Shown here piece by piece: positions 1 to 64,000 of a DNA stretch of 64,000 bases (positions within the stretch are counted from its first letter, which is position 1; every line of letters begins with the position of its first letter). The notes beneath the pieces are model-generated. The model was not told where the DNA came from. It did no database searches and saw only the letters and a program-made list of their open reading frames with translations. Origin of the DNA: Akkermansiaceae bacterium (lineage in GTDB: Bacteria > Verrucomicrobiota > Verrucomicrobiia > Verrucomicrobiales > Akkermansiaceae); contig CAISTY010000185.1 of assembly GCA_903888515.1 (NCBI GenBank), positions 1 through 64,000 on the forward strand. The letters are read 5' to 3'. A program made the position numbers and the translations under genes.

Positions 1-1
1 C

Positions 2-98
2 GTCCGACCTGTCCGACCTGTCCGACCTGTCCGACCTGTCCGACCTGTCCGACCTGTCCGACCTGTCCGACCTGTCCGACCTGTCCGACGTCCGGCCT
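2..98. repeat. 9-bp tandem repeat, about ten copies
   Basis: The unit GTCCGACCT is repeated head to tail about ten times, with the last unit changed to GTCCGGCCT. The array begins at the window edge and may continue outside it. It lies downstream of the secA stop codon and is not in any convincing gene. Period-9 arrays of this type occur between genes in several bacterial groups; no function can be assigned here. Confidence 0.9.
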
Positions 99-169
99 GT
101 CACCGCGCCCCGTTGGTGCCCGGCAAGGCGAGCCCTCTGACCTCCAGCCCCTAGCCCATCTTCCTCTTC

Positions 170-211
170 AAATCATAAATCATAAATCATAAATCATAGA
201 TCATAGATCAA
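170..211. repeat. 7-bp tandem repeat (AAATCAT/AGATCAT)
   Basis: Four copies of AAATCAT are followed by two variant copies beginning AGATCA. It is a short AT-rich array just past the end of secA. No hairpin with a U-tract is evident, so it is not called a terminator. Confidence 0.8.
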
Positions 212-222
212 GAGAGATGGCA

Positions 223-3200
223 TCACGCCTCGCGGCCGCAGCATTGTTTGAATTTCTTGCCGGAGCCGCACGGGCATGGGGCGTTGCGGCCGGTGGTTTC
301 GATAGAGAAGCTTGGTTTGCGTTTGGGCAGGTTGAGTTTGAGCTGGGTGCCGGTGGGGGAGGGAACGGCGGCCGGGTTGAAGTTGCCGGAGCTGGCGGCG
401 ACGCCGATATTGTCGCGGGTGAGGGCCTCCTCGCCGCCTTGGAATTGGCGGGGTTGGCTGTGGAGTTGTTTGAGGAAGGCCGCGAGGTTGGCGGCGGAGC
501 GGAAGAGGTTTTGCAGGGCCTCCTGTTTGATCGCATCCATCAGGGTGACGAACAAGTTATAGGCCTCGTTTTTATATTCGATGAGAGGATCCTTCTGGCC
601 TTGGGCGCGCAGGCCGACGCCTTCGCGCAGGGCGTCCATGTTATAGAGATGTTCCTGCCACTGTTTGTCGATGGCAACCAACACCATGCGGCGCTCCTCC
701 TGGTCGAGCACCTCCATCGGCAGATTGCCGGTGCGCATTGCGTAAACCTCCTTGACCCGCGTGACCAGCATCTCCGCGATGGAATCCTCGTTAGGACTGA
801 GGGAAAAATCCGCGGGCGTGACCCGCACCGGCAGGGTGGCATTGACCCAGTGGAGCAGGTCGTTGTAGTTGGGTTTGTCGTCGTCCTGGTCGCTGAGGAA
901 CTGGCGGACTTTGGCGGGGATGGTTTCCTCGATGATCTCGGTGACGAGATCGCGCGGAACTTCGGTGGTAAGCACCTCGTTGCGGTAGCCGTAAACCACC
1001 TCGCGTTGCATGTTCATCACGTCGTCGAAATCAAGCACGCGTTTGCGCCAGGTATAGTTGCGTTGTTCGACGCGTTTCTGGGCGGTTTCCACCGACTTGT
1101 TGAGCCACGAATGTTCGAGCGCCTCGCCCTCCTTCATGCCGAAGCGTTCCATCATCGCCGTCATGCGGTCGGCGGCCGCGAAGTTGCGCATCAGGTCGTC
1201 CTCGAATGAAATGAAGAACTGCGAGCGGCCCGGGTCGCCCTGGCGGGCGCAGCGGCCGCGCAACTGGCGGTCGGTGCGGCGCGATTCATGGCGTTCGGTG
1301 CCGATGACGAACAAGCCGCCGAGTTCGGGCACGCCCGGGGCGAGTTTGATATCGGTGCCGCGGCCGGCCATGTTGGTGGACACGGTGACGGTGCCCAACT
1401 GGCCGGCCAGCGAAACGATTTCCGCTTCCTGCTCGTGGAATTTCGCGTTGAGCACCGAGTGCGGGATCTTCGCCCGCTTGAGCATGCGGGCGAGGGTTTC
1501 CGACGACTCCACCGAGGCCGTGCCAACCAGGCACGGCTGGCCTTTGGCGTGGGCTTCCTCGATTTTGGAAACCACCGCGTTGAACTTCTCGCGGCGCGTC
1601 TTGAACACCTGGTCGTTTTCATCCACCCGGCAGTTCGGCTGGTTGGTGGGGATGGGCAGCACGTCCAGCCGATAGATATCATGAAACTCCGCGGCTTCGG
1701 TTTCCGCGGTGCCGGTCATGCCCGCGAGTTTATGATAGAGACGGAAATAATTCTGGATGGTGATGGTGGCGAAGGTCTGGGTTTCCTTCTCGATGGCGAC
1801 GCCCTCCTTGGCCTCGACCGCCTGGTGGAGGCCGTCCGACCACCGGCGGCCGGGCATTTCGCGGCCGGTGTTTTCATCGACGATGAGGATCTTGTCGTCC
1901 TTGACCACATACTGCACATCCTTCTCATACACGCAGTAGGCCTTGAGCAGTTGCGAGATGTTATGGATTTTCTCGGCCTGTGAGTCCATGCGGACTTGCA
2001 GCGCATCCTTGGCGGCGCTCTTCTGCTCGTTGTCGAGTTCGCTGTTGGTATCGATGTCCGCGTAAAGGGTGCCCAGATCCGGCAGGGTGAAGGAATCGGG
2101 ATCGTCCGGCGACAAAAACTCGCGACCCATTTCCATCAGGTCCGAATCGTGACCTTTCTCGTCGATGACGAAATACAGTTCCTCCTTCAATTCGAAGAGT
2201 TCCTTTTTCTGCGCGTCCTGATGCAGGGCAAGCTCGGCTTTTTCTAACAGACGGCGCATTTCCGGCTCCTCCATGAAGCGCATGAGCTGGCGGTTGCGCG
2301 GTTGGCCGAGTTTGAGTTTGTAGAGCAAGCGGCCGGCGCCATCCTTGTCGCCGGCGTCTAACAATTGTTTCGCCTCGGTGGCGACCTCGTTGCAAAGCTG
2401 GGTTTGGCGCCGCACGAGTTGCTCGACGAGCGGTTTGTATTTATCGAACTGATGGGACGAGTGGGCGGACGGGCCGGAGATGATGAGCGGGGTGCGGGCC
2501 TCATCGATGAGAATGGAGTCCACTTCGTCGATGATGGCGAGGTAGTGGCCGCGCTGGACTTGTTCATCCCTGGTGGAGGCCATGCCATTGTCGCGCAGGT
2601 AGTCGAAGCCGAACTCGGCGTTGGTGCCGTAGGTGATGTCGCAGGCATATTCCGCGCGGCGTTCCCACGGCGGCATTTGGTTTTGGATGCAGCCGACGGT
2701 GAGTCCGAGGAATCGATAGATGGCACCCATCCAGTCAGCGTCGCGGCGGGCGAGGTAGTCGTTGACGGTCACGATGTGGACGCCCAGGCCGGTCAGGGCA
2801 TTGAGGTACACCGGCAGGGTGGCGACCAGAGTTTTGCCTTCACCGGTCTGCATTTCCGCGATCATGCCGCGGTGCAGGGCGACGCCACCGATGAGTTGGA
2901 CATCGAAATGGATCATCTCCCAGAGGATGGGATGATCGCTCACGGAAATGGTGGTGCCGCAGAGCCTGCGCGCGGCGTTTTTGACGACGGCGTAGGCTTC
3001 GGGGAGGATTTTCTCGAGGTGTTTGGCGCGGGATCGCGGGAATTCGAGTTCCGCCTCATGGAAGGCGGCCTTGGCGTTTTCGATTGATTCAGGGGTAGGA
3101 TCGATAGATGCGGGGAGGGCTGGAAACTCCTCACGCAGGGGTACGAGGCGGAGTTCGAGCGCCTCTGCGGTGAGGCGCAGGTCCTCCGGCCCCATGCGTT

Positions 3201-3405
3201 CGATCATCGGCTTGGCCGGAACAACCAATACATGGTAGCGGGCGAAATACTCCTGCCATTGCCGGGTGCGATCACGCAGTTTTTCTTCGGGTTCCTGTTG
3301 GAGGGTCTTTTCAATTTCGTTGATACGAGCCACGGATGGACGGATGCGACGGATTTCGCGCTGGTTTTTGCTTCCAACGATTTTCTGGAGAATCCACTTG
3401 ATCAT
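223..3405 (-). CDS. secA: Preprotein translocase ATPase SecA
   Basis: Motor ATPase that drives unfolded proteins through SecYEG at the inner membrane. Visible motifs are Walker A (GEGKT, residues 188-192), DEVDSILIDEARTP (DEAD-like box), a late GRGTDI helicase motif and a C-terminal zinc-binding SEC-C motif (CPCGSGKKFKQCC). I start at MIKWILQKIVGS (3405), as SecA proteins begin with a short helix; 23 in-frame residues upstream look non-coding. At 1060 aa it is longer than the 901-aa E. coli protein. The extra length lies in an N-terminal insertion before Walker A and a long insertion after the DEAR box (region LVRRQTQLCNEV to KAYCVYEKD). Such insertions are known from Bacteroidota and related phyla. 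Function is near certain. Confidence 0.98.
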   Translation of the reverse strand: MIKWILQKIVGSKNQREIRRIRPSVARINEIEKTLQQEPEEKLRDRTRQWQEYFARYHVLVVPAKPMIERMGPEDLRLTAEALELRLVPLREEFPALPASIDPTPESIENAKAAFHEAELEFPRSRAKHLEKILPEAYAVVKNAARRLCGTTISVSDHPILWEMIHFDVQLIGGVALHRGMIAEMQTGEGKTLVATLPVYLNALTGLGVHIVTVNDYLARRDADWMGAIYRFLGLTVGCIQNQMPPWERRAEYACDITYGTNAEFGFDYLRDNGMASTRDEQVQRGHYLAIIDEVDSILIDEARTPLIISGPSAHSSHQFDKYKPLVEQLVRRQTQLCNEVATEAKQLLDAGDKDGAGRLLYKLKLGQPRNRQLMRFMEEPEMRRLLEKAELALHQDAQKKELFELKEELYFVIDEKGHDSDLMEMGREFLSPDDPDSFTLPDLGTLYADIDTNSELDNEQKSAAKDALQVRMDSQAEKIHNISQLLKAYCVYEKDVQYVVKDDKILIVDENTGREMPGRRWSDGLHQAVEAKEGVAIEKETQTFATITIQNYFRLYHKLAGMTGTAETEAAEFHDIYRLDVLPIPTNQPNCRVDENDQVFKTRREKFNAVVSKIEEAHAKGQPCLVGTASVESSETLARMLKRAKIPHSVLNAKFHEQEAEIVSLAGQLGTVTVSTNMAGRGTDIKLAPGVPELGGLFVIGTERHESRRTDRQLRGRCARQGDPGRSQFFISFEDDLMRNFAAADRMTAMMERFGMKEGEALEHSWLNKSVETAQKRVEQRNYTWRKRVLDFDDVMNMQREVVYGYRNEVLTTEVPRDLVTEIIEETIPAKVRQFLSDQDDDKPNYNDLLHWVNATLPVRVTPADFSLSPNEDSIAEMLVTRVKEVYAMRTGNLPMEVLDQEERRMVLVAIDKQWQEHLYNMDALREGVGLRAQGQKDPLIEYKNEAYNLFVTLMDAIKQEALQNLFRSAANLAAFLKQLHSQPRQFQGGEEALTRDNIGVAASSGNFNPAAVPSPTGTQLKLNLPKRKPSFSIETTGRNAPCPCGSGKKFKQCCGREA

Positions 3406-3525
3406 GTGAGAGATGGGGTATGGCGGATGTGCCGCCGGGGCGAAGGCAATACACCATCCAACGAACGGGTGCAAGCACTAGGCGCTCCAAGTGAAGAATA
3501 TCGCATGTCCGCCAGCGGGTCCGGG

Positions 3526-3996
3526 CTAGGGCAGCAAGTCGGAGTAAGTCCCCGGATCACTGCCGGGGATTTCAATGGCGCCGCAGGCATGCGCATAGAA
3601 TTCCTTGGGGCCGACGCCGCCGATGATCGCATACGCGTAGCCGAGTTCGCGCAGCGCGTCCAGGGTTTTGAACAGCAGGGCCTTGCCAAGACCGCGACCG
3701 CGCTCGTCTGCCACAACCCCTGTCGGCCCGAAAAATCCCCGCTGGGTGGTATCATAACAGGCAAATCCGAGAATCTGTTGGTCGCGCGTGGCAATGAAGC
3801 ATGCCGCCGGTTGGCGGGTCAGGGCGATGTGCACCTCACTGACCCATTTTTCGGAAAAATGCGCTCGCACGAATGCCGCCAGCGTGTGGCTTTCAAAAGC
3901 GCGGACTCTTCGCAGGGTCACGCCCGTGGCCGCGATTTCCGCGTAGAGCGCGGCGGGGTCGGGCAAGTCATAGAGGCGCACCAGCATGTCAATCAT
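3526..3996 (-). CDS. GNAT-family N-acetyltransferase
   Basis: A 156-aa protein with the acetyl-CoA binding motif A of GNAT enzymes: a beta strand (FGPTGVVADE), the pyrophosphate loop RGRGLGKALL and the following helix. A beta-bulge region (YAYAIIGGVG) and a C-terminal strand complete the fold. The substrate cannot be read from the sequence. The start is uncertain: MIDMLVRLYDL (3996) is used because residues upstream of it look non-coding, but the frame is open to an ATG at 4062. It is transcribed in the same direction as secA, 120 bp upstream of its start. Confidence 0.8.
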   Translation of the reverse strand: MIDMLVRLYDLPDPAALYAEIAATGVTLRRVRAFESHTLAAFVRAHFSEKWVSEVHIALTRQPAACFIATRDQQILGFACYDTTQRGFFGPTGVVADERGRGLGKALLFKTLDALRELGYAYAIIGGVGPKEFYAHACGAIEIPGSDPGTYSDLLP

Positions 3997-4121
3997 GGGT
4001 CCAGTCAAGCGCGTGCCAAGCCGCCCGGAAAGAAAATTAGCATGCCGGAAGCGTGATTTCACGCGGCCTAAAGATCCCGGTGTTGTTTTGCGACTGCATG
4101 GATACTGCTTGCGGTTAGCGG

Positions 4122-4232
4122 GTGGCGCGGCATCTTTTGTCCATGCCGTGCACGCTGCGAGTGAAGAATGCCGATGACACTTGCCACGTCATGAACCGTG
4201 GAAACCTGGCGCGAGGATCCCGTGTGCCGACG
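4122..4232 (+). pseudogene. N-terminal relic of a REP-associated (Y1/RAYT) transposase
   Basis: The frame encodes LRVKNADDTCHVMNRGN, which resembles the start of IS200-like REP-associated tyrosine transposases (typical form: LRVK-x-PDA-x-YHVMNRG). The catalytic HUH and tyrosine regions are absent, and the similarity ends after about 35 residues. By chance or by fusion the frame runs without a stop into the next gene, whose own signal peptide begins at 4248. This is recognition by eye of a short motif only. Confidence 0.45.
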
Positions 4233-4247
4233 TCGTCTCTAACGAAG

Positions 4248-5756
4248 ATGCGGCTTGTGGTGGTTGCTGTTCTTGCGCTCGTGGTCGGGGCGCACGCGAA
4301 GGATCAGATTCAGGTGCGGTTTCGCCCGCTTTACGGGAAGTTCGGCGAGAACAGCATGACGAAGCTGAAGATGGTTGCCGGCCCTGCGGATGTCCGGATG
4401 AGAAACGGTGGCGTTGCGGGCAAACAATGGATCGCCACGTGCGGCGATGATCGCTTCAAGCTTACGATTGAAACGTCGACAGGAGTAACGCTTGAAACGC
4501 TGGTGAAACGGATCGAGCAGCTTCCCGTATCGTATATGAAAGCTGGCGTGGCCGTGTCCGATGAAGGAGAAGACGGAATTGCCGTCTATGCCAGCCTAGG
4601 CGGAGCCAGGGCCCACGGCGGGCAAGGGTACATCAACATCGTTGACCATGCGCTGGTTGATGATTCGGGCGCGCTGATAATCGCCCACGAAGCGGGCCAC
4701 ACTCTGGATCAGGTGGCCAGGAACACGGATCCGAAGATGTTTGAGAAGTGGGAAGAGGCCATTATGACCGACAAGATTTCCATCTCCGACTACGGCGATC
4801 ACGTCACGGCCGAGGACCTCGCCGAGTTCGCCCAGGTGTATGCCGTTTGCAAAGACGGCGGCTCGGAGCATCTCTCCACGCTACAGCAGCTCTCGCCCTC
4901 CCGCTTCGCCCTATGGGAACAGATGCTGGCCCCGGTCAAGCCACCGCAAGAAAAAGGGCCATCCCAAGAGAAAGAGCCACCGCAAGACAAAGAGATTACC
5001 GTTGACCTCGGCGGCGGGCAAAAAATGGAATTCGTGCGGATTCCGGCTGGTGAGTTCATGATGGGAACTCACGAGTCGCCCGCCGGGATTGTCGAGTCGC
5101 TCAAACTACCGAAGATATGCGTCGAGTACCTGAAGAATGAATGCCCGCAGCATCACGTGCGTATCACCAAACCGTTTTATATCTGCAAGTACGAACTCAC
5201 CCAGGAGCAGTGGAAGGCCATCATGGGTACCCAGCCGGGCTTTCATAAGGGCGAGCGGGATCTCCCCGTCGAAAAAGTGAGCTGGAACGAAGCCCGGCAG
5301 TTCATCAGCAAGCTCAACGCGCAAGTCAGACTGCCCGGAATCACGTTCAGCCTGCCGACGGAAGCCCAGTGGGAATATGCCTGTCGTGCTGGAACCAAGA
5401 CCCGGTTCCATTTCGGAGACGACGAAAAACTCCTGGGAGACTATGCGTGGTACGGTCGCAACTCGGGGAAGAAAGCCCATCCTGTCGGCCAGAAGAAACC
5501 GAACCCCTGGGGGCTTTACGACATCAACGGCAACGTGCACGAATGGTGCAACGACTGGTACGACAGCGATTACTACAAGCAGTCGTCCGCCGACGATCCC
5601 ACCGGACCGGTCACGGGTGCCGCGCGGGTCACACGCGGCGGGTCATTCTACGACGATCAAGCGGACTATTTCCGCAGCTCGGACCGCTACCACGACCATC
5701 CGGATTTCCACTATTACCGCTATGGCATCCGCGTTGCCGGAAATATCAGTCATTGA
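4248..5756 (+). CDS. Secreted zincin-like plus formylglycine-generating-enzyme (SUMF1) domain protein
   Basis: A 502-aa exported protein. Residues 1-17 are a signal peptide (MRLVVVAVLALVVGAHA), which decides the start at 4248. Residues about 70-230 hold a zincin motif (HEAGH, 147-151) followed by TAEDLAEFAQ, with a glutamate in the place expected of a third ligand, as in anthrax-lethal-factor-like domains. A charged linker of PPQEK/PSQEKE repeats (231-249) leads to a FGE-sulfatase domain (about 258-500) with EFVRIPAGEFMMG, LPTEAQWEYACRAG, GLYDINGNVHEWCNDWY and RGGSF. Such domains often act as structural or ligand-binding modules, and not as true sulfatase activators. The combination with a protease-like module is unusual. 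No sulfatase lies nearby. Confidence 0.85.
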   Translation: MRLVVVAVLALVVGAHAKDQIQVRFRPLYGKFGENSMTKLKMVAGPADVRMRNGGVAGKQWIATCGDDRFKLTIETSTGVTLETLVKRIEQLPVSYMKAGVAVSDEGEDGIAVYASLGGARAHGGQGYINIVDHALVDDSGALIIAHEAGHTLDQVARNTDPKMFEKWEEAIMTDKISISDYGDHVTAEDLAEFAQVYAVCKDGGSEHLSTLQQLSPSRFALWEQMLAPVKPPQEKGPSQEKEPPQDKEITVDLGGGQKMEFVRIPAGEFMMGTHESPAGIVESLKLPKICVEYLKNECPQHHVRITKPFYICKYELTQEQWKAIMGTQPGFHKGERDLPVEKVSWNEARQFISKLNAQVRLPGITFSLPTEAQWEYACRAGTKTRFHFGDDEKLLGDYAWYGRNSGKKAHPVGQKKPNPWGLYDINGNVHEWCNDWYDSDYYKQSSADDPTGPVTGAARVTRGGSFYDDQADYFRSSDRYHDHPDFHYYRYGIRVAGNISH

Positions 5757-5845
5757 GTTTTCCCGCCCGCCGGTGGCTTGGAAAGGCTGGGAAAGGCCTT
5801 GCAGTGCGGGCCAAGCCCGCTAGCTTTCGTGCCTGTCTTCAATTC

Positions 5846-6835
5846 ATGAAAGCACCCATTACGATTTCCATCACCGGTGCGGCTGGCAATATCGGCTATG
5901 CGCTCGTTTTCCGTCTCGCGTCCGGCTGTGTTTTCGGTCACGACCAACCGTTGAACCTCCGCCTGATAGAAATCGAGCCCGGCATGGCCGCGCTCGAGGG
6001 CGTCATGATGGAACTCTGTGACTGCGCTTTTCCGCTGCTCCATGAAGTGGTCGGCACTGCCGATCTCGACCTGGGTTTCACGGGGGCCAATTGGGTGGTG
6101 CTGATCGGTTCGGTGCCGCGCAAAGCCGGCATGGAACGCGGCGATCTGTTAGGTGTCAATGGCCGGATCTTCACTGGCCAGGGTCAGGCCATCGCCCGCA
6201 ACGCGGCCCCTGACGTGCGCGTGTTGGTGGTGGGAAACCCCTGCAACACCAATGCCCTCATTGCCATGCACAATGCTGCGGGAGTCCCTCGCGAGCGCAT
6301 CTTCGCCATGACACGCCTCGACGAAAACCGCGCGAAAAACCTGCTCGCCTTGAAGGCCGGCGTCCCCGTCGCGCAGGTTTCCAACCTGTGCATCTGGGGC
6401 AACCACTCCGCCACCCAATACCCGGATTTCACCCACGCGAAAATCCAGGGACGGCCGGTGACCGATCTGATCCCTGATGAGGAATGGCTCAAGGGTGAAT
6501 TCATCGTCACCGTCCAACAGCGCGGCGCAGCCATCCTCAAGGCGCGCGGCGCATCCTCCGCCGCTTCCGGTGCCAACGCCGTGATGGACACCTTGCAAAG
6601 CCTCATCACTCCCACCCCGGCTGGCGATTGGCACTCGCTCGCCGTTTGCTCGGATGGCTCCTACGGCATCGAGCAAGGGCTCATCGCCTCCATGCCCGTC
6701 CGCACCCTCGAAAACGGTCAGTGGGAAATCGTCCAGGGTCTGCATATCGATGCCTTCAGCCAGGCCAAAATCGATCTCACCATTCACGAACTGATGCAAG
6801 AACGCGATGCTGTGAAAGACCTCATCCCGGTCTGA
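5846..6835 (+). CDS. mdh: Malate dehydrogenase
   Basis: A 329-aa cytoplasmic enzyme of the TCA cycle that interconverts malate and oxaloacetate with a nicotinamide cofactor. The Rossmann glycine motif is TGAAGNIGYAL (near residue 10). The substrate-binding arginine segment is RLDENRAKN, the NPCNT motif follows the cofactor site, and the catalytic histidine lies in IWGNHSATQYPDF. Length and motifs fit the cytosolic-type (about 329 aa) MDH group. The frame is open far upstream through the previous gene; the start at MKAPITISITG is chosen because the Rossmann fold begins there. Confidence 0.96.
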   Translation: MKAPITISITGAAGNIGYALVFRLASGCVFGHDQPLNLRLIEIEPGMAALEGVMMELCDCAFPLLHEVVGTADLDLGFTGANWVVLIGSVPRKAGMERGDLLGVNGRIFTGQGQAIARNAAPDVRVLVVGNPCNTNALIAMHNAAGVPRERIFAMTRLDENRAKNLLALKAGVPVAQVSNLCIWGNHSATQYPDFTHAKIQGRPVTDLIPDEEWLKGEFIVTVQQRGAAILKARGASSAASGANAVMDTLQSLITPTPAGDWHSLAVCSDGSYGIEQGLIASMPVRTLENGQWEIVQGLHIDAFSQAKIDLTIHELMQERDAVKDLIPV

Positions 6836-6865
6836 TGGATCGCCGATCCGGGATCCAAGGCAATA

Positions 6866-7297
6866 TCAGATCACCTGTAAATGCGTGGCTTTGGCGGTGG
6901 GTACCGCGCTGCGCGGGATGTGTTGATCGAAGGTGACGAGGCACCCTTGGTTTTCCACGGCGAGGGCTAGCAGATAGAGGTCAGTCAGATGCTTCGAAGT
7001 CAGGATTGAGGAGCGGCGGAAATGACGTGGATCCCGCAGCGTCAGAGAATCCGCCCAGAAGGCGTGGTCGGTGGTGCTTGCGAACCAAGTCAGACGATTG
7101 GCGAGATCATCGATGGTAAAACGGCAGGTCTTGGCGTAGCCGGTTGATGCCATGATACGCAGCAGGCCGTTTTCCGTGAGCGGACAGGACGACCATGGCC
7201 TCGGTGCCGCAGCCCACCAGCTATGGGCGCGGCTGTGAAACGCATGATCGGGGTCCATGAGAGCGATGAGGACATTGATGTCGAGCAGATGGCGCAT
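6866..7297 (-). CDS. PIN-domain toxin of a VapBC-type pair
   Basis: A 143-aa PIN-domain protein, expected to be a Mg-dependent ribonuclease. The first acidic residue sits in MRHLLDINVLIALMD, a conserved glutamate in LTENGLLRI, and later acidic positions in HLTDLYLLALA and LVTFDQHI. It begins five bases after the stop of the putative antitoxin, as is usual for such operons. The RNA target is unknown. Confidence 0.88.
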   Translation of the reverse strand: MRHLLDINVLIALMDPDHAFHSRAHSWWAAAPRPWSSCPLTENGLLRIMASTGYAKTCRFTIDDLANRLTWFASTTDHAFWADSLTLRDPRHFRRSSILTSKHLTDLYLLALAVENQGCLVTFDQHIPRSAVPTAKATHLQVI

Positions 7298-7302
7298 GGC
7301 TG

Positions 7303-7557
7303 TTAGATCCCTTCGTGATCCATCAGATGTTGAATGTGCTCTGTGGTCACCAACTCGCCGCGTGAGGGTAAAACCGGGATGCCGTTTTTCATCGCATAGG
7401 GTTGGCCGGGTTTTGCCCGGGCCGTCACGGATGCACCTGCTTGGTGCGCGTGCCGGAAAAAATCGGATAGGATTTTGCCAGCCGTTTTGCGCTCTTTGGC
7501 CGCCAGTTCCTTGGCCGCGAACAGCACGTCATCGTCGATGTCTAGTGTGGTTCTCAT
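7303..7557 (-). CDS. Ribbon-helix-helix-like antitoxin
   Basis: An 84-aa protein beginning MRTTLDIDDDVLFAAKELA, the typical start of a small antitoxin with a ribbon-helix-helix DNA-binding segment (beta strand followed by two helices including ERKTAGKILSDFFR). The C-terminal half would bind the PIN toxin encoded immediately downstream. The start at 7557 is chosen because the domain begins there; alternative ATGs at 7563 and 7608 add only non-conserved residues. Such antitoxins usually repress their own operon. Confidence 0.85.
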   Translation of the reverse strand: MRTTLDIDDDVLFAAKELAAKERKTAGKILSDFFRHAHQAGASVTARAKPGQPYAMKNGIPVLPSRGELVTTEHIQHLMDHEGI

Positions 7558-7725
7558 GCGCATGATGATATCGCATCTGATGCGGATTGCAAGGGGATTC
7601 CGGCTCATGAATTGAGAAATGTGTCTGCAAGAAAAGTGAATTCAGCGGAGTAATGGTCAGGAATCGACTATGAGTGATTCCCCGCGACTGATTCGATCAA
7701 TAGATCTCATCCCCACTCCATCCCC

Positions 7726-7821
7726 ATGAACCGCCGCCAAATGATCCGCCCCGGCGAATGCGTCACCTTCGATGAAAAATCCGAGGAAGTCATGGTCGGC
7801 GGGAAAGTCTTCCACCTCTGA
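7726..7821 (+). CDS. Possible 31-aa small protein
   Basis: The short frame MNRRQMIRPGECVTFDEKS to VFHL ends 11 bases before the next gene on the same strand. It has no signal peptide or membrane segment and I do not recognise it. The close spacing to the sugar isomerase gene makes a translated leader or a small co-expressed protein possible. Chance remains a fair explanation. Confidence 0.3.
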   Translation: MNRRQMIRPGECVTFDEKSEEVMVGGKVFHL

Positions 7822-7832
7822 AATTTACACCC

Positions 7833-8732
7833 ATGAAAAACACCTCCAATGATCCGACCCGCCGCAGGTTTCTCAAATCCGGAGCGCTGTGGGCGGGCGC
7901 CGCATCGCTCGCCTCCCGCGTGTTGGCCGCCGACCCACCGCCCGCTCCCAAATTGTTCTCCGCCATGGGTACGGCGGCATCGCTTGACCGTGCCGCGGTG
8001 CTCAAGGATCTGGGCGCGGAATTTCTAACGGAAAGTGTCGGCAACTTCCTGGTGCCCGATCAAGCGGATGAGGTGTTTGCCGGGAAACTCGCGAAACTTG
8101 CCGCCTCGCCGCTGCGCATCCTCGCATGCAACAGCTTCATCCGCCCGGCCCACCTGAGATGCGTCGGCGCGGAGGCCAATCACGACCAGGTCCTCGCGTG
8201 GGCCGAAACCGCGTTCCGCCGCCTCAAACAGGCACAGGGGAAATTCATCGTGTTCGGCAGCAGCGGTGCCCGCGCCTTGCGCAATGGCTGGACCAAGGAC
8301 AAGGCCGACGTCCAATTCGTGGACCTGCTCAAGCGCATGGGGCCGCTCGCCGCCAAGCACGACGTCACCGTCGTCGTCGAGCAACTCCAGCAATCGGAAT
8401 GCAACTATATCAATCATATCGGCGAGGCCGCCAAAATCGTCCGCCAAGCCGCGCATCCGAATATCAGGTTGTTAGCGGATCTTTTTCACATCGCCCGCAT
8501 GGGCGACACCCCGGCCGATCTCAAGGAGGCGATGGACGTGGTCGTCCATGTCGAAATCGCCGAAAAGGCCGAACGCTCCGTGCCCGGTGTGCGTGGCGAC
8601 GATTTCCGCCCGTACTTCCGCGTGCTGCGCGCCGCCAACTATCAGGGTGCCATCAGCCTCGAAGGGAAAGGGACCGACGAACAAATCGGCAAGGCGTTCC
8701 AGGAAATCGCCAAGCAAGCGGCCGAAGTCTGA
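7833..8732 (+). CDS. Tat-exported sugar phosphate isomerase/epimerase-like protein
   Basis: A 299-aa protein of the xylose-isomerase-like TIM-barrel family (AP endonuclease 2 superfamily). The N-terminus carries a twin-arginine signal (TRRRFLKSGALWAG) with an Ala-rich cleavage region, so it should be exported folded to the periplasm. Metal-binding positions expected of the family are visible: Glu in VVVEQLQQSECN, Asp/His in LLADLFHIARMGD, His/Glu in HVEIAEK and Glu in GAISLEGKG. The substrate is unknown. Tat-exported members are common in sugar-degrading bacteria, which fits the GH95 gene further along. Confidence 0.87.
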   Translation: MKNTSNDPTRRRFLKSGALWAGAASLASRVLAADPPPAPKLFSAMGTAASLDRAAVLKDLGAEFLTESVGNFLVPDQADEVFAGKLAKLAASPLRILACNSFIRPAHLRCVGAEANHDQVLAWAETAFRRLKQAQGKFIVFGSSGARALRNGWTKDKADVQFVDLLKRMGPLAAKHDVTVVVEQLQQSECNYINHIGEAAKIVRQAAHPNIRLLADLFHIARMGDTPADLKEAMDVVVHVEIAEKAERSVPGVRGDDFRPYFRVLRAANYQGAISLEGKGTDEQIGKAFQEIAKQAAEV

Positions 8733-8750
8733 TGGATGATGCGAATCAAG

Positions 8751-8821
8751 TAGCCTCACTAGGGCTCGAACCTAGACTAACGGAATCAAAATCCGGGGTG
8801 CTACCATTACACTATGAGGCT
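8751..8821 (-). tRNA. tRNA-Gln (anticodon UUG)
   Basis: Read on the minus strand, the acceptor arms AGCCTCA and TGAGGCT pair over 7 bp. The anticodon loop is TTTTGAT (anticodon TTG) on a GGA/TCC stem with one outer mismatch, and the T-arm is CTAGG-TTCGAGC-CCTAG. The discriminator base is A and no CCA is encoded. It is close to the 72-nt size of bacterial tRNA-Gln. Confidence 0.93.
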
Positions 8822-8894
8822 GTGGGGGCGTTTTCGCCGCGCGACGGGAGAACCGTAAACCGACATCCTGAGTTTTGGCAACAGGGAAAAACCT

Positions 8895-10133
8895 TTAATG
8901 TGCCGAGATGACGACGGCCTTGGCAGCCATCGCCTCGGCCATGTCGAAATCCACCGCGTTGCGCGCGTGGATCCGGCACAGCGGGTGACCGGCATGGATC
9001 GTCTCGCCCACCTTGACCAAACGATCGAAACCGATGGCAAAGTCCACGGCGTCGCTCGCCTTGGATCGGCCGGTGCCGAGTTGCAGGGCGGCCTGGCCTA
9101 TCATGCCGGCGTCCACCTTGGTGACCACGCCGGTGGTGGGGGCTGGCAGTTCGCGCACGACCGGCGCGCGGTGGATTTCGCCGAGCCGTGGCAGGTCCGC
9201 AGGATTCGCGCCTTGGGCGGCGACGAGTTCCTCGAATTTCCGGCGTGCACTGCCATCGTCGAGGTGTTGTGCCAGGGTTTCGCGTGCCGTGCCGGCGATC
9301 TTTTCAGATAGATCGAGCACGATGTCCCGCAGGTCGGCCGGGCCGCCGCCGTCGAGGCATTCGAGGGCCTCGATCATTTCCAGCGCGTTGCCCACGGTGC
9401 GGCCGGTCGGTTCGTGCATCGGGTTGAGCACGACATGCACCTCCACGCCCATGGTTTTTCCCACCGCGAGCAGGCTGGCGGCCAGCGTTTCCGCATCCTT
9501 CTTGGTCCGCATGAACGCACCACTGCCGAATTTCACGTCGAGCACTAACCGATCCAGCGATTCCGCGAGTTTCTTCGCCATGATCGACGCCGTGATGAGC
9601 GGAATCGATGGCACCGTGCCGGTGACATCGCGCAACGCATAGAGCTTCTTGTCCGCCAGACAAAACCGTGCGGTCTGGCCCATCATGACCACGCCGATGC
9701 GCTCGAGCTGCGCCGCCGCATCATCGAGACCGACGTTCACGTTGAATCCCGGGATTGATTCCAATTTGTCGAGCGTGCCACCCGTGATGCCCAGCCCCCG
9801 GCCGGAAACCATGGGTACCCAGCACCCGGTGCAGGCCACCAGCGGCGCAAGCACCAGCGAGACTTTATCGCCAATGCCACCCGTGGAATGCTTGTCCACC
9901 ACAGCAGGATGCCCGGCCCGGTGCGCAAAACAATCGCCGCTTGCCATCATCGCACTCGTTAGAGCCGCGGTCTCCGCAGCGGTCATGCCCGTGAAATACA
10001 CCGCCATCGCAAACGCCGACATCTGATAGTCCGGGATCGTTCCCGCCGTGAAGCCGGCGATGAGCTGCTGGATTTCGCGAGCCGTCAACTCCTCGCCTTC
10101 ACGCTTGCGGGATATCAATGTGGGGATGTGCAT
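8895..10133 (-). CDS. deoA: Thymidine/pyrimidine-nucleoside phosphorylase
   Basis: A 412-aa cytoplasmic enzyme of nucleoside salvage that splits thymidine or other pyrimidine nucleosides with phosphate. The family signature VDKHSTGGIGDKVSL (phosphate and substrate binding) is present, followed by SGRGLGITGGTLDKLESIPG. The helical N-terminal domain (LTAREIQQLIAGF) and a C-terminal pyrimidine-nucleoside-phosphorylase domain (LVKVGETIHAGHPL) complete the expected order. Substrate range (DeoA or Pdp type) cannot be decided by eye. Confidence 0.94.
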   Translation of the reverse strand: MHIPTLISRKREGEELTAREIQQLIAGFTAGTIPDYQMSAFAMAVYFTGMTAAETAALTSAMMASGDCFAHRAGHPAVVDKHSTGGIGDKVSLVLAPLVACTGCWVPMVSGRGLGITGGTLDKLESIPGFNVNVGLDDAAAQLERIGVVMMGQTARFCLADKKLYALRDVTGTVPSIPLITASIMAKKLAESLDRLVLDVKFGSGAFMRTKKDAETLAASLLAVGKTMGVEVHVVLNPMHEPTGRTVGNALEMIEALECLDGGGPADLRDIVLDLSEKIAGTARETLAQHLDDGSARRKFEELVAAQGANPADLPRLGEIHRAPVVRELPAPTTGVVTKVDAGMIGQAALQLGTGRSKASDAVDFAIGFDRLVKVGETIHAGHPLCRIHARNAVDFDMAEAMAAKAVVISAH

Positions 10134-10196
10134 TGCGCTCCCCTATACCCGATGCCGCCGCCTTCCGCGAGCCTCCTTTTGGGAAATGATGATGGC

Positions 10197-10219
10197 CCGC
10201 CAGTGGGGTGCACTGGCGG
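10197..10219 (-). terminator. Hairpin downstream of rplQ
   Basis: A perfect 8-bp inverted repeat (CCGCCAGT / ACTGGCGG) with a 7-base loop lies 28 bp past the rplQ stop codon. There is no strong U-tract on the minus strand, so intrinsic termination is plausible but not shown. It may instead serve as a 3' stabilising hairpin. Confidence 0.4.
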
Positions 10220-10246
10220 TTTGTGAATCCATCCCCCGGCTTGCCC

Positions 10247-10717
10247 TTATTCGGCGGAGCTTTCAGCGGGTGTGTCGGCGGCTTTCTTTTTGCCCGGCTT
10301 CACTTCTTCGGCCGCGACATCCACCACCGCTTCCGCAGCAGGTTCCTCACTGGCCACCTCGACGCGGTCCACCCACTCGATGAATGCCATCGGGGCGGAG
10401 TCGCTCATGCGGGCACCGAGCTTGGTGATCCGACAGTAGCCGCCCTGGCGGTCTTTCGACGCGGGCGCCACTTCGGCAAACAATTTTTTCACGATTTCCT
10501 TCTGGTGGAGGAAGGCAATCGCCAGCCGCCGCGAGTGGAGGTCGTTGCGCTTGGCGAGGGTCACCAGTTTTTCCGCCACCGGCCGCAGGGCCTTGGCCTT
10601 GCCGAGAGTGGTTTTGATGCGGCCATGATCGATCAGGCTGCACGCCAGATTGGAGAGCAGAGCCCGGCGATGCGAGGCGTTGCGCTTGAGTTTTACGGTT
10701 TTACTGCGATGTCTCAT
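10247..10717 (-). CDS. rplQ: 50S ribosomal protein L17
   Basis: A 156-aa ribosomal protein of the large subunit near the exit tunnel. The N-terminal sequence MRHRSKTVKLKRNASHRRAL and the following segment GRIKTTLGKAKALRPVAEKLV are diagnostic. The C-terminal tail (after about residue 115) is longer than in E. coli (127 aa) and rich in Ala, Glu and Lys. It follows rpoA by 27 bp in the usual alpha-operon order. Confidence 0.98.
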   Translation of the reverse strand: MRHRSKTVKLKRNASHRRALLSNLACSLIDHGRIKTTLGKAKALRPVAEKLVTLAKRNDLHSRRLAIAFLHQKEIVKKLFAEVAPASKDRQGGYCRITKLGARMSDSAPMAFIEWVDRVEVASEEPAAEAVVDVAAEEVKPGKKKAADTPAESSAE

Positions 10718-10744
10718 CGGTACTGCGTGTTCTAAAAGTTAGGG

Positions 10745-11827
10745 TTAGTCGTCGAGGTTCTGGGCGATCAGATCGGCCAGGCCGACGGGGGTTTCATCTT
10801 CCGAACCCAAGCGCGGTCCGCGCGTTGCCGCCGCCGGACCGAGCAGCATGTAGGGCTCGAAAGTCATGCCCAGTCCGAGGCCGAGCTCGACGAGTTTGTC
10901 CTTGATCTCGTTGAGCGACTTCTTGCCGAAATTGCGGTATTTGAGCATTTCCGCCTCGGTCTTCATCGCCAGTTGGCCCACCGAGGTGATGTTCGCGTTG
11001 TTCAAACAGTTGGCGGCGCGCACCGAAAGCTCGATCTCGTTGACCGACATGTTGAGCAGCTTCTTGAGTGCCGCGTTCTCCTCGCTCGACTCGGCCGGTG
11101 CGGCTTCGAATTTCACCGCGTTTTCATCGTAATTGACGAACACATCAAGGTGGTGGCGCAAAATCGAGGAGGCCTGCAACAACGCTTCCTGCGGCGTGAT
11201 GCGCCCGTCCGTCCACACGTCAATCACCAGCTTGTCATACTCGGTCATCTGTCCGACACGGGTGGTCTCCACCGCGTATTTGACCCGCGTGACCGGCGAG
11301 AAAATCGAGTCAATGGCAATCACTCCTATCGGTTGGTCCTTGCGTTTGTTTTCATCGCCGGTGGAAAATCCACGACCAACGCGGACTTCGAATTCGCAGT
11401 CGAATTTCACTTTCTTGTCCAACGTGCAAATGATCTGATCCTTGTTGATGACGTCGTAAATATGGTCGGCTTGAATGTCACCGGCGGTGATCACGCCTTC
11501 CTTCTCGACCTTGATCGTGAGGACGCGTGGCTCCTTCTCATTGTGGCTGAATTTCACCTTCTTGAGGTTGAGCACAATGTCCGTGACGTCTTCCACCACA
11601 CCGGGAAGACTGGAGAACTCGTGCTGCACACCCGAAATCCGCACGGAGGTGATGGCCGCGCCTTCCAATGAGGAAAGCAACACGCGGCGCAGCGAGTTGC
11701 CCAAGGTGTGACCGTATCCACGCTCGAAGGGCTCGGCGATGAACTGGGCGTAAGTATGAGTGACGGTGTTCTCGTTACAAACGAGTTGGCTCGGAAGCTC
11801 AAATCGAGCAAGTTTGATGGCTGACAT
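10745..11827 (-). CDS. rpoA: RNA polymerase subunit alpha
   Basis: A 360-aa subunit that dimerises to start RNA polymerase assembly. The N-terminal domain shows FIAEPFERGYGHTLGNSLRRVLLSSL (dimerisation region), and the C-terminal domain shows VRAANCLNNANITSVGQL and RNFGKKSLNEIKDKL, which contact UP elements and activators. Length exceeds E. coli (329 aa) through a C-terminal extension beyond the alpha-CTD. The usual upstream partners rpsM, rpsK and rpsD are not next to it; a 248-bp gap and an opposite-strand gene precede it. Confidence 0.98.
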   Translation of the reverse strand: MSAIKLARFELPSQLVCNENTVTHTYAQFIAEPFERGYGHTLGNSLRRVLLSSLEGAAITSVRISGVQHEFSSLPGVVEDVTDIVLNLKKVKFSHNEKEPRVLTIKVEKEGVITAGDIQADHIYDVINKDQIICTLDKKVKFDCEFEVRVGRGFSTGDENKRKDQPIGVIAIDSIFSPVTRVKYAVETTRVGQMTEYDKLVIDVWTDGRITPQEALLQASSILRHHLDVFVNYDENAVKFEAAPAESSEENAALKKLLNMSVNEIELSVRAANCLNNANITSVGQLAMKTEAEMLKYRNFGKKSLNEIKDKLVELGLGLGMTFEPYMLLGPAAATRGPRLGSEDETPVGLADLIAQNLDD

Positions 11828-11930
11828 GGGGTATTTTGGAATGCCGGGTTACCCTCCAACGGGCACAAACGCCCCAATGACGAGGCGATATGGAGGACCG
11901 ACGGCGTGATGGAATTGCCCGCGGGGCGCG

Positions 11931-11959
11931 ACTAAATGACGACTCGGGGCCACTTGCAA
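11931..11959 (-). promoter_or_regulatory. Possible promoter of rpoA-rplQ
   Basis: On the minus strand a TTGCAA box (11954-11959) and a TTTAGT box (11931-11936) are separated by 17 bp, about 100 bp upstream of the rpoA start. Both are 4-of-6 or better matches to sigma-70 boxes. Because rpoA is not preceded by ribosomal genes here, a promoter in this gap is required; the exact boxes are an inference. Confidence 0.35.
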
Positions 11960-12075
11960 AGCATTTTCAGCTTTTTCCTGATAAAAAACCGTCATTTTTT
12001 TCATTTCTGGCGAAAAAAATGCTGGATTTCTATCAGTGATAGCGCATCATACCCAAGTAAACCAACACTATCCCC

Positions 12076-12339
12076 ATGAAATCGAAGAAAAATCTGACAC
12101 GTTTCACCTACGAAAACGCAGCCTTTGAAGGATGGCGCCTTTGCATCAGTCGGGCCGGAACCACCTTCACCCGCTACTTCCCGGACAAGAAGTTCGAGGG
12201 GGGTAAGAAATCGCTCGCCGCAGCCGAAAAAACCCTGGCCGAACTCAAGGACCTCATCGATGGATCGAAACGAGTGGACGGCAAACTGAGCCCCATCACG
12301 ATCCGCAAGGCGGAAAAACTGCTCGCCGATGCGGTTTGA
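12076..12339 (+). CDS. Small AP2-like domain protein
   Basis: An 87-aa basic protein. The segment EGWRLCISRAGTTFTRYF followed by SLAAAEKTLAELKDL resembles the three-strand-plus-helix AP2 DNA-binding domain found in many short bacterial proteins of unknown role. Key features are the GWR-x-I strand, the Arg/Tyr-Phe strand end and the Ala-rich helix. It may bind DNA; the target is unknown. It is divergent from rpoA and convergent with the KH-domain gene. Confidence 0.6.
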   Translation: MKSKKNLTRFTYENAAFEGWRLCISRAGTTFTRYFPDKKFEGGKKSLAAAEKTLAELKDLIDGSKRVDGKLSPITIRKAEKLLADAV

Positions 12340-12365
12340 TGCGCATTGGCCCGGGGTTCGCGTTC

Positions 12366-12662
12366 TCAATGCCCGTCGTTGCGGGCAAGCAATTCCGCCT
12401 CCTCTTCGTGCGAGTGGACGTGCAGGGATGCCTGTACCCCGTCGCGTGCGGCGGCGGCCTTGAGCATGCCGCGGATCGCGGATGCGGTGAAGCCGTTCCG
12501 CCCTATCAGAACGGCGACGTCCGTCTGTGTGAGAACCAGCTTGAATCGCAGTTTCTTCGGGCCCAACTCGGCCACCTTCAACTGCGCCTGCGCCGGATCG
12601 TCGATCAATTGCACGGCGACATACTGGAGAAAATTCCTCAATCGTTCGCTCGCCGGATCCAT
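12366..12662 (-). CDS. KH-domain RNA-binding protein (KhpA-like)
   Basis: A 98-aa protein with one KH domain: a basic strand (LRFKLVLTQTDVAVLIG), the GRNG loop in place of the usual GKGG-type loop, and the helix FTASAIRGMLKAAAARDG. The preceding helix (ERLRNFLQYVAVQLIDDP) matches the start of KhpA-type proteins, which bind RNA with KhpB in some bacteria. The start at MDPASERL is chosen for the domain boundary; the frame is open further upstream into leuB, where coding on this strand is unlikely. It ends in a His/Glu-rich tail. Confidence 0.8.
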   Translation of the reverse strand: MDPASERLRNFLQYVAVQLIDDPAQAQLKVAELGPKKLRFKLVLTQTDVAVLIGRNGFTASAIRGMLKAAAARDGVQASLHVHSHEEEAELLARNDGH

Positions 12663-12708
12663 GCAGGAAACATGCACTGGAATCCCGCGCCCTGCAAGTC
12701 CGAGATAG

Positions 12709-13869
<1,161 letters not shown>

Positions 13870-14197
13870 CCGTGGCGGAGGTTCGCATGCGTCATGCCCA
13901 TGAATCGAAAAGTTTCCGGAAAGTTGCCAAAATTGACAAAATTATTGAACGATAAGCAGAAATCCCGCAGTATTCAAGGCATGAATTCCGAAAAGCCTAT
14001 CCGGGTGATTGCCCTCCGGCCTCCACCCAACCCTGGTGAAACCGTGATTTTGAAAACCGCCATGCACAACTATTGCCGCCCGTTCGGGTTGGATGCGGCA
14101 AGGATGGGAGGAAATCGGCACGCACTTGCTCCGGCGCACTACCCGTGGTCGTGATGCCAACCGTGCCTTTCATCATCCGAGTATAATCCGCTACACC
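13870..14197. other. Intergenic region, no gene recognised
   Basis: This 328-bp stretch holds only weak frames. One (13894-14154, plus) lacks any recognisable domain and is judged spurious. A TTGACA hexamer near 13940 could be a -35 box, but no good -10 box follows at normal spacing. Confidence 0.5.
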
Positions 14198-15424
14198 ATG
14201 ATTGCACAAACACCCGTGAACACCATCCCGCATTCCCACATGAACGTCGAATACCGCAAGCTTCCCCATTCATCGTCGGATGTGGCTGTCAATATCTCGA
14301 GATTTCGCGGGGCATCCGGCGTGACCGAATGGCATATCACCGTGGTCCCGGAATCCGCAGGCACTTTTGAGGAGCATCTTGCCCAAGTTGAAAACGGTTA
14401 TCGTGCGGCTCTCACTGTCGCCGGTCTGGACCTGAAAAACACCGTGTGGAGACGCTTCTTTTGCAGTGACATCGCCAATCAAGCGCCGATCCTGCAGTGT
14501 CACGCGTTCTCCGATCCGAACTGCAAGGACGATCCATGTGCCGTTTCCCACGTCGGGGAAACTCCCCTGGCCTCGGCGAAATTGGCCATGTGGGCCTGCC
14601 TGATCTCGGATCCCGAGGGCCCGCTCGAAAAATCTCACGATGGCACCACCCTCACTATGGGCCGCGGTGCCTTGCAGCACCTGTGGAGCACCGGCATGGT
14701 GCATCCGGATGAAGAGTCCGTCGCCGCGCAAACCCATGCGGTTTTTTCCGACTATACCGCCCGCCTCGGTGCCCGCGGGCTCACGCTTGCCGACCACTGC
14801 GTGCGCACCTGGCTGTTTCTACCGAACATCGACCTCGACTACAACGGCATGGTGACCACCCGCCGCGAGTTCTTTGCCACCCACGGACTCACCGCCGACA
14901 CCCATTTCATTGCCAGCACCGGCATTGCCGGCATCCACCCGCTCCCCCACGTACGCATCTTCGTCGATGCTTACGCCATCAGCGGATTGCGCCCCGAGCA
15001 GGTGCACTATCTATCAGCACTGGATCATCTGGGCCCGACTTATGACTACGGCGTGACCTTCGAACGCGCGACTGCGGTTGCATACCGGGATCGCAAGCAG
15101 GTGTATATTTCGGGTACCGCCAGCATCGACCCGCGCGGCGATGTCCTCCACCCAGGCGATGTCGTGCGCCAACTCGACCGCACCCTCGGCAACATCAATG
15201 GCCTGCTGGCCGCCGCCGGCGCAGGCCTCGCCGACATGCTCGTCTTCATCGTCTATCTGCGCGACCCCACCGACCACGCGCGCGTCCGGCCCATCCTGCG
15301 CGAACGCCTCGGCGATGTCCCCATGGTGATCCTCACCGCCGCCGTGTGCCGCCCAGGCTGGCTTATCGAAATCGAAGGCATCGCAGCCATCCCCATCAAT
15401 CAACCGGACCTGCCGCTCTACTAG
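14198..15424 (+). CDS. Two-domain Rid/YjgF-like protein, chorismatase-like layout
   Basis: A 408-aa protein. The C-terminal third (about 285-400) is a clear RidA/YjgF fold: VYISGTASIDPRGD, VVRQLDRTLGNINGLLAAAGAGLADML and a final CRPGWLIEIEGIAAI with the arginine expected of Rid enzymes. The N-terminal part has a related but divergent fold. This size and layout resembles chorismatases of the FkbO/Hyg5 type, which use a YjgF-derived trimer fold. Whether it hydrolyses chorismate, enamines or something else is undecided. The start could also be at 14240 (MNVEYRKLP). Confidence 0.7.
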   Translation: MIAQTPVNTIPHSHMNVEYRKLPHSSSDVAVNISRFRGASGVTEWHITVVPESAGTFEEHLAQVENGYRAALTVAGLDLKNTVWRRFFCSDIANQAPILQCHAFSDPNCKDDPCAVSHVGETPLASAKLAMWACLISDPEGPLEKSHDGTTLTMGRGALQHLWSTGMVHPDEESVAAQTHAVFSDYTARLGARGLTLADHCVRTWLFLPNIDLDYNGMVTTRREFFATHGLTADTHFIASTGIAGIHPLPHVRIFVDAYAISGLRPEQVHYLSALDHLGPTYDYGVTFERATAVAYRDRKQVYISGTASIDPRGDVLHPGDVVRQLDRTLGNINGLLAAAGAGLADMLVFIVYLRDPTDHARVRPILRERLGDVPMVILTAAVCRPGWLIEIEGIAAIPINQPDLPLY

Positions 15425-15677
15425 GCCAATGGTCATTCGCCAGTCGCCAACGCCGTCTGCGCCGTGGGCCGAGCCCCGCCGCAGCCAGCGTCAGAAGCGC
15501 TGCGGACGGCTCGGGCACCGCGATCAACTGGCCGCGGATCTCATCACCGGGGATGGTACTGGAATGGATGTTGATATAATACCGATTGGCCAACAAATCG
15601 AGTTCCTGCGCCGCCGACAGCGTCAGCCCTGTCCGGCCACCGGCTATTCCAACGGCCTTCACCGGGAAAACAATCAC
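15396..15677 (-). pseudogene. C-terminal relic of a CHRD-domain PEP-CTERM protein
   Basis: The 93-aa frame carries LSAAQELDLLANRYYINIHS and IPGDEIRGQL, matching the end of CHRD domains. It continues into VPEPSAALLTLAAAGLGPRR, a PEP-CTERM exosortase sorting tail (PEP motif, hydrophobic helix, Arg cluster). The signal peptide and most of the CHRD domain are missing; the GH95 gene occupies the place where they should be. It therefore looks like a truncated leftover that overlaps the 3' end of the Rid-like gene by a few codons. Confidence 0.65.
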
Positions 15678-15688
15678 CTGCTAACAAT

Positions 15689-18058
15689 ATGAGATTCTCC
15701 ATTCCAGCTTTCATGATGCTTTGCATCGGCTTCGCGCGTGGCGCGGCCGGTGCCGCCGATCCCACGACACTGTGGTATGTCCAGCCGGCGAAGGATTGGA
15801 ACGAGGCGCTGCCGCTTGGCAACGGTCGTCTTGGGGCCATGGTGTTCGGAGGGGTGAACGAGGAATGTTTCCAACTGAACGAAGACACCCTGTGGTCCGG
15901 CGCTCCCCACGATTACAACCACCCCGGCGCTTTCGGGCACCTCGCGGAAATCCGCAGCCTGATCGCAGGCCGGCAATTCACCGAAGCCGAAAAGCTCGGC
16001 AACAAAACGATGCTGGGAATCCCGCGAGAGCAGGCCTGCTACCAACCGCTGGGCGATCTGAAACTGAGCTTTCCGCATCAAGGCGACGTCACCGGTTACC
16101 GGCGCGAACTCGACATGCGCGACGCAACCGTGCGGGTTAGCTACCGGGCCGGAGCGGTCCAGTACACCCGCGAGGTTTTTGTTTCCCACCCGGATCAGGC
16201 CATGGTTGTGCGGCTCACCGGTGATCAACCCGGCAGTATCACGTTCGATGCCTCTTTTTCCAGCCCGCATCCGTTCAAAACCACCGCACGAGCCGATGGG
16301 CAATTGTGGATGGATGGCGATGTGCAAGCCGGACACATCCCGACCGGAAAACACGGCACGCGTTTTTCAGCCGGTGTCCGGGCTTTGGTTGATGGCGGCC
16401 AAATCGTGGCGACAGATGGCAAGCTTGCCGTAAGCCGCGCGAATGCCGTGACGTTGATCTATTCCGCTGCAACCAGTTACCGCAATTACCGCGACAACGA
16501 TGGCGACGCGAGCGCCCTTTGCCAAAGTCATCTGGAAGCTGCGGCAGGCAAACCATGGGCCCGGCTCCGCGACGCCCATCTCGCCGACGTCCGGGCCATG
16601 TTTGACCGGGTGGGTTTCGATCTCACCCTTGGCAAAGACCCCGTGAATCCAGCGCAAACGCCCTTGCCAGTAGCCGAAGCGGTGGACCTGCCAACGGATC
16701 AACGCGTGGCCGCTGCGAACCGCGGAACAAGGGATGCGTTGCTGATCATGCAATGTTTCCAATTCGGTCGCTATTTGCTCATCGCCGGATCGCGGCCGGG
16801 CTCTCAACCGCTCAACCTCCAGGGTATCTGGAACCGGTCGATGCGACCGATGTGGGGATCGAAGTGGACACTCAACTGCAATGCGCAGATCAATTACTGG
16901 CCGACGGAATCCTGCAACCTTTCGGAATGCCACGAGCCGCTGCTGCGCATGATCGATGAATTGCGCGAACCGGGGCGTGTCACGGCGAAAAACAACTACA
17001 ATGCCCGCGGTTGGGTTGTGCATCACAACACCGATATCTGGCGCGGCACCGCCGTGGTGGACGGCTTCACCTGGGGGGCATTCACCACCGCGGGCCCATG
17101 GCTCTGCCGCCATCTTTGGGAACATTACGCATTCACCCAAAACCGGCAATTCCTTGCCCGCTCTTGGCCGATCATGAAGGAATCGGCGGAGTTTTTCCTG
17201 GATTTCCTGATCGAAGGTGACAACGGTGTTTTGGTCACCTCGCCATCCATTTCCTTTGAACAGGAGTTTCGCATGCAGGATGGAAAAACCGGCCGGCTCT
17301 GTGCCGGACCCACGATGGATAACCAGATCCTCCGCGATTTCCTCACCCATTGCATCAAGGCGTCGGAAATCCTCGACACCGACGCGGACTTCCGCGCCAA
17401 ACTGGCTGCAACACGCGCGAGACTCGCTCCGACGCGGGTCAATCCGCGCAACGGGCAACTCATGGAATGGCGCGACGATTGGGATGCCCATGACTTGAAT
17501 AGCGGGCAACTGGCGCCACTGTGGGGGCTCTATCCGGGCGAGGAAATCACGCCCTGGGGGACGCCGGAACTCGCCGCAGCAGCGGAAAAAACCTTTCTTT
17601 CCCGCAATATGATCACCGGAAGCTGGTGCAGCGCCACCCGCCTGAATTATGCCGTGCGGCTGGGGCTGCCTGTTTTGGCGGAGGACGTGCTCAACCGCCA
17701 TCTGAGCGGACATCTGTTTCCGAACCTGCTTTCGAAATTTGCCGATCGTTATGGAGTCCAGATCGACGGCAACCTCGGTGTCACGGCTGGCATCGCCGAA
17801 CTTCTCTTGCAAAGCCACGGCGACACCATCCGCCTCCTGCCCGCGCTGCCGCCATCATGGTCCTCCGGTTCGGTGCGCGGTCTGCGCGCGCGGGGCGGCT
17901 TCGAAATCGATCTGGAATGGAAAGATTCCACGCTGGCCCATGTCCGATTGCGGTCTCTGTGCGGCAAACCCTGCCGCATCCACTACCACGGCAAACAGGT
18001 GGATCTGGAAACCAAAACCGGAGAATCCCTCACGCTCGATCGCAATCTGGAGAAGTGA
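15689..18058 (+). CDS. Glycoside hydrolase family 95 alpha-L-fucosidase
   Basis: A 789-aa secreted enzyme expected to release alpha-1,2-linked L-fucose (some members act on galactose). A signal peptide (about residues 1-22) is followed by the GH95 N-terminal domain (WNEALPLGNGRLGAMVFGG, LNEDTLWSG). The catalytic (alpha/alpha)6 barrel shows NLQGIWN, the paired asparagines in LNCNAQINYWP, a glutamate after SPSISFEQ and the aspartate of QIDGNLGVTAGIAELL. A C-terminal beta domain ends the protein. The SFEQ form differs slightly from the usual SPSTSPE. It is likely to act in the periplasm or outside, feeding on fucosylated glycans. Confidence 0.93.
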   Translation: MRFSIPAFMMLCIGFARGAAGAADPTTLWYVQPAKDWNEALPLGNGRLGAMVFGGVNEECFQLNEDTLWSGAPHDYNHPGAFGHLAEIRSLIAGRQFTEAEKLGNKTMLGIPREQACYQPLGDLKLSFPHQGDVTGYRRELDMRDATVRVSYRAGAVQYTREVFVSHPDQAMVVRLTGDQPGSITFDASFSSPHPFKTTARADGQLWMDGDVQAGHIPTGKHGTRFSAGVRALVDGGQIVATDGKLAVSRANAVTLIYSAATSYRNYRDNDGDASALCQSHLEAAAGKPWARLRDAHLADVRAMFDRVGFDLTLGKDPVNPAQTPLPVAEAVDLPTDQRVAAANRGTRDALLIMQCFQFGRYLLIAGSRPGSQPLNLQGIWNRSMRPMWGSKWTLNCNAQINYWPTESCNLSECHEPLLRMIDELREPGRVTAKNNYNARGWVVHHNTDIWRGTAVVDGFTWGAFTTAGPWLCRHLWEHYAFTQNRQFLARSWPIMKESAEFFLDFLIEGDNGVLVTSPSISFEQEFRMQDGKTGRLCAGPTMDNQILRDFLTHCIKASEILDTDADFRAKLAATRARLAPTRVNPRNGQLMEWRDDWDAHDLNSGQLAPLWGLYPGEEITPWGTPELAAAAEKTFLSRNMITGSWCSATRLNYAVRLGLPVLAEDVLNRHLSGHLFPNLLSKFADRYGVQIDGNLGVTAGIAELLLQSHGDTIRLLPALPPSWSSGSVRGLRARGGFEIDLEWKDSTLAHVRLRSLCGKPCRIHYHGKQVDLETKTGESLTLDRNLEK

Positions 18059-18192
18059 TGGAAACACGCAAGTCTTGAACCCACTTTCTCTCATTGTGTG
18101 TCAGATAAACTGTCGAAAAATCCGATTGCGCCCGCTCGACGCCGGTTTTTTTCCTTTTGGCGGTGCGCGCACGACGCTTGGATTGCTTCGCG

Positions 18193-18211
18193 GATGCCGT
18201 CCGGCGGCATC
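18193..18211. other. Hairpin between convergent genes
   Basis: A perfect 7-bp inverted repeat (GATGCCG / CGGCATC) with a 5-base loop lies between the stops of the GH95 gene and the convergent topoisomerase gene. It could serve as a bidirectional terminator, but no T-run flanks it on either strand. Confidence 0.3.
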
Positions 18212-18269
18212 GCCCCTGCGTGATGATCCGCCCTGTCACCCCCGCATACCCCACTTGGGTTTCCGGTTC

Positions 18270-20117
18270 TCAGGCCACCTGTTTATCCACGTCCTCGCGG
18301 AGGTTTTCGATGATGAAATCCTGGCGATCGGGGGTGTTTTTGCCCATGTAGAATGCTAACAACTCCTTGACGCCCTTGCCTTCCTCGTATTCCACGTGAT
18401 CGAGACGCATGTCCGGGCCGATCATGAAGCCGAACTCGTCGGGTGAGATTTCGCCGAGGCCCTTGAAGCGGGTGATTTCGGCGTTTTTTCCCAGTTTCTC
18501 GAGAGCCTTGCGGCGTTCGTCATCATCATAACAATAGATTGTTTCCTTTTTGTTGCGCACCCGGAACAACGGGGTTTGCAAGATATACAAATGCCCGTCG
18601 CGGATCATTTCCGGGAAGAACTGCAGGAAAAATGTCAGCAACAGCAAACGGATGTGCATGCCGTCCACGTCGGCGTCGGTGGCGATGACCACCTTGTTAT
18701 AGCGGAGGTATTCGATGCCGTCCTCGATGTTGAGTGCGGCCTGGAGCAGGGCGAACTCCTCGTTTTCATAGACGATTTTGCGCGGCAGGGCGAAGGTGTT
18801 GAGCGGTTTGCCACGGAGTGAAAAGACCGCCTGGGTTTCCACGTCGCGGCTCTTGGTGATTGAGCCGGAGGCGGAGTCGCCTTCGGTGATGAAGAGCGTG
18901 GATTCCTCGCGGCGCTTGTGCTTGCTGTCGAAGCGCACCCGGCAGTCGCGCAGCTTTTTGTTATGGACCTTCGCCTGCTTCGAGCGCTCGCGGGCGAGTT
19001 TCTGGACGCCCTTGAGGTCCTTGCGTTCGCGCTCGGCGGCCTGGATGCGTTTGCCTATCGTCTCCGCCACCTGCGGGTTCTTGTGCAGGTAGTTGTCGAG
19101 GTTTTGTTTGAGGAAATTCCCGATGAAGGCGCGCAGCGACTCGCCGTCCGGCGCGGTGGTGGCCGAGCTCAATTTGGTCTTCGTCTGGGACTCGAACACA
19201 GGTTCGACAATCCGCACGCAAACGGCCGCCTCAATGCCCGCACGGATGTCCGCCGGATCATGCTGCTTCTTGAAAAACCCGCGAATCACCTGCACCAGCG
19301 CCTCTCGGAACGCGGCGAGATGGGTGCCACCCTGCGACGTGTTCTGGCCATTGACAAAAGTATAGTATTCCTCGCTGCTCTCGGCACTGTGGGTGAAGGC
19401 GATTTCGATATCCTTGCCGACCAGATGGATCGGCGGATAGAGCGGCTCATTCTCCATTTCCTCGCGCAACAAATCGAGCAAGCCGTCCTTCGAACGGAAT
19501 TTCCTGCCGTTGAAAACCACCGTGAGGGTCGGATTCAGATAGGAATAATAGCGGCACATTTTCTCGACGAAAGCCTCTTTGAATTTCGCCTTTGGCGAGA
19601 AAATCGTGCGGTCGAGTTCGAAGGCGAGGCGGGTGCCGTTCAATTCGGCGTCGCGCCGCGGGTGTTTCATATCCACGGTGAGTTTCCCTTGGGAAAACTC
19701 GAGGGCCTTGGTCTCGCCATCGCGCCATGCCTGGATCTCGAAGAATGCGGAAAGCGCGTTGACCGCCTTGATGCCGACTCCGTTGAGCCCGACGGTTTTT
19801 TTGAATGCCTCGCTGTCAAACTTGGCGCCGGTGTTGATCTGCGCGGCGCAGTCGAAGAGTTTGCCTAACGGAATACCGCGCCCGAAATCCCGCACATCCA
19901 CCCGCCCCTCCTCGTCGATTTTCACCCGGACCTCCTTGCCGTATCCCATGATGTGCTCGTCAATCGAGTTGTCGATCGCCTCCTTGAGCAGAATGTAAAG
20001 GCCGTCGTCGGGCGATGACCCGTCGCCCAGCTTGCCAATATACATGCCCGGTCGCATGCGGATGTGCTCGCGCCAGTCCAGGGATTTGATGTCGTCTTCG
20101 GTGTAATCGGCGGCCAT
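18270..20117 (-). CDS. parE: Type II DNA topoisomerase subunit B (ParE/GyrB type)
   Basis: A 615-aa ATPase subunit. The GHKL ATPase domain shows [21 protein letters not shown] (Mg-binding Asn), DFGRGIPLG and [14 protein letters not shown]. The TOPRIM region shows [11 protein letters not shown] (usual form EGDSAGGS) and [16 protein letters not shown]. The short length, without the extra GyrB insertions, fits topoisomerase IV subunit B, which separates daughter chromosomes. No parC lies next to it in this window, so the ParE assignment rests on length and motif form. Confidence 0.88.
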
Positions 20118-20239
20118 GGAAAATTTGTTTCGGACTTCCTAAACGATTTCCGCCGCCGATGCAAGGGCGGCATGCAGGGCGGCGTGCGCGATTCCGGGGG
20201 GATCACTTCCACCCATCCGTCGAATCAATCCGACCGCTG

Positions 20240-20491
20240 ATGCGCCGCGCCAGAGACGCGACCGGTGCCGGCCTGAACGCTCAGGAAATCCAACGGGCGA
20301 TGCCAAACGCGGCGGCAGCCACCAAGGACGCCCTGCGCTTCCTCTGGGATTACCTCGGATGGACCGGAAGCAAGCGCCCCGTCGCCCTGGGTCTGGTCGG
20401 CCCGCTGCACGCCGAATTCAAAACCTATCGGAAAATCGCCGACCGGATGTGCCGCCGCTTCGATTCCCGCTTCCCCTGCGGATTTCGATAG
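20240..20491 (+). CDS. Possible 83-aa hypothetical protein
   Basis: The frame beginning MRRARDATGAGLNAQEIQRA has even composition and a helical, basic character, but I recognise no domain. It starts about 120 bp after the divergent topoisomerase gene. It is followed near 20495-20535 by short GCGGAGA/GCAGAGG-type near-repeats that often lie between genes. Weak call. Confidence 0.25.
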   Translation: MRRARDATGAGLNAQEIQRAMPNAAAATKDALRFLWDYLGWTGSKRPVALGLVGPLHAEFKTYRKIADRMCRRFDSRFPCGFR

Positions 20492-20683
20492 AAGCGAACC
20501 GCGGAGACGCAGAGGTCGCGGAGATAGACGCTGAGTGTCAGGGCATGCGGGCGAGCAACCTCCATTTCCTGCCGGTGCTTTCTGATAGGCCGTCCCGTTC
20601 ACCACAGCCCCTTCTCAAGCTCTCCGTCACCTGCGGCAACCCGGATACCCGGAAGCCCCGCAAGTGACCCCACAAACGAAACC

Positions 20684-20956
20684 ATGAACCAACAAACGAC
20701 ATATATGAAACGCACCTACAAACTGATCGCCAGTCGCGGCAACGAGATTGTCTTTGATGACCGCATCCAAGCCGACACCCCGCGCAACGCCCGCAACGAA
20801 CTGAAGAAACGGCTGGGACTGCAAAGCCTGAGCGGCATCGTCTATTCCATCACCGAAATTCCCGTGGATCTGATCCGCGAGATCGTTGACGCCAGGATTG
20901 CCGAACTCGCCGGCGGCGCACCGCTCGCCAATTGCGGATTGCGGATTGCGGATTGA
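20684..20956 (+). CDS. Hypothetical 90-aa protein
   Basis: The protein core MKRTYKLIASRGNEIVFDD to EIVDARIAELAG reads as a compact alpha/beta domain with normal codon use. The last residues (NCGLRIAD) are encoded by the intergenic ATTGCGG repeat, so the repeat has supplied the stop codon. The start may be 20684 or the ATG at 20705. No family is recognised. Confidence 0.5.
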   Translation: MNQQTTYMKRTYKLIASRGNEIVFDDRIQADTPRNARNELKKRLGLQSLSGIVYSITEIPVDLIREIVDARIAELAGGAPLANCGLRIAD

Positions 20957-21090
20957 AGATTTCTGCGCGACCGGCTTGTGGATCGTGGCCTGGATCTGAT
21001 TCGCCACCCGCATCTGGATTGCGGATTGAAGAGCTTTGCGTTGCCCAGGCGGTTTCCAAACCGCAATCTGCAATCGGCAATCCGCAATCC
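20928..21090. repeat. ATTGCGG direct and inverted repeat cluster
   Basis: ATTGCGG is repeated in tandem at 20932-20957. Another copy lies near 21018. Opposite-strand copies (CAATCTGCAATC, GGCAATCCGCAATCC) lie at about 21062-21090. The arrangement allows a long imperfect hairpin and looks like an intergenic repeat element of unknown mobility. Confidence 0.7.
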
Positions 21091-21105
21091 CACGGCCTCG
21101 ACCGC

Positions 21106-21339
21106 ATGAAACCGGGTCACGCGTTCCTCGGCACCACGAACCTCGACCTGACCAGCCTAACCGAACGCTTCCAGACCCGCTTTCAATCGGTTCGCCTCCA
21201 GCCACCGGAAAACGAGGTTCTAGCAGCATTTCTCGCCCGGCGCTGGGGCGCTCCTATTGGAATCACCCGCCAGATCGCGGAAGGGGCCAAGGGCAACGTC
21301 AGGGCGGCGATGGCTGATTTGGAGTTGTGGCTGGGGTGA
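21106..21339 (+). pseudogene. C-terminal fragment of an AAA+ ATPase
   Basis: The 77 residues read like the end of an AAA+ module: a sensor-1 type segment (FLGTTNLDLTSLTERF), an arginine-rich FQTRFQSVRLQPP and a lid helix with sensor-2 like GNVRAAMADLELWL. Walker A and Walker B are absent, and the sequence in front is the ATTGCGG repeat cluster. It is best seen as a truncated relic, possibly of a loader or helicase-type ATPase. Confidence 0.5.
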
Positions 21340-21470
21340 TGAATTAAAGATAGCGATCTATCCGGTGGGTGGTTTATGGACCTGAAGTTGCACAGCAGTA
21401 GCAAATTGCATTTTTTGGATAATAAAATTGACCGCTGCATGAGTGATGGCCTATGTGCGGGGTAGATCGA

Positions 21471-21799
21471 ATGAGACCAATCCCCCTCGTGTTTGTCGCC
21501 GTCATGGCCCTTGCCACATCCGTCCGCTCGCAGGAAGAAGAAAACGCTGCACCTTCCGGTGGCTCACCTGTCCCGCCGGCCATCCTAACCGCCACCGCCC
21601 GCATCATTGGGAATATTCCGGATGGCACTCCCTCTATAACAGCGAATACGCACGTCTGAAAACCGCCATGGAAGGCCGCGAGCGTGCCCGCATCGAGCGC
21701 GAAGCCTACCTCAAAGCCAACCCGCCGCAACCCAAGGACATCGTCCTCAACTTCTGGCGCACCGAAAAACCCGCACCCGTGAAAGGAGCGAACAAGTGA
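21471..21799 (+). pseudogene. Frameshifted small secreted protein
   Basis: One frame gives a signal peptide (MRPIPLVFVAVMALATSVRS) and runs to a stop at 21659. Another frame, open through the same region, gives WHSLYNSEYARLKTAMEGRE to VKGANK and ends at 21799. Together they look like one gene broken by a frameshift near 21600. The second frame's stop overlaps the GTG start of the next gene, as expected of an operon. A sequencing error would also explain it. Confidence 0.45.
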
Positions 21800-24700
21800 A
21801 GCGCCTCCTTCCTCTCGGCGTCCTGCTCTTCGCCCTGTACGCGTTTCCCGCCTCCGCCATCCTGGACACGAATGAAAACGGACTGAGCGATCCGTGGGAA
21901 AGGGCATACAACGGTGGCGATCTGTTCTCTTCCATAAATCCCCAGGCCGATGATGACGGAGACGGCTGGACCAACGAGGAAGAAGCCGCCGCCAGCACCA
22001 ATCCCTTCGATGCCAACGCGCCTGACGGAATAGTCCGCCCTCAAACTAACCACATTCCTGAGGTGCTGGGTGTCTCTCCCGAAGTCGTCACCATCACATG
22101 GCCGACGATTCCCGGAAAACAATACACCCTGTTCTACTCGCCGGATCTCGTCGATTGGCTCCCCGTCCCTGATGAGTCGTTCATCAGCGACGGTTCCCCA
22201 GCGGAATATAACTTCACGCTCGCCGAAGACTCCAAACTCTTCTGGCGCGTCACCATTGAAGACGTCGATTCCGAGGGCGACGGCTTGACGGACGCCGAGG
22301 AGCACGTGCTTCACACCAACCCACTCAACTCAGAGACGATTGAGGGCTTGTCCGATTTATGGCTCGCCAAGTACTTCTACGACACCCTCATTCAAGACGG
22401 GATTCTCACAATTGACCCCAATGCCGACCCCGATGGTGACGGCGTCACCAACCTTCAGGAATGTGCCCATGGAACCAATCCCTGGCTACTCGACACGGAT
22501 GGTGACGGAATTACTGATGGCGGAGAAATCGCACTCGGTACCGACCCAAATAGTTCTGATACCGATGGCGACGGCATGCCGGACGGATGGGAAGCAAAGT
22601 GGGGTTTTGACCCACTCAACCCGGCAGACGCTGATATGGACACCGATGGAGATCATGTTACCAATCTGAGGGAATTCGAAATTGGCACGTGTCCTATCGG
22701 AATCTATCGAATTGAAATCTTACCGCTTGGCGATGTGCCGCCTTCCGAATCAAACAAATATTTCCACTCCGCTGCGGATGACGGATCAGTCGTCGTTCGA
22801 GACTCTGAAATCTGGACCTCGAAGAGCACACTCGAACGGATTACCGTTCCAGATGCCACCGGTAATCGCACCATTGCTCCAGATACCGCGTGGAATAGTA
22901 TAGAGACCATTGCCGCCGACCTCGTGGCGGATAACAGAATCCAAGATGGGGTTTCACTGGTTCCAAGCGGACCGGAATCCAGTGATGGGACCTTCCGCGT
23001 GTACCAAACCGACACCACCGGCGCGCCATTATTGATCCTACAGAAACCTGGAATCTTCTTCGGTGAACTTGCGGCCGATGTCTCATGGCAAGCGATCAGC
23101 AACACCGGCAATGTGGCAGGCACCAAGGACCGCGAAGTACCCGCCTCTGAGGAAATTCCGGCTCACGTCGAGTCCGACGTGGTGATTCAGGTTGGAGAAG
23201 ACACCAACACCATTTCCATACCCGTGGAGTGGTTCCCAGCGTCAACTGCTCCATCGATCCACGCGTTATCGGATGACGGAATGGTCCTCATCCATCGTTC
23301 CATCATTAACCCGGACGAGAGCACCTATGACGAGGCCTACCTGCTCAACGCGTCATCGAACACCTATACCCTCGTCAGGCGTCCCGGCCTTGGAGTGGAA
23401 GCCGTCGTTAGTTTGTCGTCCAACAACAGCCGCCTGCTTGGCATCGGTCCCAAGCCTTTCCAAATTGCGCCGAACGGTACGCCAATTCGCATCGCTGATC
23501 TTCAGATCAAGAGCGATCCGTCAGCCACTGCCGTCTCCCTGTCCACTCTCTACCCCAATGCAATTACCCCGAATCATATCACTTCCGACGGCCGCATCAC
23601 TATCACAACAACCGATGCCAGCAACGCAACCACCATCATTCAGCTCGTTCCATATAATGATGCCAACCAAAATGGCATGGCGGACGACTGGGAAACCAGC
23701 GAGATCGCCTATCTGATCGCATCCGACCCGCAGAGCTGGGGGTATCTCGAACTCAATACCCTTGATCCCGATACGTCATATTGGAATTCCTCCTTGACTG
23801 CAGCGCAGGCATACGCAAGTGGATCCAGCCCTGGCGAAAGTTTGGTTCCCAAACTAATGGATATGCCACGCTACGCGCTTTTCCCAATCACAAACGCCCA
23901 GCAGCCGGGATGGCCATCAGATGCTTTCCAAATCAGCAACCAGGGAACAGTGCTCTATGCAAACGGAACCTGGAAGGCCGGTGTATGGACGCCACTCGTG
24001 ACAACCAATACGGGTGTCACATCTGGCAGTGCCAGAGCGATCAATGACAACGATGTGATTCTAGGACTATGCGAAACCCAAGCAAAAAGTGGTGATTCAA
24101 GGTCGAATGCTGCGGGTGTCTGCGCCTGGTATTCACCAGACGCTCCCCCATTCATCGTATCCACGGGAGGATCGGCACCCGTGTTTGCCTGCCCTTCCGC
24201 AAGTTGTAACGTCGGCTACGGCATGGGTTACGTTAGCTTGTTTCCAGGACCGGTATTATCAAACGAAGGCGGTTTCTTCGTGAAAAACATGAGCTGGGAT
24301 GCCACGACTAACACCACTAAGATTCTTGGTTTCAGCAAATGGCAACTCCCCGCAGCAGCGGGGGACCCTGCTACGCATTCTTCTGATATTAGTCAAAATA
24401 CAATGCAAGGGTTAACCTTCAATCAAGGCTCTTATATGTGGGCAAGCACCACCGGTCCCGGGAATATATTCGGCAATGCGGGAGCGGTCTATCAAATCTC
24501 CGGCACTTCGATTACCTCACTGACACCTCTGTTGCCGTTTATGCCGATCAACGTCGGATCATTGCCACCAAACAGCGCGGAAGGAAACACGGAAGCAATA
24601 CCTATCGCCATGTCGAAGTATCCATGGATACCCTGCATGTCACGCTATAAAGGCGTTTGGCACGAGTGTGGTTTATACTCCAAGGCCATTGATATGTCAA

Positions 24701-25971
24701 CGGACGGCACCGCCATCGGGCATAACCTAGACAGTCTCATCGCGCCCACCCTGCTCGCAGGCAAATGGATTGGTATCGAGCGTAGCGCACCTTATCTTCC
24801 GGCTGAATGGAAAGACTCCACCGTAAAGCTTGTGGACACCACCCCTGGCGGCTGGATCCTCACAAAGCGTGGTGAAACATACCCGTCATCCTACGCGGTG
24901 ATGCTGCCAGTCAAGGTGGATGGCGTGAACAATAATGTAACACCTTCGAACATGGAATCCGCCGGAGGCGTCGACCGGTTATCCATGACCGCCGACAAGG
25001 GAACCGGTCATGTCCCTGAAATGTGGATCATGGCACCAATTGGGGGCACCAATACCGTGCGTTTCCGCAGCCCGCTTAACAGCATTAGCAAACTCGAGCT
25101 TTCCTGCGAGAAGGCTAACTTCGTGCCAGCGGAAGTGACCAATCCGGATATCGAAATCAGTGTGAGCGGAAATGCGGTGAATTCCGCAGATGTCAGAACG
25201 ACGTTGAAACTCGGCGGTTCGGCAGAATCCATCAGCGCCCCGCTGAAAATCAAAGTGATGAAAAGGCGCACGGTGAAGGTTGCGTTGCACAAGGTTAAAG
25301 GCAAGGTCAAGGATCACCCTGAAACGGTTACCACGCCACCGCATATGCCCACAAAGGCAGGCCTTGAGAATTATCTCAATGCGGTGTTTGGAAAGCAGGT
25401 TAATGTCTTCTTCGATTGCACCGAACCAATTCTTGAAGCTGGCGCTGACGGCAATGGCATCTTGTTTGATTTGAATGGCAATGGAACGCTTGCCCTAGGC
25501 AGCCAGGAAGAGACGGAAGCGACGCCGAACGCGCAATCGACGGCGAGCCCTCCGACTGCAAATATAGATGTTTGGGTAGTCGGTGGTGGGATCCAACTAA
25601 CTTCTATAGATCCTGATAGTCCAATGGGCACGCTCCTAGCAGGAGATGGATTCCGATTCGGCCGCAAGATCATCGTCAGCGACTTATGCGGTCATGATGA
25701 TATGAGTGATGAACAGAAGGCAAAATTCATACTGTTCGTAATTACTCATGAAGTTGGACATGTGCTGACCAACGAAGATCATCCCCAATCCCGCAAAAGC
25801 AGTGCGCGGTTAGAGAAGTATACGAATACATCTGATCCCTACGTCACGTCCCGACTGATGTGCGCCGGGAGTGATGTGAAGAATCCCAATGACCCGGGCA
25901 TCCGCCTGATTAAGGCGGAATGGGATCTGATCGAAACGTGGCTTGAGCAAAACCTTGATAAGAAGAACTAA
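21796..25971 (+). CDS. Large secreted protein with calcium-type repeats and a metzincin-like C-terminus
   Basis: A 1391-aa protein from a GTG start, with a signal peptide (MKRLLPLGVLLFALYAFPASA). Residues about 25-75 and 145-300 contain thrombospondin-type-3-like calcium repeats rich in DTDGDG, DPDGDGVT and TNPF/GTDP. The middle is long, beta-rich and of unknown fold. Near residue 1318 is HEVGHVLTNEDH, a zinc-protease motif with aspartate in the third-ligand position of some metzincins. SRLMCAG near 1355 could be the Met-turn. An exported, possibly cell-surface metalloprotease is inferred. It overlaps the preceding broken gene and is followed 1 bp later by a membrane protein gene. Confidence 0.75.
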   Translation: MKRLLPLGVLLFALYAFPASAILDTNENGLSDPWERAYNGGDLFSSINPQADDDGDGWTNEEEAAASTNPFDANAPDGIVRPQTNHIPEVLGVSPEVVTITWPTIPGKQYTLFYSPDLVDWLPVPDESFISDGSPAEYNFTLAEDSKLFWRVTIEDVDSEGDGLTDAEEHVLHTNPLNSETIEGLSDLWLAKYFYDTLIQDGILTIDPNADPDGDGVTNLQECAHGTNPWLLDTDGDGITDGGEIALGTDPNSSDTDGDGMPDGWEAKWGFDPLNPADADMDTDGDHVTNLREFEIGTCPIGIYRIEILPLGDVPPSESNKYFHSAADDGSVVVRDSEIWTSKSTLERITVPDATGNRTIAPDTAWNSIETIAADLVADNRIQDGVSLVPSGPESSDGTFRVYQTDTTGAPLLILQKPGIFFGELAADVSWQAISNTGNVAGTKDREVPASEEIPAHVESDVVIQVGEDTNTISIPVEWFPASTAPSIHALSDDGMVLIHRSIINPDESTYDEAYLLNASSNTYTLVRRPGLGVEAVVSLSSNNSRLLGIGPKPFQIAPNGTPIRIADLQIKSDPSATAVSLSTLYPNAITPNHITSDGRITITTTDASNATTIIQLVPYNDANQNGMADDWETSEIAYLIASDPQSWGYLELNTLDPDTSYWNSSLTAAQAYASGSSPGESLVPKLMDMPRYALFPITNAQQPGWPSDAFQISNQGTVLYANGTWKAGVWTPLVTTNTGVTSGSARAINDNDVILGLCETQAKSGDSRSNAAGVCAWYSPDAPPFIVSTGGSAPVFACPSASCNVGYGMGYVSLFPGPVLSNEGGFFVKNMSWDATTNTTKILGFSKWQLPAAAGDPATHSSDISQNTMQGLTFNQGSYMWASTTGPGNIFGNAGAVYQISGTSITSLTPLLPFMPINVGSLPPNSAEGNTEAIPIAMSKYPWIPCMSRYKGVWHECGLYSKAIDMSTDGTAIGHNLDSLIAPTLLAGKWIGIERSAPYLPAEWKDSTVKLVDTTPGGWILTKRGETYPSSYAVMLPVKVDGVNNNVTPSNMESAGGVDRLSMTADKGTGHVPEMWIMAPIGGTNTVRFRSPLNSISKLELSCEKANFVPAEVTNPDIEISVSGNAVNSADVRTTLKLGGSAESISAPLKIKVMKRRTVKVALHKVKGKVKDHPETVTTPPHMPTKAGLENYLNAVFGKQVNVFFDCTEPILEAGADGNGILFDLNGNGTLALGSQEETEATPNAQSTASPPTANIDVWVVGGGIQLTSIDPDSPMGTLLAGDGFRFGRKIIVSDLCGHDDMSDEQKAKFILFVITHEVGHVLTNEDHPQSRKSSARLEKYTNTSDPYVTSRLMCAGSDVKNPNDPGIRLIKAEWDLIETWLEQNLDKKN

Positions 25972-25972
25972 T

Positions 25973-26896
25973 ATGAAAATTCCAGCAATGATCTTCGCTT
26001 CATGCAGTATTTTGTATGCCGCAGAACTTGATTCTGATGAAATCCAAGCCCAGAAAGATGGTTTGGCATACTGGAGCCAACTTGCGGATCGGGCCGCATC
26101 ATTGCCCGAAGATGAGATGATTGAGAGATTGTCATCCGGGCTTTTTAAGACAACCTTGACCCCTATATTCACCGGTGTGCCTGAAAGAAGCGAGGTGGCC
26201 AATAAACTGAAGATGACGCTGCTTTCGATTCCCGGCCACGCCAAATTTTATCAGGACAAGATCGAGCGGCTGCGGGCACAGGCATTGGTCGATGCCAAAA
26301 GGTCGGACGCTGAGATCATGCGGATGCGCGCCGATCACACGATGGTGGAATTCGGAGATTATGAAAGATTTCGCGAGGACGCATTTACCGTGCTTGCCTT
26401 GCTACCTAGCAGTGAGACCGTAGAGGTTTTAAGCCACTTCCTCGATGACCCGGAAGGCATGAAAAAGAGACATTTGTCGGATGATGAACGCTCTGGCGGG
26501 GATTACAGGCCATTCCCCACAAATGCGCGAGCATCCGCCATTGCGCTCAGCAAGCTGGGCATTGAGAACGCACCCGTTCAAATGGCGGGAAACCGTGATT
26601 TTTATGACTTCGCGCCTACGGAGGAACTCGACGCATGGAAAGCATGGTGGAGCAATGTCAAAGAAGGCAAGCGGACCTATCGATTCATCGGCTCCAACGT
26701 CGAATACGGCCCCGATGGTCCGGTTTCTACGGTGAAGCAAAGGCGGCAGGAGATGCCGGGGTCATCAATCGGTGAATCAACTTCTAATTCCACCAGATCG
26801 ACAACCGTGCCTTGGATTGTAGCGATTTTGGCTACCTGCGTGGCTTGCGTGGTAGCCGCTTGGTGTATTGTCCGAATGAAATCGAGGCGAGTGTGA
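25973..26896 (+). CDS. Signal-peptide protein with C-terminal membrane anchor
   Basis: A 307-aa protein starting MKIPAMIFASCSILYA (signal peptide), one base after the stop of the 1391-aa gene, so the two are surely co-transcribed. The body is helical and charged. It ends in one membrane segment (WIVAILATCVACVVAAW) and a short basic tail (MKSRRV), giving a periplasmic domain anchored by its C-terminus. No family is recognised. It could be a partner or immunity-type protein for the secreted metalloprotease-like neighbour, but only the linkage supports this. Confidence 0.65.
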   Translation: MKIPAMIFASCSILYAAELDSDEIQAQKDGLAYWSQLADRAASLPEDEMIERLSSGLFKTTLTPIFTGVPERSEVANKLKMTLLSIPGHAKFYQDKIERLRAQALVDAKRSDAEIMRMRADHTMVEFGDYERFREDAFTVLALLPSSETVEVLSHFLDDPEGMKKRHLSDDERSGGDYRPFPTNARASAIALSKLGIENAPVQMAGNRDFYDFAPTEELDAWKAWWSNVKEGKRTYRFIGSNVEYGPDGPVSTVKQRRQEMPGSSIGESTSNSTRSTTVPWIVAILATCVACVVAAWCIVRMKSRRV

Positions 26897-27223
26897 TCTT
26901 GAAGCAAATATATCTTTTTTTATCGGAAGTCTATCTGGAGTCTAACATTATACGAACATATAATCCCACGAACATCTGCTAGAATGGTGATAGAACGTTC
27001 GTTTTCCGTGTCGTAAGTCACTGCCCGTATGAGAAAATCTATTTCCGAGAGCGTCCCAGTCCTCGGGCCCCCCCACCCCCATCCAAATCATGTGAAAGGT
27101 GCTTGTTGTGGAAAATCCTAAATTCCAAGCACTAAATTTTAAACGGAAGAGGAAGAGAGGAGAGGGCGGCGTGTTCTTTGTTTTGAATTTAGGATTTAGG
27201 CTTTCGGATTTCAACCAGCGCTG
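26897..27223. repeat. Intergenic region with an inverted repeat next to the epimerase relic
   Basis: The first 200 bp are AT-rich and hold no recognised gene. Between about 27113 and 27215, AAATCCTAAATTCCAAGCAC and a near-complementary arm (GAATTTAGGATTTAGG) form an imperfect inverted repeat. This repeat abuts the point where similarity to the epimerase stops and so marks its 3' truncation. Confidence 0.55.
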
Positions 27224-27936
27224 GCTGCCGTCGCCGTGGATGATGACCGGCTGGCCCGCCTCGATCCGGCGGCGGAAGTTTTCCAGGGCAAGGTCGGGGC
27301 GCTGGCCCGGTCCCCACACCGAGAAGAACCGCAGGGCGAGGAACCGAAGGCCGTGCTGGCGGACGGTAGGGTCGGACGGCCTCGGCCGACCCAGACTGCC
27401 CCCGAGGGTGAGATGTCATTGGCTGGCCATGCACCGGGCTATCGCGCCGCCCATCCGGGCGGACAAGTGGGCGCGCCGAGGCCGTCACGCCCTACCCCGC
27501 CTGAAAGCTTGGTCAGGGCGTAGGGGCTGCATGGGTTGGCCGGATGGTCCTCGCGAGCTGGCAGCGGCGTGTCCGGGCCATAGACACTGGACGACGAGGC
27601 GAGGATGAAGGTCGGCACCTCCATGCGGCGGCAGAAATCCAACAGGCGGATGGTGCCGATGACGTTGGTGAATTCATAACCGATAGGATCGTGGATCGAC
27701 GGCCGGACACCGGCCAGGGCGGCCAAGTGGTCCACGGCGTCGAAGCATTGGTTGGGCAGCAGGCCTTGGCGGATGTCGCAAACGTGGAACGCCACGCCCT
27801 CTGGCAGAGGATCCTTTGGCGGGATGTGATCGAGAGCCGTGACCCGGTGCCCCACCGCGTGCAGGTGACGGACGACGTGGGTGCCGATGAAACCCGAGGA
27901 ACCGGTGACGAGAACGGAGAGCGGTTTGAAATCCAT
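27224..27936 (-). pseudogene. NAD-dependent sugar epimerase/dehydratase, interrupted and truncated
   Basis: The N-terminal half reads MDFKPLSVLVTGSSGFIGTH (Rossmann glycine motif), HLAALAGVRPS and SPYALTKLSG (the YxxxK catalytic pair). It then stops at a 132-bp inserted element. On the far side, in another frame, LRFFSVWGPGQRPDL and VIIHGDGSQR continue the same family. The C-terminus is lost at an inverted repeat near 27215. This would have been a UDP-sugar epimerase-like enzyme; it is now dead as written. Confidence 0.85.
27365..27496. mobile_element. 132-bp MITE/REP-like element inside the epimerase gene
   Basis: The ends GGTAGGGTCGGACGGCCTCG and the reverse complement of CGAGGCCGTCACGCCCTACC match except for three bases, giving roughly 20-bp terminal inverted repeats. 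The interior contains a further GC-rich palindrome (GCCGCCCATCCGGGCGG). No coding capacity is present, so it must move, if at all, with an enzyme supplied elsewhere. No clear target duplication is visible, and about eight codons of the host gene seem to be missing at the junction. Confidence 0.75.
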
Positions 27937-28118
27937 GCCCCGTTGGAAAGTCAACTGGTTCGAGCACCGTGGGCCAACTGAGAGTCACCGACTTTAGGCA
28001 GGTGTCGAGATTGGTCAAAAGCAAAAGTGGGTGTCGGCTTCCGCTGACCCTGCTAGGAAAATTTATAACGTCGAATTCTCATCAGATGCCAAGCAAGAAA
28101 TAACCAACATACCCAGCC

Positions 28119-29369
28119 ATGGTACGACAGCTATCAATCGAGGACTTACCCGCGCGAATCGATCCGCGACTTTATGCCTTCGGTAAATTTGCCCCCACAA
28201 ATCCGGAACATGGGTGGAAGCTGGCGACGGCGTCAATCAAGGCAAAACTTAACAAGGGGGACGTAACAGTCTCCGTTCCGGATCACGCTGCACTTTGCTT
28301 GAACATTGCCCATGCCGCATACGAGGCTGCTGCGATTATCCCGATTGAAGAAATTTTCAAAACTGCATCCCATCCCACAGGGGATGCTCTCTCCCTGATG
28401 TTCGACTATTTTGAGCAAGTATTTATAAACATCGTGTTCGCCTATACCGCCCTGGAGGCATTTTCAAACCAGACGATTCCAGACGACTTTGTCTTTTCGC
28501 GCCTTCGAGATGACAAGAAGTGCAACGAGACATTTAATAAGGATCAAATAGAACGCAACCTTTCTCTCGATATTAAATTATCAGAAGTGCTCCCTGAGAT
28601 TGCGGGAACCAAATTTCAGAAAGGATCTTCATTGTGGAACGACTATTCTAGTCTTAGAAAAATTCGTGACCGAATAATTCACGTTAAGTCCGCTGACTTA
28701 GGGTTGGGACTAGCGGAGCCCAAAGTAACAAACATTTGGGCCGACTTGCTGACTCATCGGAAAGTCGATTTTTCCATGATCGCCCATAAAGTGATCAAGC
28801 ATTTTCCAATAAAACGCGAGCCCTCGTCTTCTCCTGTTGCTGCGGGGCGGAACATGTGGATAAATCATTTTCCAATAATGGGAAAACCCAAACCTAGCGT
28901 TATGAACAAAATCAACGACCGCACATTTGTATCATCCCATAGCTTGCTTCTCCGGATGGAAGAAGTAGCCCTAGAGCTCACTTTAGGTGCATCACCATTT
29001 CGAGTCAGCTTAAGTCTCGAATCATCGGACGATGGAGTGGTCAAATGGGATTTAAGTAGTGAGGCACGATCGGTGGCACTCAAGATTTATAATACAAACA
29101 AAGGACACTCGGCCGTCTCTGAGAAAAATATACCAATCTTCCGATCTAATGCCGGCGATGTGCTTTATGGCCAATTCGCTGTTCAACATTTCACAGGTGA
29201 TCTTAGTTCGCTAATTGTGCAATTTACTCTTCTCAGTAATAAGCCAATAAATGGCGAACCGACGGGCGCTGGCCAACTGGCTACTATGCTCGCAGACAAG
29301 GAACACGCGAATGTTCAACCTGCAAGACAACCGCCTAAGGATGATTCTCCGTCAGGCCAGAATGGCTAG
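28119..29369 (+). CDS. HEPN-like protein of unknown function
   Basis: A 416-aa protein. Residues about 90-200 are helical, with YFEQVFINIVFAYTALEAF and then SSLRKIRDRIIHVKS. The latter contains R183-x4-H188, the catalytic RX4-6H motif of HEPN ribonucleases. The C-terminal half (about 250-400) is beta-rich and unrecognised. Its base composition is visibly more AT-rich than the neighbours, with codons such as ATA, AAA and TTA common, suggesting horizontal transfer. HEPN domains occur in toxin-antitoxin and phage-defence systems, but no partner such as MNT lies alongside. It is flanked by relics. Confidence 0.6.
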   Translation: MVRQLSIEDLPARIDPRLYAFGKFAPTNPEHGWKLATASIKAKLNKGDVTVSVPDHAALCLNIAHAAYEAAAIIPIEEIFKTASHPTGDALSLMFDYFEQVFINIVFAYTALEAFSNQTIPDDFVFSRLRDDKKCNETFNKDQIERNLSLDIKLSEVLPEIAGTKFQKGSSLWNDYSSLRKIRDRIIHVKSADLGLGLAEPKVTNIWADLLTHRKVDFSMIAHKVIKHFPIKREPSSSPVAAGRNMWINHFPIMGKPKPSVMNKINDRTFVSSHSLLLRMEEVALELTLGASPFRVSLSLESSDDGVVKWDLSSEARSVALKIYNTNKGHSAVSEKNIPIFRSNAGDVLYGQFAVQHFTGDLSSLIVQFTLLSNKPINGEPTGAGQLATMLADKEHANVQPARQPPKDDSPSGQNG

Positions 29370-29382
29370 CCGTTGGCAGAGG

Positions 29383-29540
29383 TCATGACCGAACGCCATC
29401 CATGTCCTCACTCACCAGCCCCACCAGCCTTCCGATACAATCCTCAGTCAATTCCTTCGGCCCCATACGGACCACCCGCCAACCTGCCAGCGCGGCTTCG
29501 AGGTATTTGCCGCCGCGTGCCCGCGTCGCCCTGCGGGCAG
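29383..29540 (-). pseudogene. Possible C-terminal relic of a nuclease-like protein
   Basis: The minus strand reads RARGGKYLEAALAGWRVVRM, then GPKELTEDCIGRLVGL and a stop. This resembles the last part of small restriction-endonuclease-like (VRR-NUC type) domains, which end in a GW-x-V-x-R strand and a helix. The frame is closed upstream by a stop codon and no catalytic residues remain. Short similarity judged by eye. Confidence 0.3.
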
Positions 29541-29784
29541 CCTATGGCTGGCGATCTCCGCTTGCCGAACCGGCCGCCACCATCTGAGGTGCTCGCGGAC
29601 ATAGGGAACATACGCCGGTATGTATGCTATCTATGCGTCTCCGGCTAGTGGCAGGACATTGACCGCTTATGTTGCTGTCCAGCAGGTTCGCAGCCCGCAG
29701 GGATTCCTGCAATCTAGCTCTTGACGCGGCATGCGCTAGCGGCAATGATGATCAATCCTAATGGGGTGCTAGAGCAGTCCCAAG

Positions 29785-29802
29785 TAGGGATACACCCCAT
29801 AG
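29785..29802 (+). promoter_or_regulatory. GGGG/CCCC dyad, copy 1
   Basis: The sequence TAGGGATACACCCCATAG lies about 150 bp upstream of the first ATG of the YXWGXW-type gene. It is one of six similar sites in 29.7-38.5 kb sharing T(G/A)GGG, a 4-6 base spacer, a C-run and usually a trailing ATAG. Confidence 0.4.
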
Positions 29803-29950
29803 GAAAGGGGAATACCGCACGGTATCGTTTCCCCATCGATATGAAACACACCACAGATATGGATGGACGCCCGGCAGTTGGATCTGGCGTCAGCAGCGTT
29901 ACGCCTGGAGTCCCGGTTATTGGCAGCAAGGCCGGGCGGATTGGGATTGG

Positions 29951-31204
29951 ATGCCCTCCCATTATATGTGGACCCCGCGCGGATATATCTTCGTTGACGG
30001 CTATTGGGATTACCCGGTGGGACGGCGCGGCATGCTTTTTGCGCCGGTTTATTTCAACTCGGGCCTGTATTCACGCCGCGGCTATAACTACTCGCCATCC
30101 ATCGTGCTCGATCTAGCGTTGTTCGCGGAGCATCTGTTCCTGCGACCTAACTACCACCATTACTACTTCGGTGACTACTATGATGTGGGTCATCGCAGGC
30201 ATGGTTACTATGCGGCCCATGACTATCATTCCCACCGCTTTGGTTATGATCCGATCTTTTCCCATCAACGCTGGGAGCATCGCAACGACCGGGGATGGGA
30301 TAAACGTATGGCAACGAACTTCGAGTATCGCCGCGACAACGAAAACGCCCGCCCTCCGCGCACCTGGGATGCCCTGCGCAAGATGGATGCAAACTCCGCC
30401 GATTCCAAAAAGAACAAGGTGATGCTGGCCACTCCCCTTGACCAAATGACCAAACGCAAGGACGGACCGGTGAAATTCCAGGCGGTCGACAAGGAAGACC
30501 GGCAGGCGCTGGCCAAGCGGGGCAAGGATGTACGGCAATCACGTGACGAACGGCGCATGCTGGAAGCCAAGGGCGTGGACACGGCCGCGTTGAAAACCGG
30601 CGAAGTCGCGGAACCCGCAAAAGTGAAACTTCCCAAATCCTCGATCGTCGGCAAATCGGCCAGTGAGTTCAAGAAGGATCAGGCACCTCCAACCATTCCG
30701 AAATCAGCCAAAATACTGGTCGATGAACCGAAGGGCAAGGACACCTTCGAACCGAAAGGCAAGATCGACAAGACCGATCTCACGCCGCGCGAACCCAAGG
30801 GCAAGGACACCATCGAACCGCGCAAGATCGACAAGACCGATCTCACGCCGCGCGAACCCAAGGGCAAGGACACCATCGAACCCCGCAAGATCGACAAGAC
30901 CGATCTCACGCCGCGCGAACCCAAGGGCAAGGACACCATCGAACCCCGCAAGATCGACAAGACCGATCTCACGCCGCGCGAACCCAAGGGCAAGGGCTCC
31001 AGCGAACCCCGCAAGATCGACAGGACCGACCTCACGCCGCGCGAACCCAAGCATAGGTCTAACCCCGAACCGCGTATCAAAGCCCCGGATAATAACAACA
31101 AGCGGATGTCGGAACCACCCGCGAAATCCAAGTCGGATTCAAATGACAAAGGTGAGGGCAAATCCGGCAAAAAGGACCGGAAAAAGGACTCTTCCAACAA
31201 CTGA
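29951..31204 (+). CDS. YXWGXW-type repeat protein with Lys/Glu-rich repeat tail, probably 5'-truncated
   Basis: The frame is open from 29762 and already encodes YGWTPGSWIW, YAWSPGYWQQG and YMWTPRGYIFVDGYWDYPV before and around the first ATG (29951). These are the aromatic repeats of YXWGXW-type exported proteins, which normally follow a signal peptide. No signal peptide or in-frame start codon exists upstream, so the gene appears to have lost its 5' end. The C-terminal part (from 30725) is a five-fold 21-22 residue repeat (EPKGKDTIEPRKIDKTDLTPR-type), highly charged and probably disordered. Function unknown; envelope-associated in intact relatives. Confidence 0.65.
   Translation: MPSHYMWTPRGYIFVDGYWDYPVGRRGMLFAPVYFNSGLYSRRGYNYSPSIVLDLALFAEHLFLRPNYHHYYFGDYYDVGHRRHGYYAAHDYHSHRFGYDPIFSHQRWEHRNDRGWDKRMATNFEYRRDNENARPPRTWDALRKMDANSADSKKNKVMLATPLDQMTKRKDGPVKFQAVDKEDRQALAKRGKDVRQSRDERRMLEAKGVDTAALKTGEVAEPAKVKLPKSSIVGKSASEFKKDQAPPTIPKSAKILVDEPKGKDTFEPKGKIDKTDLTPREPKGKDTIEPRKIDKTDLTPREPKGKDTIEPRKIDKTDLTPREPKGKDTIEPRKIDKTDLTPREPKGKGSSEPRKIDRTDLTPREPKHRSNPEPRIKAPDNNNKRMSEPPAKSKSDSNDKGEGKSGKKDRKKDSSNN
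30725..31042 (+). repeat. Five tandem 63/66-bp coding repeats
   Basis: The first unit is 66 bp and four units of 63 bp follow, at 30791, 30854, 30917 and 30980. The middle copies are almost identical at DNA level, which points to recent expansion by slippage or recombination. A degenerate sixth unit follows. Confidence 0.9.
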
Positions 31205-31282
31205 CAGACGCCAACAAATCCGCCACCGGGCTGCTTGCGAGGACGCAATCGCCGGTGGCGGAAATGTGTGAACCCGCAGCAT

Positions 31283-32458
31283 ATGACCGCCGATCAGCCA
31301 ACCGCCGGTGCCGCAGAAGAGGGTTCCCCCCGTCCTGCTGATGAGGTGCGCCCAGTGATGCCGGGCGCAAATATGTCTTCGGAGACGCCACCACCCCGGC
31401 GCTTGGAGATCCATATTCCCCCTATCACCTTCCTCAAGGTGGGGGTGGCGCTGTTGTGTGCTTATGCGCTTTGTGTGCTCTACCCCTTGTTGCTGCTGGT
31501 GTTTCTCGCGCTCTTTTTGGCGGTCACTCTGCATGCGTTCGTGGACTGGCTGTGCGCCAGGGGCATGAAACGCTGGGTTAGCCTGTGGGTCGTGATCGGC
31601 GGCCTGTGGATCGTGCTGGGCGTGGGCATGGCGCTGCTTGTTCCCGCACTGGTCGACCAAGCTGCCACCTTCAGCCGCAACTTCCCGCAGATCCGCGAGG
31701 ACCTGCTCAGCCAGTTTCCTGCGGGCGGATCGGTCCGACTTAGCATCGAACACCTGCTGGACAACTCGAACTGGCACGAAAACCAAGCGTGGTTCGGTCA
31801 TTGCCTGTCGGCCGGCGGCATCGCTCTCAACGGCATCTCGGAAATCGCCCTGGTGCTGGTGATCGCGTTGTATCTATTGATCGATGGTGACAAAACCTAC
31901 GAGTGGCTGCTGGCCTTCTTCTCGCCCTTGCACCGCAGCAAACTCCGCCTCACCTCCCGGGAAATCTCCAAGGTGATCTTCGGTTATGTGACAGGGCAGG
32001 TCATCACCTCGGTGCTCGTCATGATTTATACCTATATCGTGCTGAGCGTGCTGCGGGTGCCGGGCGCCTTGACCCTCGCCATCCTGGCCGGCGTGCTGGA
32101 CATTCTGCCCATCCTCGGCTTCATCATCTCCACTGTGCCTGCCGTCATGGTGGCGATGACCGTGTCGCCCAAAACCGCAGTCGTCGTCCTGACCCTCTAT
32201 CTCTTGTTCCAGCTGTTCGAAAATTATTTCATCGTACCCAAGGTCTATGGCAAGAACCTCCGGTTGTCGACCCTCACCGTGCTGTTAGGCCTGCTCGCCG
32301 GCGTGCTGATCGCAGGTATTCCCGGATCCCTGGCGACCCTGCCGATCAACGCCTCCTATGCCGCCATCGAACGCATCTGGCTCAAACAATTCCTGCGCGA
32401 CGGCGTCTCCGAAAAACATGCATCACAGATGGACGAGGCGTTTGGCGGGCAAGACTAA
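31283..32458 (+). CDS. AI-2E family (PerM-type) membrane transporter
   Basis: A 391-aa inner-membrane protein with about eight membrane segments. The first pair (VGVALLCAYALCVLYPLLLL, VFLALFLAVTLHAFVDWL) is followed by SLWVVIGGLWIVLGVGMALL, a periplasmic helical loop, and then later segments. These include the family region FGYVTGQVITSVLVMIYTYI and the glycine-rich ILAGVLDILPILGFIIS with a downstream FENYFIVPKVYGK. Some members export autoinducer-2 and others Na+/H+; the substrate here is unknown. The start at 31283 follows the domain; the N-terminal 45 residues are polar. Confidence 0.88.
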   Translation: MTADQPTAGAAEEGSPRPADEVRPVMPGANMSSETPPPRRLEIHIPPITFLKVGVALLCAYALCVLYPLLLLVFLALFLAVTLHAFVDWLCARGMKRWVSLWVVIGGLWIVLGVGMALLVPALVDQAATFSRNFPQIREDLLSQFPAGGSVRLSIEHLLDNSNWHENQAWFGHCLSAGGIALNGISEIALVLVIALYLLIDGDKTYEWLLAFFSPLHRSKLRLTSREISKVIFGYVTGQVITSVLVMIYTYIVLSVLRVPGALTLAILAGVLDILPILGFIISTVPAVMVAMTVSPKTAVVVLTLYLLFQLFENYFIVPKVYGKNLRLSTLTVLLGLLAGVLIAGIPGSLATLPINASYAAIERIWLKQFLRDGVSEKHASQMDEAFGGQD

Positions 32459-32552
32459 TTTCCCGACGGTAAGCCGCCAGCAGGCTGTGGCCTTGCTGGA
32501 AGAAGCCAGTGAACTGCTCCTCGCCCCCGCCTGAATGCGCATCGAACGCATG

Positions 32553-32906
32553 CTAGGCCACGACGGTCACCATTTGCTGGTCAACCTCCACAAGCGTGCA
32601 GCGATGCAACGCTATTTCGATCTCAGGAAGATGGGTTTCAAACATCAACTTGGTCGACTTTAATCCCAGGTTGCCAGTGCGAACCAGAATCAACTTCCAA
32701 GGACGACCGTGCAGAAGATGGGAGTAGTAAAAATCCGTGTCTTTAGTCACGACCACCCGCATCTCGGCCATGGAAACCTCGTTTAACAGACCATCGCGCG
32801 AAGCGTTCTGATCAGGCATGTCCAGTGTGTGAATTGCATCATGTCCTGCTGCCTGGAACACGGCACGCAGGCTGGGCGGCAAGTGCGCATCGATTAGAAA
32901 CTTCAT
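32553..32906 (-). CDS. DUF5615 PIN-like toxin
   Basis: A 117-aa PIN-like protein. MKFLIDAHLPPSLRAVF carries the first acidic residue, and VVTKDTDFYYSH has the typical TKDxDF motif of this family. It is encoded with a 4-bp ATGA overlap after a DUF433 gene, the standard arrangement of DUF433/DUF5615 toxin-antitoxin pairs. The start at 32906 is set by that overlap. An RNase role is expected from the family but not demonstrated for many members. Confidence 0.85.
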   Translation of the reverse strand: MKFLIDAHLPPSLRAVFQAAGHDAIHTLDMPDQNASRDGLLNEVSMAEMRVVVTKDTDFYYSHLLHGRPWKLILVRTGNLGLKSTKLMFETHLPEIEIALHRCTLVEVDQQMVTVVA

Positions 32907-33157
32907 GCCGCAAAGAAGTGCACGCTCCGAAGTTTTAGAGATTGCGCCGCAAATTGAATACAAGCTTGAAGGTCTTCCCGCTGCAAATCCGGAAATTCCG
33001 CTAGCATGTCATCAAACGAATCGCCGCCAGCAAGGTATTCAAGGAGCGATTCGACGGGATAACGGAGGCCGCGAATTACCGGCTTTCCATGGCAAACGGT
33101 GGGATCAATCGTGATCCGATTCAGCAGCGTCGCGTTCTCATTCGGCGTAGCGTTCAT
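32903..33157 (-). CDS. DUF433 antitoxin
   Basis: An 84-aa protein with the DUF433 core: ITIDPTVCHGKPVIRGLRYPVESLLEYLAGGDSFDDMLAEFPDL in order, then a helix with LQACIQFAAQ. The CHGKPVIRG segment and following winged-helix-like part bind DNA in known relatives. It overlaps the downstream PIN-like toxin gene by 4 bp. Confidence 0.9.
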   Translation of the reverse strand: MNATPNENATLLNRITIDPTVCHGKPVIRGLRYPVESLLEYLAGGDSFDDMLAEFPDLQREDLQACIQFAAQSLKLRSVHFFAA

Positions 33158-33463
33158 GGGAGTATCTTAAACCCGTGATGCCCTATTGCAACACGAACTT
33201 TTTGCCTGCGCGGCGCGGCGGACGGGTTCGAGGAATCCTGCCCGGTCAGATGGATTCCGGCGAAAGCCGGATCCGGTCTTCGGTCATGTCATCCGGGCCG
33301 TGCGCGACCGCAACGAGGCCGGTGAGAGGCGTTCCATCCGCCCGCTTCAACTGGAAGCCCGCGAGTTTCCTTGCGGCCAGGTCCGGGAATCCGGCTGGCC
33401 GGGCAGGTTCCTCCTCAGCTGTTGGTGTTTTGGGCGGTGTCCATTTTACACGGGACGATTCGT

Positions 33464-33583
33464 TTCCTTATCATCGACACCCGGACATGGTGGCCGGGGA
33501 ATAAGGTTTTGGTGGCACCACAATGGATCGAGCGCGTCAATTGGGGCGACTCGGAGGTGCTGGTCAATCTTCCCAACGAGATG
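33464..33583 (+). pseudogene. PRC-barrel domain fragment
   Basis: In one frame FLIIDTRTWWPGNKVLVAPQ and WIERVNWGDSEVLVNL match the second half of PRC-barrel proteins (a short beta-barrel seen in photosynthetic and stress proteins). No first half or clean start is present. Sequence on either side is unrelated, so this is a relic. Confidence 0.6.
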
Positions 33584-33639
33584 CCGGCACTCGACGACAG
33601 CCGTCACAGCCAACGCCTGACGAAATCCCGGCAGCACGA

Positions 33640-33903
33640 GTTCAAGTCATCCGCTCTTTCCAAGTGCGCATCCCGCCCGGTGTCACCGAAGGGCGGCAAA
33701 TCCGCGTCCCCGGCCATGGCGAAACGGGTCACGATGGCGCCCCCGCTGGCGATCTTTACCTGCGGGTTCGCCACGTCGCACATCCGGATTTCACAACCCG
33801 CGAATCCGATCTGTTCCGTGAGCTGAACATCGCGCCATGGGAAGCGGTTCTGGGCTTGATTCTGATCATTTTGCCGGGGCTGTTTCTGCTAGGAAAAATT
33901 TGA
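33640..33903 (+). pseudogene. DnaJ/CbpA C-terminal domain fragment
   Basis: The frame encodes QVRIPPGVTEGRQIRVPGHG, then APAGDLYLRVRHVAHPDF and FRELNIAPWEAVLG, the substrate-binding core of DnaJ/CbpA-type co-chaperones. The J-domain is missing and the end is replaced after about 33855 by a short hydrophobic stretch (ILIILPGLFLLGKI). It starts just after the PRC-barrel relic in a different frame. Confidence 0.7.
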
Positions 33904-33924
33904 ACCACGGAGCTGAATCGATGT

Positions 33925-33943
33925 TGGGGTGAACACCCTATAG
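33925..33943 (+). promoter_or_regulatory. GGGG/CCCC dyad, copy 2
   Basis: TGGGGTGAACACCCTATAG lies 62 bp upstream of the lipoprotein start used here (34005) and 35 bp upstream of an alternative ATG (33978). This spacing would suit a promoter element or operator. Confidence 0.45.
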
Positions 33944-34004
33944 CGCTGCGGTAAGATCCGGGGCTATTGTCTCCCCGATGACAACTACCAACCACATCAA
34001 CCAC

Positions 34005-34451
34005 ATGAAAAACAAAGCCCTTTTCCTTTTTCTCATTACGGCAGGTATCCTTGCCGTCGGCTGCAAGAAAAAGCGTACCACCTCGGAGCAACTCGACAGG
34101 GTCCAGACGAAGACCGCTGAAGTCGCACAGGACATGCGGGACTTCACGTTCGCCGAAAAAGACGAATTCGTCGCCAAGATGCGCGCCGAACTCGCTGAAC
34201 TGAACCGTAACTTGGACGAACTCGCCGCCAAGGTCGAAAAATCATCCACTGCGGTAAAGAGCGATGCCCAAGCCAGAATTGCCGGCTTGCGCGAGCACAC
34301 GGCCCGTTTGAACAAGCAGCTTGACGAGGCCACCAACGCCACCGTGTCTAACTGGGATAAGTTCAAAGCAGACGTTCGCAAAACGAGCGATGCGTCGAAG
34401 CAGGAATTCAAGGAAGCACGCCAGTGGCTGAGCGACAAGATCGCCCCGTGA
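34005..34451 (+). CDS. Coiled-coil lipoprotein
   Basis: A 148-aa protein starting MKNKALFLFLITAGILAVGC, a lipoprotein signal with the lipobox AVGC. The mature part is a long charged helix with heptad character (AELNRNLDELAAKVEKSS, LREHTARLNKQLDEA), so it probably forms a coiled coil anchored in the envelope. No family assignment. An earlier in-frame ATG at 33978 only adds polar residues. An entericidin gene follows 48 bp later. Confidence 0.75.
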   Translation: MKNKALFLFLITAGILAVGCKKKRTTSEQLDRVQTKTAEVAQDMRDFTFAEKDEFVAKMRAELAELNRNLDELAAKVEKSSTAVKSDAQARIAGLREHTARLNKQLDEATNATVSNWDKFKADVRKTSDASKQEFKEARQWLSDKIAP

Positions 34452-34499
34452 GCCGGCCCGCACAATCTCAGTTAAAACAACCACCCCAACACAAACATT

Positions 34500-34646
34500 A
34501 TGAAAACAACACAACAACGTCTCATCCTGCTGCTGCTGGCTGCGGCACTGGTCTCCCTGTTCAGCGCAAGCTGCCGCAACACCGTACGCGGTGCCGGAAG
34601 GGATGTCCAAAACGCCGGCGATCATATTGAACGAGCGACACACTAA
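34500..34646 (+). CDS. Entericidin-like small lipoprotein
   Basis: A 48-aa protein. A hydrophobic signal (LILLLLAAALVSLFSASC) ends in a lipobox cysteine, followed by RNTVRGAGRDVQNAGDHIE. That matches the CNTxxGxGxDxxxxGxxI pattern of the entericidin A/B family, which are small envelope lipoproteins induced by stress in other bacteria. It lies directly after another lipoprotein gene. Confidence 0.8.
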   Translation: MKTTQQRLILLLLAAALVSLFSASCRNTVRGAGRDVQNAGDHIERATH

Positions 34647-34675
34647 ACGTCCGCTCCGTTGAATCCCAGGGCGTT

Positions 34676-34702
34676 GCTGACAGACCGCACAGGTCTGTCA
34701 GC
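34676..34702. repeat. Perfect 11-bp inverted repeat
   Basis: GCTGACAGACC and GGTCTGTCAGC flank a 5-base loop, 30 bp after the entericidin stop. It may terminate the lipoprotein operon, or be a REP-type palindrome. The T-content after it is moderate and broken, so termination is uncertain. Confidence 0.7.
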
Positions 34703-34764
34703 TACACACTTATTGCCTTTTAGCGGTGCGCTATGCAGGGGCTGCGGTTGGTTTGAAGTTTCAG

Positions 34765-35460
34765 TCATGTCTTACCAGAATAGCGTTGGGCTTCCGCCCG
34801 GATCACGTTCTGGCGCACACCGAAGCGCGCGGCGATTGCTTGGACGCGCCCATGCAAGGTGCCATGGGAGTCTGACGATTGATTCCGCTCGGTAAGCACC
34901 CACCCTAAAAAGGCTTCTAGCCGGTAGCCGGCCGCCATCGCATAGCGGGCTCCGGCGATGTCGGCTTTCAGTTCGTTGGATGGGTTGGTTTGAGATTGGG
35001 TCCCCAAGTTTGCGACGAGGTGGGCGAATTCGTGGCCAAAAAGGAATGCCCAGGTATTCGGTGGCACTTTGCGGGCGGCGACTGGATGGATGGCGATGGT
35101 GCAATCGTCCAAACCGCCACGGATCATGACCAGAGGGCCGGGATTTTTTCCCAGTTCGAGGCGCCAGCGGATTTCACGCCCGGTGGCCCTGGCCACTTGG
35201 CCCGCGACCACTTGGAGTTCGGAAAAATTCATCGCCGGCCGATAACGCGGATCCGGGTAACGCCCCGTCACCGGCAGGATTTTGGACGGCGACGCACTGG
35301 GCGTCGCAACCGCTCGCGGCTCGCCCCGGGCAAGACGCGTTGCCCGTGAACCATCCGCGGTTGACATGGGCTCCCCGCTACAGGACGGGCAAGACACGAG
35401 TCCGGTGGCGGCAAGCGCCAGCAGCGTGGCCCGCAGATGATCGTGAGATGATGGACGCAT
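34765..35460 (-). CDS. Lipoprotein-like zinc metallopeptidase (HExxH, M48-like)
   Basis: A 231-aa exported protein. The N-terminus (LRATLLALAATGLVSCPSC) is a lipoprotein-type signal. The zinc site is FLFGHEFAHLVANLG with the third ligand probably in NELKADIAGARYAMAAGY, as in M48-like peptidases. A short C-terminal helical region (HGRVQAIAARFGVRQN) follows. The start at 35460 is set by the signal peptide. Substrate unknown; convergent with the entericidin gene. Confidence 0.75.
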   Translation of the reverse strand: MRPSSHDHLRATLLALAATGLVSCPSCSGEPMSTADGSRATRLARGEPRAVATPSASPSKILPVTGRYPDPRYRPAMNFSELQVVAGQVARATGREIRWRLELGKNPGPLVMIRGGLDDCTIAIHPVAARKVPPNTWAFLFGHEFAHLVANLGTQSQTNPSNELKADIAGARYAMAAGYRLEAFLGWVLTERNQSSDSHGTLHGRVQAIAARFGVRQNVIRAEAQRYSGKT

Positions 35461-35478
35461 CGTCATTTTGATGCGACA

Positions 35479-36112
35479 TTGGTACCACGTACCAGCGGGT
35501 GCGCAAGGGAACTTTGGCACATCACCAAGGCGTTCTTCAAATCGGAACGCCGTGTCAGGGCACGCGGTCTGTTAACCCTGCTGCTCATGCTTTCGCTCGC
35601 CTTCGTCGGTGTCACGGTGCTGATGAGCTACGTGGGTCGCGACCTGATTACAGCCATCGAGAAGAAGGACATCCATGCTTATTGGAGTTCAATAGGCAGG
35701 CATCGTGTGGAACCGCAACCTCGGCTTCTTCCGCAACAGTTATAATTATCTCGCGCTCGTGGTGCCCATCCTGATTGTCGCACCCCTGTTCATGAACGGG
35801 AAGATGCCATTCGGAGTGGTGACCCAAACCCTCGGTGCCTTCGCGCAAGTGCTCGGCGCGGTGTCGATCGTGGCCGACAACTTCGAGGGCCTCAGCTCCT
35901 ATCTGGCCGGCATCCAGCGACTCGGCATCCTGTGGGATGACCTTGATGACTTCGATGCCGAAAAGGACCGCAGTGCCCGCGAAAGCGAAAGTCAGCTTGA
36001 CAAAACCAGCTCCAGGGTGAAACTCGACCATCTCACCGTGCTCACGCCTGACGGCACAAAGTTGCTTGCGAAAGACCTTTCCTTCGAACTGGGTTTGAAT
36101 CAGGCAGTATGA
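35479..36112 (+). pseudogene. SbmA/BacA-like ABC transporter relic
   Basis: The first frame gives HITKAFFKSERRVRARGLL and VLMSYVGRDLITAIEKKD, the start of the fused permease/ATPase family. After a jump in frame near 35700 the sequence resumes with NRNLGFFRNSYNYLALVVP, PFGVVTQTLGAFAQVLGA and LSSYLAGIQRLG, so a large middle part is gone. A nucleotide-binding domain begins (LDHLTVLTPDGTKLLAKDLS), but the gene stops before Walker A. Two deletions have therefore destroyed the gene. Its stop overlaps the next start as ATGA, so translation may still couple. Confidence 0.85.
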
Positions 36113-37578
36113 GCACCTCCAAACTCCATCCCCATCGCGAGAACGCAGAGCTCTCGTCAGTCCGCGCGCTTGCCAATCAGGCATTCTCGCGCGCGGCAGG
36201 AACTTCGCTGATTCCCGGCAACAGCATTCGTCTGCTCAAGGACGCGCGGGAAAACTATCCGGCATGGCTCGCTGCGATTGGCGCAGCGCAGCGGCACATT
36301 CATTTCGAGAGTTACATCATTCACGACGACGATACCGGCCGGACGTTCGCCGATGCGCTGGTTGCCAAAGCCAGGCAAGGCGTGAAGGTGCGTCTGATTT
36401 ACGATTGGTTGGGCGGCGTGGGAACCGCCTCGCGAGGGTATTGGAAGCGTCTGCGCGCCGAAGGCGTGGAAGTGCGTTGTTATAACCCGCCGCGCTGGGA
36501 CACGCCGTTTGGCTGGCTCAGCCGCGACCATCGCAAGACCCTTTGCGTGGATGGCGAGATCGGATTTGTCAGCGGCTTGTGCATCGGGCGTATGTGGGCC
36601 GGCGAGCCTGACAAGAATATCGAAGCATGGCGCGACACGGGGGTCGTGATGCGCGGGCCTTGCATGGTCGAACTGGAGCAGGCCTTCGCCACGGTCTGGG
36701 CGATGATCGGGGAGCCGATCCCAGCGGAGGATCTGGCCGGTTCGGACGCAATCGCACCGCAAGGTGCAGCCGCCTTGCGCGTGGTGGCGGGCATTCCGTC
36801 CACGGGAGGCATGTTTCGTGTCGATCAACTCATCGCAGGCCTTGCGAAAAAGCACCTCTGGCTGACCGATGCCTACTACGCGGGCATGACCAGTTATGTG
36901 CAAGCCCTGAGGTCGGCGGCGAGGGACGGCGTGGATGTGCGCCTGCTGGTGCCGAACGCAACGGACATCCTGCTGCTCAAGCCGTTGTCCCGCGCGGGTT
37001 ATCGCGCCTTGTTAGAGGCCGGAGTGCGCGTTTTCGAGTGGAACGGACCGATGTTGCATGCCAAGACGGCTGTTGCCGATGGACGTTGGGCGCGGGTCGG
37101 TTCTAGCAATCTCAACATTGCCAGTTGGTTTGGCAATTGCGAAATGGATGTGGTGGTCGAGGACGAGGCGTTCGCGGGTGCGATGGAGGCGATGTTCCTC
37201 GGGGATTTGCAGCATGCGACCGAAATAGTCCTTGACGCCAAACAGAAGGTGCGCGCGCCGAATCAGCCCCGCCGTTCGCAACCGGTGTTGCGCCGTGGCG
37301 GCGGAAGTTCCGGGCGTGCCGCCGCCGGAGCGGTCCGCATCGCCAATGTCGTTGGCGCGGCATTCACCAGCCGCCGCGTGATCGAACCCGTCGAAGCCCG
37401 CATCACGGTGGCAGTTGGCGGATTGCTGCTGGGATTGGCGATTCTCCTCGCGCTTTTTCCTCGGCTCATCGCCTATCCGTTTGTCGCGCTCTTCGTCTGG
37501 ATCGCCACGGCGCTGCTCTATCAGGGCTTCAAGCTGCACCGCACCCGCGTGAAACAAAAAACCGGTTCATCCGAGTAA
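36109..37578 (+). CDS. Cardiolipin synthase/phospholipase D-like protein
   Basis: A 489-aa protein with two HKD motifs: HRKTLCVDGEIGFVSG (about residue 140) and HAKTAVADGRWARVGSSN (about residue 312). The histidines form the phosphatidyl-enzyme centre of this superfamily. Unusually, the membrane segments are at the C-terminus (GGLLLGLAILLALFPRLIAY, VALFVWIATALLYQ), not at the N-terminus. It is expected to make cardiolipin or act on phospholipids at the inner membrane. Its start overlaps the stop of the ABC relic by 4 bp. Confidence 0.88.
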   Translation: MSTSKLHPHRENAELSSVRALANQAFSRAAGTSLIPGNSIRLLKDARENYPAWLAAIGAAQRHIHFESYIIHDDDTGRTFADALVAKARQGVKVRLIYDWLGGVGTASRGYWKRLRAEGVEVRCYNPPRWDTPFGWLSRDHRKTLCVDGEIGFVSGLCIGRMWAGEPDKNIEAWRDTGVVMRGPCMVELEQAFATVWAMIGEPIPAEDLAGSDAIAPQGAAALRVVAGIPSTGGMFRVDQLIAGLAKKHLWLTDAYYAGMTSYVQALRSAARDGVDVRLLVPNATDILLLKPLSRAGYRALLEAGVRVFEWNGPMLHAKTAVADGRWARVGSSNLNIASWFGNCEMDVVVEDEAFAGAMEAMFLGDLQHATEIVLDAKQKVRAPNQPRRSQPVLRRGGGSSGRAAAGAVRIANVVGAAFTSRRVIEPVEARITVAVGGLLLGLAILLALFPRLIAYPFVALFVWIATALLYQGFKLHRTRVKQKTGSSE

Positions 37579-37640
37579 TATCTGTTCACAGGTGACTGGG
37601 TCTGGGTCATGGCGGTATGGCACGATCATGACACTTGCCA

Positions 37641-37660
37641 TGGGGTGTTGACCCCGTTGG
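37641..37660 (+). promoter_or_regulatory. GGGG/CCCC dyad, copy 3
   Basis: TGGGGTGTTGACCCCGTTGG lies about 240 bp upstream of the csbD-like gene and 60 bp after the cardiolipin synthase-like gene. The arms GGGGT and ACCCC are perfectly complementary around GTTG. Confidence 0.4.
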
Positions 37661-37785
37661 AGAAACCGGCTGGGCGTGTGGAGTGACAGGTACCGGGAAT
37701 GGATCGTGACTAACCCTGCCAACCTCAAACTCATCGAGCAACTCATGGACACCCTGAGTGAGGCGATGGAGTTTGCCACCGCCGG

Positions 37786-37804
37786 TAGGGATAGTCCCCA
37801 TAGG
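37786..37804 (+). promoter_or_regulatory. GGGG/CCCC dyad, copy 4
   Basis: TAGGGATAGTCCCCATAGG lies 99 bp upstream of the csbD-like start. It is closest in form to copy 1 (TAGGGATA, CCCCATAG). Confidence 0.4.
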
Positions 37805-37902
37805 ACGGAAATAGTAATGGGCGTAGGTTCGGTCAGTCAGCCTCCGGCGCGAACACCTTCGATGCCACCCAGGCTGGCAATCTAACCTGAAAACACAATA
37901 CT

Positions 37903-38109
37903 ATGACCAAACTCGAAATCAAAGGCGACTGGAACATCACCAAGGGCAAGCTCAAACAAAAATGGGCCAAGCTAACCGACGACGATCTCCAATATGTCGA
38001 AGGCAAGGGCGATGAATTGTTAGGCCGCATTCAGAAACGCACCGGCGAAAGCCGTGAAGCGGTCGAAAAGGCGGTCAATGAAGCATGCGCTTCCTGCGGC
38101 TGCAAATAA
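37903..38109 (+). CDS. CsbD-family stress protein
   Basis: A 68-aa protein with the CsbD pattern: [20 protein letters not shown], then [20 protein letters not shown] and a final helix. CsbD-like proteins are small soluble proteins often induced by general stress (sigma-B in Bacillus); their biochemical role is unknown. The tail CASCGCK with three cysteines is unusual and could bind metal or form disulfides. Confidence 0.9.
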
Positions 38110-38273
38110 GCCTGCTTGTGGTGCCAGCGGATGCGGGAAAATCCCGTGTCTGCTGGTCAAACGCGGGGTCAGGTCTGGAGATTATGAGCCTACACGCGTG
38201 TAATTACGGATTGATTGTGAATGCAAATAATTGAACGCGGTCCAATCTAGCCACGCGTGCCGGGTGTTAGCCA

Positions 38274-38293
38274 TGGGGTCTTCACCCCTATTG
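38274..38293 (+). promoter_or_regulatory. GGGG/CCCC dyad, copy 5
   Basis: TGGGGTCTTCACCCCTATTG has perfect GGGGT/ACCCC arms around CTTC. No gene starts nearby downstream; the next is the broken GDSL gene at 38623. Confidence 0.35.
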
Positions 38294-38470
38294 TGTTTTC
38301 GGATGACCGGCTTCATCAAGTTGATTTTCATGACGGCTTCCGGGATAGGGCCGCCCGCGAGAAGGCCGGACGACACCCTGGGTGTGTTTCGGCGAAGAGA
38401 AGAAATCCTTGCCGCTGAAATTACCCGGCCGGTTCCCCAGGGCGAGAATAATGTTTGGTTTTTGGGATTT

Positions 38471-38489
38471 TGGGGATTACACCCCATAG
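38471..38489 (+). promoter_or_regulatory. GGGG/CCCC dyad, copy 6
   Basis: TGGGGATTACACCCCATAG lies about 130 bp upstream of the broken GDSL hydrolase gene. Confidence 0.4.
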
Positions 38490-38622
38490 CCAACGTGCAA
38501 ACCACGATGTAGGTTTGCTGCGTAGTTGAAGAGACGAGACCCACTCTCATTCAACGTGACAGTGCCATCTCATCATGCAGAAGCGTGGAAACTGACAAAG
38601 AAATGTTAGAAATGAATCACCC

Positions 38623-39545
38623 ATGAAGCTATCACCCCATGTCCTCGCCGCGCTGATCCTCCAGACCGCATCCGCATCCGCGGTGGAGCAGATTGTGACC
38701 CTCGGCGATTCGCTGACCTTTGCCTACGAGGCGGAGTTCGGATTCCAAGTGGATCTATTCTTTGTCAGATACGGCGACGGTTTCAGTTCCAGAGTGCGCA
38801 ACTGGGCGGAAATCCTCAATGATCCCATCTATCGGCACGAGCGCTTCGACCTGGGCACGCGCCAGAACATCAGCGTGCTTGGATTATACGATATGCTGAT
38901 GTCTTCACCCCCACCCTCAGTCTGTTAGGACCGGGTCCGCTGTGCATCCACGGCATCACGTTCCAAAACACGGGGGACACCGACGGGGCCTTGGACTACG
39001 TCTGGCTTGACGGTCCGATCAGCGCGAATTTCCATCCGAACACCAACGCCCAGGCCATCGTCGCCAACGAAATCATCGCGGCGTTCAACACGCGCTATCA
39101 CACCGGCATCGCGCCGCTCACCGCCACCGAGATGCTCGGCGGTTTACTCAAAAAGACCACCAACCAGATCGACATGACATTCGCCGCGTGGATGACCGGC
39201 TTCGGCCTCACCGGGCTAACAGGATCCGATGATTCCGACGGCGACGGGGTTTCGGCAGCGGTGGAATTCGCCCTCGGTCTCAATCCCACCCTGCGTGACT
39301 CTCACAAAATCACCTCCGCCCTGGTGGACAACAACGGCATCCCGGCCCTCGAACTGGCCTATCCGATCCGCCTGCCGGTTTCCAGCCACTACGCTCTGGC
39401 CCCCGCGTCATCGGTCGATCTCACATCCCCCTTCATCCCCTTTGCCGTCCCGCCGATGCCGGGCACCGACGGCATCGCCCGTGCCCGTCTGCCGCTGTTA
39501 GGTCCCAAGGGATTCCTGCGCTTGCAAAGCACGATCACTCCGTGA
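38623..39545 (+). pseudogene. SGNH/GDSL hydrolase, internally deleted
   Basis: The first part has a signal peptide and the catalytic block QIVTLGDSLTFAYEAEFGFQ (nucleophile Ser in GDSL). The frame then breaks near 38900, and the remaining sequence continues in another frame with DYVWLDGPISANFHPNTNAQ (late catalytic block with Asp and His) and a C-terminal beta region. The middle blocks with the oxyanion Gly and Asn are missing. The relic would have been a secreted esterase-like protein; a short calcium-type run (DDSDGDGVS) follows. Confidence 0.7.
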
Positions 39546-39732
39546 TCCCAAGGGGAACGCGTGTGTATCGCCGACTGTGTCTGGCATTTTGCCGGACACC
39601 CTGGGCGGTGATTCCATGCGAAGCATGATCGATCCGCCTCAAAAGTTGGGTTTCAATCCATGGTGGGAAATCCTGCAATGGGTTTCAGTTAAAACGCATC
39701 GAACATCAAGCAAGCCACAAATAAAACAAGTT

Positions 39733-39900
39733 ATGAAAACAACATCAAATGGGAGGTGCTCCCAGCATGCCGAAGAATTGCTTTCAATTGTGCGCAAAGC
39801 CTGTCATCCTCTAACGGGCCGTCAAGAACTCCAAAGCGACAAGAAGACCATCGCCGCCTTCAAGCAGAAGGTCCAGGACGCCAAAAAGGCCCTCCAGTGA
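39733..39900 (+). CDS. Possible 55-aa hypothetical protein
   Basis: The frame from MKTTSNGRCSQHAEELLSIV to FKQKVQDAKKALQ is helical and Lys-rich. Its start context (a purine-rich stretch ending in ACAAGTT before ATG) is reasonable. No family recognised. It lies in the low-density zone before the polysaccharide locus. Confidence 0.3.
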   Translation: MKTTSNGRCSQHAEELLSIVRKACHPLTGRQELQSDKKTIAAFKQKVQDAKKALQ

Positions 39901-40181
39901 GGGCGTCAAATTCCAAGCCGCATAGCCAGGAGCACCGACCCCGCATCCCATCCGCAGCACAACATACGCATGACCGGGCTGCCACCGTTGGCCGCATTGG
40001 CGATGGCCACCTCACAGGCGGCCGTGGGTGGTGTGGCACATGCTGCCGGAGACGAGATCCCGATAGATGGTGCGCAGGGACGCAGGCAGAGCAGGGCGGA
40101 GTGTTTGGAGCCAGCTGGGCTTCGTGACGAGTGACCGAGAACCCGAAAGAGGAAAATAAAACGGACGGCGTACTGGCCGGG
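39901..40181. other. Intergenic region, no gene recognised
   Basis: 281 bp between the last accessory frame and the end of the polysaccharide operon. Several overlapping frames are open on both strands, but they have skewed composition and no recognisable domains. No terminator hairpin was identified with confidence. Confidence 0.4.
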
Positions 40182-41291
40182 TCACGGACCGCCGACCGGA
40201 GGGGCGGCGGATGTTGCGGGTTGGCTGAGCGGAATGGGAACGCCTGGGCTGATCTCGCTGCCGGAGAGACGGGCCCCCTCGCTGGCGGCATAGCCGCGCG
40301 CGGCGTCCTTGAAGACCAATTCGACGGTGGCTTCCAGCAGCCCCAGCGGGCGCCGCGGAATCCACACGATGTCGCCGGGTTGCAACAGCACGTTGGTTTG
40401 CTTCCCGGTGAGGATGGCCTTGAGGTTGACGACGGCGACTTTGGGTTTCTTGAGCGAACCGCGGACGACGACGATTTGGTCGAGGCAGGCCTCCTTGGCG
40501 GGGCCCTTGCCTTGGGCGATGCAGTCCACCAAGGTGAGGGTTTCCTTGTAGCGGATGGCTTGCGGGGCCGCGACCGCGCCTAACAGAAGGACGGTGGTGG
40601 TGTTGGAGGACGGCAGGTAAATGAAATCATTGTGGCGCAGATAGATGTTCTGCGAGGTGTCGCCCGCTTTGATGAGTTTTTCAAAATTCACCGGCAGCAT
40701 GTCGCCATCGCGGATGATCACGCTGCTACCCAGGTCGGCGATCTCCACCGAGGTACCGGCCAGCCCGGACATGGCCAGTCCGCCGGCCTGGGCGACGGCT
40801 TCCAGCAGGGTAGTTGGCTGGCGGAGCGGGAAGATGCCCGGTTTGAGCACCTGGCCGAGGATCCAGTAGCGGCGCGAGCGGACTTCGACCAGGCTGACAT
40901 TGACCAGGGGATTGGTATAGTCGCGCTTGAGGGCTTCGGTGAGTTGTTTGGCGAAAGCCGCCTGGGTGAGGTCTTCGGCCCGGACCCCGCCGGCGAGGTT
41001 ATAGTACACCATGCCGTCGGGCATCACAAAGGTGCTGGCCAGAGTGCCGGGCACCCCGGCGATCTCGATTTCCAGGACGTCGCCCGGACCGAGGATATAG
41101 GTTTCCTTGGGAGGTATCAGGAGTCGCGGATCCAGGGCGCGTTTGATTTTGATGTTGGTGAAGGTGAGGTTGGCGACGGTTTGGTCGACCTTGCGCGCAT
41201 CGAATCCGGGTTTCGGAATGGTCTGCCGGCAAGCGGCGCCTAACAGCACCGGAAGCAGCAGCACCACACGGGAGATCAATGCCATGGACAT
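40182..41291 (-). CDS. Polysaccharide export protein (Wza-like, poly_export/SLBB), copy 2
   Basis: A 369-aa outer-membrane lipoprotein-type exporter. The signal (MSMALISRVVLLLPVLLGAAC) ends in a lipobox. The poly-export domain (YILGPGDVLEIEIAGVPGTL, FVMPDGMVYYNLAGGV) is followed by SLBB-type beta-grasp repeats (YWILGQVLKPGIFPLRQPTT, TVLLLGAVAAPQAIRYKETL). It is the last gene of the minus-strand polysaccharide operon and starts 3 bp after the related upstream gene. An alternative start is 41285. It should form or gate the outer-membrane channel. Confidence 0.9.
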   Translation of the reverse strand: MSMALISRVVLLLPVLLGAACRQTIPKPGFDARKVDQTVANLTFTNIKIKRALDPRLLIPPKETYILGPGDVLEIEIAGVPGTLASTFVMPDGMVYYNLAGGVRAEDLTQAAFAKQLTEALKRDYTNPLVNVSLVEVRSRRYWILGQVLKPGIFPLRQPTTLLEAVAQAGGLAMSGLAGTSVEIADLGSSVIIRDGDMLPVNFEKLIKAGDTSQNIYLRHNDFIYLPSSNTTTVLLLGAVAAPQAIRYKETLTLVDCIAQGKGPAKEACLDQIVVVRGSLKKPKVAVVNLKAILTGKQTNVLLQPGDIVWIPRRPLGLLEATVELVFKDAARGYAASEGARLSGSEISPGVPIPLSQPATSAAPPVGGP

Positions 41292-41293
41292 CA

Positions 41294-42310
41294 CTATGGG
41301 TTGAGGATGGAAGGAACGCTCTGATTGACCCAGTTCGATGCGGCACTCGAGGCGAAGGCCGAGAGGGCGCCCTTGAGCACATCCTCGGCCACACTCCACG
41401 GCCGGTCGGCGACATAAACAATGTCCTTGGGTTCCAGTTTGAAATCCTTTTCTTTTCCCGCGAGCACCTTCTTCACATCGATGATGAAGGTTTGGGGCTT
41501 TTCGAAACTGCCGCGAACCACCAGCACCCGGTTGGTCCAGGCGTGTTGGGTGAACCCGCCGCGCCGGGAGATCGCGGCGACCACCGAGGCGTCGTCGGTG
41601 AGCCCCTGGGTGCCGGGTGACGCGACGGCCCCGATGACATAATAATCGTTGGATATGTTAGATGCGATATAGATGAAATCGTTCGGCTCGATTTCGATGT
41701 TGAATTTCATTTTCCCCTCATGGAGGAGACGGCGGAAGTCCACCGGCAGGCGATGGCCGGCGCGAGTGATGAACGAGCGGTCAAGGTCGGCGAGTTCGAT
41801 GAGTTTGTATTCAAACATGCCGATTTCGAGTCCGCCGGCGTTAGCGATGGCCTCGACCAGAGTGATGGGGCGTTCCAGGGTGACCACGCCCTTGTGGGCG
41901 ACTTTGCCGAGGATGGTGAAGCGCTTGGAACCGACTTCCATCGGGGTGATGATGACGCGCGGCGAGCGGAAGTGCTCGGCGAGGCCCTTTTCCACCGCCT
42001 GGCGGGCTTCGTCGATGGTGAGGCCGGCGACCTTGATATTCTGGGCCTGGAGATAACTGATAGTGCCGTCCGGGGCGATGCGGTAGGCCGGGCGGGCGAG
42101 TTCCGGATGACCGAAGATGGCGAAGTTGACCACATCGCCGGGTCCCAATTCGTAGCGTTGGCGCCACGACGTGGGTGCGGCCGGGGTCTTGTTGCCGGGC
42201 ACGATGGCACGGGGCAGGAGGGCCTGAGTGGTGGGCGGATCGGCGCTTTGGCCGTGGAGCGCGATGAGCGTGCAGGCTTGGAGCAGGAGGATGGACAGCG
42301 CACGGTGCAT
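41294..42310 (-). CDS. Polysaccharide export protein (Wza-like, poly_export/SLBB), copy 1
   Basis: A 338-aa paralogue of the downstream exporter. The signal peptide (MHRALSILLLQACTLIALHG) sets the start; there is no clear lipobox at its cleavage site, unlike the second copy. The poly-export domain reads YELGPGDVVNFAIFGHPELA, and SLBB-type segments include FTILGKVAHKGVVTLERPIT and YYVIGAVASPGTQGLTDDAS. Tandem paralogous exporters suggest a heteromeric or two-layer channel. Confidence 0.9.
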   Translation of the reverse strand: MHRALSILLLQACTLIALHGQSADPPTTQALLPRAIVPGNKTPAAPTSWRQRYELGPGDVVNFAIFGHPELARPAYRIAPDGTISYLQAQNIKVAGLTIDEARQAVEKGLAEHFRSPRVIITPMEVGSKRFTILGKVAHKGVVTLERPITLVEAIANAGGLEIGMFEYKLIELADLDRSFITRAGHRLPVDFRRLLHEGKMKFNIEIEPNDFIYIASNISNDYYVIGAVASPGTQGLTDDASVVAAISRRGGFTQHAWTNRVLVVRGSFEKPQTFIIDVKKVLAGKEKDFKLEPKDIVYVADRPWSVAEDVLKGALSAFASSAASNWVNQSVPSILNP

Positions 42311-42372
42311 AGGGTTGGCGGATCCTGGATTCTTGAACTTTTGAATGTGTCGTTGTGAGGTCAGGTTTTCCA

Positions 42373-42446
<74 letters not shown>

Positions 42447-42460
42447 GAGGCGAAGCGTCG

Positions 42461-44584
42461 CTAGGAAAATCGTTGGGCCAGATAGAGCGAGATCACATCG
42501 GCGGCCGCGCGGATGCGTCCGGCCGGGGGTGAGGTCAGGACGATGGTTCCGCCGCATGGGGGCAGATAGGTCGTGCATATCGGCAGGTATTGGTCGGTGC
42601 GGCGGAGTGAATCGACATTGCCGGACAGGACGGTCATCCAGCAATCGATTTTCATGAGCGACTCGCGGGTTTCACAGTGGGGCAGAGAGGATGCGCGGAA
42701 GAGGGTTGCTCCGTTAGATATTAGAGCCGGGGATGAGGCATTCGCCGTTGGAGGCGGACCCGCGTGCCATTTCACGTAGTCCGGGCATGCGACATCGTCC
42801 CAGAGCGCGTCGGGAGTGAGGTCATGGATATGGATGGGCTTGCCGGTATCATCCCGAGCGGCGCTTGCGAGCATCGTCCAGAAGCGGCGTTCGTCGCCAG
42901 GATCGAGCGCGGGGGTCCACCACAAGATCGAGCTTGGAGTATTGAGGCGGGGCGCCAGTTGGGTGATCCAGTAATGATGGATGGCGGCGCGGGCGTTCTC
43001 ATCGCTGGTGGTGGGTATGCATGCCGCGAGGGGTGCGCGAGTCGCGACACAGCATTCGAGTACGGAACGCCTAGTAGTGCGATGGGTGAGAAGCAGGGTG
43101 AGCAGCGTGGCGAGACCGCCGCCCAGGATTCCGCAGACGGCACCTAGAATGGCGGGCTTTTTCACCAAGGATGAGGGGATGATGCGGCGGACGTCCGGGG
43201 CTTGGAAGACTTGCCAGTAACCGGGTGCCGAGGAGGCGAAGATCTCGGCCTCCTTGAGGCGGTTGTTCATCAGGGTGAGTTCCTCGGTGATCGTCGTGTT
43301 CTTTCTTTTCAGGACGTCGTAGGCGCTGATGATGGCGGGAAACCCGGCGAGTCGCTTGGCGGTGGCTTGGTAGAGTTTCTCCAGGGAACGCACTTGGTTG
43401 GAGGCTTCCAGAAGTTCGTTGCGAAGATTGAGGATGGAGATATAGAGTTGATTGCCGAGCGCCGTTCCGGTATAGGAGTTGAGCTCCAACTGGCCTTTGG
43501 CGGCGCTTGCTTCGATTTGTTCATTGAGGTAGTCGATGCTCTGCTGTTTGGCTTGGACCAGCGGATTGGCGTCGGTATATGTGGAGCGGAGGTTGGCGAG
43601 TTCGTCCTTGGCGGTTTTGAGTTGTGATTCGATGGGGCTCTGGCGGTGAATCTGCTCGGTGCAGTGCTTGAGTTGCTCTTCCTTGGCGGCGGCGGTGGCG
43701 CGGGTGGTTTCCAGTAGGATTTCGAGTTGTGAGAGTTTGGCAAGGACGGCGGCGACTTGAGCCTCGCCGCCGAGATAATCATTGGCTTTGGAGAAATCGA
43801 GGATCGCTTGGTTGATGATGTCGAGTTGTTGTTCGCGTTCGGTGACTTCCTTTTGCAGGATGAAGAGCACTTCGCGGGCTTCGGTTTGTTGGAGGCGCTG
43901 GGTGTAGGCGTTGATTTCCTCGGCCCAAATGGCGGTGAAGGCGACGGCGTCCTCCGGGCTGACAGGCGAGTTGTATGTGATATGGAAGATGTCGGTCCCG
44001 GTGAGTTGTTTGGCCTCGACGAGGGTGTTGATGCGGTTGGGATCGACGCCGTTTTGGGCGCACCGATTGAGGGCCATGTCGAGCGGTTCGGTGGCGAGCA
44101 GGGTGGCGAGCAGGGTGGCGTCATTGAGGTCCACGGGCCGATAGGCGTGACCGGATTCCGAGGTTTGCACGGTTTGTGGCACCCGCCTTTTGATCAGGGA
44201 GACGGTGAGGCTGTATGAATGGTGGGTGATGTGCATGCCGAACAAGGTGCCAAGAGCGCCAGCCACAACCATTCCGATGGCGATCCATGGCCAGCGGGCG
44301 AGTACACCGGCAAGCATGCGGACCGGGTCAAAGGGCAGCGGAAAGCGAAAACGGGGAAGTTTGTCGGACGCAGCAACCGCCAAATCCAGTGTGGTGTCCT
44401 CGCCGGATGATTGTTGAAACCCAACACCTGGGGTATGGTCGTTCTTGGTTGCGATGGATTGAAGGTGGAGCGGATCCGCCTGTCTTTGCAAGTCGGAATA
44501 ATAAGACTCCCCGGGGGGGCTGGTGACCAAACGCCTTGGTGCCGCAGCAGGTCCCCGCAATAAATCCTGTCGGGGCCGGAGCAA
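42461..44584 (-). CDS. Polysaccharide co-polymerase (Wzz/GNVR type) with degenerate kinase-like tail
   Basis: A 707-aa inner-membrane protein that should set chain length or link synthesis to export. Membrane segments lie at about 96-117 (ARWPWIAIGMVVAGALGTLF) and 477-499 (PAILGAVCGILGGGLATLL). Between them is a long periplasmic coiled coil (about 220-440) typical of the GNVR family. The C-terminal 200 residues sit where a BY-type tyrosine kinase would be, yet no Walker A (GxxxxGKS/T) or tyrosine-rich tail exists. The start is uncertain, as the first 85 residues are low-complexity and polar. Confidence 0.85.
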   Translation of the reverse strand: MLRPRQDLLRGPAAAPRRLVTSPPGESYYSDLQRQADPLHLQSIATKNDHTPGVGFQQSSGEDTTLDLAVAASDKLPRFRFPLPFDPVRMLAGVLARWPWIAIGMVVAGALGTLFGMHITHHSYSLTVSLIKRRVPQTVQTSESGHAYRPVDLNDATLLATLLATEPLDMALNRCAQNGVDPNRINTLVEAKQLTGTDIFHITYNSPVSPEDAVAFTAIWAEEINAYTQRLQQTEAREVLFILQKEVTEREQQLDIINQAILDFSKANDYLGGEAQVAAVLAKLSQLEILLETTRATAAAKEEQLKHCTEQIHRQSPIESQLKTAKDELANLRSTYTDANPLVQAKQQSIDYLNEQIEASAAKGQLELNSYTGTALGNQLYISILNLRNELLEASNQVRSLEKLYQATAKRLAGFPAIISAYDVLKRKNTTITEELTLMNNRLKEAEIFASSAPGYWQVFQAPDVRRIIPSSLVKKPAILGAVCGILGGGLATLLTLLLTHRTTRRSVLECCVATRAPLAACIPTTSDENARAAIHHYWITQLAPRLNTPSSILWWTPALDPGDERRFWTMLASAARDDTGKPIHIHDLTPDALWDDVACPDYVKWHAGPPPTANASSPALISNGATLFRASSLPHCETRESLMKIDCWMTVLSGNVDSLRRTDQYLPICTTYLPPCGGTIVLTSPPAGRIRAAADVISLYLAQRFS

Positions 44585-44742
44585 AAACTAGCGAGGCTTC
44601 GCCTCAGACCCCAGAAACCAGAGATCAGAGACCAGACAGAAAACTTGATCTAACTACAGCATGTTTGCACTTTCAAGGATTCTAGCCGGAGACGGCGCAA
44701 AACCAGATAGCGGCGACGGAACAAAACCGGTTTTTTCCGTTA

Positions 44743-44945
44743 GCCTACAAGGAGGTCCGCGGGGTGGCGGACTTCGCCATCGTGGTGGACGCCGACGATT
44801 TTCCGTCCCGACGTGGACATCAAGTACAACCCATGCTGCCACATATGTCATCCGGCTTTCCCGGTGGTGGAAAGCCCGACCGCGGAACTCAAGCTCCTTC
44901 ATTATCACTACATGGGATATTGGGATTATTGTCGGGTTCGGATTC
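44743..44945 (+). pseudogene. Relic of a glycosyltransferase-like protein
   Basis: One frame gives AYKEVRGVADFAIVVDADDF (a GT-A-like acidic DxD context). A second frame then gives KYNPCCHICHPAFPVVESPT followed by ELKLLHYHYMGYWDY. Both parts resemble consecutive pieces of GT2/GT92-like family members, with a frame jump and missing sequence between them. It lies on the plus strand, opposite to the surrounding operon, which marks a leftover of an earlier gene order. Confidence 0.55.
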
Positions 44946-45037
44946 GTCTATCCGCTGAACACCCGCCCTTCGCTTCGGGTGCAACACATGCCTGAACTCC
45001 GACGTCGGGTTCCCATTCACGCGTTGGAGTTAAGGCT

Positions 45038-46366
45038 TCAGCCGATCTTGATGCCGCTGGACCGCCACAAATCCGGTTTGGGCGCGGGAGATCCTTGCAG
45101 GGTCCACGCATAAACCATGAGGAGTTGTTGGGCCTTGGCCGACCAGGTGAAATGGGCGCGCACATGGCGCTGGGCACGCAGGCCGGTGGCATGCACTGCG
45201 GCCGGGTCGGCGGTGAGGCGGTCCAACGCGTCGCGGAACGCATGGATCAATTCGTCGCGGTTGCCCATCGGCACGATCATGCCGCAACCATCCGGGATCA
45301 GTTCGGCCGGGCCGCCATAATCGATGACCACCGGCGCCAAGCCCAGGGCCATGGCTTCGAGGACTACGCCGCCCCCGAACTCCCGCACACTGGGGAAGGC
45401 GAAAATCCGGGCCTTGGCAAGATGGCGGCGCACTTGTTCGTGGGCAACCCACCCGGGGAAGGCCACGGCATGGACAAGGTTTTCGCGTGCCACGATGGCT
45501 TTGAGTTCCGGCATTTGGGGGCCGTCGCCAATGATTTCGAGGGTCATCCGGCCCGCGCGGAGCAATGGCGCGGCGGCCTCTAACAAAATGTCGGCACCCT
45601 TGTAGGGGACTAGGCGGCCGAGGAAGGCGACGTGGAGCGGCGTTGCGGCGGGTGGGGCGGCGGGTTCCTGATAGACCTCCGGGAAGCGGGCGGGATCGAT
45701 GGCGTTTTCAGGCAGCCAGATGGCTTTTTTCTCCAACTCCGCGCGTCCGGCGGTGACTTCGCCATAGGTATGGCGGGAGGCCAATATCAGTGAGGATGCG
45801 AGTCGGCGGGTGGCTTTGAGACCGGGGAGAAATCGATAGAGGTCACGGAAATAGCCGAGCCATTCACGCTCGGCCCGCCGGACTTGGTCGAAGCCGGCGG
45901 GCCATGGGATGCCGCCATTGAGCGGGCCGAGGATGAGCGGCACGCCGATTTTCGCGAGTTTTTTGGCGAGGTAGCTTGGGGTGGTGGGGCTGAGCGGGGT
46001 GATACGGTGGACCAGATCAAACTCGCCCTTGGCGAGGCGGGTGGCGAAATGCCGCCAGACCTTGTGTTCGAAAATCGGATAGGCCAAGGTGGTCAGGGCC
46101 GAGTGAATGGTCCAACCGAGGCTGGTGCCGCCGCGCAGAATGGTGGCGATGCGGAAGGCGACGCGCTGGGCGGGGTTGGTAATGGCGGTGAAGGATCCGG
46201 GACTCACCCCGGCTTTGAGCAGGGCATCCTCATTGCGGCTTTCGGTGACGAGGTGGGCATCGCATACCTCGGCCAGCGCCTGGCTCAGCGAGTAACCGAT
46301 CAAGGCGACGCTGGTCAATTCGGGATTGGCGGCTTCGGCAATGATGAGGACGCGCAATTTGCTCAT
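45038..46366 (-). CDS. Glycosyltransferase family 4-type
   Basis: A 442-aa GT-B enzyme with N-terminal VLIIAEAANPELTSVALIGY and the C-terminal donor-binding domain (LHVAFLGRLVPYKGADILLE). The E-x7-E motif is in REFGGGVVLEAMALGLAP. It should add one sugar to the lipid-linked polysaccharide unit on the cytoplasmic side. It overlaps the preceding glycosyltransferase stop by 4 bp (ATGA). Sugar specificity unknown. Confidence 0.9.
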   Translation of the reverse strand: MSKLRVLIIAEAANPELTSVALIGYSLSQALAEVCDAHLVTESRNEDALLKAGVSPGSFTAITNPAQRVAFRIATILRGGTSLGWTIHSALTTLAYPIFEHKVWRHFATRLAKGEFDLVHRITPLSPTTPSYLAKKLAKIGVPLILGPLNGGIPWPAGFDQVRRAEREWLGYFRDLYRFLPGLKATRRLASSLILASRHTYGEVTAGRAELEKKAIWLPENAIDPARFPEVYQEPAAPPAATPLHVAFLGRLVPYKGADILLEAAAPLLRAGRMTLEIIGDGPQMPELKAIVARENLVHAVAFPGWVAHEQVRRHLAKARIFAFPSVREFGGGVVLEAMALGLAPVVIDYGGPAELIPDGCGMIVPMGNRDELIHAFRDALDRLTADPAAVHATGLRAQRHVRAHFTWSAKAQQLLMVYAWTLQGSPAPKPDLWRSSGIKIG

Positions 46367-47520
46367 GGGATGGATCGGTTAGAAAGTCCGGCGAGGGTGA
46401 TGAGGATGGTGGCGGCGAAGGCCTGGCGGAATGACGGCAGGGACATGGTGCCGCGAACCCGGGCGACGAGTTCGGGATCGGGTTTCGGTAGGCCCTGCGC
46501 GATGAACCGCTCGAGCGCGGCGGCGAGCGCGGATGGATTGATAGGATCAAAGCGCCAGTCGGTGGGTAACAAGTCCTTCATACCGTCGCGGTCGCTGGCA
46601 AGCACGGCAGTGTTGGAGGAGATAGCCTCTAACATCACAAGGGGCAGGCCTTCATAACGGGAGGGTATGATCACGGCATCGAGCGCCTGATAGAGGAGCG
46701 CGGGATCGCACCATGGGAGGTGGGTGGCGGAAACGCCGTGTTGCCGGATGAGATCAGACAGCGCGGGTTGGTCGGGGCCATCGCCGGCAAAGACGAGGTG
46801 GCAGGAAGCGGCGAGTGAGGGGTTTGCGGCGAGGGCCTGGACGAGAAGGTGTTGTTGTTTTTGGCGGAACTCGATGCGGCCGATCATGCCGAGGCGGATT
46901 TTATCGGGCGGCAGATTGAGTTGGCGGCAGGCGCTGGCCGGGTCGCCGGTTTGGAAGCGCGAGGTGTCGATGCCGTTGTACACGATGTGGATGGGGGCGG
47001 TGGCACCCCGGCGACGGAGGAGTTTGGCCATTTCATCGGTGATGGTGATGAAGGAATCGGGAAGTTGGAAAAGGCGGGAGGTCAGCAGGTCGCGCAGGGC
47101 GCCAAGGCGCGCGCCCATGGCGGCGTTGGAGTGCGGTACGGGAATATAACTGGTGGAGGGGATCGCTGCGGCGCGGGCGGCATGCAGGGCGAGTGACGAA
47201 TGTTCGATGTTGCCCTGGATGGCGACGACAAGCGAGGGTTGGAGTTGGCGGAAACGGTTTGCCATCATGTGGATCCGGGATGGCCGCAACCGGTTGCGCA
47301 GTGCTTCCAGTTTCGACGAGTGGTAGTCCAACGGGATGAGGGCAAGCTGCGGATGGCGGGCGGCGATGGCCGTGACTTGTTCGCAGAGTTTGGTGTTGGC
47401 GGCGGAAGCGAGGAAATGGACCGGACCGGGATACTGTTCGAGCACGGCATCAACCCCTAACAGGGACATGACCTCGTGGCCGCCGAACACCGGGCTGTCA
47501 TCATATATGAGTATGCTCAT
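46363..47520 (-). CDS. Glycosyltransferase family 4-type
   Basis: A 385-aa GT-B enzyme. The N-terminal domain begins MSILIYDDSPVFGGHEVMSL. The donor domain shows LGMIGRIEFRQKQQHLLVQA and the late motif PSRYEGLPLVMLEAISSNTA (E-x7-E). The start at 47520 is set by the domain; the frame is open 60 bp further. It is translationally coupled to the next glycosyltransferase through the ATGA overlap. Confidence 0.9.
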   Translation of the reverse strand: MSILIYDDSPVFGGHEVMSLLGVDAVLEQYPGPVHFLASAANTKLCEQVTAIAARHPQLALIPLDYHSSKLEALRNRLRPSRIHMMANRFRQLQPSLVVAIQGNIEHSSLALHAARAAAIPSTSYIPVPHSNAAMGARLGALRDLLTSRLFQLPDSFITITDEMAKLLRRRGATAPIHIVYNGIDTSRFQTGDPASACRQLNLPPDKIRLGMIGRIEFRQKQQHLLVQALAANPSLAASCHLVFAGDGPDQPALSDLIRQHGVSATHLPWCDPALLYQALDAVIIPSRYEGLPLVMLEAISSNTAVLASDRDGMKDLLPTDWRFDPINPSALAAALERFIAQGLPKPDPELVARVRGTMSLPSFRQAFAATILITLAGLSNRSIP

Positions 47521-47530
47521 GGCGGGATGT

Positions 47531-47806
47531 TCATGACCAGCGACGCAGCAAATCACCGCCGAAGGTGCGGATTCTCGCATAGGGCGCGACAGGCGGGGCG
47601 ATGGCGGAAAACACGAGGAGCGAGCTGAGCACGGACTCGTCGATCATGAAATAGGGGCGCGAGCGGCGGTCCACCACGCCGGTATTGGCGGGAGCGATGA
47701 CTTTGGCGATCTGGCATTTCCACTGGCGGATGAAATCGAGATGGCGGCGGTGCAGGATGAAGGCATTGGTCACACAGGCGGTGACGAGGGTGACGTTGGA
47801 GGACAT
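47531..47806 (-). CDS. Short glycosyltransferase-locus protein, perhaps a C-terminal fragment
   Basis: A 91-aa frame placed neatly between two glycosyltransferase genes on the same strand, 6 bp after the previous stop. It reads VTACVTNAFILHRRHLDFIR and later IDESVLSSLLVFSAI, which recalls the C-terminal part of sugar-transferase-like proteins that keep a late acidic motif. It lacks an N-terminal nucleotide-binding region. It may be a remnant or a small real protein. Confidence 0.45.
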   Translation of the reverse strand: MSSNVTLVTACVTNAFILHRRHLDFIRQWKCQIAKVIAPANTGVVDRRSRPYFMIDESVLSSLLVFSAIAPPVAPYARIRTFGGDLLRRWS

Positions 47807-47812
47807 GATGTT

Positions 47813-48679
47813 TCAAGAATGATGGGAATGGATTTGTCCGGCGGCATCGCCGTTGCGGCGTCCCAGACGTTGCGCGAAGCGGGCCGCGCAAGCATGGGGC
47901 AGACCGCCGAGGCGGCGGTACTTGAGACACCAGCGGGCATCGCGCAACGTGTCGGCGAGCCAACCTAACAGAAGATGGGTTGGAGGCCGGGCGGTGTTGG
48001 CGGCGGCGATCGCCCTGGCATCGCCGAAGGCGCGCTTGTAGGTCTGGCGCAGGGTGTAGTTATGGGAATGCATGACCACGGAGTCAGGCGCATAGATGAT
48101 CCCTAAACCATGTTGGGCGAGACGGCGCGTCCATTCATCATCCTCGGCGTATTGGAGGTCCTCGCGGATGGGAAACCGGTCGATGACGGAGCGGTGGGTG
48201 GCACAGCTCACCATGCTGAAGAAGTGGTCCCAGTTGGCGGACTCCCGGTTAGGGCCGAAGCAGCGGTCGTAGTCGTGGGCAAACACGGCCATGCAGTCAG
48301 GACGGGGAACCTGGCGGGAAAACGCCGCCCCAAACCTGTCATGGGCCAGGCAGGGTGCCAGCAGTTCGGTGAGCCAGTTGTCGCCAACGGGAGTGGCATC
48401 GGCATTCAGATAGATGAGCCAATCGTGCGAGGCTGCGCGCGCCCCATGGTTGAGGACGACACCGGGGACATAGGTGCCGGGGGGAATCTGGATGAACCTG
48501 GCGGGTTTGGCCTCGCTGATGATCTCAAGCGAACCATCGCTGGAGCCGGAATCCATGATGATCAGTTCGATTTCACCCTCAAAATCCTGGGTGAAAAGCC
48601 GGCGGATCGTTTCACCAAGGGCCCACGCCTCGTTGAAACTGCGCATGATGACGGAAACGGCTCGCGGATTGGATTTCAT
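47813..48679 (-). CDS. Glycosyltransferase family 2
   Basis: A 288-aa GT-A enzyme. AVSVIMRSFNEAWALGETIR starts the nucleotide-binding fold, followed by IELIIMDSGSSDGSLEII and WLIYLNADATPVG (DxD-like metal site N-A-D). A catalytic-base region YAEDDEWTRRLAQHG (ED motif) follows. The start at 48679 overlaps the stop of the upstream GT4 gene as ATGA. A cytoplasmic transferase of the repeat-unit pathway. Confidence 0.92.
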   Translation of the reverse strand: MKSNPRAVSVIMRSFNEAWALGETIRRLFTQDFEGEIELIIMDSGSSDGSLEIISEAKPARFIQIPPGTYVPGVVLNHGARAASHDWLIYLNADATPVGDNWLTELLAPCLAHDRFGAAFSRQVPRPDCMAVFAHDYDRCFGPNRESANWDHFFSMVSCATHRSVIDRFPIREDLQYAEDDEWTRRLAQHGLGIIYAPDSVVMHSHNYTLRQTYKRAFGDARAIAAANTARPPTHLLLGWLADTLRDARWCLKYRRLGGLPHACAARFAQRLGRRNGDAAGQIHSHHS

Positions 48680-49920
48680 CGGTGGCGGGCTTCGCAGGTT
48701 TGATAGATATCCTCCAGCCGGGCGCTCACCGCCTGCCACGTGTAATCGCGCGCCACCGTGACCTGCCCCGCCGCGGCGAGGGCGCGGCGCAGGCCGGGAT
48801 CGTTGGCGAGGCGGGCGAGAGCGGCAGTTAGATCGGCTGTATCGCCGGCGGGGAAATGCAGGCCGTCATGCTCATGGGTGACGAGTTTGGCGAGTCCGCC
48901 GACGTTGGACGCGATGACGGGCAGGCCGGCGGCCCAGGCTTCGAGGATGACGATGCCGAAAGGTTCGTGGCGGGACGGCAGCACAAAGGTGTCGAGTGCG
49001 GCAAGCAGGTTGCGGTGGAGGGCGGATTCCGCCACCACGGCGGGATGCAGGGTGACGTGTGACTCGAGTTGGCACCGCCGGATGAGATCAAGAAGTTCCT
49101 GTTGGTAGGCGGGCGCGGTGACCGGACCGCCCAGCAACAACCGGAATGGCCGCTGAGGTTCCGCGGCAACCAGCGCGGCAAAGGCTTCGACTAACAGGAG
49201 TTGGTTTTTCTGCGGGTCGATGCGGCTGAGGCAGCCGAAGCCGATGGCGTCCTGCGGCCAGCCGAGGGCATGGCGGCCGGCCGCGCGGTCACCCCCGGCG
49301 AAGGCTGCCGCGGTGACCCCGTTGGGCAAATGATAGACCCGGTCGTGGGCGAGCGCGGCCCGGGCCTTTTCATATTCGGAGAAACCGACGCAGAGCACGG
49401 CGTCGGCATCATCCAACAGGTGGCGCGAGCGGAAGAGGGCGCCGAAGGGTTTACCCCACTCGAAGTGGCCTGCCTGGGCCTCGACGATGGAGGCGGCCTC
49501 GGCGGCCGGGACGTCGAAGATGTTGCCGTGCAGGGTGACGACACAAGGTTTGTTACGGAGACGGGCGGCGGTCAGCACGGCGCCTCCCATGCGCTTGAGC
49601 ACATGGGCATGATAGATGCGGACGCCGCGGGCGGCCAGCAGATGACCGAAGAGATCGAGCGAAAGCAGGTTGCCGCCTTTTTTGTCGAGGGCGTGGACCT
49701 CCGCCTCCGACAGGCCGAGGAACGGATAGCAATAACGGTAGCGGTGGATGGGAATGTCCCGCCAGACTTCACGCGGGATGGGCGCAAGCGCGCGCGAAGT
49801 GTGGATTTCGGGGTGCTGGCCGAGCGCTTGTTGTTGTTTGCAGAGATTGTAGATGACGCTCTCGGTGCCACCCCACTCATCGAGTGCGAAGCGGCGCGGA
49901 ACATGCAGGATGCGTGACAT
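48676..49920 (-). CDS. Glycosyltransferase family 4
   Basis: A 414-aa GT-B enzyme beginning MSRILHVPRRFALDEWGGTE (acceptor domain with the GGTE loop). It continues with VVTLHGNIFDVP, LPNGVTAAAFAGGDRAAG, GFGCLSRIDPQKNQLLLVEA and the E-x7-E motif in HEPFGIVILEAWAAGLPVIA. It adds a sugar during repeat-unit assembly; the donor is unknown. Confidence 0.93.
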   Translation of the reverse strand: MSRILHVPRRFALDEWGGTESVIYNLCKQQQALGQHPEIHTSRALAPIPREVWRDIPIHRYRYCYPFLGLSEAEVHALDKKGGNLLSLDLFGHLLAARGVRIYHAHVLKRMGGAVLTAARLRNKPCVVTLHGNIFDVPAAEAASIVEAQAGHFEWGKPFGALFRSRHLLDDADAVLCVGFSEYEKARAALAHDRVYHLPNGVTAAAFAGGDRAAGRHALGWPQDAIGFGCLSRIDPQKNQLLLVEAFAALVAAEPQRPFRLLLGGPVTAPAYQQELLDLIRRCQLESHVTLHPAVVAESALHRNLLAALDTFVLPSRHEPFGIVILEAWAAGLPVIASNVGGLAKLVTHEHDGLHFPAGDTADLTAALARLANDPGLRRALAAAGQVTVARDYTWQAVSARLEDIYQTCEARHR

Positions 49921-49933
49921 GGAACAAGCAGGG

Positions 49934-51076
49934 TCAGATGCCGGCGGCGGCGCGCATCACCGGGAATATATCCGTCAGTGCGGCCACCGGCAGGGTTTCG
50001 GTGTTGGTGAGCCACGCGGCCGCGCTGTCCGGATGCTCGGGGGCGTAGCCATGCATGGCGGTCACCTTGCGCTGGTTCAGGAATGACGGAACAAACAACG
50101 AACCGGAGGGTAGCAGATAGAACAACTCGCCGTATCCGCGGTCCTCAAACAAACAACCGTACCCGGCCAGCCGCTCGTCTGATAGAATTTCACCGTCCGC
50201 TTGTTCACCGAGCCAGGCGGTGGCGGTGGCGCGGGCCGCCGCGTCGGAGAACCAGAAGCGGGCCATGGTGGAGTCCCATACGGCGACATAGTCGCGGCCG
50301 TAGGTGAGGCCGAGTTGTTGCCAGCGCGGCAGCAGGTCGGAGCAGACGTGGACATCCGCCATGCCGTGATCGCTGAACAGATGGAGGCGCACGTCGCGAT
50401 AGTGGCGCGACGCCAGGTCCGCCAGCGACCGGAGGTTGGCGGCGAACTGGTCGAACGCGGCATCCACTTGCGGGTGCTCGACGCCGTGTTTGTGCATGAG
50501 CGCGTCGAGCCGGGCGGTGAACAGATAGAGCAGTTCGACGTCGCCCTTTTCGATTTGGTGGCGGGCGTGGGCGATGTTGTCGGGATCAGCGAGTCGCCAA
50601 TCGGAGCGAGCCCATGGTTTGCCGGATCGTTGCCAGTGCTCGAAAATGGTGGTTTGCCCGCCGTTGATGCCGCCGGGTTGGTAGATATCCTTTTTTTCCG
50701 AGTAATCGAGATAGGGCAGCTTTGAGAACGGGACACTGTAGAGCTGGAAATAACCGCTGTAACCGTAATGGCGTGCGACAAACCTGGAACACAGATTGCG
50801 GACGCGGTGATGGCCCGCGATGATTTCCGGCAGCCAGCCAAGGTGCCGGAACCGGGCGAACGGCGAGCGCCCGGCCGCCTTGATGAAAAACGAAAAGTGC
50901 CCGTGCTCGCATGGCGGCACCCCGGTTAGAATGGTCGGATCGCATGTCGAGGAATAACCTAACAGGGTCTCGCAACGATTGCGCACGGGCAGCAAGTCGG
51001 CGGCAAACTGGCGGCGCGTGACCTGCGCCCAGCCCAGGGCGTCGGCGAAAACGAAGATATCAATGCGCGGCTTCAT
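49934..51076 (-). CDS. Type I phosphodiesterase/alkaline-phosphatase-fold protein
   Basis: A 380-aa protein of the nucleotide pyrophosphatase/phosphodiesterase fold. An N-terminal metal aspartate is in DIFVFADALGW, the nucleophile threonine in TCDPTILTGVPPCEHG, and further metal ligands in TARLDALMHKHG, HLFSDHGMADV and TAMHGYAPEH. There is no signal peptide, so it would act in the cytoplasm. Its place between the response regulator and a glycosyltransferase suggests it hydrolyses or transfers a phosphate-containing group of the polysaccharide or its precursor. Function is not known. Confidence 0.8.
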   Translation of the reverse strand: MKPRIDIFVFADALGWAQVTRRQFAADLLPVRNRCETLLGYSSTCDPTILTGVPPCEHGHFSFFIKAAGRSPFARFRHLGWLPEIIAGHHRVRNLCSRFVARHYGYSGYFQLYSVPFSKLPYLDYSEKKDIYQPGGINGGQTTIFEHWQRSGKPWARSDWRLADPDNIAHARHQIEKGDVELLYLFTARLDALMHKHGVEHPQVDAAFDQFAANLRSLADLASRHYRDVRLHLFSDHGMADVHVCSDLLPRWQQLGLTYGRDYVAVWDSTMARFWFSDAAARATATAWLGEQADGEILSDERLAGYGCLFEDRGYGELFYLLPSGSLFVPSFLNQRKVTAMHGYAPEHPDSAAAWLTNTETLPVAALTDIFPVMRAAAGI

Positions 51077-51448
51077 TCAGCCCTGGGCGGCGGTGAGTTT
51101 GAGGATGAGCTGGATGAGCTGGATAGGTGAAAACGGTTTCCCCAAAACCTCTCGGGCACCCGCCTTGCGCAGGTCATCGACGACCACCGGGGTGGCCCGG
51201 CCAGTGACGAAAATCACGGGCAGATTCTCACAACCGGGGATAAGGTGAAGCTTATACATGATCTCCTGGCCGTTCACGCCGGGCAGTTCGAAATCCAGGA
51301 TCACGAGGTCCGGGCGCTCGTGCCTGGCGCTTTGGATCAATCCGTCTCCGGTGGTGAAAAAACTGCCATGAAGATGGTTGCGCTGGAAGTGCAGTTGATA
51401 GAGCTTGGAAATGACGATGTCATCTTCGGCGACAAGAATGCGTTTCAT
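51077..51448 (-). CDS. Single-domain response regulator
   Basis: A 123-aa receiver domain. The acidic pocket is in ILVAEDDIVISKLY, the phosphoacceptor aspartate in DLVILDFELPGVNGQE, the conserved Thr in VIFVTGRATP and the Lys in EVLGKPFSPIQ. There is no output domain. The start overlaps the stop of the kinase-phosphatase gene by ATGA, so the two proteins are made together and probably interact. The kinase that phosphorylates it is not in this operon. Confidence 0.93.
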   Translation of the reverse strand: MKRILVAEDDIVISKLYQLHFQRNHLHGSFFTTGDGLIQSARHERPDLVILDFELPGVNGQEIMYKLHLIPGCENLPVIFVTGRATPVVVDDLRKAGAREVLGKPFSPIQLIQLILKLTAAQG

Positions 51449-53163
51449 TTGGGGATATCGAGGGTGATGAGGGTACAGTCGTCTTCAAGGGAAGGGCCAT
51501 ATTGGTCATTGATACGCGCGCGCAGGCCGTTCCATAGGTCCTGTGGTGCGGCGGACCGGTGCTGATCGATCTGGCTGACGAAGCTCTGCCATCCCGAGTC
51601 TTCATCGTGGCGGGCCCATTCATAACAACCGTCGGTGACGAAGACAAAACGCTCCCCGCCTTCCAGGGCGATGCGATCCGAAGTGTAGCTGATCGCCGCC
51701 AGGATGCCGATCGGCGGGCCTGAGGGTTCGAGGAACCTGCGGGTGCCGTCCGCGCCGAAAAAGAACGTCGGACAATGGCCGGCGTTGGCATGCTCGATGA
51801 ACTTGCCGTCCGCAGTCACCCGTGCGACGGCACAGGTAATGAACATGGTGAGATTGCCGAGTTGGTCGCAGAGCGTGTTATTGATGGTTTCCAGGATGCC
51901 GTTGGCCGACGAGTTGTGCAATGACAGGTCGAAGGCGGTGCGGAAAATGCTGGCGAGCAGGGCGGCTGACACGCCTTTGCCCATGACGTCGATCATGGCG
52001 ATGACCAGGTTGCCGGCGGCATCGGTCTTGGCGATCGCGTAATCGCCGGCGATGCTGAGCGAGCTTTCCTGATAGATGGAGACCCGCCAGCGCTTGGAGA
52101 CAGGGGCGGGCAGGATGGGCAGGAGGGCCTTTTGGATTTCAACGGCGATTTCGAGTTCGCGCAGATCCTTTTGCGATTCATCGCGGATATTGGCCAGGTG
52201 GGCGTTGGCGCAGGCGATGCCGCAAAGGTCGGCGAGTGTGCGGAGCGTGCCAAGCGAGCGGCTCCTGGACTCGGTGATGGCGGGTTTGCGCAGCGCGATG
52301 AGGGCTCCAAAGTGATTGCCGCCGGCGATGATGGGAAAGACGCAACCGGCACCCACCGAGCGGAGTGGCAGGATGTCGATTCCTTGGCGGACCAGGTCAT
52401 CGGGGGTCTCCCAAACGGTCTCGCTGGTGAGGGCACCGAGGGTTCTCAGGGTCGGGTCGGCGGCGTGTTGGTCGAGGAACCAACTGGCCGTGCTGAGGAC
52501 CTTGTGGATGGTTTCCGGGATGGTGGGTGAGCCTTGGAAGAAGATCCAGTCGAGCGGGTGTAGCCCGATGAATTCATCGAGCGACCCGCCGATGAAATCC
52601 CGCAGATTGCCGCTCTCTATCAGGCTGCCGGTGAGGCGATGGAATACCGAGAGGCTCTCATAGCAGGCCGAGAGTTCGTCAAGAACGTCATCGAGTTCCG
52701 GGTTGCTGAGCAGGGGCAGTCCCTGGGTGGGGTAGTATTTCAGCACTTCGAGACGGAAGCCGTGAGGTCCGCGCCACCAACGGCGCTCATCGGTCCCGGC
52801 GGCGATGATGTAAAGTCCGCGTCCGGACTCGGAGAGTGGATCGTCCGGCAGCGACGGTGACTGCAGCATGGTGTCGGTGGGTCCTTGGCCGGGGTCCTGG
52901 GCGGCGAGGACGATCGCATTGTGGGTGATGCTCCACTCGATGGAAACGGATTGGGCGGGATCGTTGAGCGCGCCATGCTTGATGGCATTGACAAGCAACT
53001 CCTGAAACACCAGTTCCCATTGGCCCACTTCGGCATCGGTCAATTCGCCGTTAGAGATGGTGGCGATGAAGCGCTGGCGCAACGGTTCGACAAGGTTCCC
53101 AAGCGCCTGGATGGTGTAGCGGACGGTTTCGACTGGCGCGGGCAGTAGTTTTTGCAAGCTCAT
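51445..53163 (-). CDS. Partner-switch regulator: HATPase, GAF-like and SpoIIE/PP2C phosphatase domains
   Basis: A 572-aa protein. An RsbW-like HATPase (about 20-150) has N-box FQELLVNAIKHGAL, G1 DPGQG and G2 SESGRGLYII. A GAF-like domain (about 165-330) follows. A SpoIIE/PP2C phosphatase (about 345-572) shows AGDYAIAKTD, AMIDVMGKGVSAALLA, FVTDGCYEWAR and LEDDCTLITLD. The first phosphatase motif is GDYAIA, so the second acidic residue of the usual GDxxD is absent. The layout suggests that one protein both phosphorylates and dephosphorylates STAS partners. The start at 53163 overlaps the previous stop (ATGA). The receiver protein encoded next may set the balance. Confidence 0.9.
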   Translation of the reverse strand: MSLQKLLPAPVETVRYTIQALGNLVEPLRQRFIATISNGELTDAEVGQWELVFQELLVNAIKHGALNDPAQSVSIEWSITHNAIVLAAQDPGQGPTDTMLQSPSLPDDPLSESGRGLYIIAAGTDERRWWRGPHGFRLEVLKYYPTQGLPLLSNPELDDVLDELSACYESLSVFHRLTGSLIESGNLRDFIGGSLDEFIGLHPLDWIFFQGSPTIPETIHKVLSTASWFLDQHAADPTLRTLGALTSETVWETPDDLVRQGIDILPLRSVGAGCVFPIIAGGNHFGALIALRKPAITESRSRSLGTLRTLADLCGIACANAHLANIRDESQKDLRELEIAVEIQKALLPILPAPVSKRWRVSIYQESSLSIAGDYAIAKTDAAGNLVIAMIDVMGKGVSAALLASIFRTAFDLSLHNSSANGILETINNTLCDQLGNLTMFITCAVARVTADGKFIEHANAGHCPTFFFGADGTRRFLEPSGPPIGILAAISYTSDRIALEGGERFVFVTDGCYEWARHDEDSGWQSFVSQIDQHRSAAPQDLWNGLRARINDQYGPSLEDDCTLITLDIPK

Positions 53164-54311
53164 GAGTGCCGGGTGCTGGAGGTTAGATCGCGGGCTTTCA
53201 GCGAGCGGGTGAATTGGGCGATGGCAGCGTTGAGGGCATTGCAGGGGAGGGTCGCCTGATAGACGGCATGGATGGCCTCGTCGGGGGTATCCGGCGTATG
53301 GCAGCCCTGGCAGTCGGCATAGGAAAACACCCCGATCGGAGCGTGGCGGAGCACGATTTGCCAATCCTCCGTGAGGGTTTCCAACTGCTCCTGGGTGCGC
53401 GGCAGCACGCCATAGAGGGGCAGCTTTCCCTGCCAGACGAGAGGCAGCCAAGCGGCGCGGTTGCTCAGACCGGCCGCGGGATCACCGGGCAGCGTGCGGC
53501 CGTCAAAGGTTTCGAACGAGGTGGAGGAGGCGCCGCGGGATCCGAGGTGCCACGACAGCCACAAAGCGCGAATCCGATCCTTGAGCGGGACGACGGAAGC
53601 CAGGGTTTCCAGAGAGGAAACGAGGTGGGGTTCGATCTGGTCGAGCCTTGCCTGATGCTTCAGATTGAAGAGGACCCCGCCCTCTAACAGACAATTTTCG
53701 AGGGCGGTGACGGGGCCGACAAACGAATGGGCGGAGAGATGCGAATGGGTCACCAGGTTGGCACCGACGATCACCGAGCCCGGTCCGATCACGGCATAGG
53801 GACCGATCTCGCAGCCCGGGCCGATGAAGACATTGTCGCCAATGAAGTAGGGCGGAATCAATTGGGCGTCAGGATGGATCTTGCAGGAGAAACCCATGCT
53901 GACGAGATTGAAATCCGGTTCGCCGGCCATGCGGTCGAGCCAGGATTTTTCCATGGCTGCGGCGCGAGCGATGAGATCCCAGCCATTGGTGGGGGCAGGG
54001 GGCGGCGGAGAGTCGGGGAGCCAGTCCACATGGATGGCCGTGGCGGGAGCGGCGGCGGTCGAGTTGATGGCGGTGAATTCGGTTTGGATCGGCCAGAGCG
54101 ACGACTCCTCGAGGATGTGGCGGACAGCGGACGGGCGATCGGCGGCGAAGACATGGACGGTGGTCACGCCCTGGTTGACCGCGTGGTCGAGCCAATGGTG
54201 GAGCAGGCACTGGTCGCCGATGGTCCAGAGTGCGAATGGGAGTGGAGACCGGCGGATGGTGTCCAAGACGCCCCAATCGGGCAAAACCAGTTCGAGGGAT
54301 TCGGATGACAT
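53160..54311 (-). CDS. Nucleotidyltransferase-like protein with left-handed beta-helix
   Basis: A 383-aa protein. The N-terminal 100 residues resemble a sugar-1-phosphate nucleotidyltransferase fold (RSPLPFALWTIGDQCLLHHW, VTTVHVFAA) but lack the GxGTRL loop, so catalysis is doubtful. Residues about 145-215 form hexapeptide turns (IGDNVFIGPGCEIGPYAVIG, VIVGANLVTHSHL). The C-terminal 170 residues are unassigned. It may be a scaffold or acyl/nucleotidyl enzyme of the precursor pathway. The start at 54311 avoids upstream overlap with the priming transferase gene. Confidence 0.75.
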   Translation of the reverse strand: MSSESLELVLPDWGVLDTIRRSPLPFALWTIGDQCLLHHWLDHAVNQGVTTVHVFAADRPSAVRHILEESSLWPIQTEFTAINSTAAAPATAIHVDWLPDSPPPPAPTNGWDLIARAAAMEKSWLDRMAGEPDFNLVSMGFSCKIHPDAQLIPPYFIGDNVFIGPGCEIGPYAVIGPGSVIVGANLVTHSHLSAHSFVGPVTALENCLLEGGVLFNLKHQARLDQIEPHLVSSLETLASVVPLKDRIRALWLSWHLGSRGASSTSFETFDGRTLPGDPAAGLSNRAAWLPLVWQGKLPLYGVLPRTQEQLETLTEDWQIVLRHAPIGVFSYADCQGCHTPDTPDEAIHAVYQATLPCNALNAAIAQFTRSLKARDLTSSTRHS

Positions 54312-54336
54312 GATGCGGCGGGGCAGATTGGGAAAA

Positions 54337-55053
54337 TCAGTAGGCGCCTTTGCCGAAGAGCACGGCCGGCACGGTCTTGAGCAGGATGACAATGTCATTG
54401 AACACGCTCGAAGAACGGATGTATTTGAGGTCCAGCCTGACTTGGCCCTCAAAGTCGATGTCCGCGCGGCCACCGATTTGCCAGAGGCAGGTGATGCCGG
54501 GTTTGACGCGCAAGCGGCGCAGGTGGGAGGCTTTGTAAGCCGCGACTTCCCTGGGGACCGGCGGGCGCGGGCCGACCAACGACATCTCACCGCAGAGGAC
54601 ATTGAAGAACTGCGGGAACTCGTCGATGGAAAGTTTGCGGATCCATTTGCCGACCTTGGTGATACGGGGGTCGTTTTTCATTTTGAACGTCACCCCGGTT
54701 TGGCCGTGCTGGTTGTCCAGGATGAGTTGGTCCTTGATTTGATCGGCGTTGACGATCATGGAACGGAATTTCCAGATCCCGAAGAGTCGGCCGCCCGCAC
54801 CGACACGCTGCTGGCAAAAGAAGACCGGACCCCGGTCTTCGAGTTTGATGAGGATGAATGTCAGGACGAAGATCGGCGAGAACAAGACGAGGGCGGCCAG
54901 GGAGCCGCCGATGTCAAGAGCGCGCTTCAACGCGCGTGTCAGGAGGATGGTGGCGCGCCAAATGATGATTTTGCGGCGGGCGTTGCGGCTCCAGCGTTCG
55001 AGTGTTCCGCTCTGCGCGGTTTGGCTCCAGTAAGTCGCCGCATCGATCTTCAT
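54337..55053 (-). CDS. Priming sugar-phosphate transferase (WbaP/WcaJ type)
   Basis: A 238-aa membrane enzyme that moves a sugar-1-phosphate from a nucleotide to undecaprenyl phosphate and so starts each repeat unit. The short membrane helix GSLAALVLFSPIFVLTFILI precedes the catalytic core. That core contains GPVFFCQQRVGAGGRLF, WKFRSMIVNA, KWIRKLSIDEFPQFFNVLCG, MSLVGPRPPVPREV and KPGITCLWQIGGRADIDF. It lacks the extra membrane helices of full-length WbaP, a form common in this family. First gene of the minus-strand operon. Confidence 0.95.
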   Translation of the reverse strand: MKIDAATYWSQTAQSGTLERWSRNARRKIIIWRATILLTRALKRALDIGGSLAALVLFSPIFVLTFILIKLEDRGPVFFCQQRVGAGGRLFGIWKFRSMIVNADQIKDQLILDNQHGQTGVTFKMKNDPRITKVGKWIRKLSIDEFPQFFNVLCGEMSLVGPRPPVPREVAAYKASHLRRLRVKPGITCLWQIGGRADIDFEGQVRLDLKYIRSSSVFNDIVILLKTVPAVLFGKGAY

Positions 55054-55173
55054 TTGCCAATTGTGAACAATCAGCTTGCACTTGGGAAGCCAACAAACCA
55101 CTCTCGGTCAGGAAGTCAGGAATTTTCGGTTTGTCGGCACTTCATTAGCGAATTATCAATCAAAGCGAAGCAA
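55054..55173. promoter_or_regulatory. Divergent intergenic region of the polysaccharide locus
   Basis: These 120 bp separate the divergent wbaP-type and STAS genes and must hold promoters for both arms. A plus-strand pair TTGTCG (55131) and TATCAA (55154), 17 bp apart, is a weak candidate for the STAS gene, but it would leave a very short leader. AT-content rises across the region. Confidence 0.45.
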
Positions 55174-55491
55174 ATGATCATTCAATCAAGGATGGAAAGT
55201 GATGGTACGGCGGTGTTGACCATCATGGCAAAAAACCTGACCTATGCCAACGCTGCGGAATTCAGGGAAGAAGCGCGGCCGGTGATCGAGGCTTCCGCAG
55301 GTGAGGTGGTGGTGGATTGCACGCAGGTGGAGTTTGCTGACAGTTCCGGCATAGGGGCGCTGCTCCATGCGAACAGCATGATGACCGAATCCCGCCGGCC
55401 GGTCCGTCTCACCGGAGTAGGCAAGAAGGTTCTGGCAGGCATGGAGTTGATGATGGTGCATCGCCAATTCACGCTGGAACCCAGGAAATAG
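55174..55491 (+). CDS. STAS-domain anti-anti-sigma-like protein
   Basis: A 105-aa single STAS domain. Core features are VVVDCTQVEFADSSGIGALL with the phosphoacceptor DSSG (Ser57/58) and the following helix. It would be the substrate of the HATPase kinase and the PP2C phosphatase made by the divergent operon. A long open frame runs upstream on this strand through wbaP, but the domain begins at MIIQSRMESDGTAV. It is separated by 17 bp from the nucleotidyltransferase-like gene. Confidence 0.93.
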   Translation: MIIQSRMESDGTAVLTIMAKNLTYANAAEFREEARPVIEASAGEVVVDCTQVEFADSSGIGALLHANSMMTESRRPVRLTGVGKKVLAGMELMMVHRQFTLEPRK

Positions 55492-55508
55492 CCAACCCGC
55501 CCGAGGTG

Positions 55509-56609
55509 ATGACCGGACGCTATTTTGAAGGCAATCATCCCGAGTTGGCGAGTCGGTTGGAAAGTCACCTGGCGAGGATGCGTCAGGCATTCGAGGAGCA
55601 CGGCTGGCGGGGATCCCTAGTGTTAGGGGGTGGTTATGGTCGCGGTGAAGGCGGCGTGATGCAGGGGCGCGATGGCGCGGGCTTCTCCAATGATCTCGAC
55701 TATTTCCTGTTTGATGATGGTCCGGATGCCCCGCGCTTGCAGGCATGGTGCCGCCGGATCGAACGCACGGAAAGCGCGGCCATGGGCATCGACGTGGAGA
55801 TCAAGTGTCTGCGGACGGCATCGCTGGGTGATCCGAGCCGCTCGATGATGTTTGCGGATTTGGTGGCCGGCCACGTGGTGGTGGCGGGCGATGGCGGTTT
55901 TCTGGCGCGGTTGGGCGAGGGACTGGATTTCTCGCGGATAGAACCCGAAGAGACGACACGCTTGCTATGGAACCGCGGCAGCGGCCTGTATTTCTGCCAA
56001 TGCCGGATGGGATGTGACGGGGAAATGACATTCGTGATCCGCAATCATGCGAAGGCGAAACTCGCGCTGGGTGACGCCTGGCTCTGCATGCACGGCCAAT
56101 ACACATCCAAATGCCGGGAGCGGGCGGCGCGCCTTGCGGCGTTGGAACTGCCGGGAGAATTCGTTGGGGTGCGCGAGTGGCATGCGGAGGGGGTGGCGTT
56201 CAAGTTCTCGCCGTTTGGCGGCGGCATGACTTGGCAGGAGCTTGAGGATGAGTCCCGCAAGTTGATCGCGGCATGGGGTGCGCTCTATCTGCTAATCGAG
56301 CAACGGCGCTTGCAGCGGTCGGTCGCGGGGTTTGCCGGGTATGTGGCCCTGCCGCGCCTGCTGCCGGGATCATCCCGCGTCAGGAACCTGGCCCTAGCCC
56401 TGAGAGACCGGCTCAAGCGCGGTGCGTTCATCCGGCCGTGCGGCGACTACCCGCGCGCGGGTTTGATGCGGGCGCTGCCATGTCTGCTGGGGCTCACGCC
56501 GGGCGGGGTGGCGGATGCGGGGCGTTTCCTGCCCGAACCAGCCGGCGACGCGTCGTCCCTCCGGTGCTGGCAGGACACGTATGCGAAGTGGTGGTCCTAT
56601 TATGCGTGA
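55509..56609 (+). CDS. Nucleotidyltransferase-fold protein
   Basis: A 366-aa protein. SLVLGGGYGRGEGGV followed by FSNDLDYFLFDD has the GG-x-GRGE turn and the D-x-D-like pair of pol-beta-type nucleotidyltransferases. A later acidic segment (MGIDVEIKCL) may supply the third metal ligand. The rest is helical and unassigned. The start at ATG 55509 follows a GAGG ribosome site; a GTG lies one codon before. It could modify a protein or a precursor of the polysaccharide pathway; nothing in the sequence decides. Confidence 0.7.
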   Translation: MTGRYFEGNHPELASRLESHLARMRQAFEEHGWRGSLVLGGGYGRGEGGVMQGRDGAGFSNDLDYFLFDDGPDAPRLQAWCRRIERTESAAMGIDVEIKCLRTASLGDPSRSMMFADLVAGHVVVAGDGGFLARLGEGLDFSRIEPEETTRLLWNRGSGLYFCQCRMGCDGEMTFVIRNHAKAKLALGDAWLCMHGQYTSKCRERAARLAALELPGEFVGVREWHAEGVAFKFSPFGGGMTWQELEDESRKLIAAWGALYLLIEQRRLQRSVAGFAGYVALPRLLPGSSRVRNLALALRDRLKRGAFIRPCGDYPRAGLMRALPCLLGLTPGGVADAGRFLPEPAGDASSLRCWQDTYAKWWSYYA

Positions 56610-56647
56610 TCGGCTGGAACACCTGAAAACATTGGATTTTCCCAAAT

Positions 56648-58108
56648 ATGAACACAATGCCACAAGAACCCGCGATGACGGTGCTGTTAGGTCTGCCGTT
56701 TCATGATCTGACACTGGATGAAACGCTGGACTATTGTGTCGCGGCGATGGCGGACGGGAAAAGCCGTTATCTGGTGACGGCCAACGTCGATTTCACGGCG
56801 CAGGCATATGAGGATCCGGACTTGAAGAAGATCGTGTTTTTCGCGGACCGGGTGGTTTGTGATGGCATGCCGCTGGTTTGGCTTTCGCGGTGGTTCGGCG
56901 CGCCGTTGCGCGAGCGGGTGACGGGTTCGGATCTGGTCCCGCGGCTGTTGGAAACATGCGCGCGGCTGGGACACCCGGTGTATTTTTTTGGCAGCGACCT
57001 AACAACTTTGCGGGAGGGGAAGGTGATCGCGGAGGCGCGCTATCCCGGGCTCACCGTGGCGGGACTCGACTCGCCACCGATGGGTGCGGTGGTTGAGTGG
57101 GACAACGAGGCACTCTGCGAGAGGATGCGTGGGAGCGGGGCGCGGTTGTTGCTGGTTTGTCTGGGTTGCCCCAAACAGGAACGGTGGATTTGCGCCCATC
57201 ACCAGGAGACGGGCATTCCGCTGAGCATCGGGGTGGGCGCCAGTTTGGATTTCATCACGGGCAAGCAAAAGCGGGCGCCGAAGTGGATGCAGAAAACAGG
57301 CATGGAGTGGTTTTGGCGGATGTCCGGCAGTCCCACGCGCCTGATCTCGCGTTACTGCAAGGATCTGGTCTTCCTGCTCAAGGCCGGGGTGCGACAGGCA
57401 TGCTCGCAACGGCGGCGCAAGATCCTTGCCGAGTCCGTTCATGAGCCGTCGGCGGCGGCAACACCGGAGGAGGCGGCGATGATCCGCCTTGAGTGGCACG
57501 GTGACTTGCAGAAAAGCGGGTTGGCGGGGGCGCCGGTGCCGGAAATGGTCAAGGCTCCGGTTTTGCTAGACGCATCCCGGGTAACATTCATGGATAGTTC
57601 AGGCTTGGGACGGTTGGCCTTGTTGATCCGGATGTGCCGGGCGGCGGATCAGTTGTTAGTGGCGGTGATGCCGTCCGCGGCATTCAAGACGGCGGTCGGC
57701 AAGGTGCAAATGGACTTTCTTTTTCATCTGGCGGATTCGGAGTTGGCCGCGATGCGGGTGATCCGGGAGCGGCAGGCGAGTGGCGGGGCATGCAAGCTGG
57801 CCGATGGCGGGGTGGTTTGGGTTGCCTTCAAGCGCACGCTGGATGCGCTTTATTATGCGGACATGATGACGATCCTGGAGTCTGTGATTACGGGCACGGC
57901 GGGCATCCGGGTATTGGTGGTGGATTTGAAGGAAGTGGAGTTCATTGACAGCCGGGCGGTGGGTGGATTGATCCGGGCGTGGAAATTGATGTCCGGCAAC
58001 GGGGGGGCGTTGTTTTACGCGGATGCCCGACCGGCGGTGCGTGAGATCATCGCGCTGCTGCGTCTCGACAAGGTATTGGCGGAATGGAAGGGAGACCCGG
58101 CAGGATGA
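56648..58108 (+). CDS. WecG/TagA-type glycosyltransferase (GT26) fused to two STAS domains
   Basis: A 486-aa protein. Residues about 12-245 form a GT26 enzyme: LVTANVDFTAQAYEDPDL, ADRVVCDGMPLVWLSR, VYFFGSDLTT, CLGCPKQERW and GVGASLDFITGKQKRAPKWM. Residues about 278-366 are a STAS domain with DSSG (316-319) in VTFMDSSGLGRL. Residues about 385-482 are a second STAS domain with FIDSRAVGG (434-440), in which Ser remains but the motif is weaker. GT26 enzymes add N-acetylmannosamine-type sugars to lipid-linked intermediates. The fusion suggests control of the enzyme by the kinase-phosphatase encoded opposite. Start could be ATG 56648, 56657 or 56675. Confidence 0.92.
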   Translation: MNTMPQEPAMTVLLGLPFHDLTLDETLDYCVAAMADGKSRYLVTANVDFTAQAYEDPDLKKIVFFADRVVCDGMPLVWLSRWFGAPLRERVTGSDLVPRLLETCARLGHPVYFFGSDLTTLREGKVIAEARYPGLTVAGLDSPPMGAVVEWDNEALCERMRGSGARLLLVCLGCPKQERWICAHHQETGIPLSIGVGASLDFITGKQKRAPKWMQKTGMEWFWRMSGSPTRLISRYCKDLVFLLKAGVRQACSQRRRKILAESVHEPSAAATPEEAAMIRLEWHGDLQKSGLAGAPVPEMVKAPVLLDASRVTFMDSSGLGRLALLIRMCRAADQLLVAVMPSAAFKTAVGKVQMDFLFHLADSELAAMRVIRERQASGGACKLADGGVVWVAFKRTLDALYYADMMTILESVITGTAGIRVLVVDLKEVEFIDSRAVGGLIRAWKLMSGNGGALFYADARPAVREIIALLRLDKVLAEWKGDPAG

Positions 58109-59253
58109 GGGTATTGCTATCGGCCGGGATGATCCAGGGTGGCCGCTCGGGGGTCGGACGTTATGTGATTGCCTTGAGCGAAGCGTTGGTCCGTGAGCAA
58201 CCGTCGGTGGACCTCACCATTGCCGGCCTGGATGCCGACCGCGGATTGTTTCCATGGCTCGGCGATGAGCGGTGGGTTTCGATTCCTGACAGGATGAGTG
58301 GTGGCGCCGCCAACTTGGCGTGGCACCAAACAAGCCTCAACCATGTGCTCAGGAGCTTGCGGATCGAACTCGCGCACATTCCCAGCTACCGGCGCATGAT
58401 GTGGCATTGTGTGGTGCCGCAGGTGGTGACGATTCACGACTGTGCGCCCTTTGTGCTACGGGGGAAATATGACATGCTGCGGGGATTTTTCGGGCGGGTG
58501 ATCGTCCCCCGGATGGCACGGCGCGTGCAGCGCATCATCGCGGTGAGCGAGACCACCGGCAAGGATGTGGCGCGCTACATGCAAGTGCCAGCCGCCAAAA
58601 TCACGGTGGTTCCCAACGGGATCGACCATCAGATGTTCTATCCGCCGGGCGCGGCGGAGATCGCGGAGTTCCGGCGGCACAAGCAATTGACCCAGCCGTT
58701 TTTCCTCTATGTGGCCCGGCTGGAACATCCGGCGAAAAACCATCTGCGGCTGATCCGGGCGTTCGAAAGTCTGGCGGATTCCGGGGTGTTCGCCGGACAC
58801 TTGGTCCTGCCGGGCGCCCCGTGGCACGGATCCGAAGTGGTGGAACAAGCGGTGGCGGCCAGCGCGTTCCGCGATCGTATCCGGCTCGAGGGTTTCGTGG
58901 ACAATGCGGACCTGCCATTGTGGTATGCCGCGGCGGAGGCGCTGGTGTTTCCCTCGCTGATGGAGGGTTTCGGCTTGCCATTGTTAGAGGCGCAGGCGTG
59001 CGGCACCCGGATCGCCTGCGCGGACGCCACCAGCCTGCCGGAAGTCGCCGGGCCCGCCGGTATCCTGTTCAACGGTCACGATGAAGCGGCCATGTCTGCG
59101 GCCATGGCGCGCCTGGTGACGATGGACGCGGGGGAACGACGGCGGCTTGAGGGCGAGGGCATGGCATGGGCGGCACGCTTCACCTGGTCCGCGCACGCCG
59201 CCGCGGCGGTGACGATATACCGGGACACTCTCGAATCCGTGAAGTGCAGTTAG
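58105..59253 (+). CDS. Glycosyltransferase family 4
   Basis: A 382-aa GT-B enzyme starting MRVLLSAGMIQGGRSGVGRY. The donor domain shows ITVVPNGIDHQMFYPPG, FFLYVARLEHPAKNHLRLIR, AEALVFPSLMEGFGLPLLEA (E-x7-E) and QACGTRIACADATSLPEVAG. The start overlaps the stop of the GT26-STAS gene by ATGA, so the two are coupled and likely act in sequence. Confidence 0.94.
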   Translation: MRVLLSAGMIQGGRSGVGRYVIALSEALVREQPSVDLTIAGLDADRGLFPWLGDERWVSIPDRMSGGAANLAWHQTSLNHVLRSLRIELAHIPSYRRMMWHCVVPQVVTIHDCAPFVLRGKYDMLRGFFGRVIVPRMARRVQRIIAVSETTGKDVARYMQVPAAKITVVPNGIDHQMFYPPGAAEIAEFRRHKQLTQPFFLYVARLEHPAKNHLRLIRAFESLADSGVFAGHLVLPGAPWHGSEVVEQAVAASAFRDRIRLEGFVDNADLPLWYAAAEALVFPSLMEGFGLPLLEAQACGTRIACADATSLPEVAGPAGILFNGHDEAAMSAAMARLVTMDAGERRRLEGEGMAWAARFTWSAHAAAAVTIYRDTLESVKCS

Positions 59254-59265
59254 AAATCAATCACC

Positions 59266-60762
59266 ATGGCTGAATGGCAACGCAGGTTTTGGAGTACCAC
59301 CGCAAGTGGATATGTGGGGCTGATCGTTCGCATTCTGTTGGGATTGGTCATGTTCCGGGCCATGTTCCAGAATTTTTCCCATGCCCAGTTCGGGTTCTGG
59401 GCGTTGTTGTGGTCGTTGTTCGGGTATGGCATCCTGCTGGATTTCGGTTTTGGATTCACCGCCCAACGGGCCGTGGCGCAGAAGACCGCCACCGGCGACA
59501 TCGCCGGCTTGAGCAAACTGCTGGCGACGATCCTGTGGACCTATGTCGGGATGGGCATTTTGCTGTTGGTAGTGTTCCTGGCGATCCGCGCACCCTTCCT
59601 GTCCAGCATGGGCGTGGCGGCAATGGATCAGGAGGAGTTCGGACAGGCCTATACCGTGTTCTTCATTGGTTTGGCGATCCTGTTTCCCCTTGGGTTGTTT
59701 AGTGAGATTTTGCGCGGCCTGCAGCGCATCGACATTGCCAACTGGGTCGGCACGCTCTCAACCGTGCTGAACTTCGGCTTCCTCTATTGGGGGCTGACGG
59801 CCCACTGGGGGCTGCCCGTCCTGATGGGCGTCAGTGTCACCACCAGCGCTTTTCCCAACATCGTGGCCGCCGTTTTCGCAGTCCGGCGCCTGCCGGGGAT
59901 TTCGTTTTCACCCAAGTGGTTCGAGTGGCGTTCGGTGCGCGCTCAGATGGGGTTCTCGATCACCGCGTATCTGATCACCTTCAGCAACATGCTGATGTCG
60001 AAGAGCGATCAACTGGTGATTTCGCTGACTCTCGGAGTGGCGCTGGTGACGATCTATCAAGCGGGTTTCAAGATGAGCGAAATGCTCGGATCGTTCAGTT
60101 ACCAATTCCAACAGATGATCTCCCCCGCGGCGGCGGCGATGTATGCGCAAGGGGACGACAACGGACTGCGGCAACTGCTGCTGCGGAGTTCGCGTCTCAC
60201 CTTTCTGTTGGTGACGGCGGCTTACCTTCTCTCCGCCGTGTATCTAACGCCGCTGATCCGGCTGGTCACGGGGATGGCGAGCGTGCCGCAAAACATCTGG
60301 TGGATCGGGCAGGTTTTGTTATTGGCGGTGTTTAGTTCGCAGGTCACCAATAGCAGTTCGAAGCGGGTCTTGATGATGTGCGGTGAGGAAAAGCGCCTGC
60401 TGGTCATTTCGCTCACGGAAGCGGTGGCCAACGTGGTATTGAGCGTCATCCTGGCATATCGCATGGGGGTGCTCGGGGTGGCCATCGGGACGATGATTCC
60501 GACGATCCTGGTGGGCTGGTTGTGGGTACTGCCGATGACGATGAAGAAGCTCAATCTGACATTCGGGAGTTATCTGTCCTATCATCTGCAGGGCACGGTG
60601 CTGCCCTTGGCGGTCTTTTCCCTGATTCTGGCCGGCCTCGCGCTGGGGTGCCCCGCATCCGATCACAGTGGGTTTCTCGCATTGGGTTGGCGCGGTCTGT
60701 TATGCATGGTTCCCCTGCTGGTTCTCGGACGCAAGGTGATCCGGGAGATGGCCGGATCCTGA
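59266..60762 (+). CDS. Wzx-type polysaccharide flippase
   Basis: A 498-aa inner-membrane protein with about 12-14 membrane segments, of the MOP/polysaccharide-transport superfamily. It begins RRFWSTTASGYVGLIVRILL. Segments include FGFWALLWSLFGYGILLDFG, LATILWTYVGMGILLLVVFL and VLGVAIGTMIPTILVGWLWV. It should move the lipid-linked repeat unit across the membrane. No separate Wzy polymerase is recognised in this window. Confidence 0.92.
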   Translation: MAEWQRRFWSTTASGYVGLIVRILLGLVMFRAMFQNFSHAQFGFWALLWSLFGYGILLDFGFGFTAQRAVAQKTATGDIAGLSKLLATILWTYVGMGILLLVVFLAIRAPFLSSMGVAAMDQEEFGQAYTVFFIGLAILFPLGLFSEILRGLQRIDIANWVGTLSTVLNFGFLYWGLTAHWGLPVLMGVSVTTSAFPNIVAAVFAVRRLPGISFSPKWFEWRSVRAQMGFSITAYLITFSNMLMSKSDQLVISLTLGVALVTIYQAGFKMSEMLGSFSYQFQQMISPAAAAMYAQGDDNGLRQLLLRSSRLTFLLVTAAYLLSAVYLTPLIRLVTGMASVPQNIWWIGQVLLLAVFSSQVTNSSSKRVLMMCGEEKRLLVISLTEAVANVVLSVILAYRMGVLGVAIGTMIPTILVGWLWVLPMTMKKLNLTFGSYLSYHLQGTVLPLAVFSLILAGLALGCPASDHSGFLALGWRGLLCMVPLLVLGRKVIREMAGS

Positions 60763-60863
60763 GCCGCGCCGTGCCGCCGGATCCTCGGTTTTCAGCGTTG
60801 CGAACTTGACAGCCGCACCGATGGAAACGAGGATTCCCACCGACACTCGCTAACATCCAATGG

Positions 60864-62096
60864 TTGGCGTTGCGTCCCGTGTTTCAACCAAAACCCCTCC
60901 ACTTCAATGTTAGAATTTTTTCAGCCAGCACACGCATGGTCAACTCGCGCAATGCCATTTCAGAATGCATGGAATCGGCGCTTGGCGGGAACAAGGCATG
61001 CGATCTCGTCATGGTGAACGCGACCATCGGTCATGATTATCAGGCGCTCATCGACCGGGTCCGCGAACTGGCGCCGGCGGCCCGGGTGCTTGGTGCCTCG
61101 TGTTGTGGCATTGTCGGTCGTGAGGGTGTGAGCGAGTCGATGAAGGATGTCGCCATCATGGTGGTGCGCGGCCATGAGTTCGGCGTGGCCCATGTCGATG
61201 GCATCAACGGCCGGAACGCCTACGCCAAGGCGGTCGAGTTGGGCATGCAACTGCGGGCGGCGCAACCGGGCATCAACATGATCCATTTCCTGGCCTCTGG
61301 CATTGATATTGCCAATGACCGGTGCATCGCCGGGCTTGAATCGGTGTTTGGTCCCGATGTCACCATTTTCGGCGCCACCTCAGCCGACAACATGCGTGGC
61401 GTGGTGAGTTATCAGATGGTCGATGACCAGGTGTTTGAGCACGCGGCCTGGGCGCTTGGCTTTGCCGATCCAACGCTGCATCTGGATACCCAGGCAACCC
61501 ACGGGTTTCTCGCCACCGGTGAACCGATGACCGTGACCCGCGCGGATGGTACTCGCATCATCGAACTGGATGGCTTGCCCGCATGGCAGGCATACACGGC
61601 GCGGCTTGGCCTGGATATCTCGACCGCCACCTGCGGGGATTCGATTCCGGTCGGCGCGCTCGCCGAATCATTGCCGGACGCATTGGCCGCGGAGTATGGC
61701 AACGCACACATTTTGCGGGTGGTGACCCGACGTGATGCCGACGGCACGATGCACTACCCGGTGGAGATTCAAACCGGCACCAAGCTGTGGCTCACCGTGC
61801 GCGATGAAGTCCGCATCTTTTCCGACATGGATCGCATGATGGGGCAAATGGCGTCGCGAGCCGGGGCCAGCAAGCCGGTGGCGGTGTTTCATGCCGACTG
61901 TTTGGCGCGCGGTCGCTTTTTGTTCAATCGGGTGATGAAGGAAGAGTTGGTGAGTCGCATGCAGTTTCCGCTCAGCACCGATGGAGTGCCGCCGCCGTGG
62001 CTTGGCATGTATGGATTCGGAGAATTCGCACGGCTGGGCGGAAACAACACCTATCACAATTACACCACCGCCATCTACGCCATCTACCGTAAGTAA
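60864..62096 (+). CDS. FIST-domain protein
   Basis: A 410-aa FIST (F-box and intracellular signal transduction) protein. FIST_N (about 30-210) shows RVLGASCCGIVGREGVS and VTIFGATSADNMRG. FIST_C (about 220-400) shows GMYGFGEFARLGGNNTYHNY. FIST domains sense small molecules such as amino acids in signalling systems. The start is uncertain: 60864 is a TTG, with GTG at 60879 and ATG at 60936 as alternatives. Its end overlaps by 13 bp the end of a convergent hybrid histidine kinase gene, a typical pairing for signal input. Confidence 0.88.
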   Translation: MALRPVFQPKPLHFNVRIFSASTRMVNSRNAISECMESALGGNKACDLVMVNATIGHDYQALIDRVRELAPAARVLGASCCGIVGREGVSESMKDVAIMVVRGHEFGVAHVDGINGRNAYAKAVELGMQLRAAQPGINMIHFLASGIDIANDRCIAGLESVFGPDVTIFGATSADNMRGVVSYQMVDDQVFEHAAWALGFADPTLHLDTQATHGFLATGEPMTVTRADGTRIIELDGLPAWQAYTARLGLDISTATCGDSIPVGALAESLPDALAAEYGNAHILRVVTRRDADGTMHYPVEIQTGTKLWLTVRDEVRIFSDMDRMMGQMASRAGASKPVAVFHADCLARGRFLFNRVMKEELVSRMQFPLSTDGVPPPWLGMYGFGEFARLGGNNTYHNYTTAIYAIYRK

Positions 62097-64000
62097 CCGC
62101 CTTCATCCGCTGCCTGGGGCAGCCATTTTTCCAAGGCACTTGCCAATGATTGGGATGATATCGGCTTGGCGATGTAGTCATTCATGCCCGCCGCGAGGCA
62201 AATTCGCTCCGCGTCCTGGGTGGCATTGGCGGTCATGGCAATAATCGGAATCCGGGGGTTGAGCGCCGTGGAGTGCGGAGCGCGAATCATGCGGGTGGCT
62301 TCAGGTCCGTCCATCTCGGGCATCTGCATGTCCATCAGGACCACGTCGTAGGCGATGGTGGCGAGGGCTTGCATGGCCGCCGTGCCGCTGACCGCCACGT
62401 CGGCCTGCAACCCGAGCTTGTTCAAGAACCCCAGTGCGACTTTTTGGCTGATGACGTTGTCTTCGGCCAGCAGAACGCGCAGGCCGCTCCAGTGTGGTCT
62501 GTTGCCCGGCGGCGGATCGGGCGGCGCGGCGGCGGGCAGGGCGTGCAGGGCAGGGGCCAAACAGGCGGTGAACCAGAATTCCGATCCTTGCCCCACGACG
62601 CTCGTGACGCCGATTTCACCGTCCATGAGGTGTACGAGTTGTTTGGAGATGGCCAGGCCGAGGCCGGTGCCGCCGTAATGGCGGCCGGTGGACGTGTCCA
62701 TCTGGTTGAACTTCTGGAATAACTGGGTTTGTTTTTCCGCCGGGATGCCGATCCCGGTGTCGCGCACCGTGAAGCGCAATACCATGGCGGTGGCGCTGGC
62801 CGAGACCAGACTCACCTGCACGGTGACGTTGCCGTGCGGAGTGAACTTGATCGCATTGCCGGCCAGGTTGAGGAGAATCTGGCGCAGGCGTCCGGGGTCG
62901 CCGTTGATCACGGGCGGCACGTCCGGCGCGACCTCGCAACTGAATTCAAGGCCCTTTTGTCGGGCTTGCGGAGCCAGCAATGCCGTGAGGTTGGAACACA
63001 AAAGGTGGAGATCGAAATCGATGATTTCCAGGTCGAGCCTGCCGGCTTCGATTTTGGAGAAGTCCAGGATGTCGTTGATCAGGCTCAGGAGGGCTTGGGC
63101 GCTGGTGCGCACGGTTTCGGCGCAATGGCGCTGTTCGGGGTTGAGCGGGGTATCCAGCAGCAGGTCGGTCATGCCGAGCACGCCGTTCATCGGGGTGCGG
63201 ATTTCATGGCTCATGTTGGCCAGGAAATCACTCTTGGCGTTGGTGGCCCGTTCGGCCTTCGTGGACATCTCGGTGGCGCGGGCCGTTGCGGCTTCGAGTT
63301 TGCGATTGGTCTCGAGGAGTGCGGCCTCGGCCTGCTTGTGGGCGGTGATATCCCAGTTGGTTCCGATCATGTGCAAGGCCTGGCCGGTGGAGTCGCGCTG
63401 CACGATGGCGATAGCCCGAATGTTATGGATGCCGCCATCGGGCCAGAGCACGCGGAACTCGGTGTTGAATTCCTTTTCGCCGTTGATCGCCATCTGGATT
63501 TCGGCGTGGCCACGTTGTTTGTCATCCGGGTGGAGTCCGGCCTGCCACGCCTCGTAGGCGCCGCTGAACTGATCGTCGGTGATGCCATAGAGGCGGTACA
63601 TTTGTGAGTCCCATATCAAGTGATTGTGGAGCACATCGTAGTCCCAGATACCCACGGCCCCCGCCCGCACGGCCAAGGTCAAGCGCTCGGTGGTTAGACG
63701 CAACGATTCCTTCGCCTGCCAGCGTTCGGTCACATCCGCGAAGGAGGTCACGACCGCGTAGGGGGTGGCTTCGCCGCTGCTGAACATCGGTTCGGCATTG
63801 ATCAGGATCCATCTCCGTGCCCCGTCAGGCAGGTGCAAACCCATCGTCACGTTGTGGCTGGCCCGGCCCGAACACAAACTCATCATGGCGGGATGTTGCT
63901 CGCCGGGGAATGGACGATCCTCCACATCCACGGCTTGCCAACGTGGGTCCACCGAGGTGCGTCCCAGGATCTGGTCGCGGCTCAGGCCCAGGATCTTCTC
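62084..64000 (-). CDS. Hybrid sensor histidine kinase, 5' part outside the window
   Basis: At least 638 aa, continuing beyond the window edge. Two PAS-type sensor regions come first ([32 protein letters not shown]). The kinase core follows, with [20 protein letters not shown] (phosphoacceptor His), [15 protein letters not shown] (N box), [18 protein letters not shown] and [16 protein letters not shown]-terminal receiver shows [34 protein letters not shown] and NDYIAKPI. No membrane segment is visible in this part. It is a candidate to phosphorylate the orphan response regulator at 51 kb, though nothing proves it. Confidence 0.95.

Follow-up and report, generated by a model that had tools for sequence, protein, structure and literature searches.

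The segment at 26.98 to 29.56 kb of the window (the whole 64,000-nucleotide stretch of DNA analyzed here, G000:C185:1-64000) is, with a probability that we put at roughly 0.85, a decayed temperate-phage fragment of an Akkermansiaceae-like bacterium in which an epimerase gene has been disabled by a REPIN (Table 1). An initial annotation made from the letters alone had described a 132-bp inverted-repeat element that splits a sugar epimerase between its YxxxK and GPGQRP parts, and comparison with other loci confirmed this. The insertion separates SPYALTKL from WGPGQRP in an Epimerase-family protein; a stop within the element ends the reading frame, which is taken up again in a different frame. 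The element itself is best read as a REPIN, that is, as two GTAG-tagged palindromes placed head to head.

Table 1. Features of the epimerase segment, in window coordinates
Feature	Position	Strand	Evidence or remark
Conserved tail behind the epimerase	26979..27107	-	Prophage copies and 7/7 IMG/VR records
Second inverted-repeat element	27111..27217	none	Arms 27113-27131 and 27179-27197
Epimerase 3' part (HGLRFL...GPGQRP...), cut at about codon 202	27218..27364	-	91% over 145 bp to C265; residues 155-202
132-bp element inside the epimerase, best read as a REPIN (GTAG REP head-to-head dimer)	27365..27496	none	Arms, hairpins, covariation, family, junction
Left REP, GGTAG plus hairpin	27365..27393	+	9 pairs, -11.7 kcal/mol, 2/200 shuffles as good
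Right REP, GGTAG plus hairpin	27468..27496	- (read on minus strand)	-10.5 kcal/mol, 2/200 shuffles as good
Epimerase 5' part, start to SPYALTKL	27497..27936	-	93.6-94% over 431-437 bp to C265
416-aa ORF in cargo slot	28119..29369	+	No family match
DUF559-like gene, C-terminal fragment	29404..29504	-	29404-29558 matches G026:C222 at 84%
Third short repeat, at break in DUF559-like gene	29505..29558	-	Same junction in G000:C203 and G026:C222

The element is laid out as an arm of 29 bp, a spacer of 74 bp and a second arm of 29 bp, with its two REPs in inverted order and the GTAG tags outside. The ends had been taken for near-perfect repeats of about 20 bp; inverted arms are indeed present, but they are 29 nt long and only 79% complementary (23 matches), and their six mismatches form two mirrored triplets. 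Owing to these triplets the arms look imperfect as terminal repeats, although each is a good palindrome that folds as its own hairpin. At both ends of the element a GTAG tag stands at one end of a short palindrome (GGTAG plus hairpin); each hairpin follows GGTA, the last G of GTAG being paired in the fold. The 23 arm matches were reached by 2 of 200,000 random 132-mers drawn from the window, the element itself being among the sequences that can be drawn. Folded as single-stranded DNA, the whole element reaches -42.5 kcal/mol (z -4.0, 0/200 shuffles as good), and both arms together then make one long hairpin.

The right REP contains, at 27480-27495, an exact copy of the 16-nt family core GTAGGGCGTGRCGGCC, which occurs 37 times in the host genome compared to 0 times for the reversed control. 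A search of the host genome with the whole element returned at least 66 matches at E 0.01, most of them covering just one end (40 of 69 first-look candidates were scored), and REP units of this family were found at many unrelated places. Single REPs and tandem REP arrays occur besides dimers; 18 of 37 REP rows have, at most 230 bp away, a hairpin-forming partner in head-to-head orientation, although two of the rows (L089 and L090) probably scored one and the same REP. The element thus belongs to a repeat family with members elsewhere in the genome, and the earlier view of a non-autonomous family element interrupting a gene holds. We also asked whether the hairpin stems are maintained across the family. 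In 19 distinct 27-nt REPs taken from fetched host loci, the nine stem pairs are paired in 83% of cases, whereas 1000 column shuffles, in which relatedness is not preserved, averaged 69% and never exceeded 75%; the short-loop rows, retained though out of register, lower the 83% figure. Pair 6-23 is CG in 9, AT in 4, TA in 2 and otherwise composed in 4 REPs; pair 7-22 is GC in 10, CG in 6 and different in 3; and pair 9-20 is GC in 13, CG in 2, AT in 1 and different in 3.

Across 59 genomes, counting the host's own, 11 match the element at E 1e-5, and all 11 belong to a single genus. The exact 16-mer occurs in 9 of the 59 (own included); its rarity in relatives, where 8 genomes have 18 hits between them (one hit is from another genus) and the reversed control has 5, counts against the REPIN reading. 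A second point against it is that only one other copy retains the whole 132 bp (C6:5462-5593, 97%); a 70% relative lies at C212:797-931. REPs are mostly extragenic, and the intragenic position of the window REP is a further point against. As a separate observation, REP dimers of ~162 bp also occur within a longer, palindrome-flanked repeat that reaches about 280 bp. Twelve copies were compared (C210, C245, C241, C219, C217, C119, C256, C28, C55, C273, C4 and C190), of which six align over about 265 to 285 bp (C245, C119, C210, C219, C241 and C217), four are without the left part only (C273 also having less of the right), and two have the right part only; five of the 12 have a contig end no more than about 310 bp away.

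The comparison with intact orthologues that the initial annotation had proposed was carried out, and uninterrupted homologues define the junction. Among 22 loci matching the insertion region, 16 are uninterrupted, 2 do not cover the site, and 4 are interrupted, namely the window, C6, G036:C171 and G036:C130, the last of which reaches its contig end inside the insert. Relative to uninterrupted alleles, about 13 bp are absent from the window between GGCGAG and TCTAC, and no target-site duplication was found there; the right side was read by eye, the multiple alignment being unreliable right of the insert, and the ancestral site of this allele is placed only approximately. The same insertion is, or formerly was, present in two other decayed host copies, C6 and C148; in C148, GGGGTAGG, with which the element begins, gives way to unrelated sequence. 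The refuting condition set by the initial annotation, no other copy and an orthologue with the same sequence in its gene, had a mixed outcome: the only other full copy (C6) lies in an epimerase copy at the same place, but 16 of the 22 loci are uninterrupted and REPs occur at many unrelated places. The two G036 loci (C171 and C130; L147:3450-3570 and L163) have the epimerase interrupted by an unrelated hairpin element, within a few bases of where the window's copy was entered.

The surroundings of the epimerase point to a phage. Across the compared loci, the gene order is an unnamed gene of ~220 aa, a DUF559-like gene, a variable slot, the epimerase and a conserved tail of ~160 bp (L010:1027-1186); this order is constant wherever at least two parts are present, and not every locus has all parts. 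The DUF559-like gene matches PHROG 503 (E 1e-29), with Pfam DUF559 below the cut-off, while the upstream gene had no Pfam or PHROG match, and its likeness to ParB is only an impression. All seven IMG/VR contigs found with the epimerase, none of them rated complete, have the ~220-aa gene, the DUF559-like gene and the tail in the same order, and none has the insert (the epimerases being single tblastn stretches). One of the IMG/VR records (G065, 56,967 bp) encodes an integrase, tape-measure protein, major head protein, head protease, portal, terminase and family-A DNA polymerase. From these contexts and phage genes it follows that the epimerase is a phage gene and that the window copy is a prophage relic. 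Among 50,697 named phage records, no epimerase match reached 60% identity, all 351 matching records falling below it. Epimerase-gene or tail DNA was matched in 23 of the 59 genomes (own included), 19 of the genus and 4 of the order, some by short stretches only and several with many copies.

The tail is conserved as DNA across the genus. A known RNA was considered and rejected, as seven loci gave no Rfam match at E 1 or better; two-sided covariation was found at 0 of 19 predicted pairs in 23 tails. An attC site, a replication origin or a small ORF would be other candidates for its role. A transposon end was likewise rejected, a clamp-loader-like phage gene lying beyond the tail in G065 and, by eye, similarly in G064. 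In C265, G026:C106 and G026:C222 the tail is followed by an IS91-type gene, and one-ended transposition of IS91 type was set aside, rather than disproved, as the main cause of the epimerase's spread once the phage records were found. The cargo slot between the DUF559-like gene and the epimerase (L135, L144, L012 and the 416-aa ORF of the window) holds AbiEi/AbiEii in G029:C803, a UzuA/GIY-YIG gene in G018:C11 and a TacA1 antitoxin gene in C6; the window's own ORF had no match in Pfam or PADLOC. With AbiE, UzuA/GIY-YIG, TacA and unrecognized genes among its contents, this slot is a place to seek new defense genes.

Repeats also mark the other breaks in the segment. The second inverted repeat reported at the gene end is real, with arms of 19 nt that are 89% complementary. 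It stands in place of the epimerase 3' third and the region before the tail: compared to C265, about 560 bp are missing from where the gene match stops (query position 606) to the conserved tail (query position 1166). Elements of this kind also stand behind the same CAGCGC or CAGGGC stretch, at the same gene position, in G036:C171 and G036:C233, and in G000:C71 one lies ahead of the same position in the tail. Such breakpoints, common to different species like that of the third repeat, suggest that broken copies were themselves passed on or that palindromic repeats favor such places. One epimerase copy (L142, reverse complement 1251-1660, G026:C31) is broken by a long tract of simple repeats of TTCGAC and CCTCTT types, and at L006:1180-1310 (C91) a chimeric junction, read by eye, runs from gyrase/topoisomerase-B-like first codons through a DUF559-like fragment into the epimerase. 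We take the start of this C91 gene to be gyrase/topoisomerase-B-like, resembling the window gene at 18270-20117.

The proposal that a precursor enzyme had been lost near a polysaccharide locus was not supported by these comparisons. The epimerase belongs to the prophage and not to the polysaccharide locus, and the window copy is a decayed one. A full-length copy of 312 codons lies on host contig C265, partial copies lie on C91, C6, C148 and C71, and the host genome has 26 Epimerase-family rows in all, 6 of them copies of the window gene and 20 other genes, some being weak matches. Given the full-length copy and the 20 other family matches, no loss of an enzyme is shown. The window does hold what we presume, from translations, to be glycosyltransferase and export-like genes at about 40 to 60 kb; nothing was seen that links the relic to them. 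A broken gene beside a polysaccharide locus illustrates how phage debris can be misread as loss of a host function.

A candidate for the enzyme that moves the REPs was found in a relative. In G006:C22, a protein of 170 aa (6115-6624) is flanked on each side by REPs of the window element's family, one of which overlaps the called ORF start, and the 3-kb locus contains 11 REP matches. This protein matches PDB 4er8 (TnpArep) at E 1.7e-4 over 104 residues and scores 73.9 bits against NCBIfam REP_Tyr_transpos, below the cut-off of 80; no Pfam family was reported for it. This RAYT-like gene is the probable mover of the REP family, the score short of the cut-off and the overlapping REP being points against. 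In the host genome, 14 Y1_Tnp loci, inspected up to 1.5 kb on each side and in some cases limited by contig ends, showed no RAYT with adjoining REPs; the word GGTAGGG occurs at one of them and by eye is unlike a REP. Since Pfam misses the G006 type, such a gene may have gone unnoticed in the host, and this negative result is weak evidence against the REPIN reading. A pattern search for the G006 gene in viral contigs gave no match.

Several of these observations bear on other explanations of the element. Inverted 29-nt arms, lack of coding capacity and membership in a repeat family would also suit a MITE of the classical kind, derived by deletion from a DDE-type insertion sequence whose transposase binds the 29-bp terminal inverted repeats, as would the related dimers of ~162 bp within a larger palindrome-flanked repeat. 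We consider this improbable, given that each arm pairs with itself as a hairpin whose stem shows compensatory changes, that REPs also stand singly and in tandem arrays, that the junction is without a target-site duplication, and that a RAYT-like gene lies among REPs in G006. A transposase with matching ends, for which the initial annotation had suggested a search, was not seen in the copies read, and the ends are GTAG hairpins. Less credible still is an assembly artefact in which a repeat joined unrelated contigs of a metagenome bin: the 5.3-Mb host bin is fragmented into 309 contigs, with several copies near contig ends, but the window copy lies deep within a 96-kb contig between matching gene parts in the right order, and the same insertion junctions recur in C6.

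A somewhat better alternative, though we think it unlikely, holds that the epimerase site is a preferred landing place which palindromic elements entered more than once. Between the window and C6, the insert differs at 4 of 132 positions (3%) and the gene flanks at 22 of 233 (9%; Fisher p 0.02), and the left flank of the window is closer to the uninterrupted C265 (95.7%) than to C6 (90.9%). Flanks that differ more than the insert, together with a left flank nearer C265, speak either for exchange between copies by recombination or for reuse of the site, and the unrelated hairpin element in G036 also lies close by. However, recombination among phage copies yields the same pattern, the left-flank tree has weak support within the host's copies (0.22 to 0.62) and cannot separate recombination from site reuse, and the flanks printed for 37 REP rows share, by eye, no target word beyond the final G.

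In the explanation that we favor, a phage relic interrupted by a REPIN, the segment would be an accessory corner of the phage, made up of the end of the DUF559-like gene, a cargo ORF, the epimerase gene and the conserved tail. Two GTAG-type REP palindromes with their 74-bp spacer would have disabled the epimerase as a REPIN, probably brought in as a single-stranded DNA copy made in trans by a RAYT (TnpA-REP), a route consistent with the absence of target duplication. The gene would have lost its 3' third at the second palindromic repeat, before or after the REPIN entered. Copies with the same insert may go back to one inserted ancestor followed by recombination, or the site may have been used more than once.

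RAYT-like domains were also encountered in frame inside host enzymes. Five host open frames combine such a domain with a conserved enzyme: AlaRS, CarB, IspG/GcpE, MetH (two domains) and an antiphage-type protein with DUF1156 (L013:7361-10873 in C91, L064 in C231, L068 in C24, L065 in C107 and L063 in C46). Matches to the host enzyme flank the domain on either side in AlaRS and CarB, and in IspG they are seen on the N side only, where the stretch ends. Scores against REP_Tyr_transpos exceed the NCBIfam cut-off of 80 in MetH (119.7, two stretches) and fall below it in AlaRS (75.0), IspG (73.8), CarB (63.5) and the DUF1156-type frame (55.4), while four of the five frames, all but AlaRS, pass the cut-off of Pfam Y1_Tnp. 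Judged by title or the start of the abstract, there was no paper on in-frame RAYTs among the matches listed. We offer only tentatively, and think it doubtful, that REP/RAYT elements of this genus live inside genes, with REPINs reusing phage-epimerase sites and RAYT-like domains sitting in frame in enzymes like host-tolerated selfish insertions at the protein level. These domains may be of more interest than the REPIN and merit a study of their own.

A REPIN is an already known type of element, and a palindromic repeat in a decaying copy of a phage gene is fairly ordinary. The case is of value as a well-marked disruption of a prophage gene by a REPIN, in a phylum that has received little study, for which the uninterrupted allele, several decayed copies and, from a relative, a candidate RAYT are all available. 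Compared to classical DDE MITEs, the element is similarly short and non-coding with terminal inverted repeats, whereas its arms are hairpins, it lacks a target duplication, and the copies read contained no matching DDE transposase. Compared to TnpA-REP/RAYT (PDB 4er8), the counterpart is encoded by a relative and not by the window's genome, but the G006:C22 protein matches it and sits among REPs of the window element's family. REPINs were defined as inverted REP doublets in a passage of PMC3116915, and passages of PMC3733652 report GTAG families in the Planctomycetes-Verrucomicrobia-Chlamydiae group as well as REPs inside genes, for GTAG repeats most in O. terrae. The window copy departs from REPINs and GTAG REP dimers in that it breaks a prophage gene and that its RAYT candidate comes from a relative, and it is likened to them by anatomy rather than through published sequence tables. 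It shares with them GTAG-tagged inverted palindrome pairs with a spacer of 20 to 100 bp, many copies per genome and, here in the relative G006, a RAYT-like gene among the REPs.
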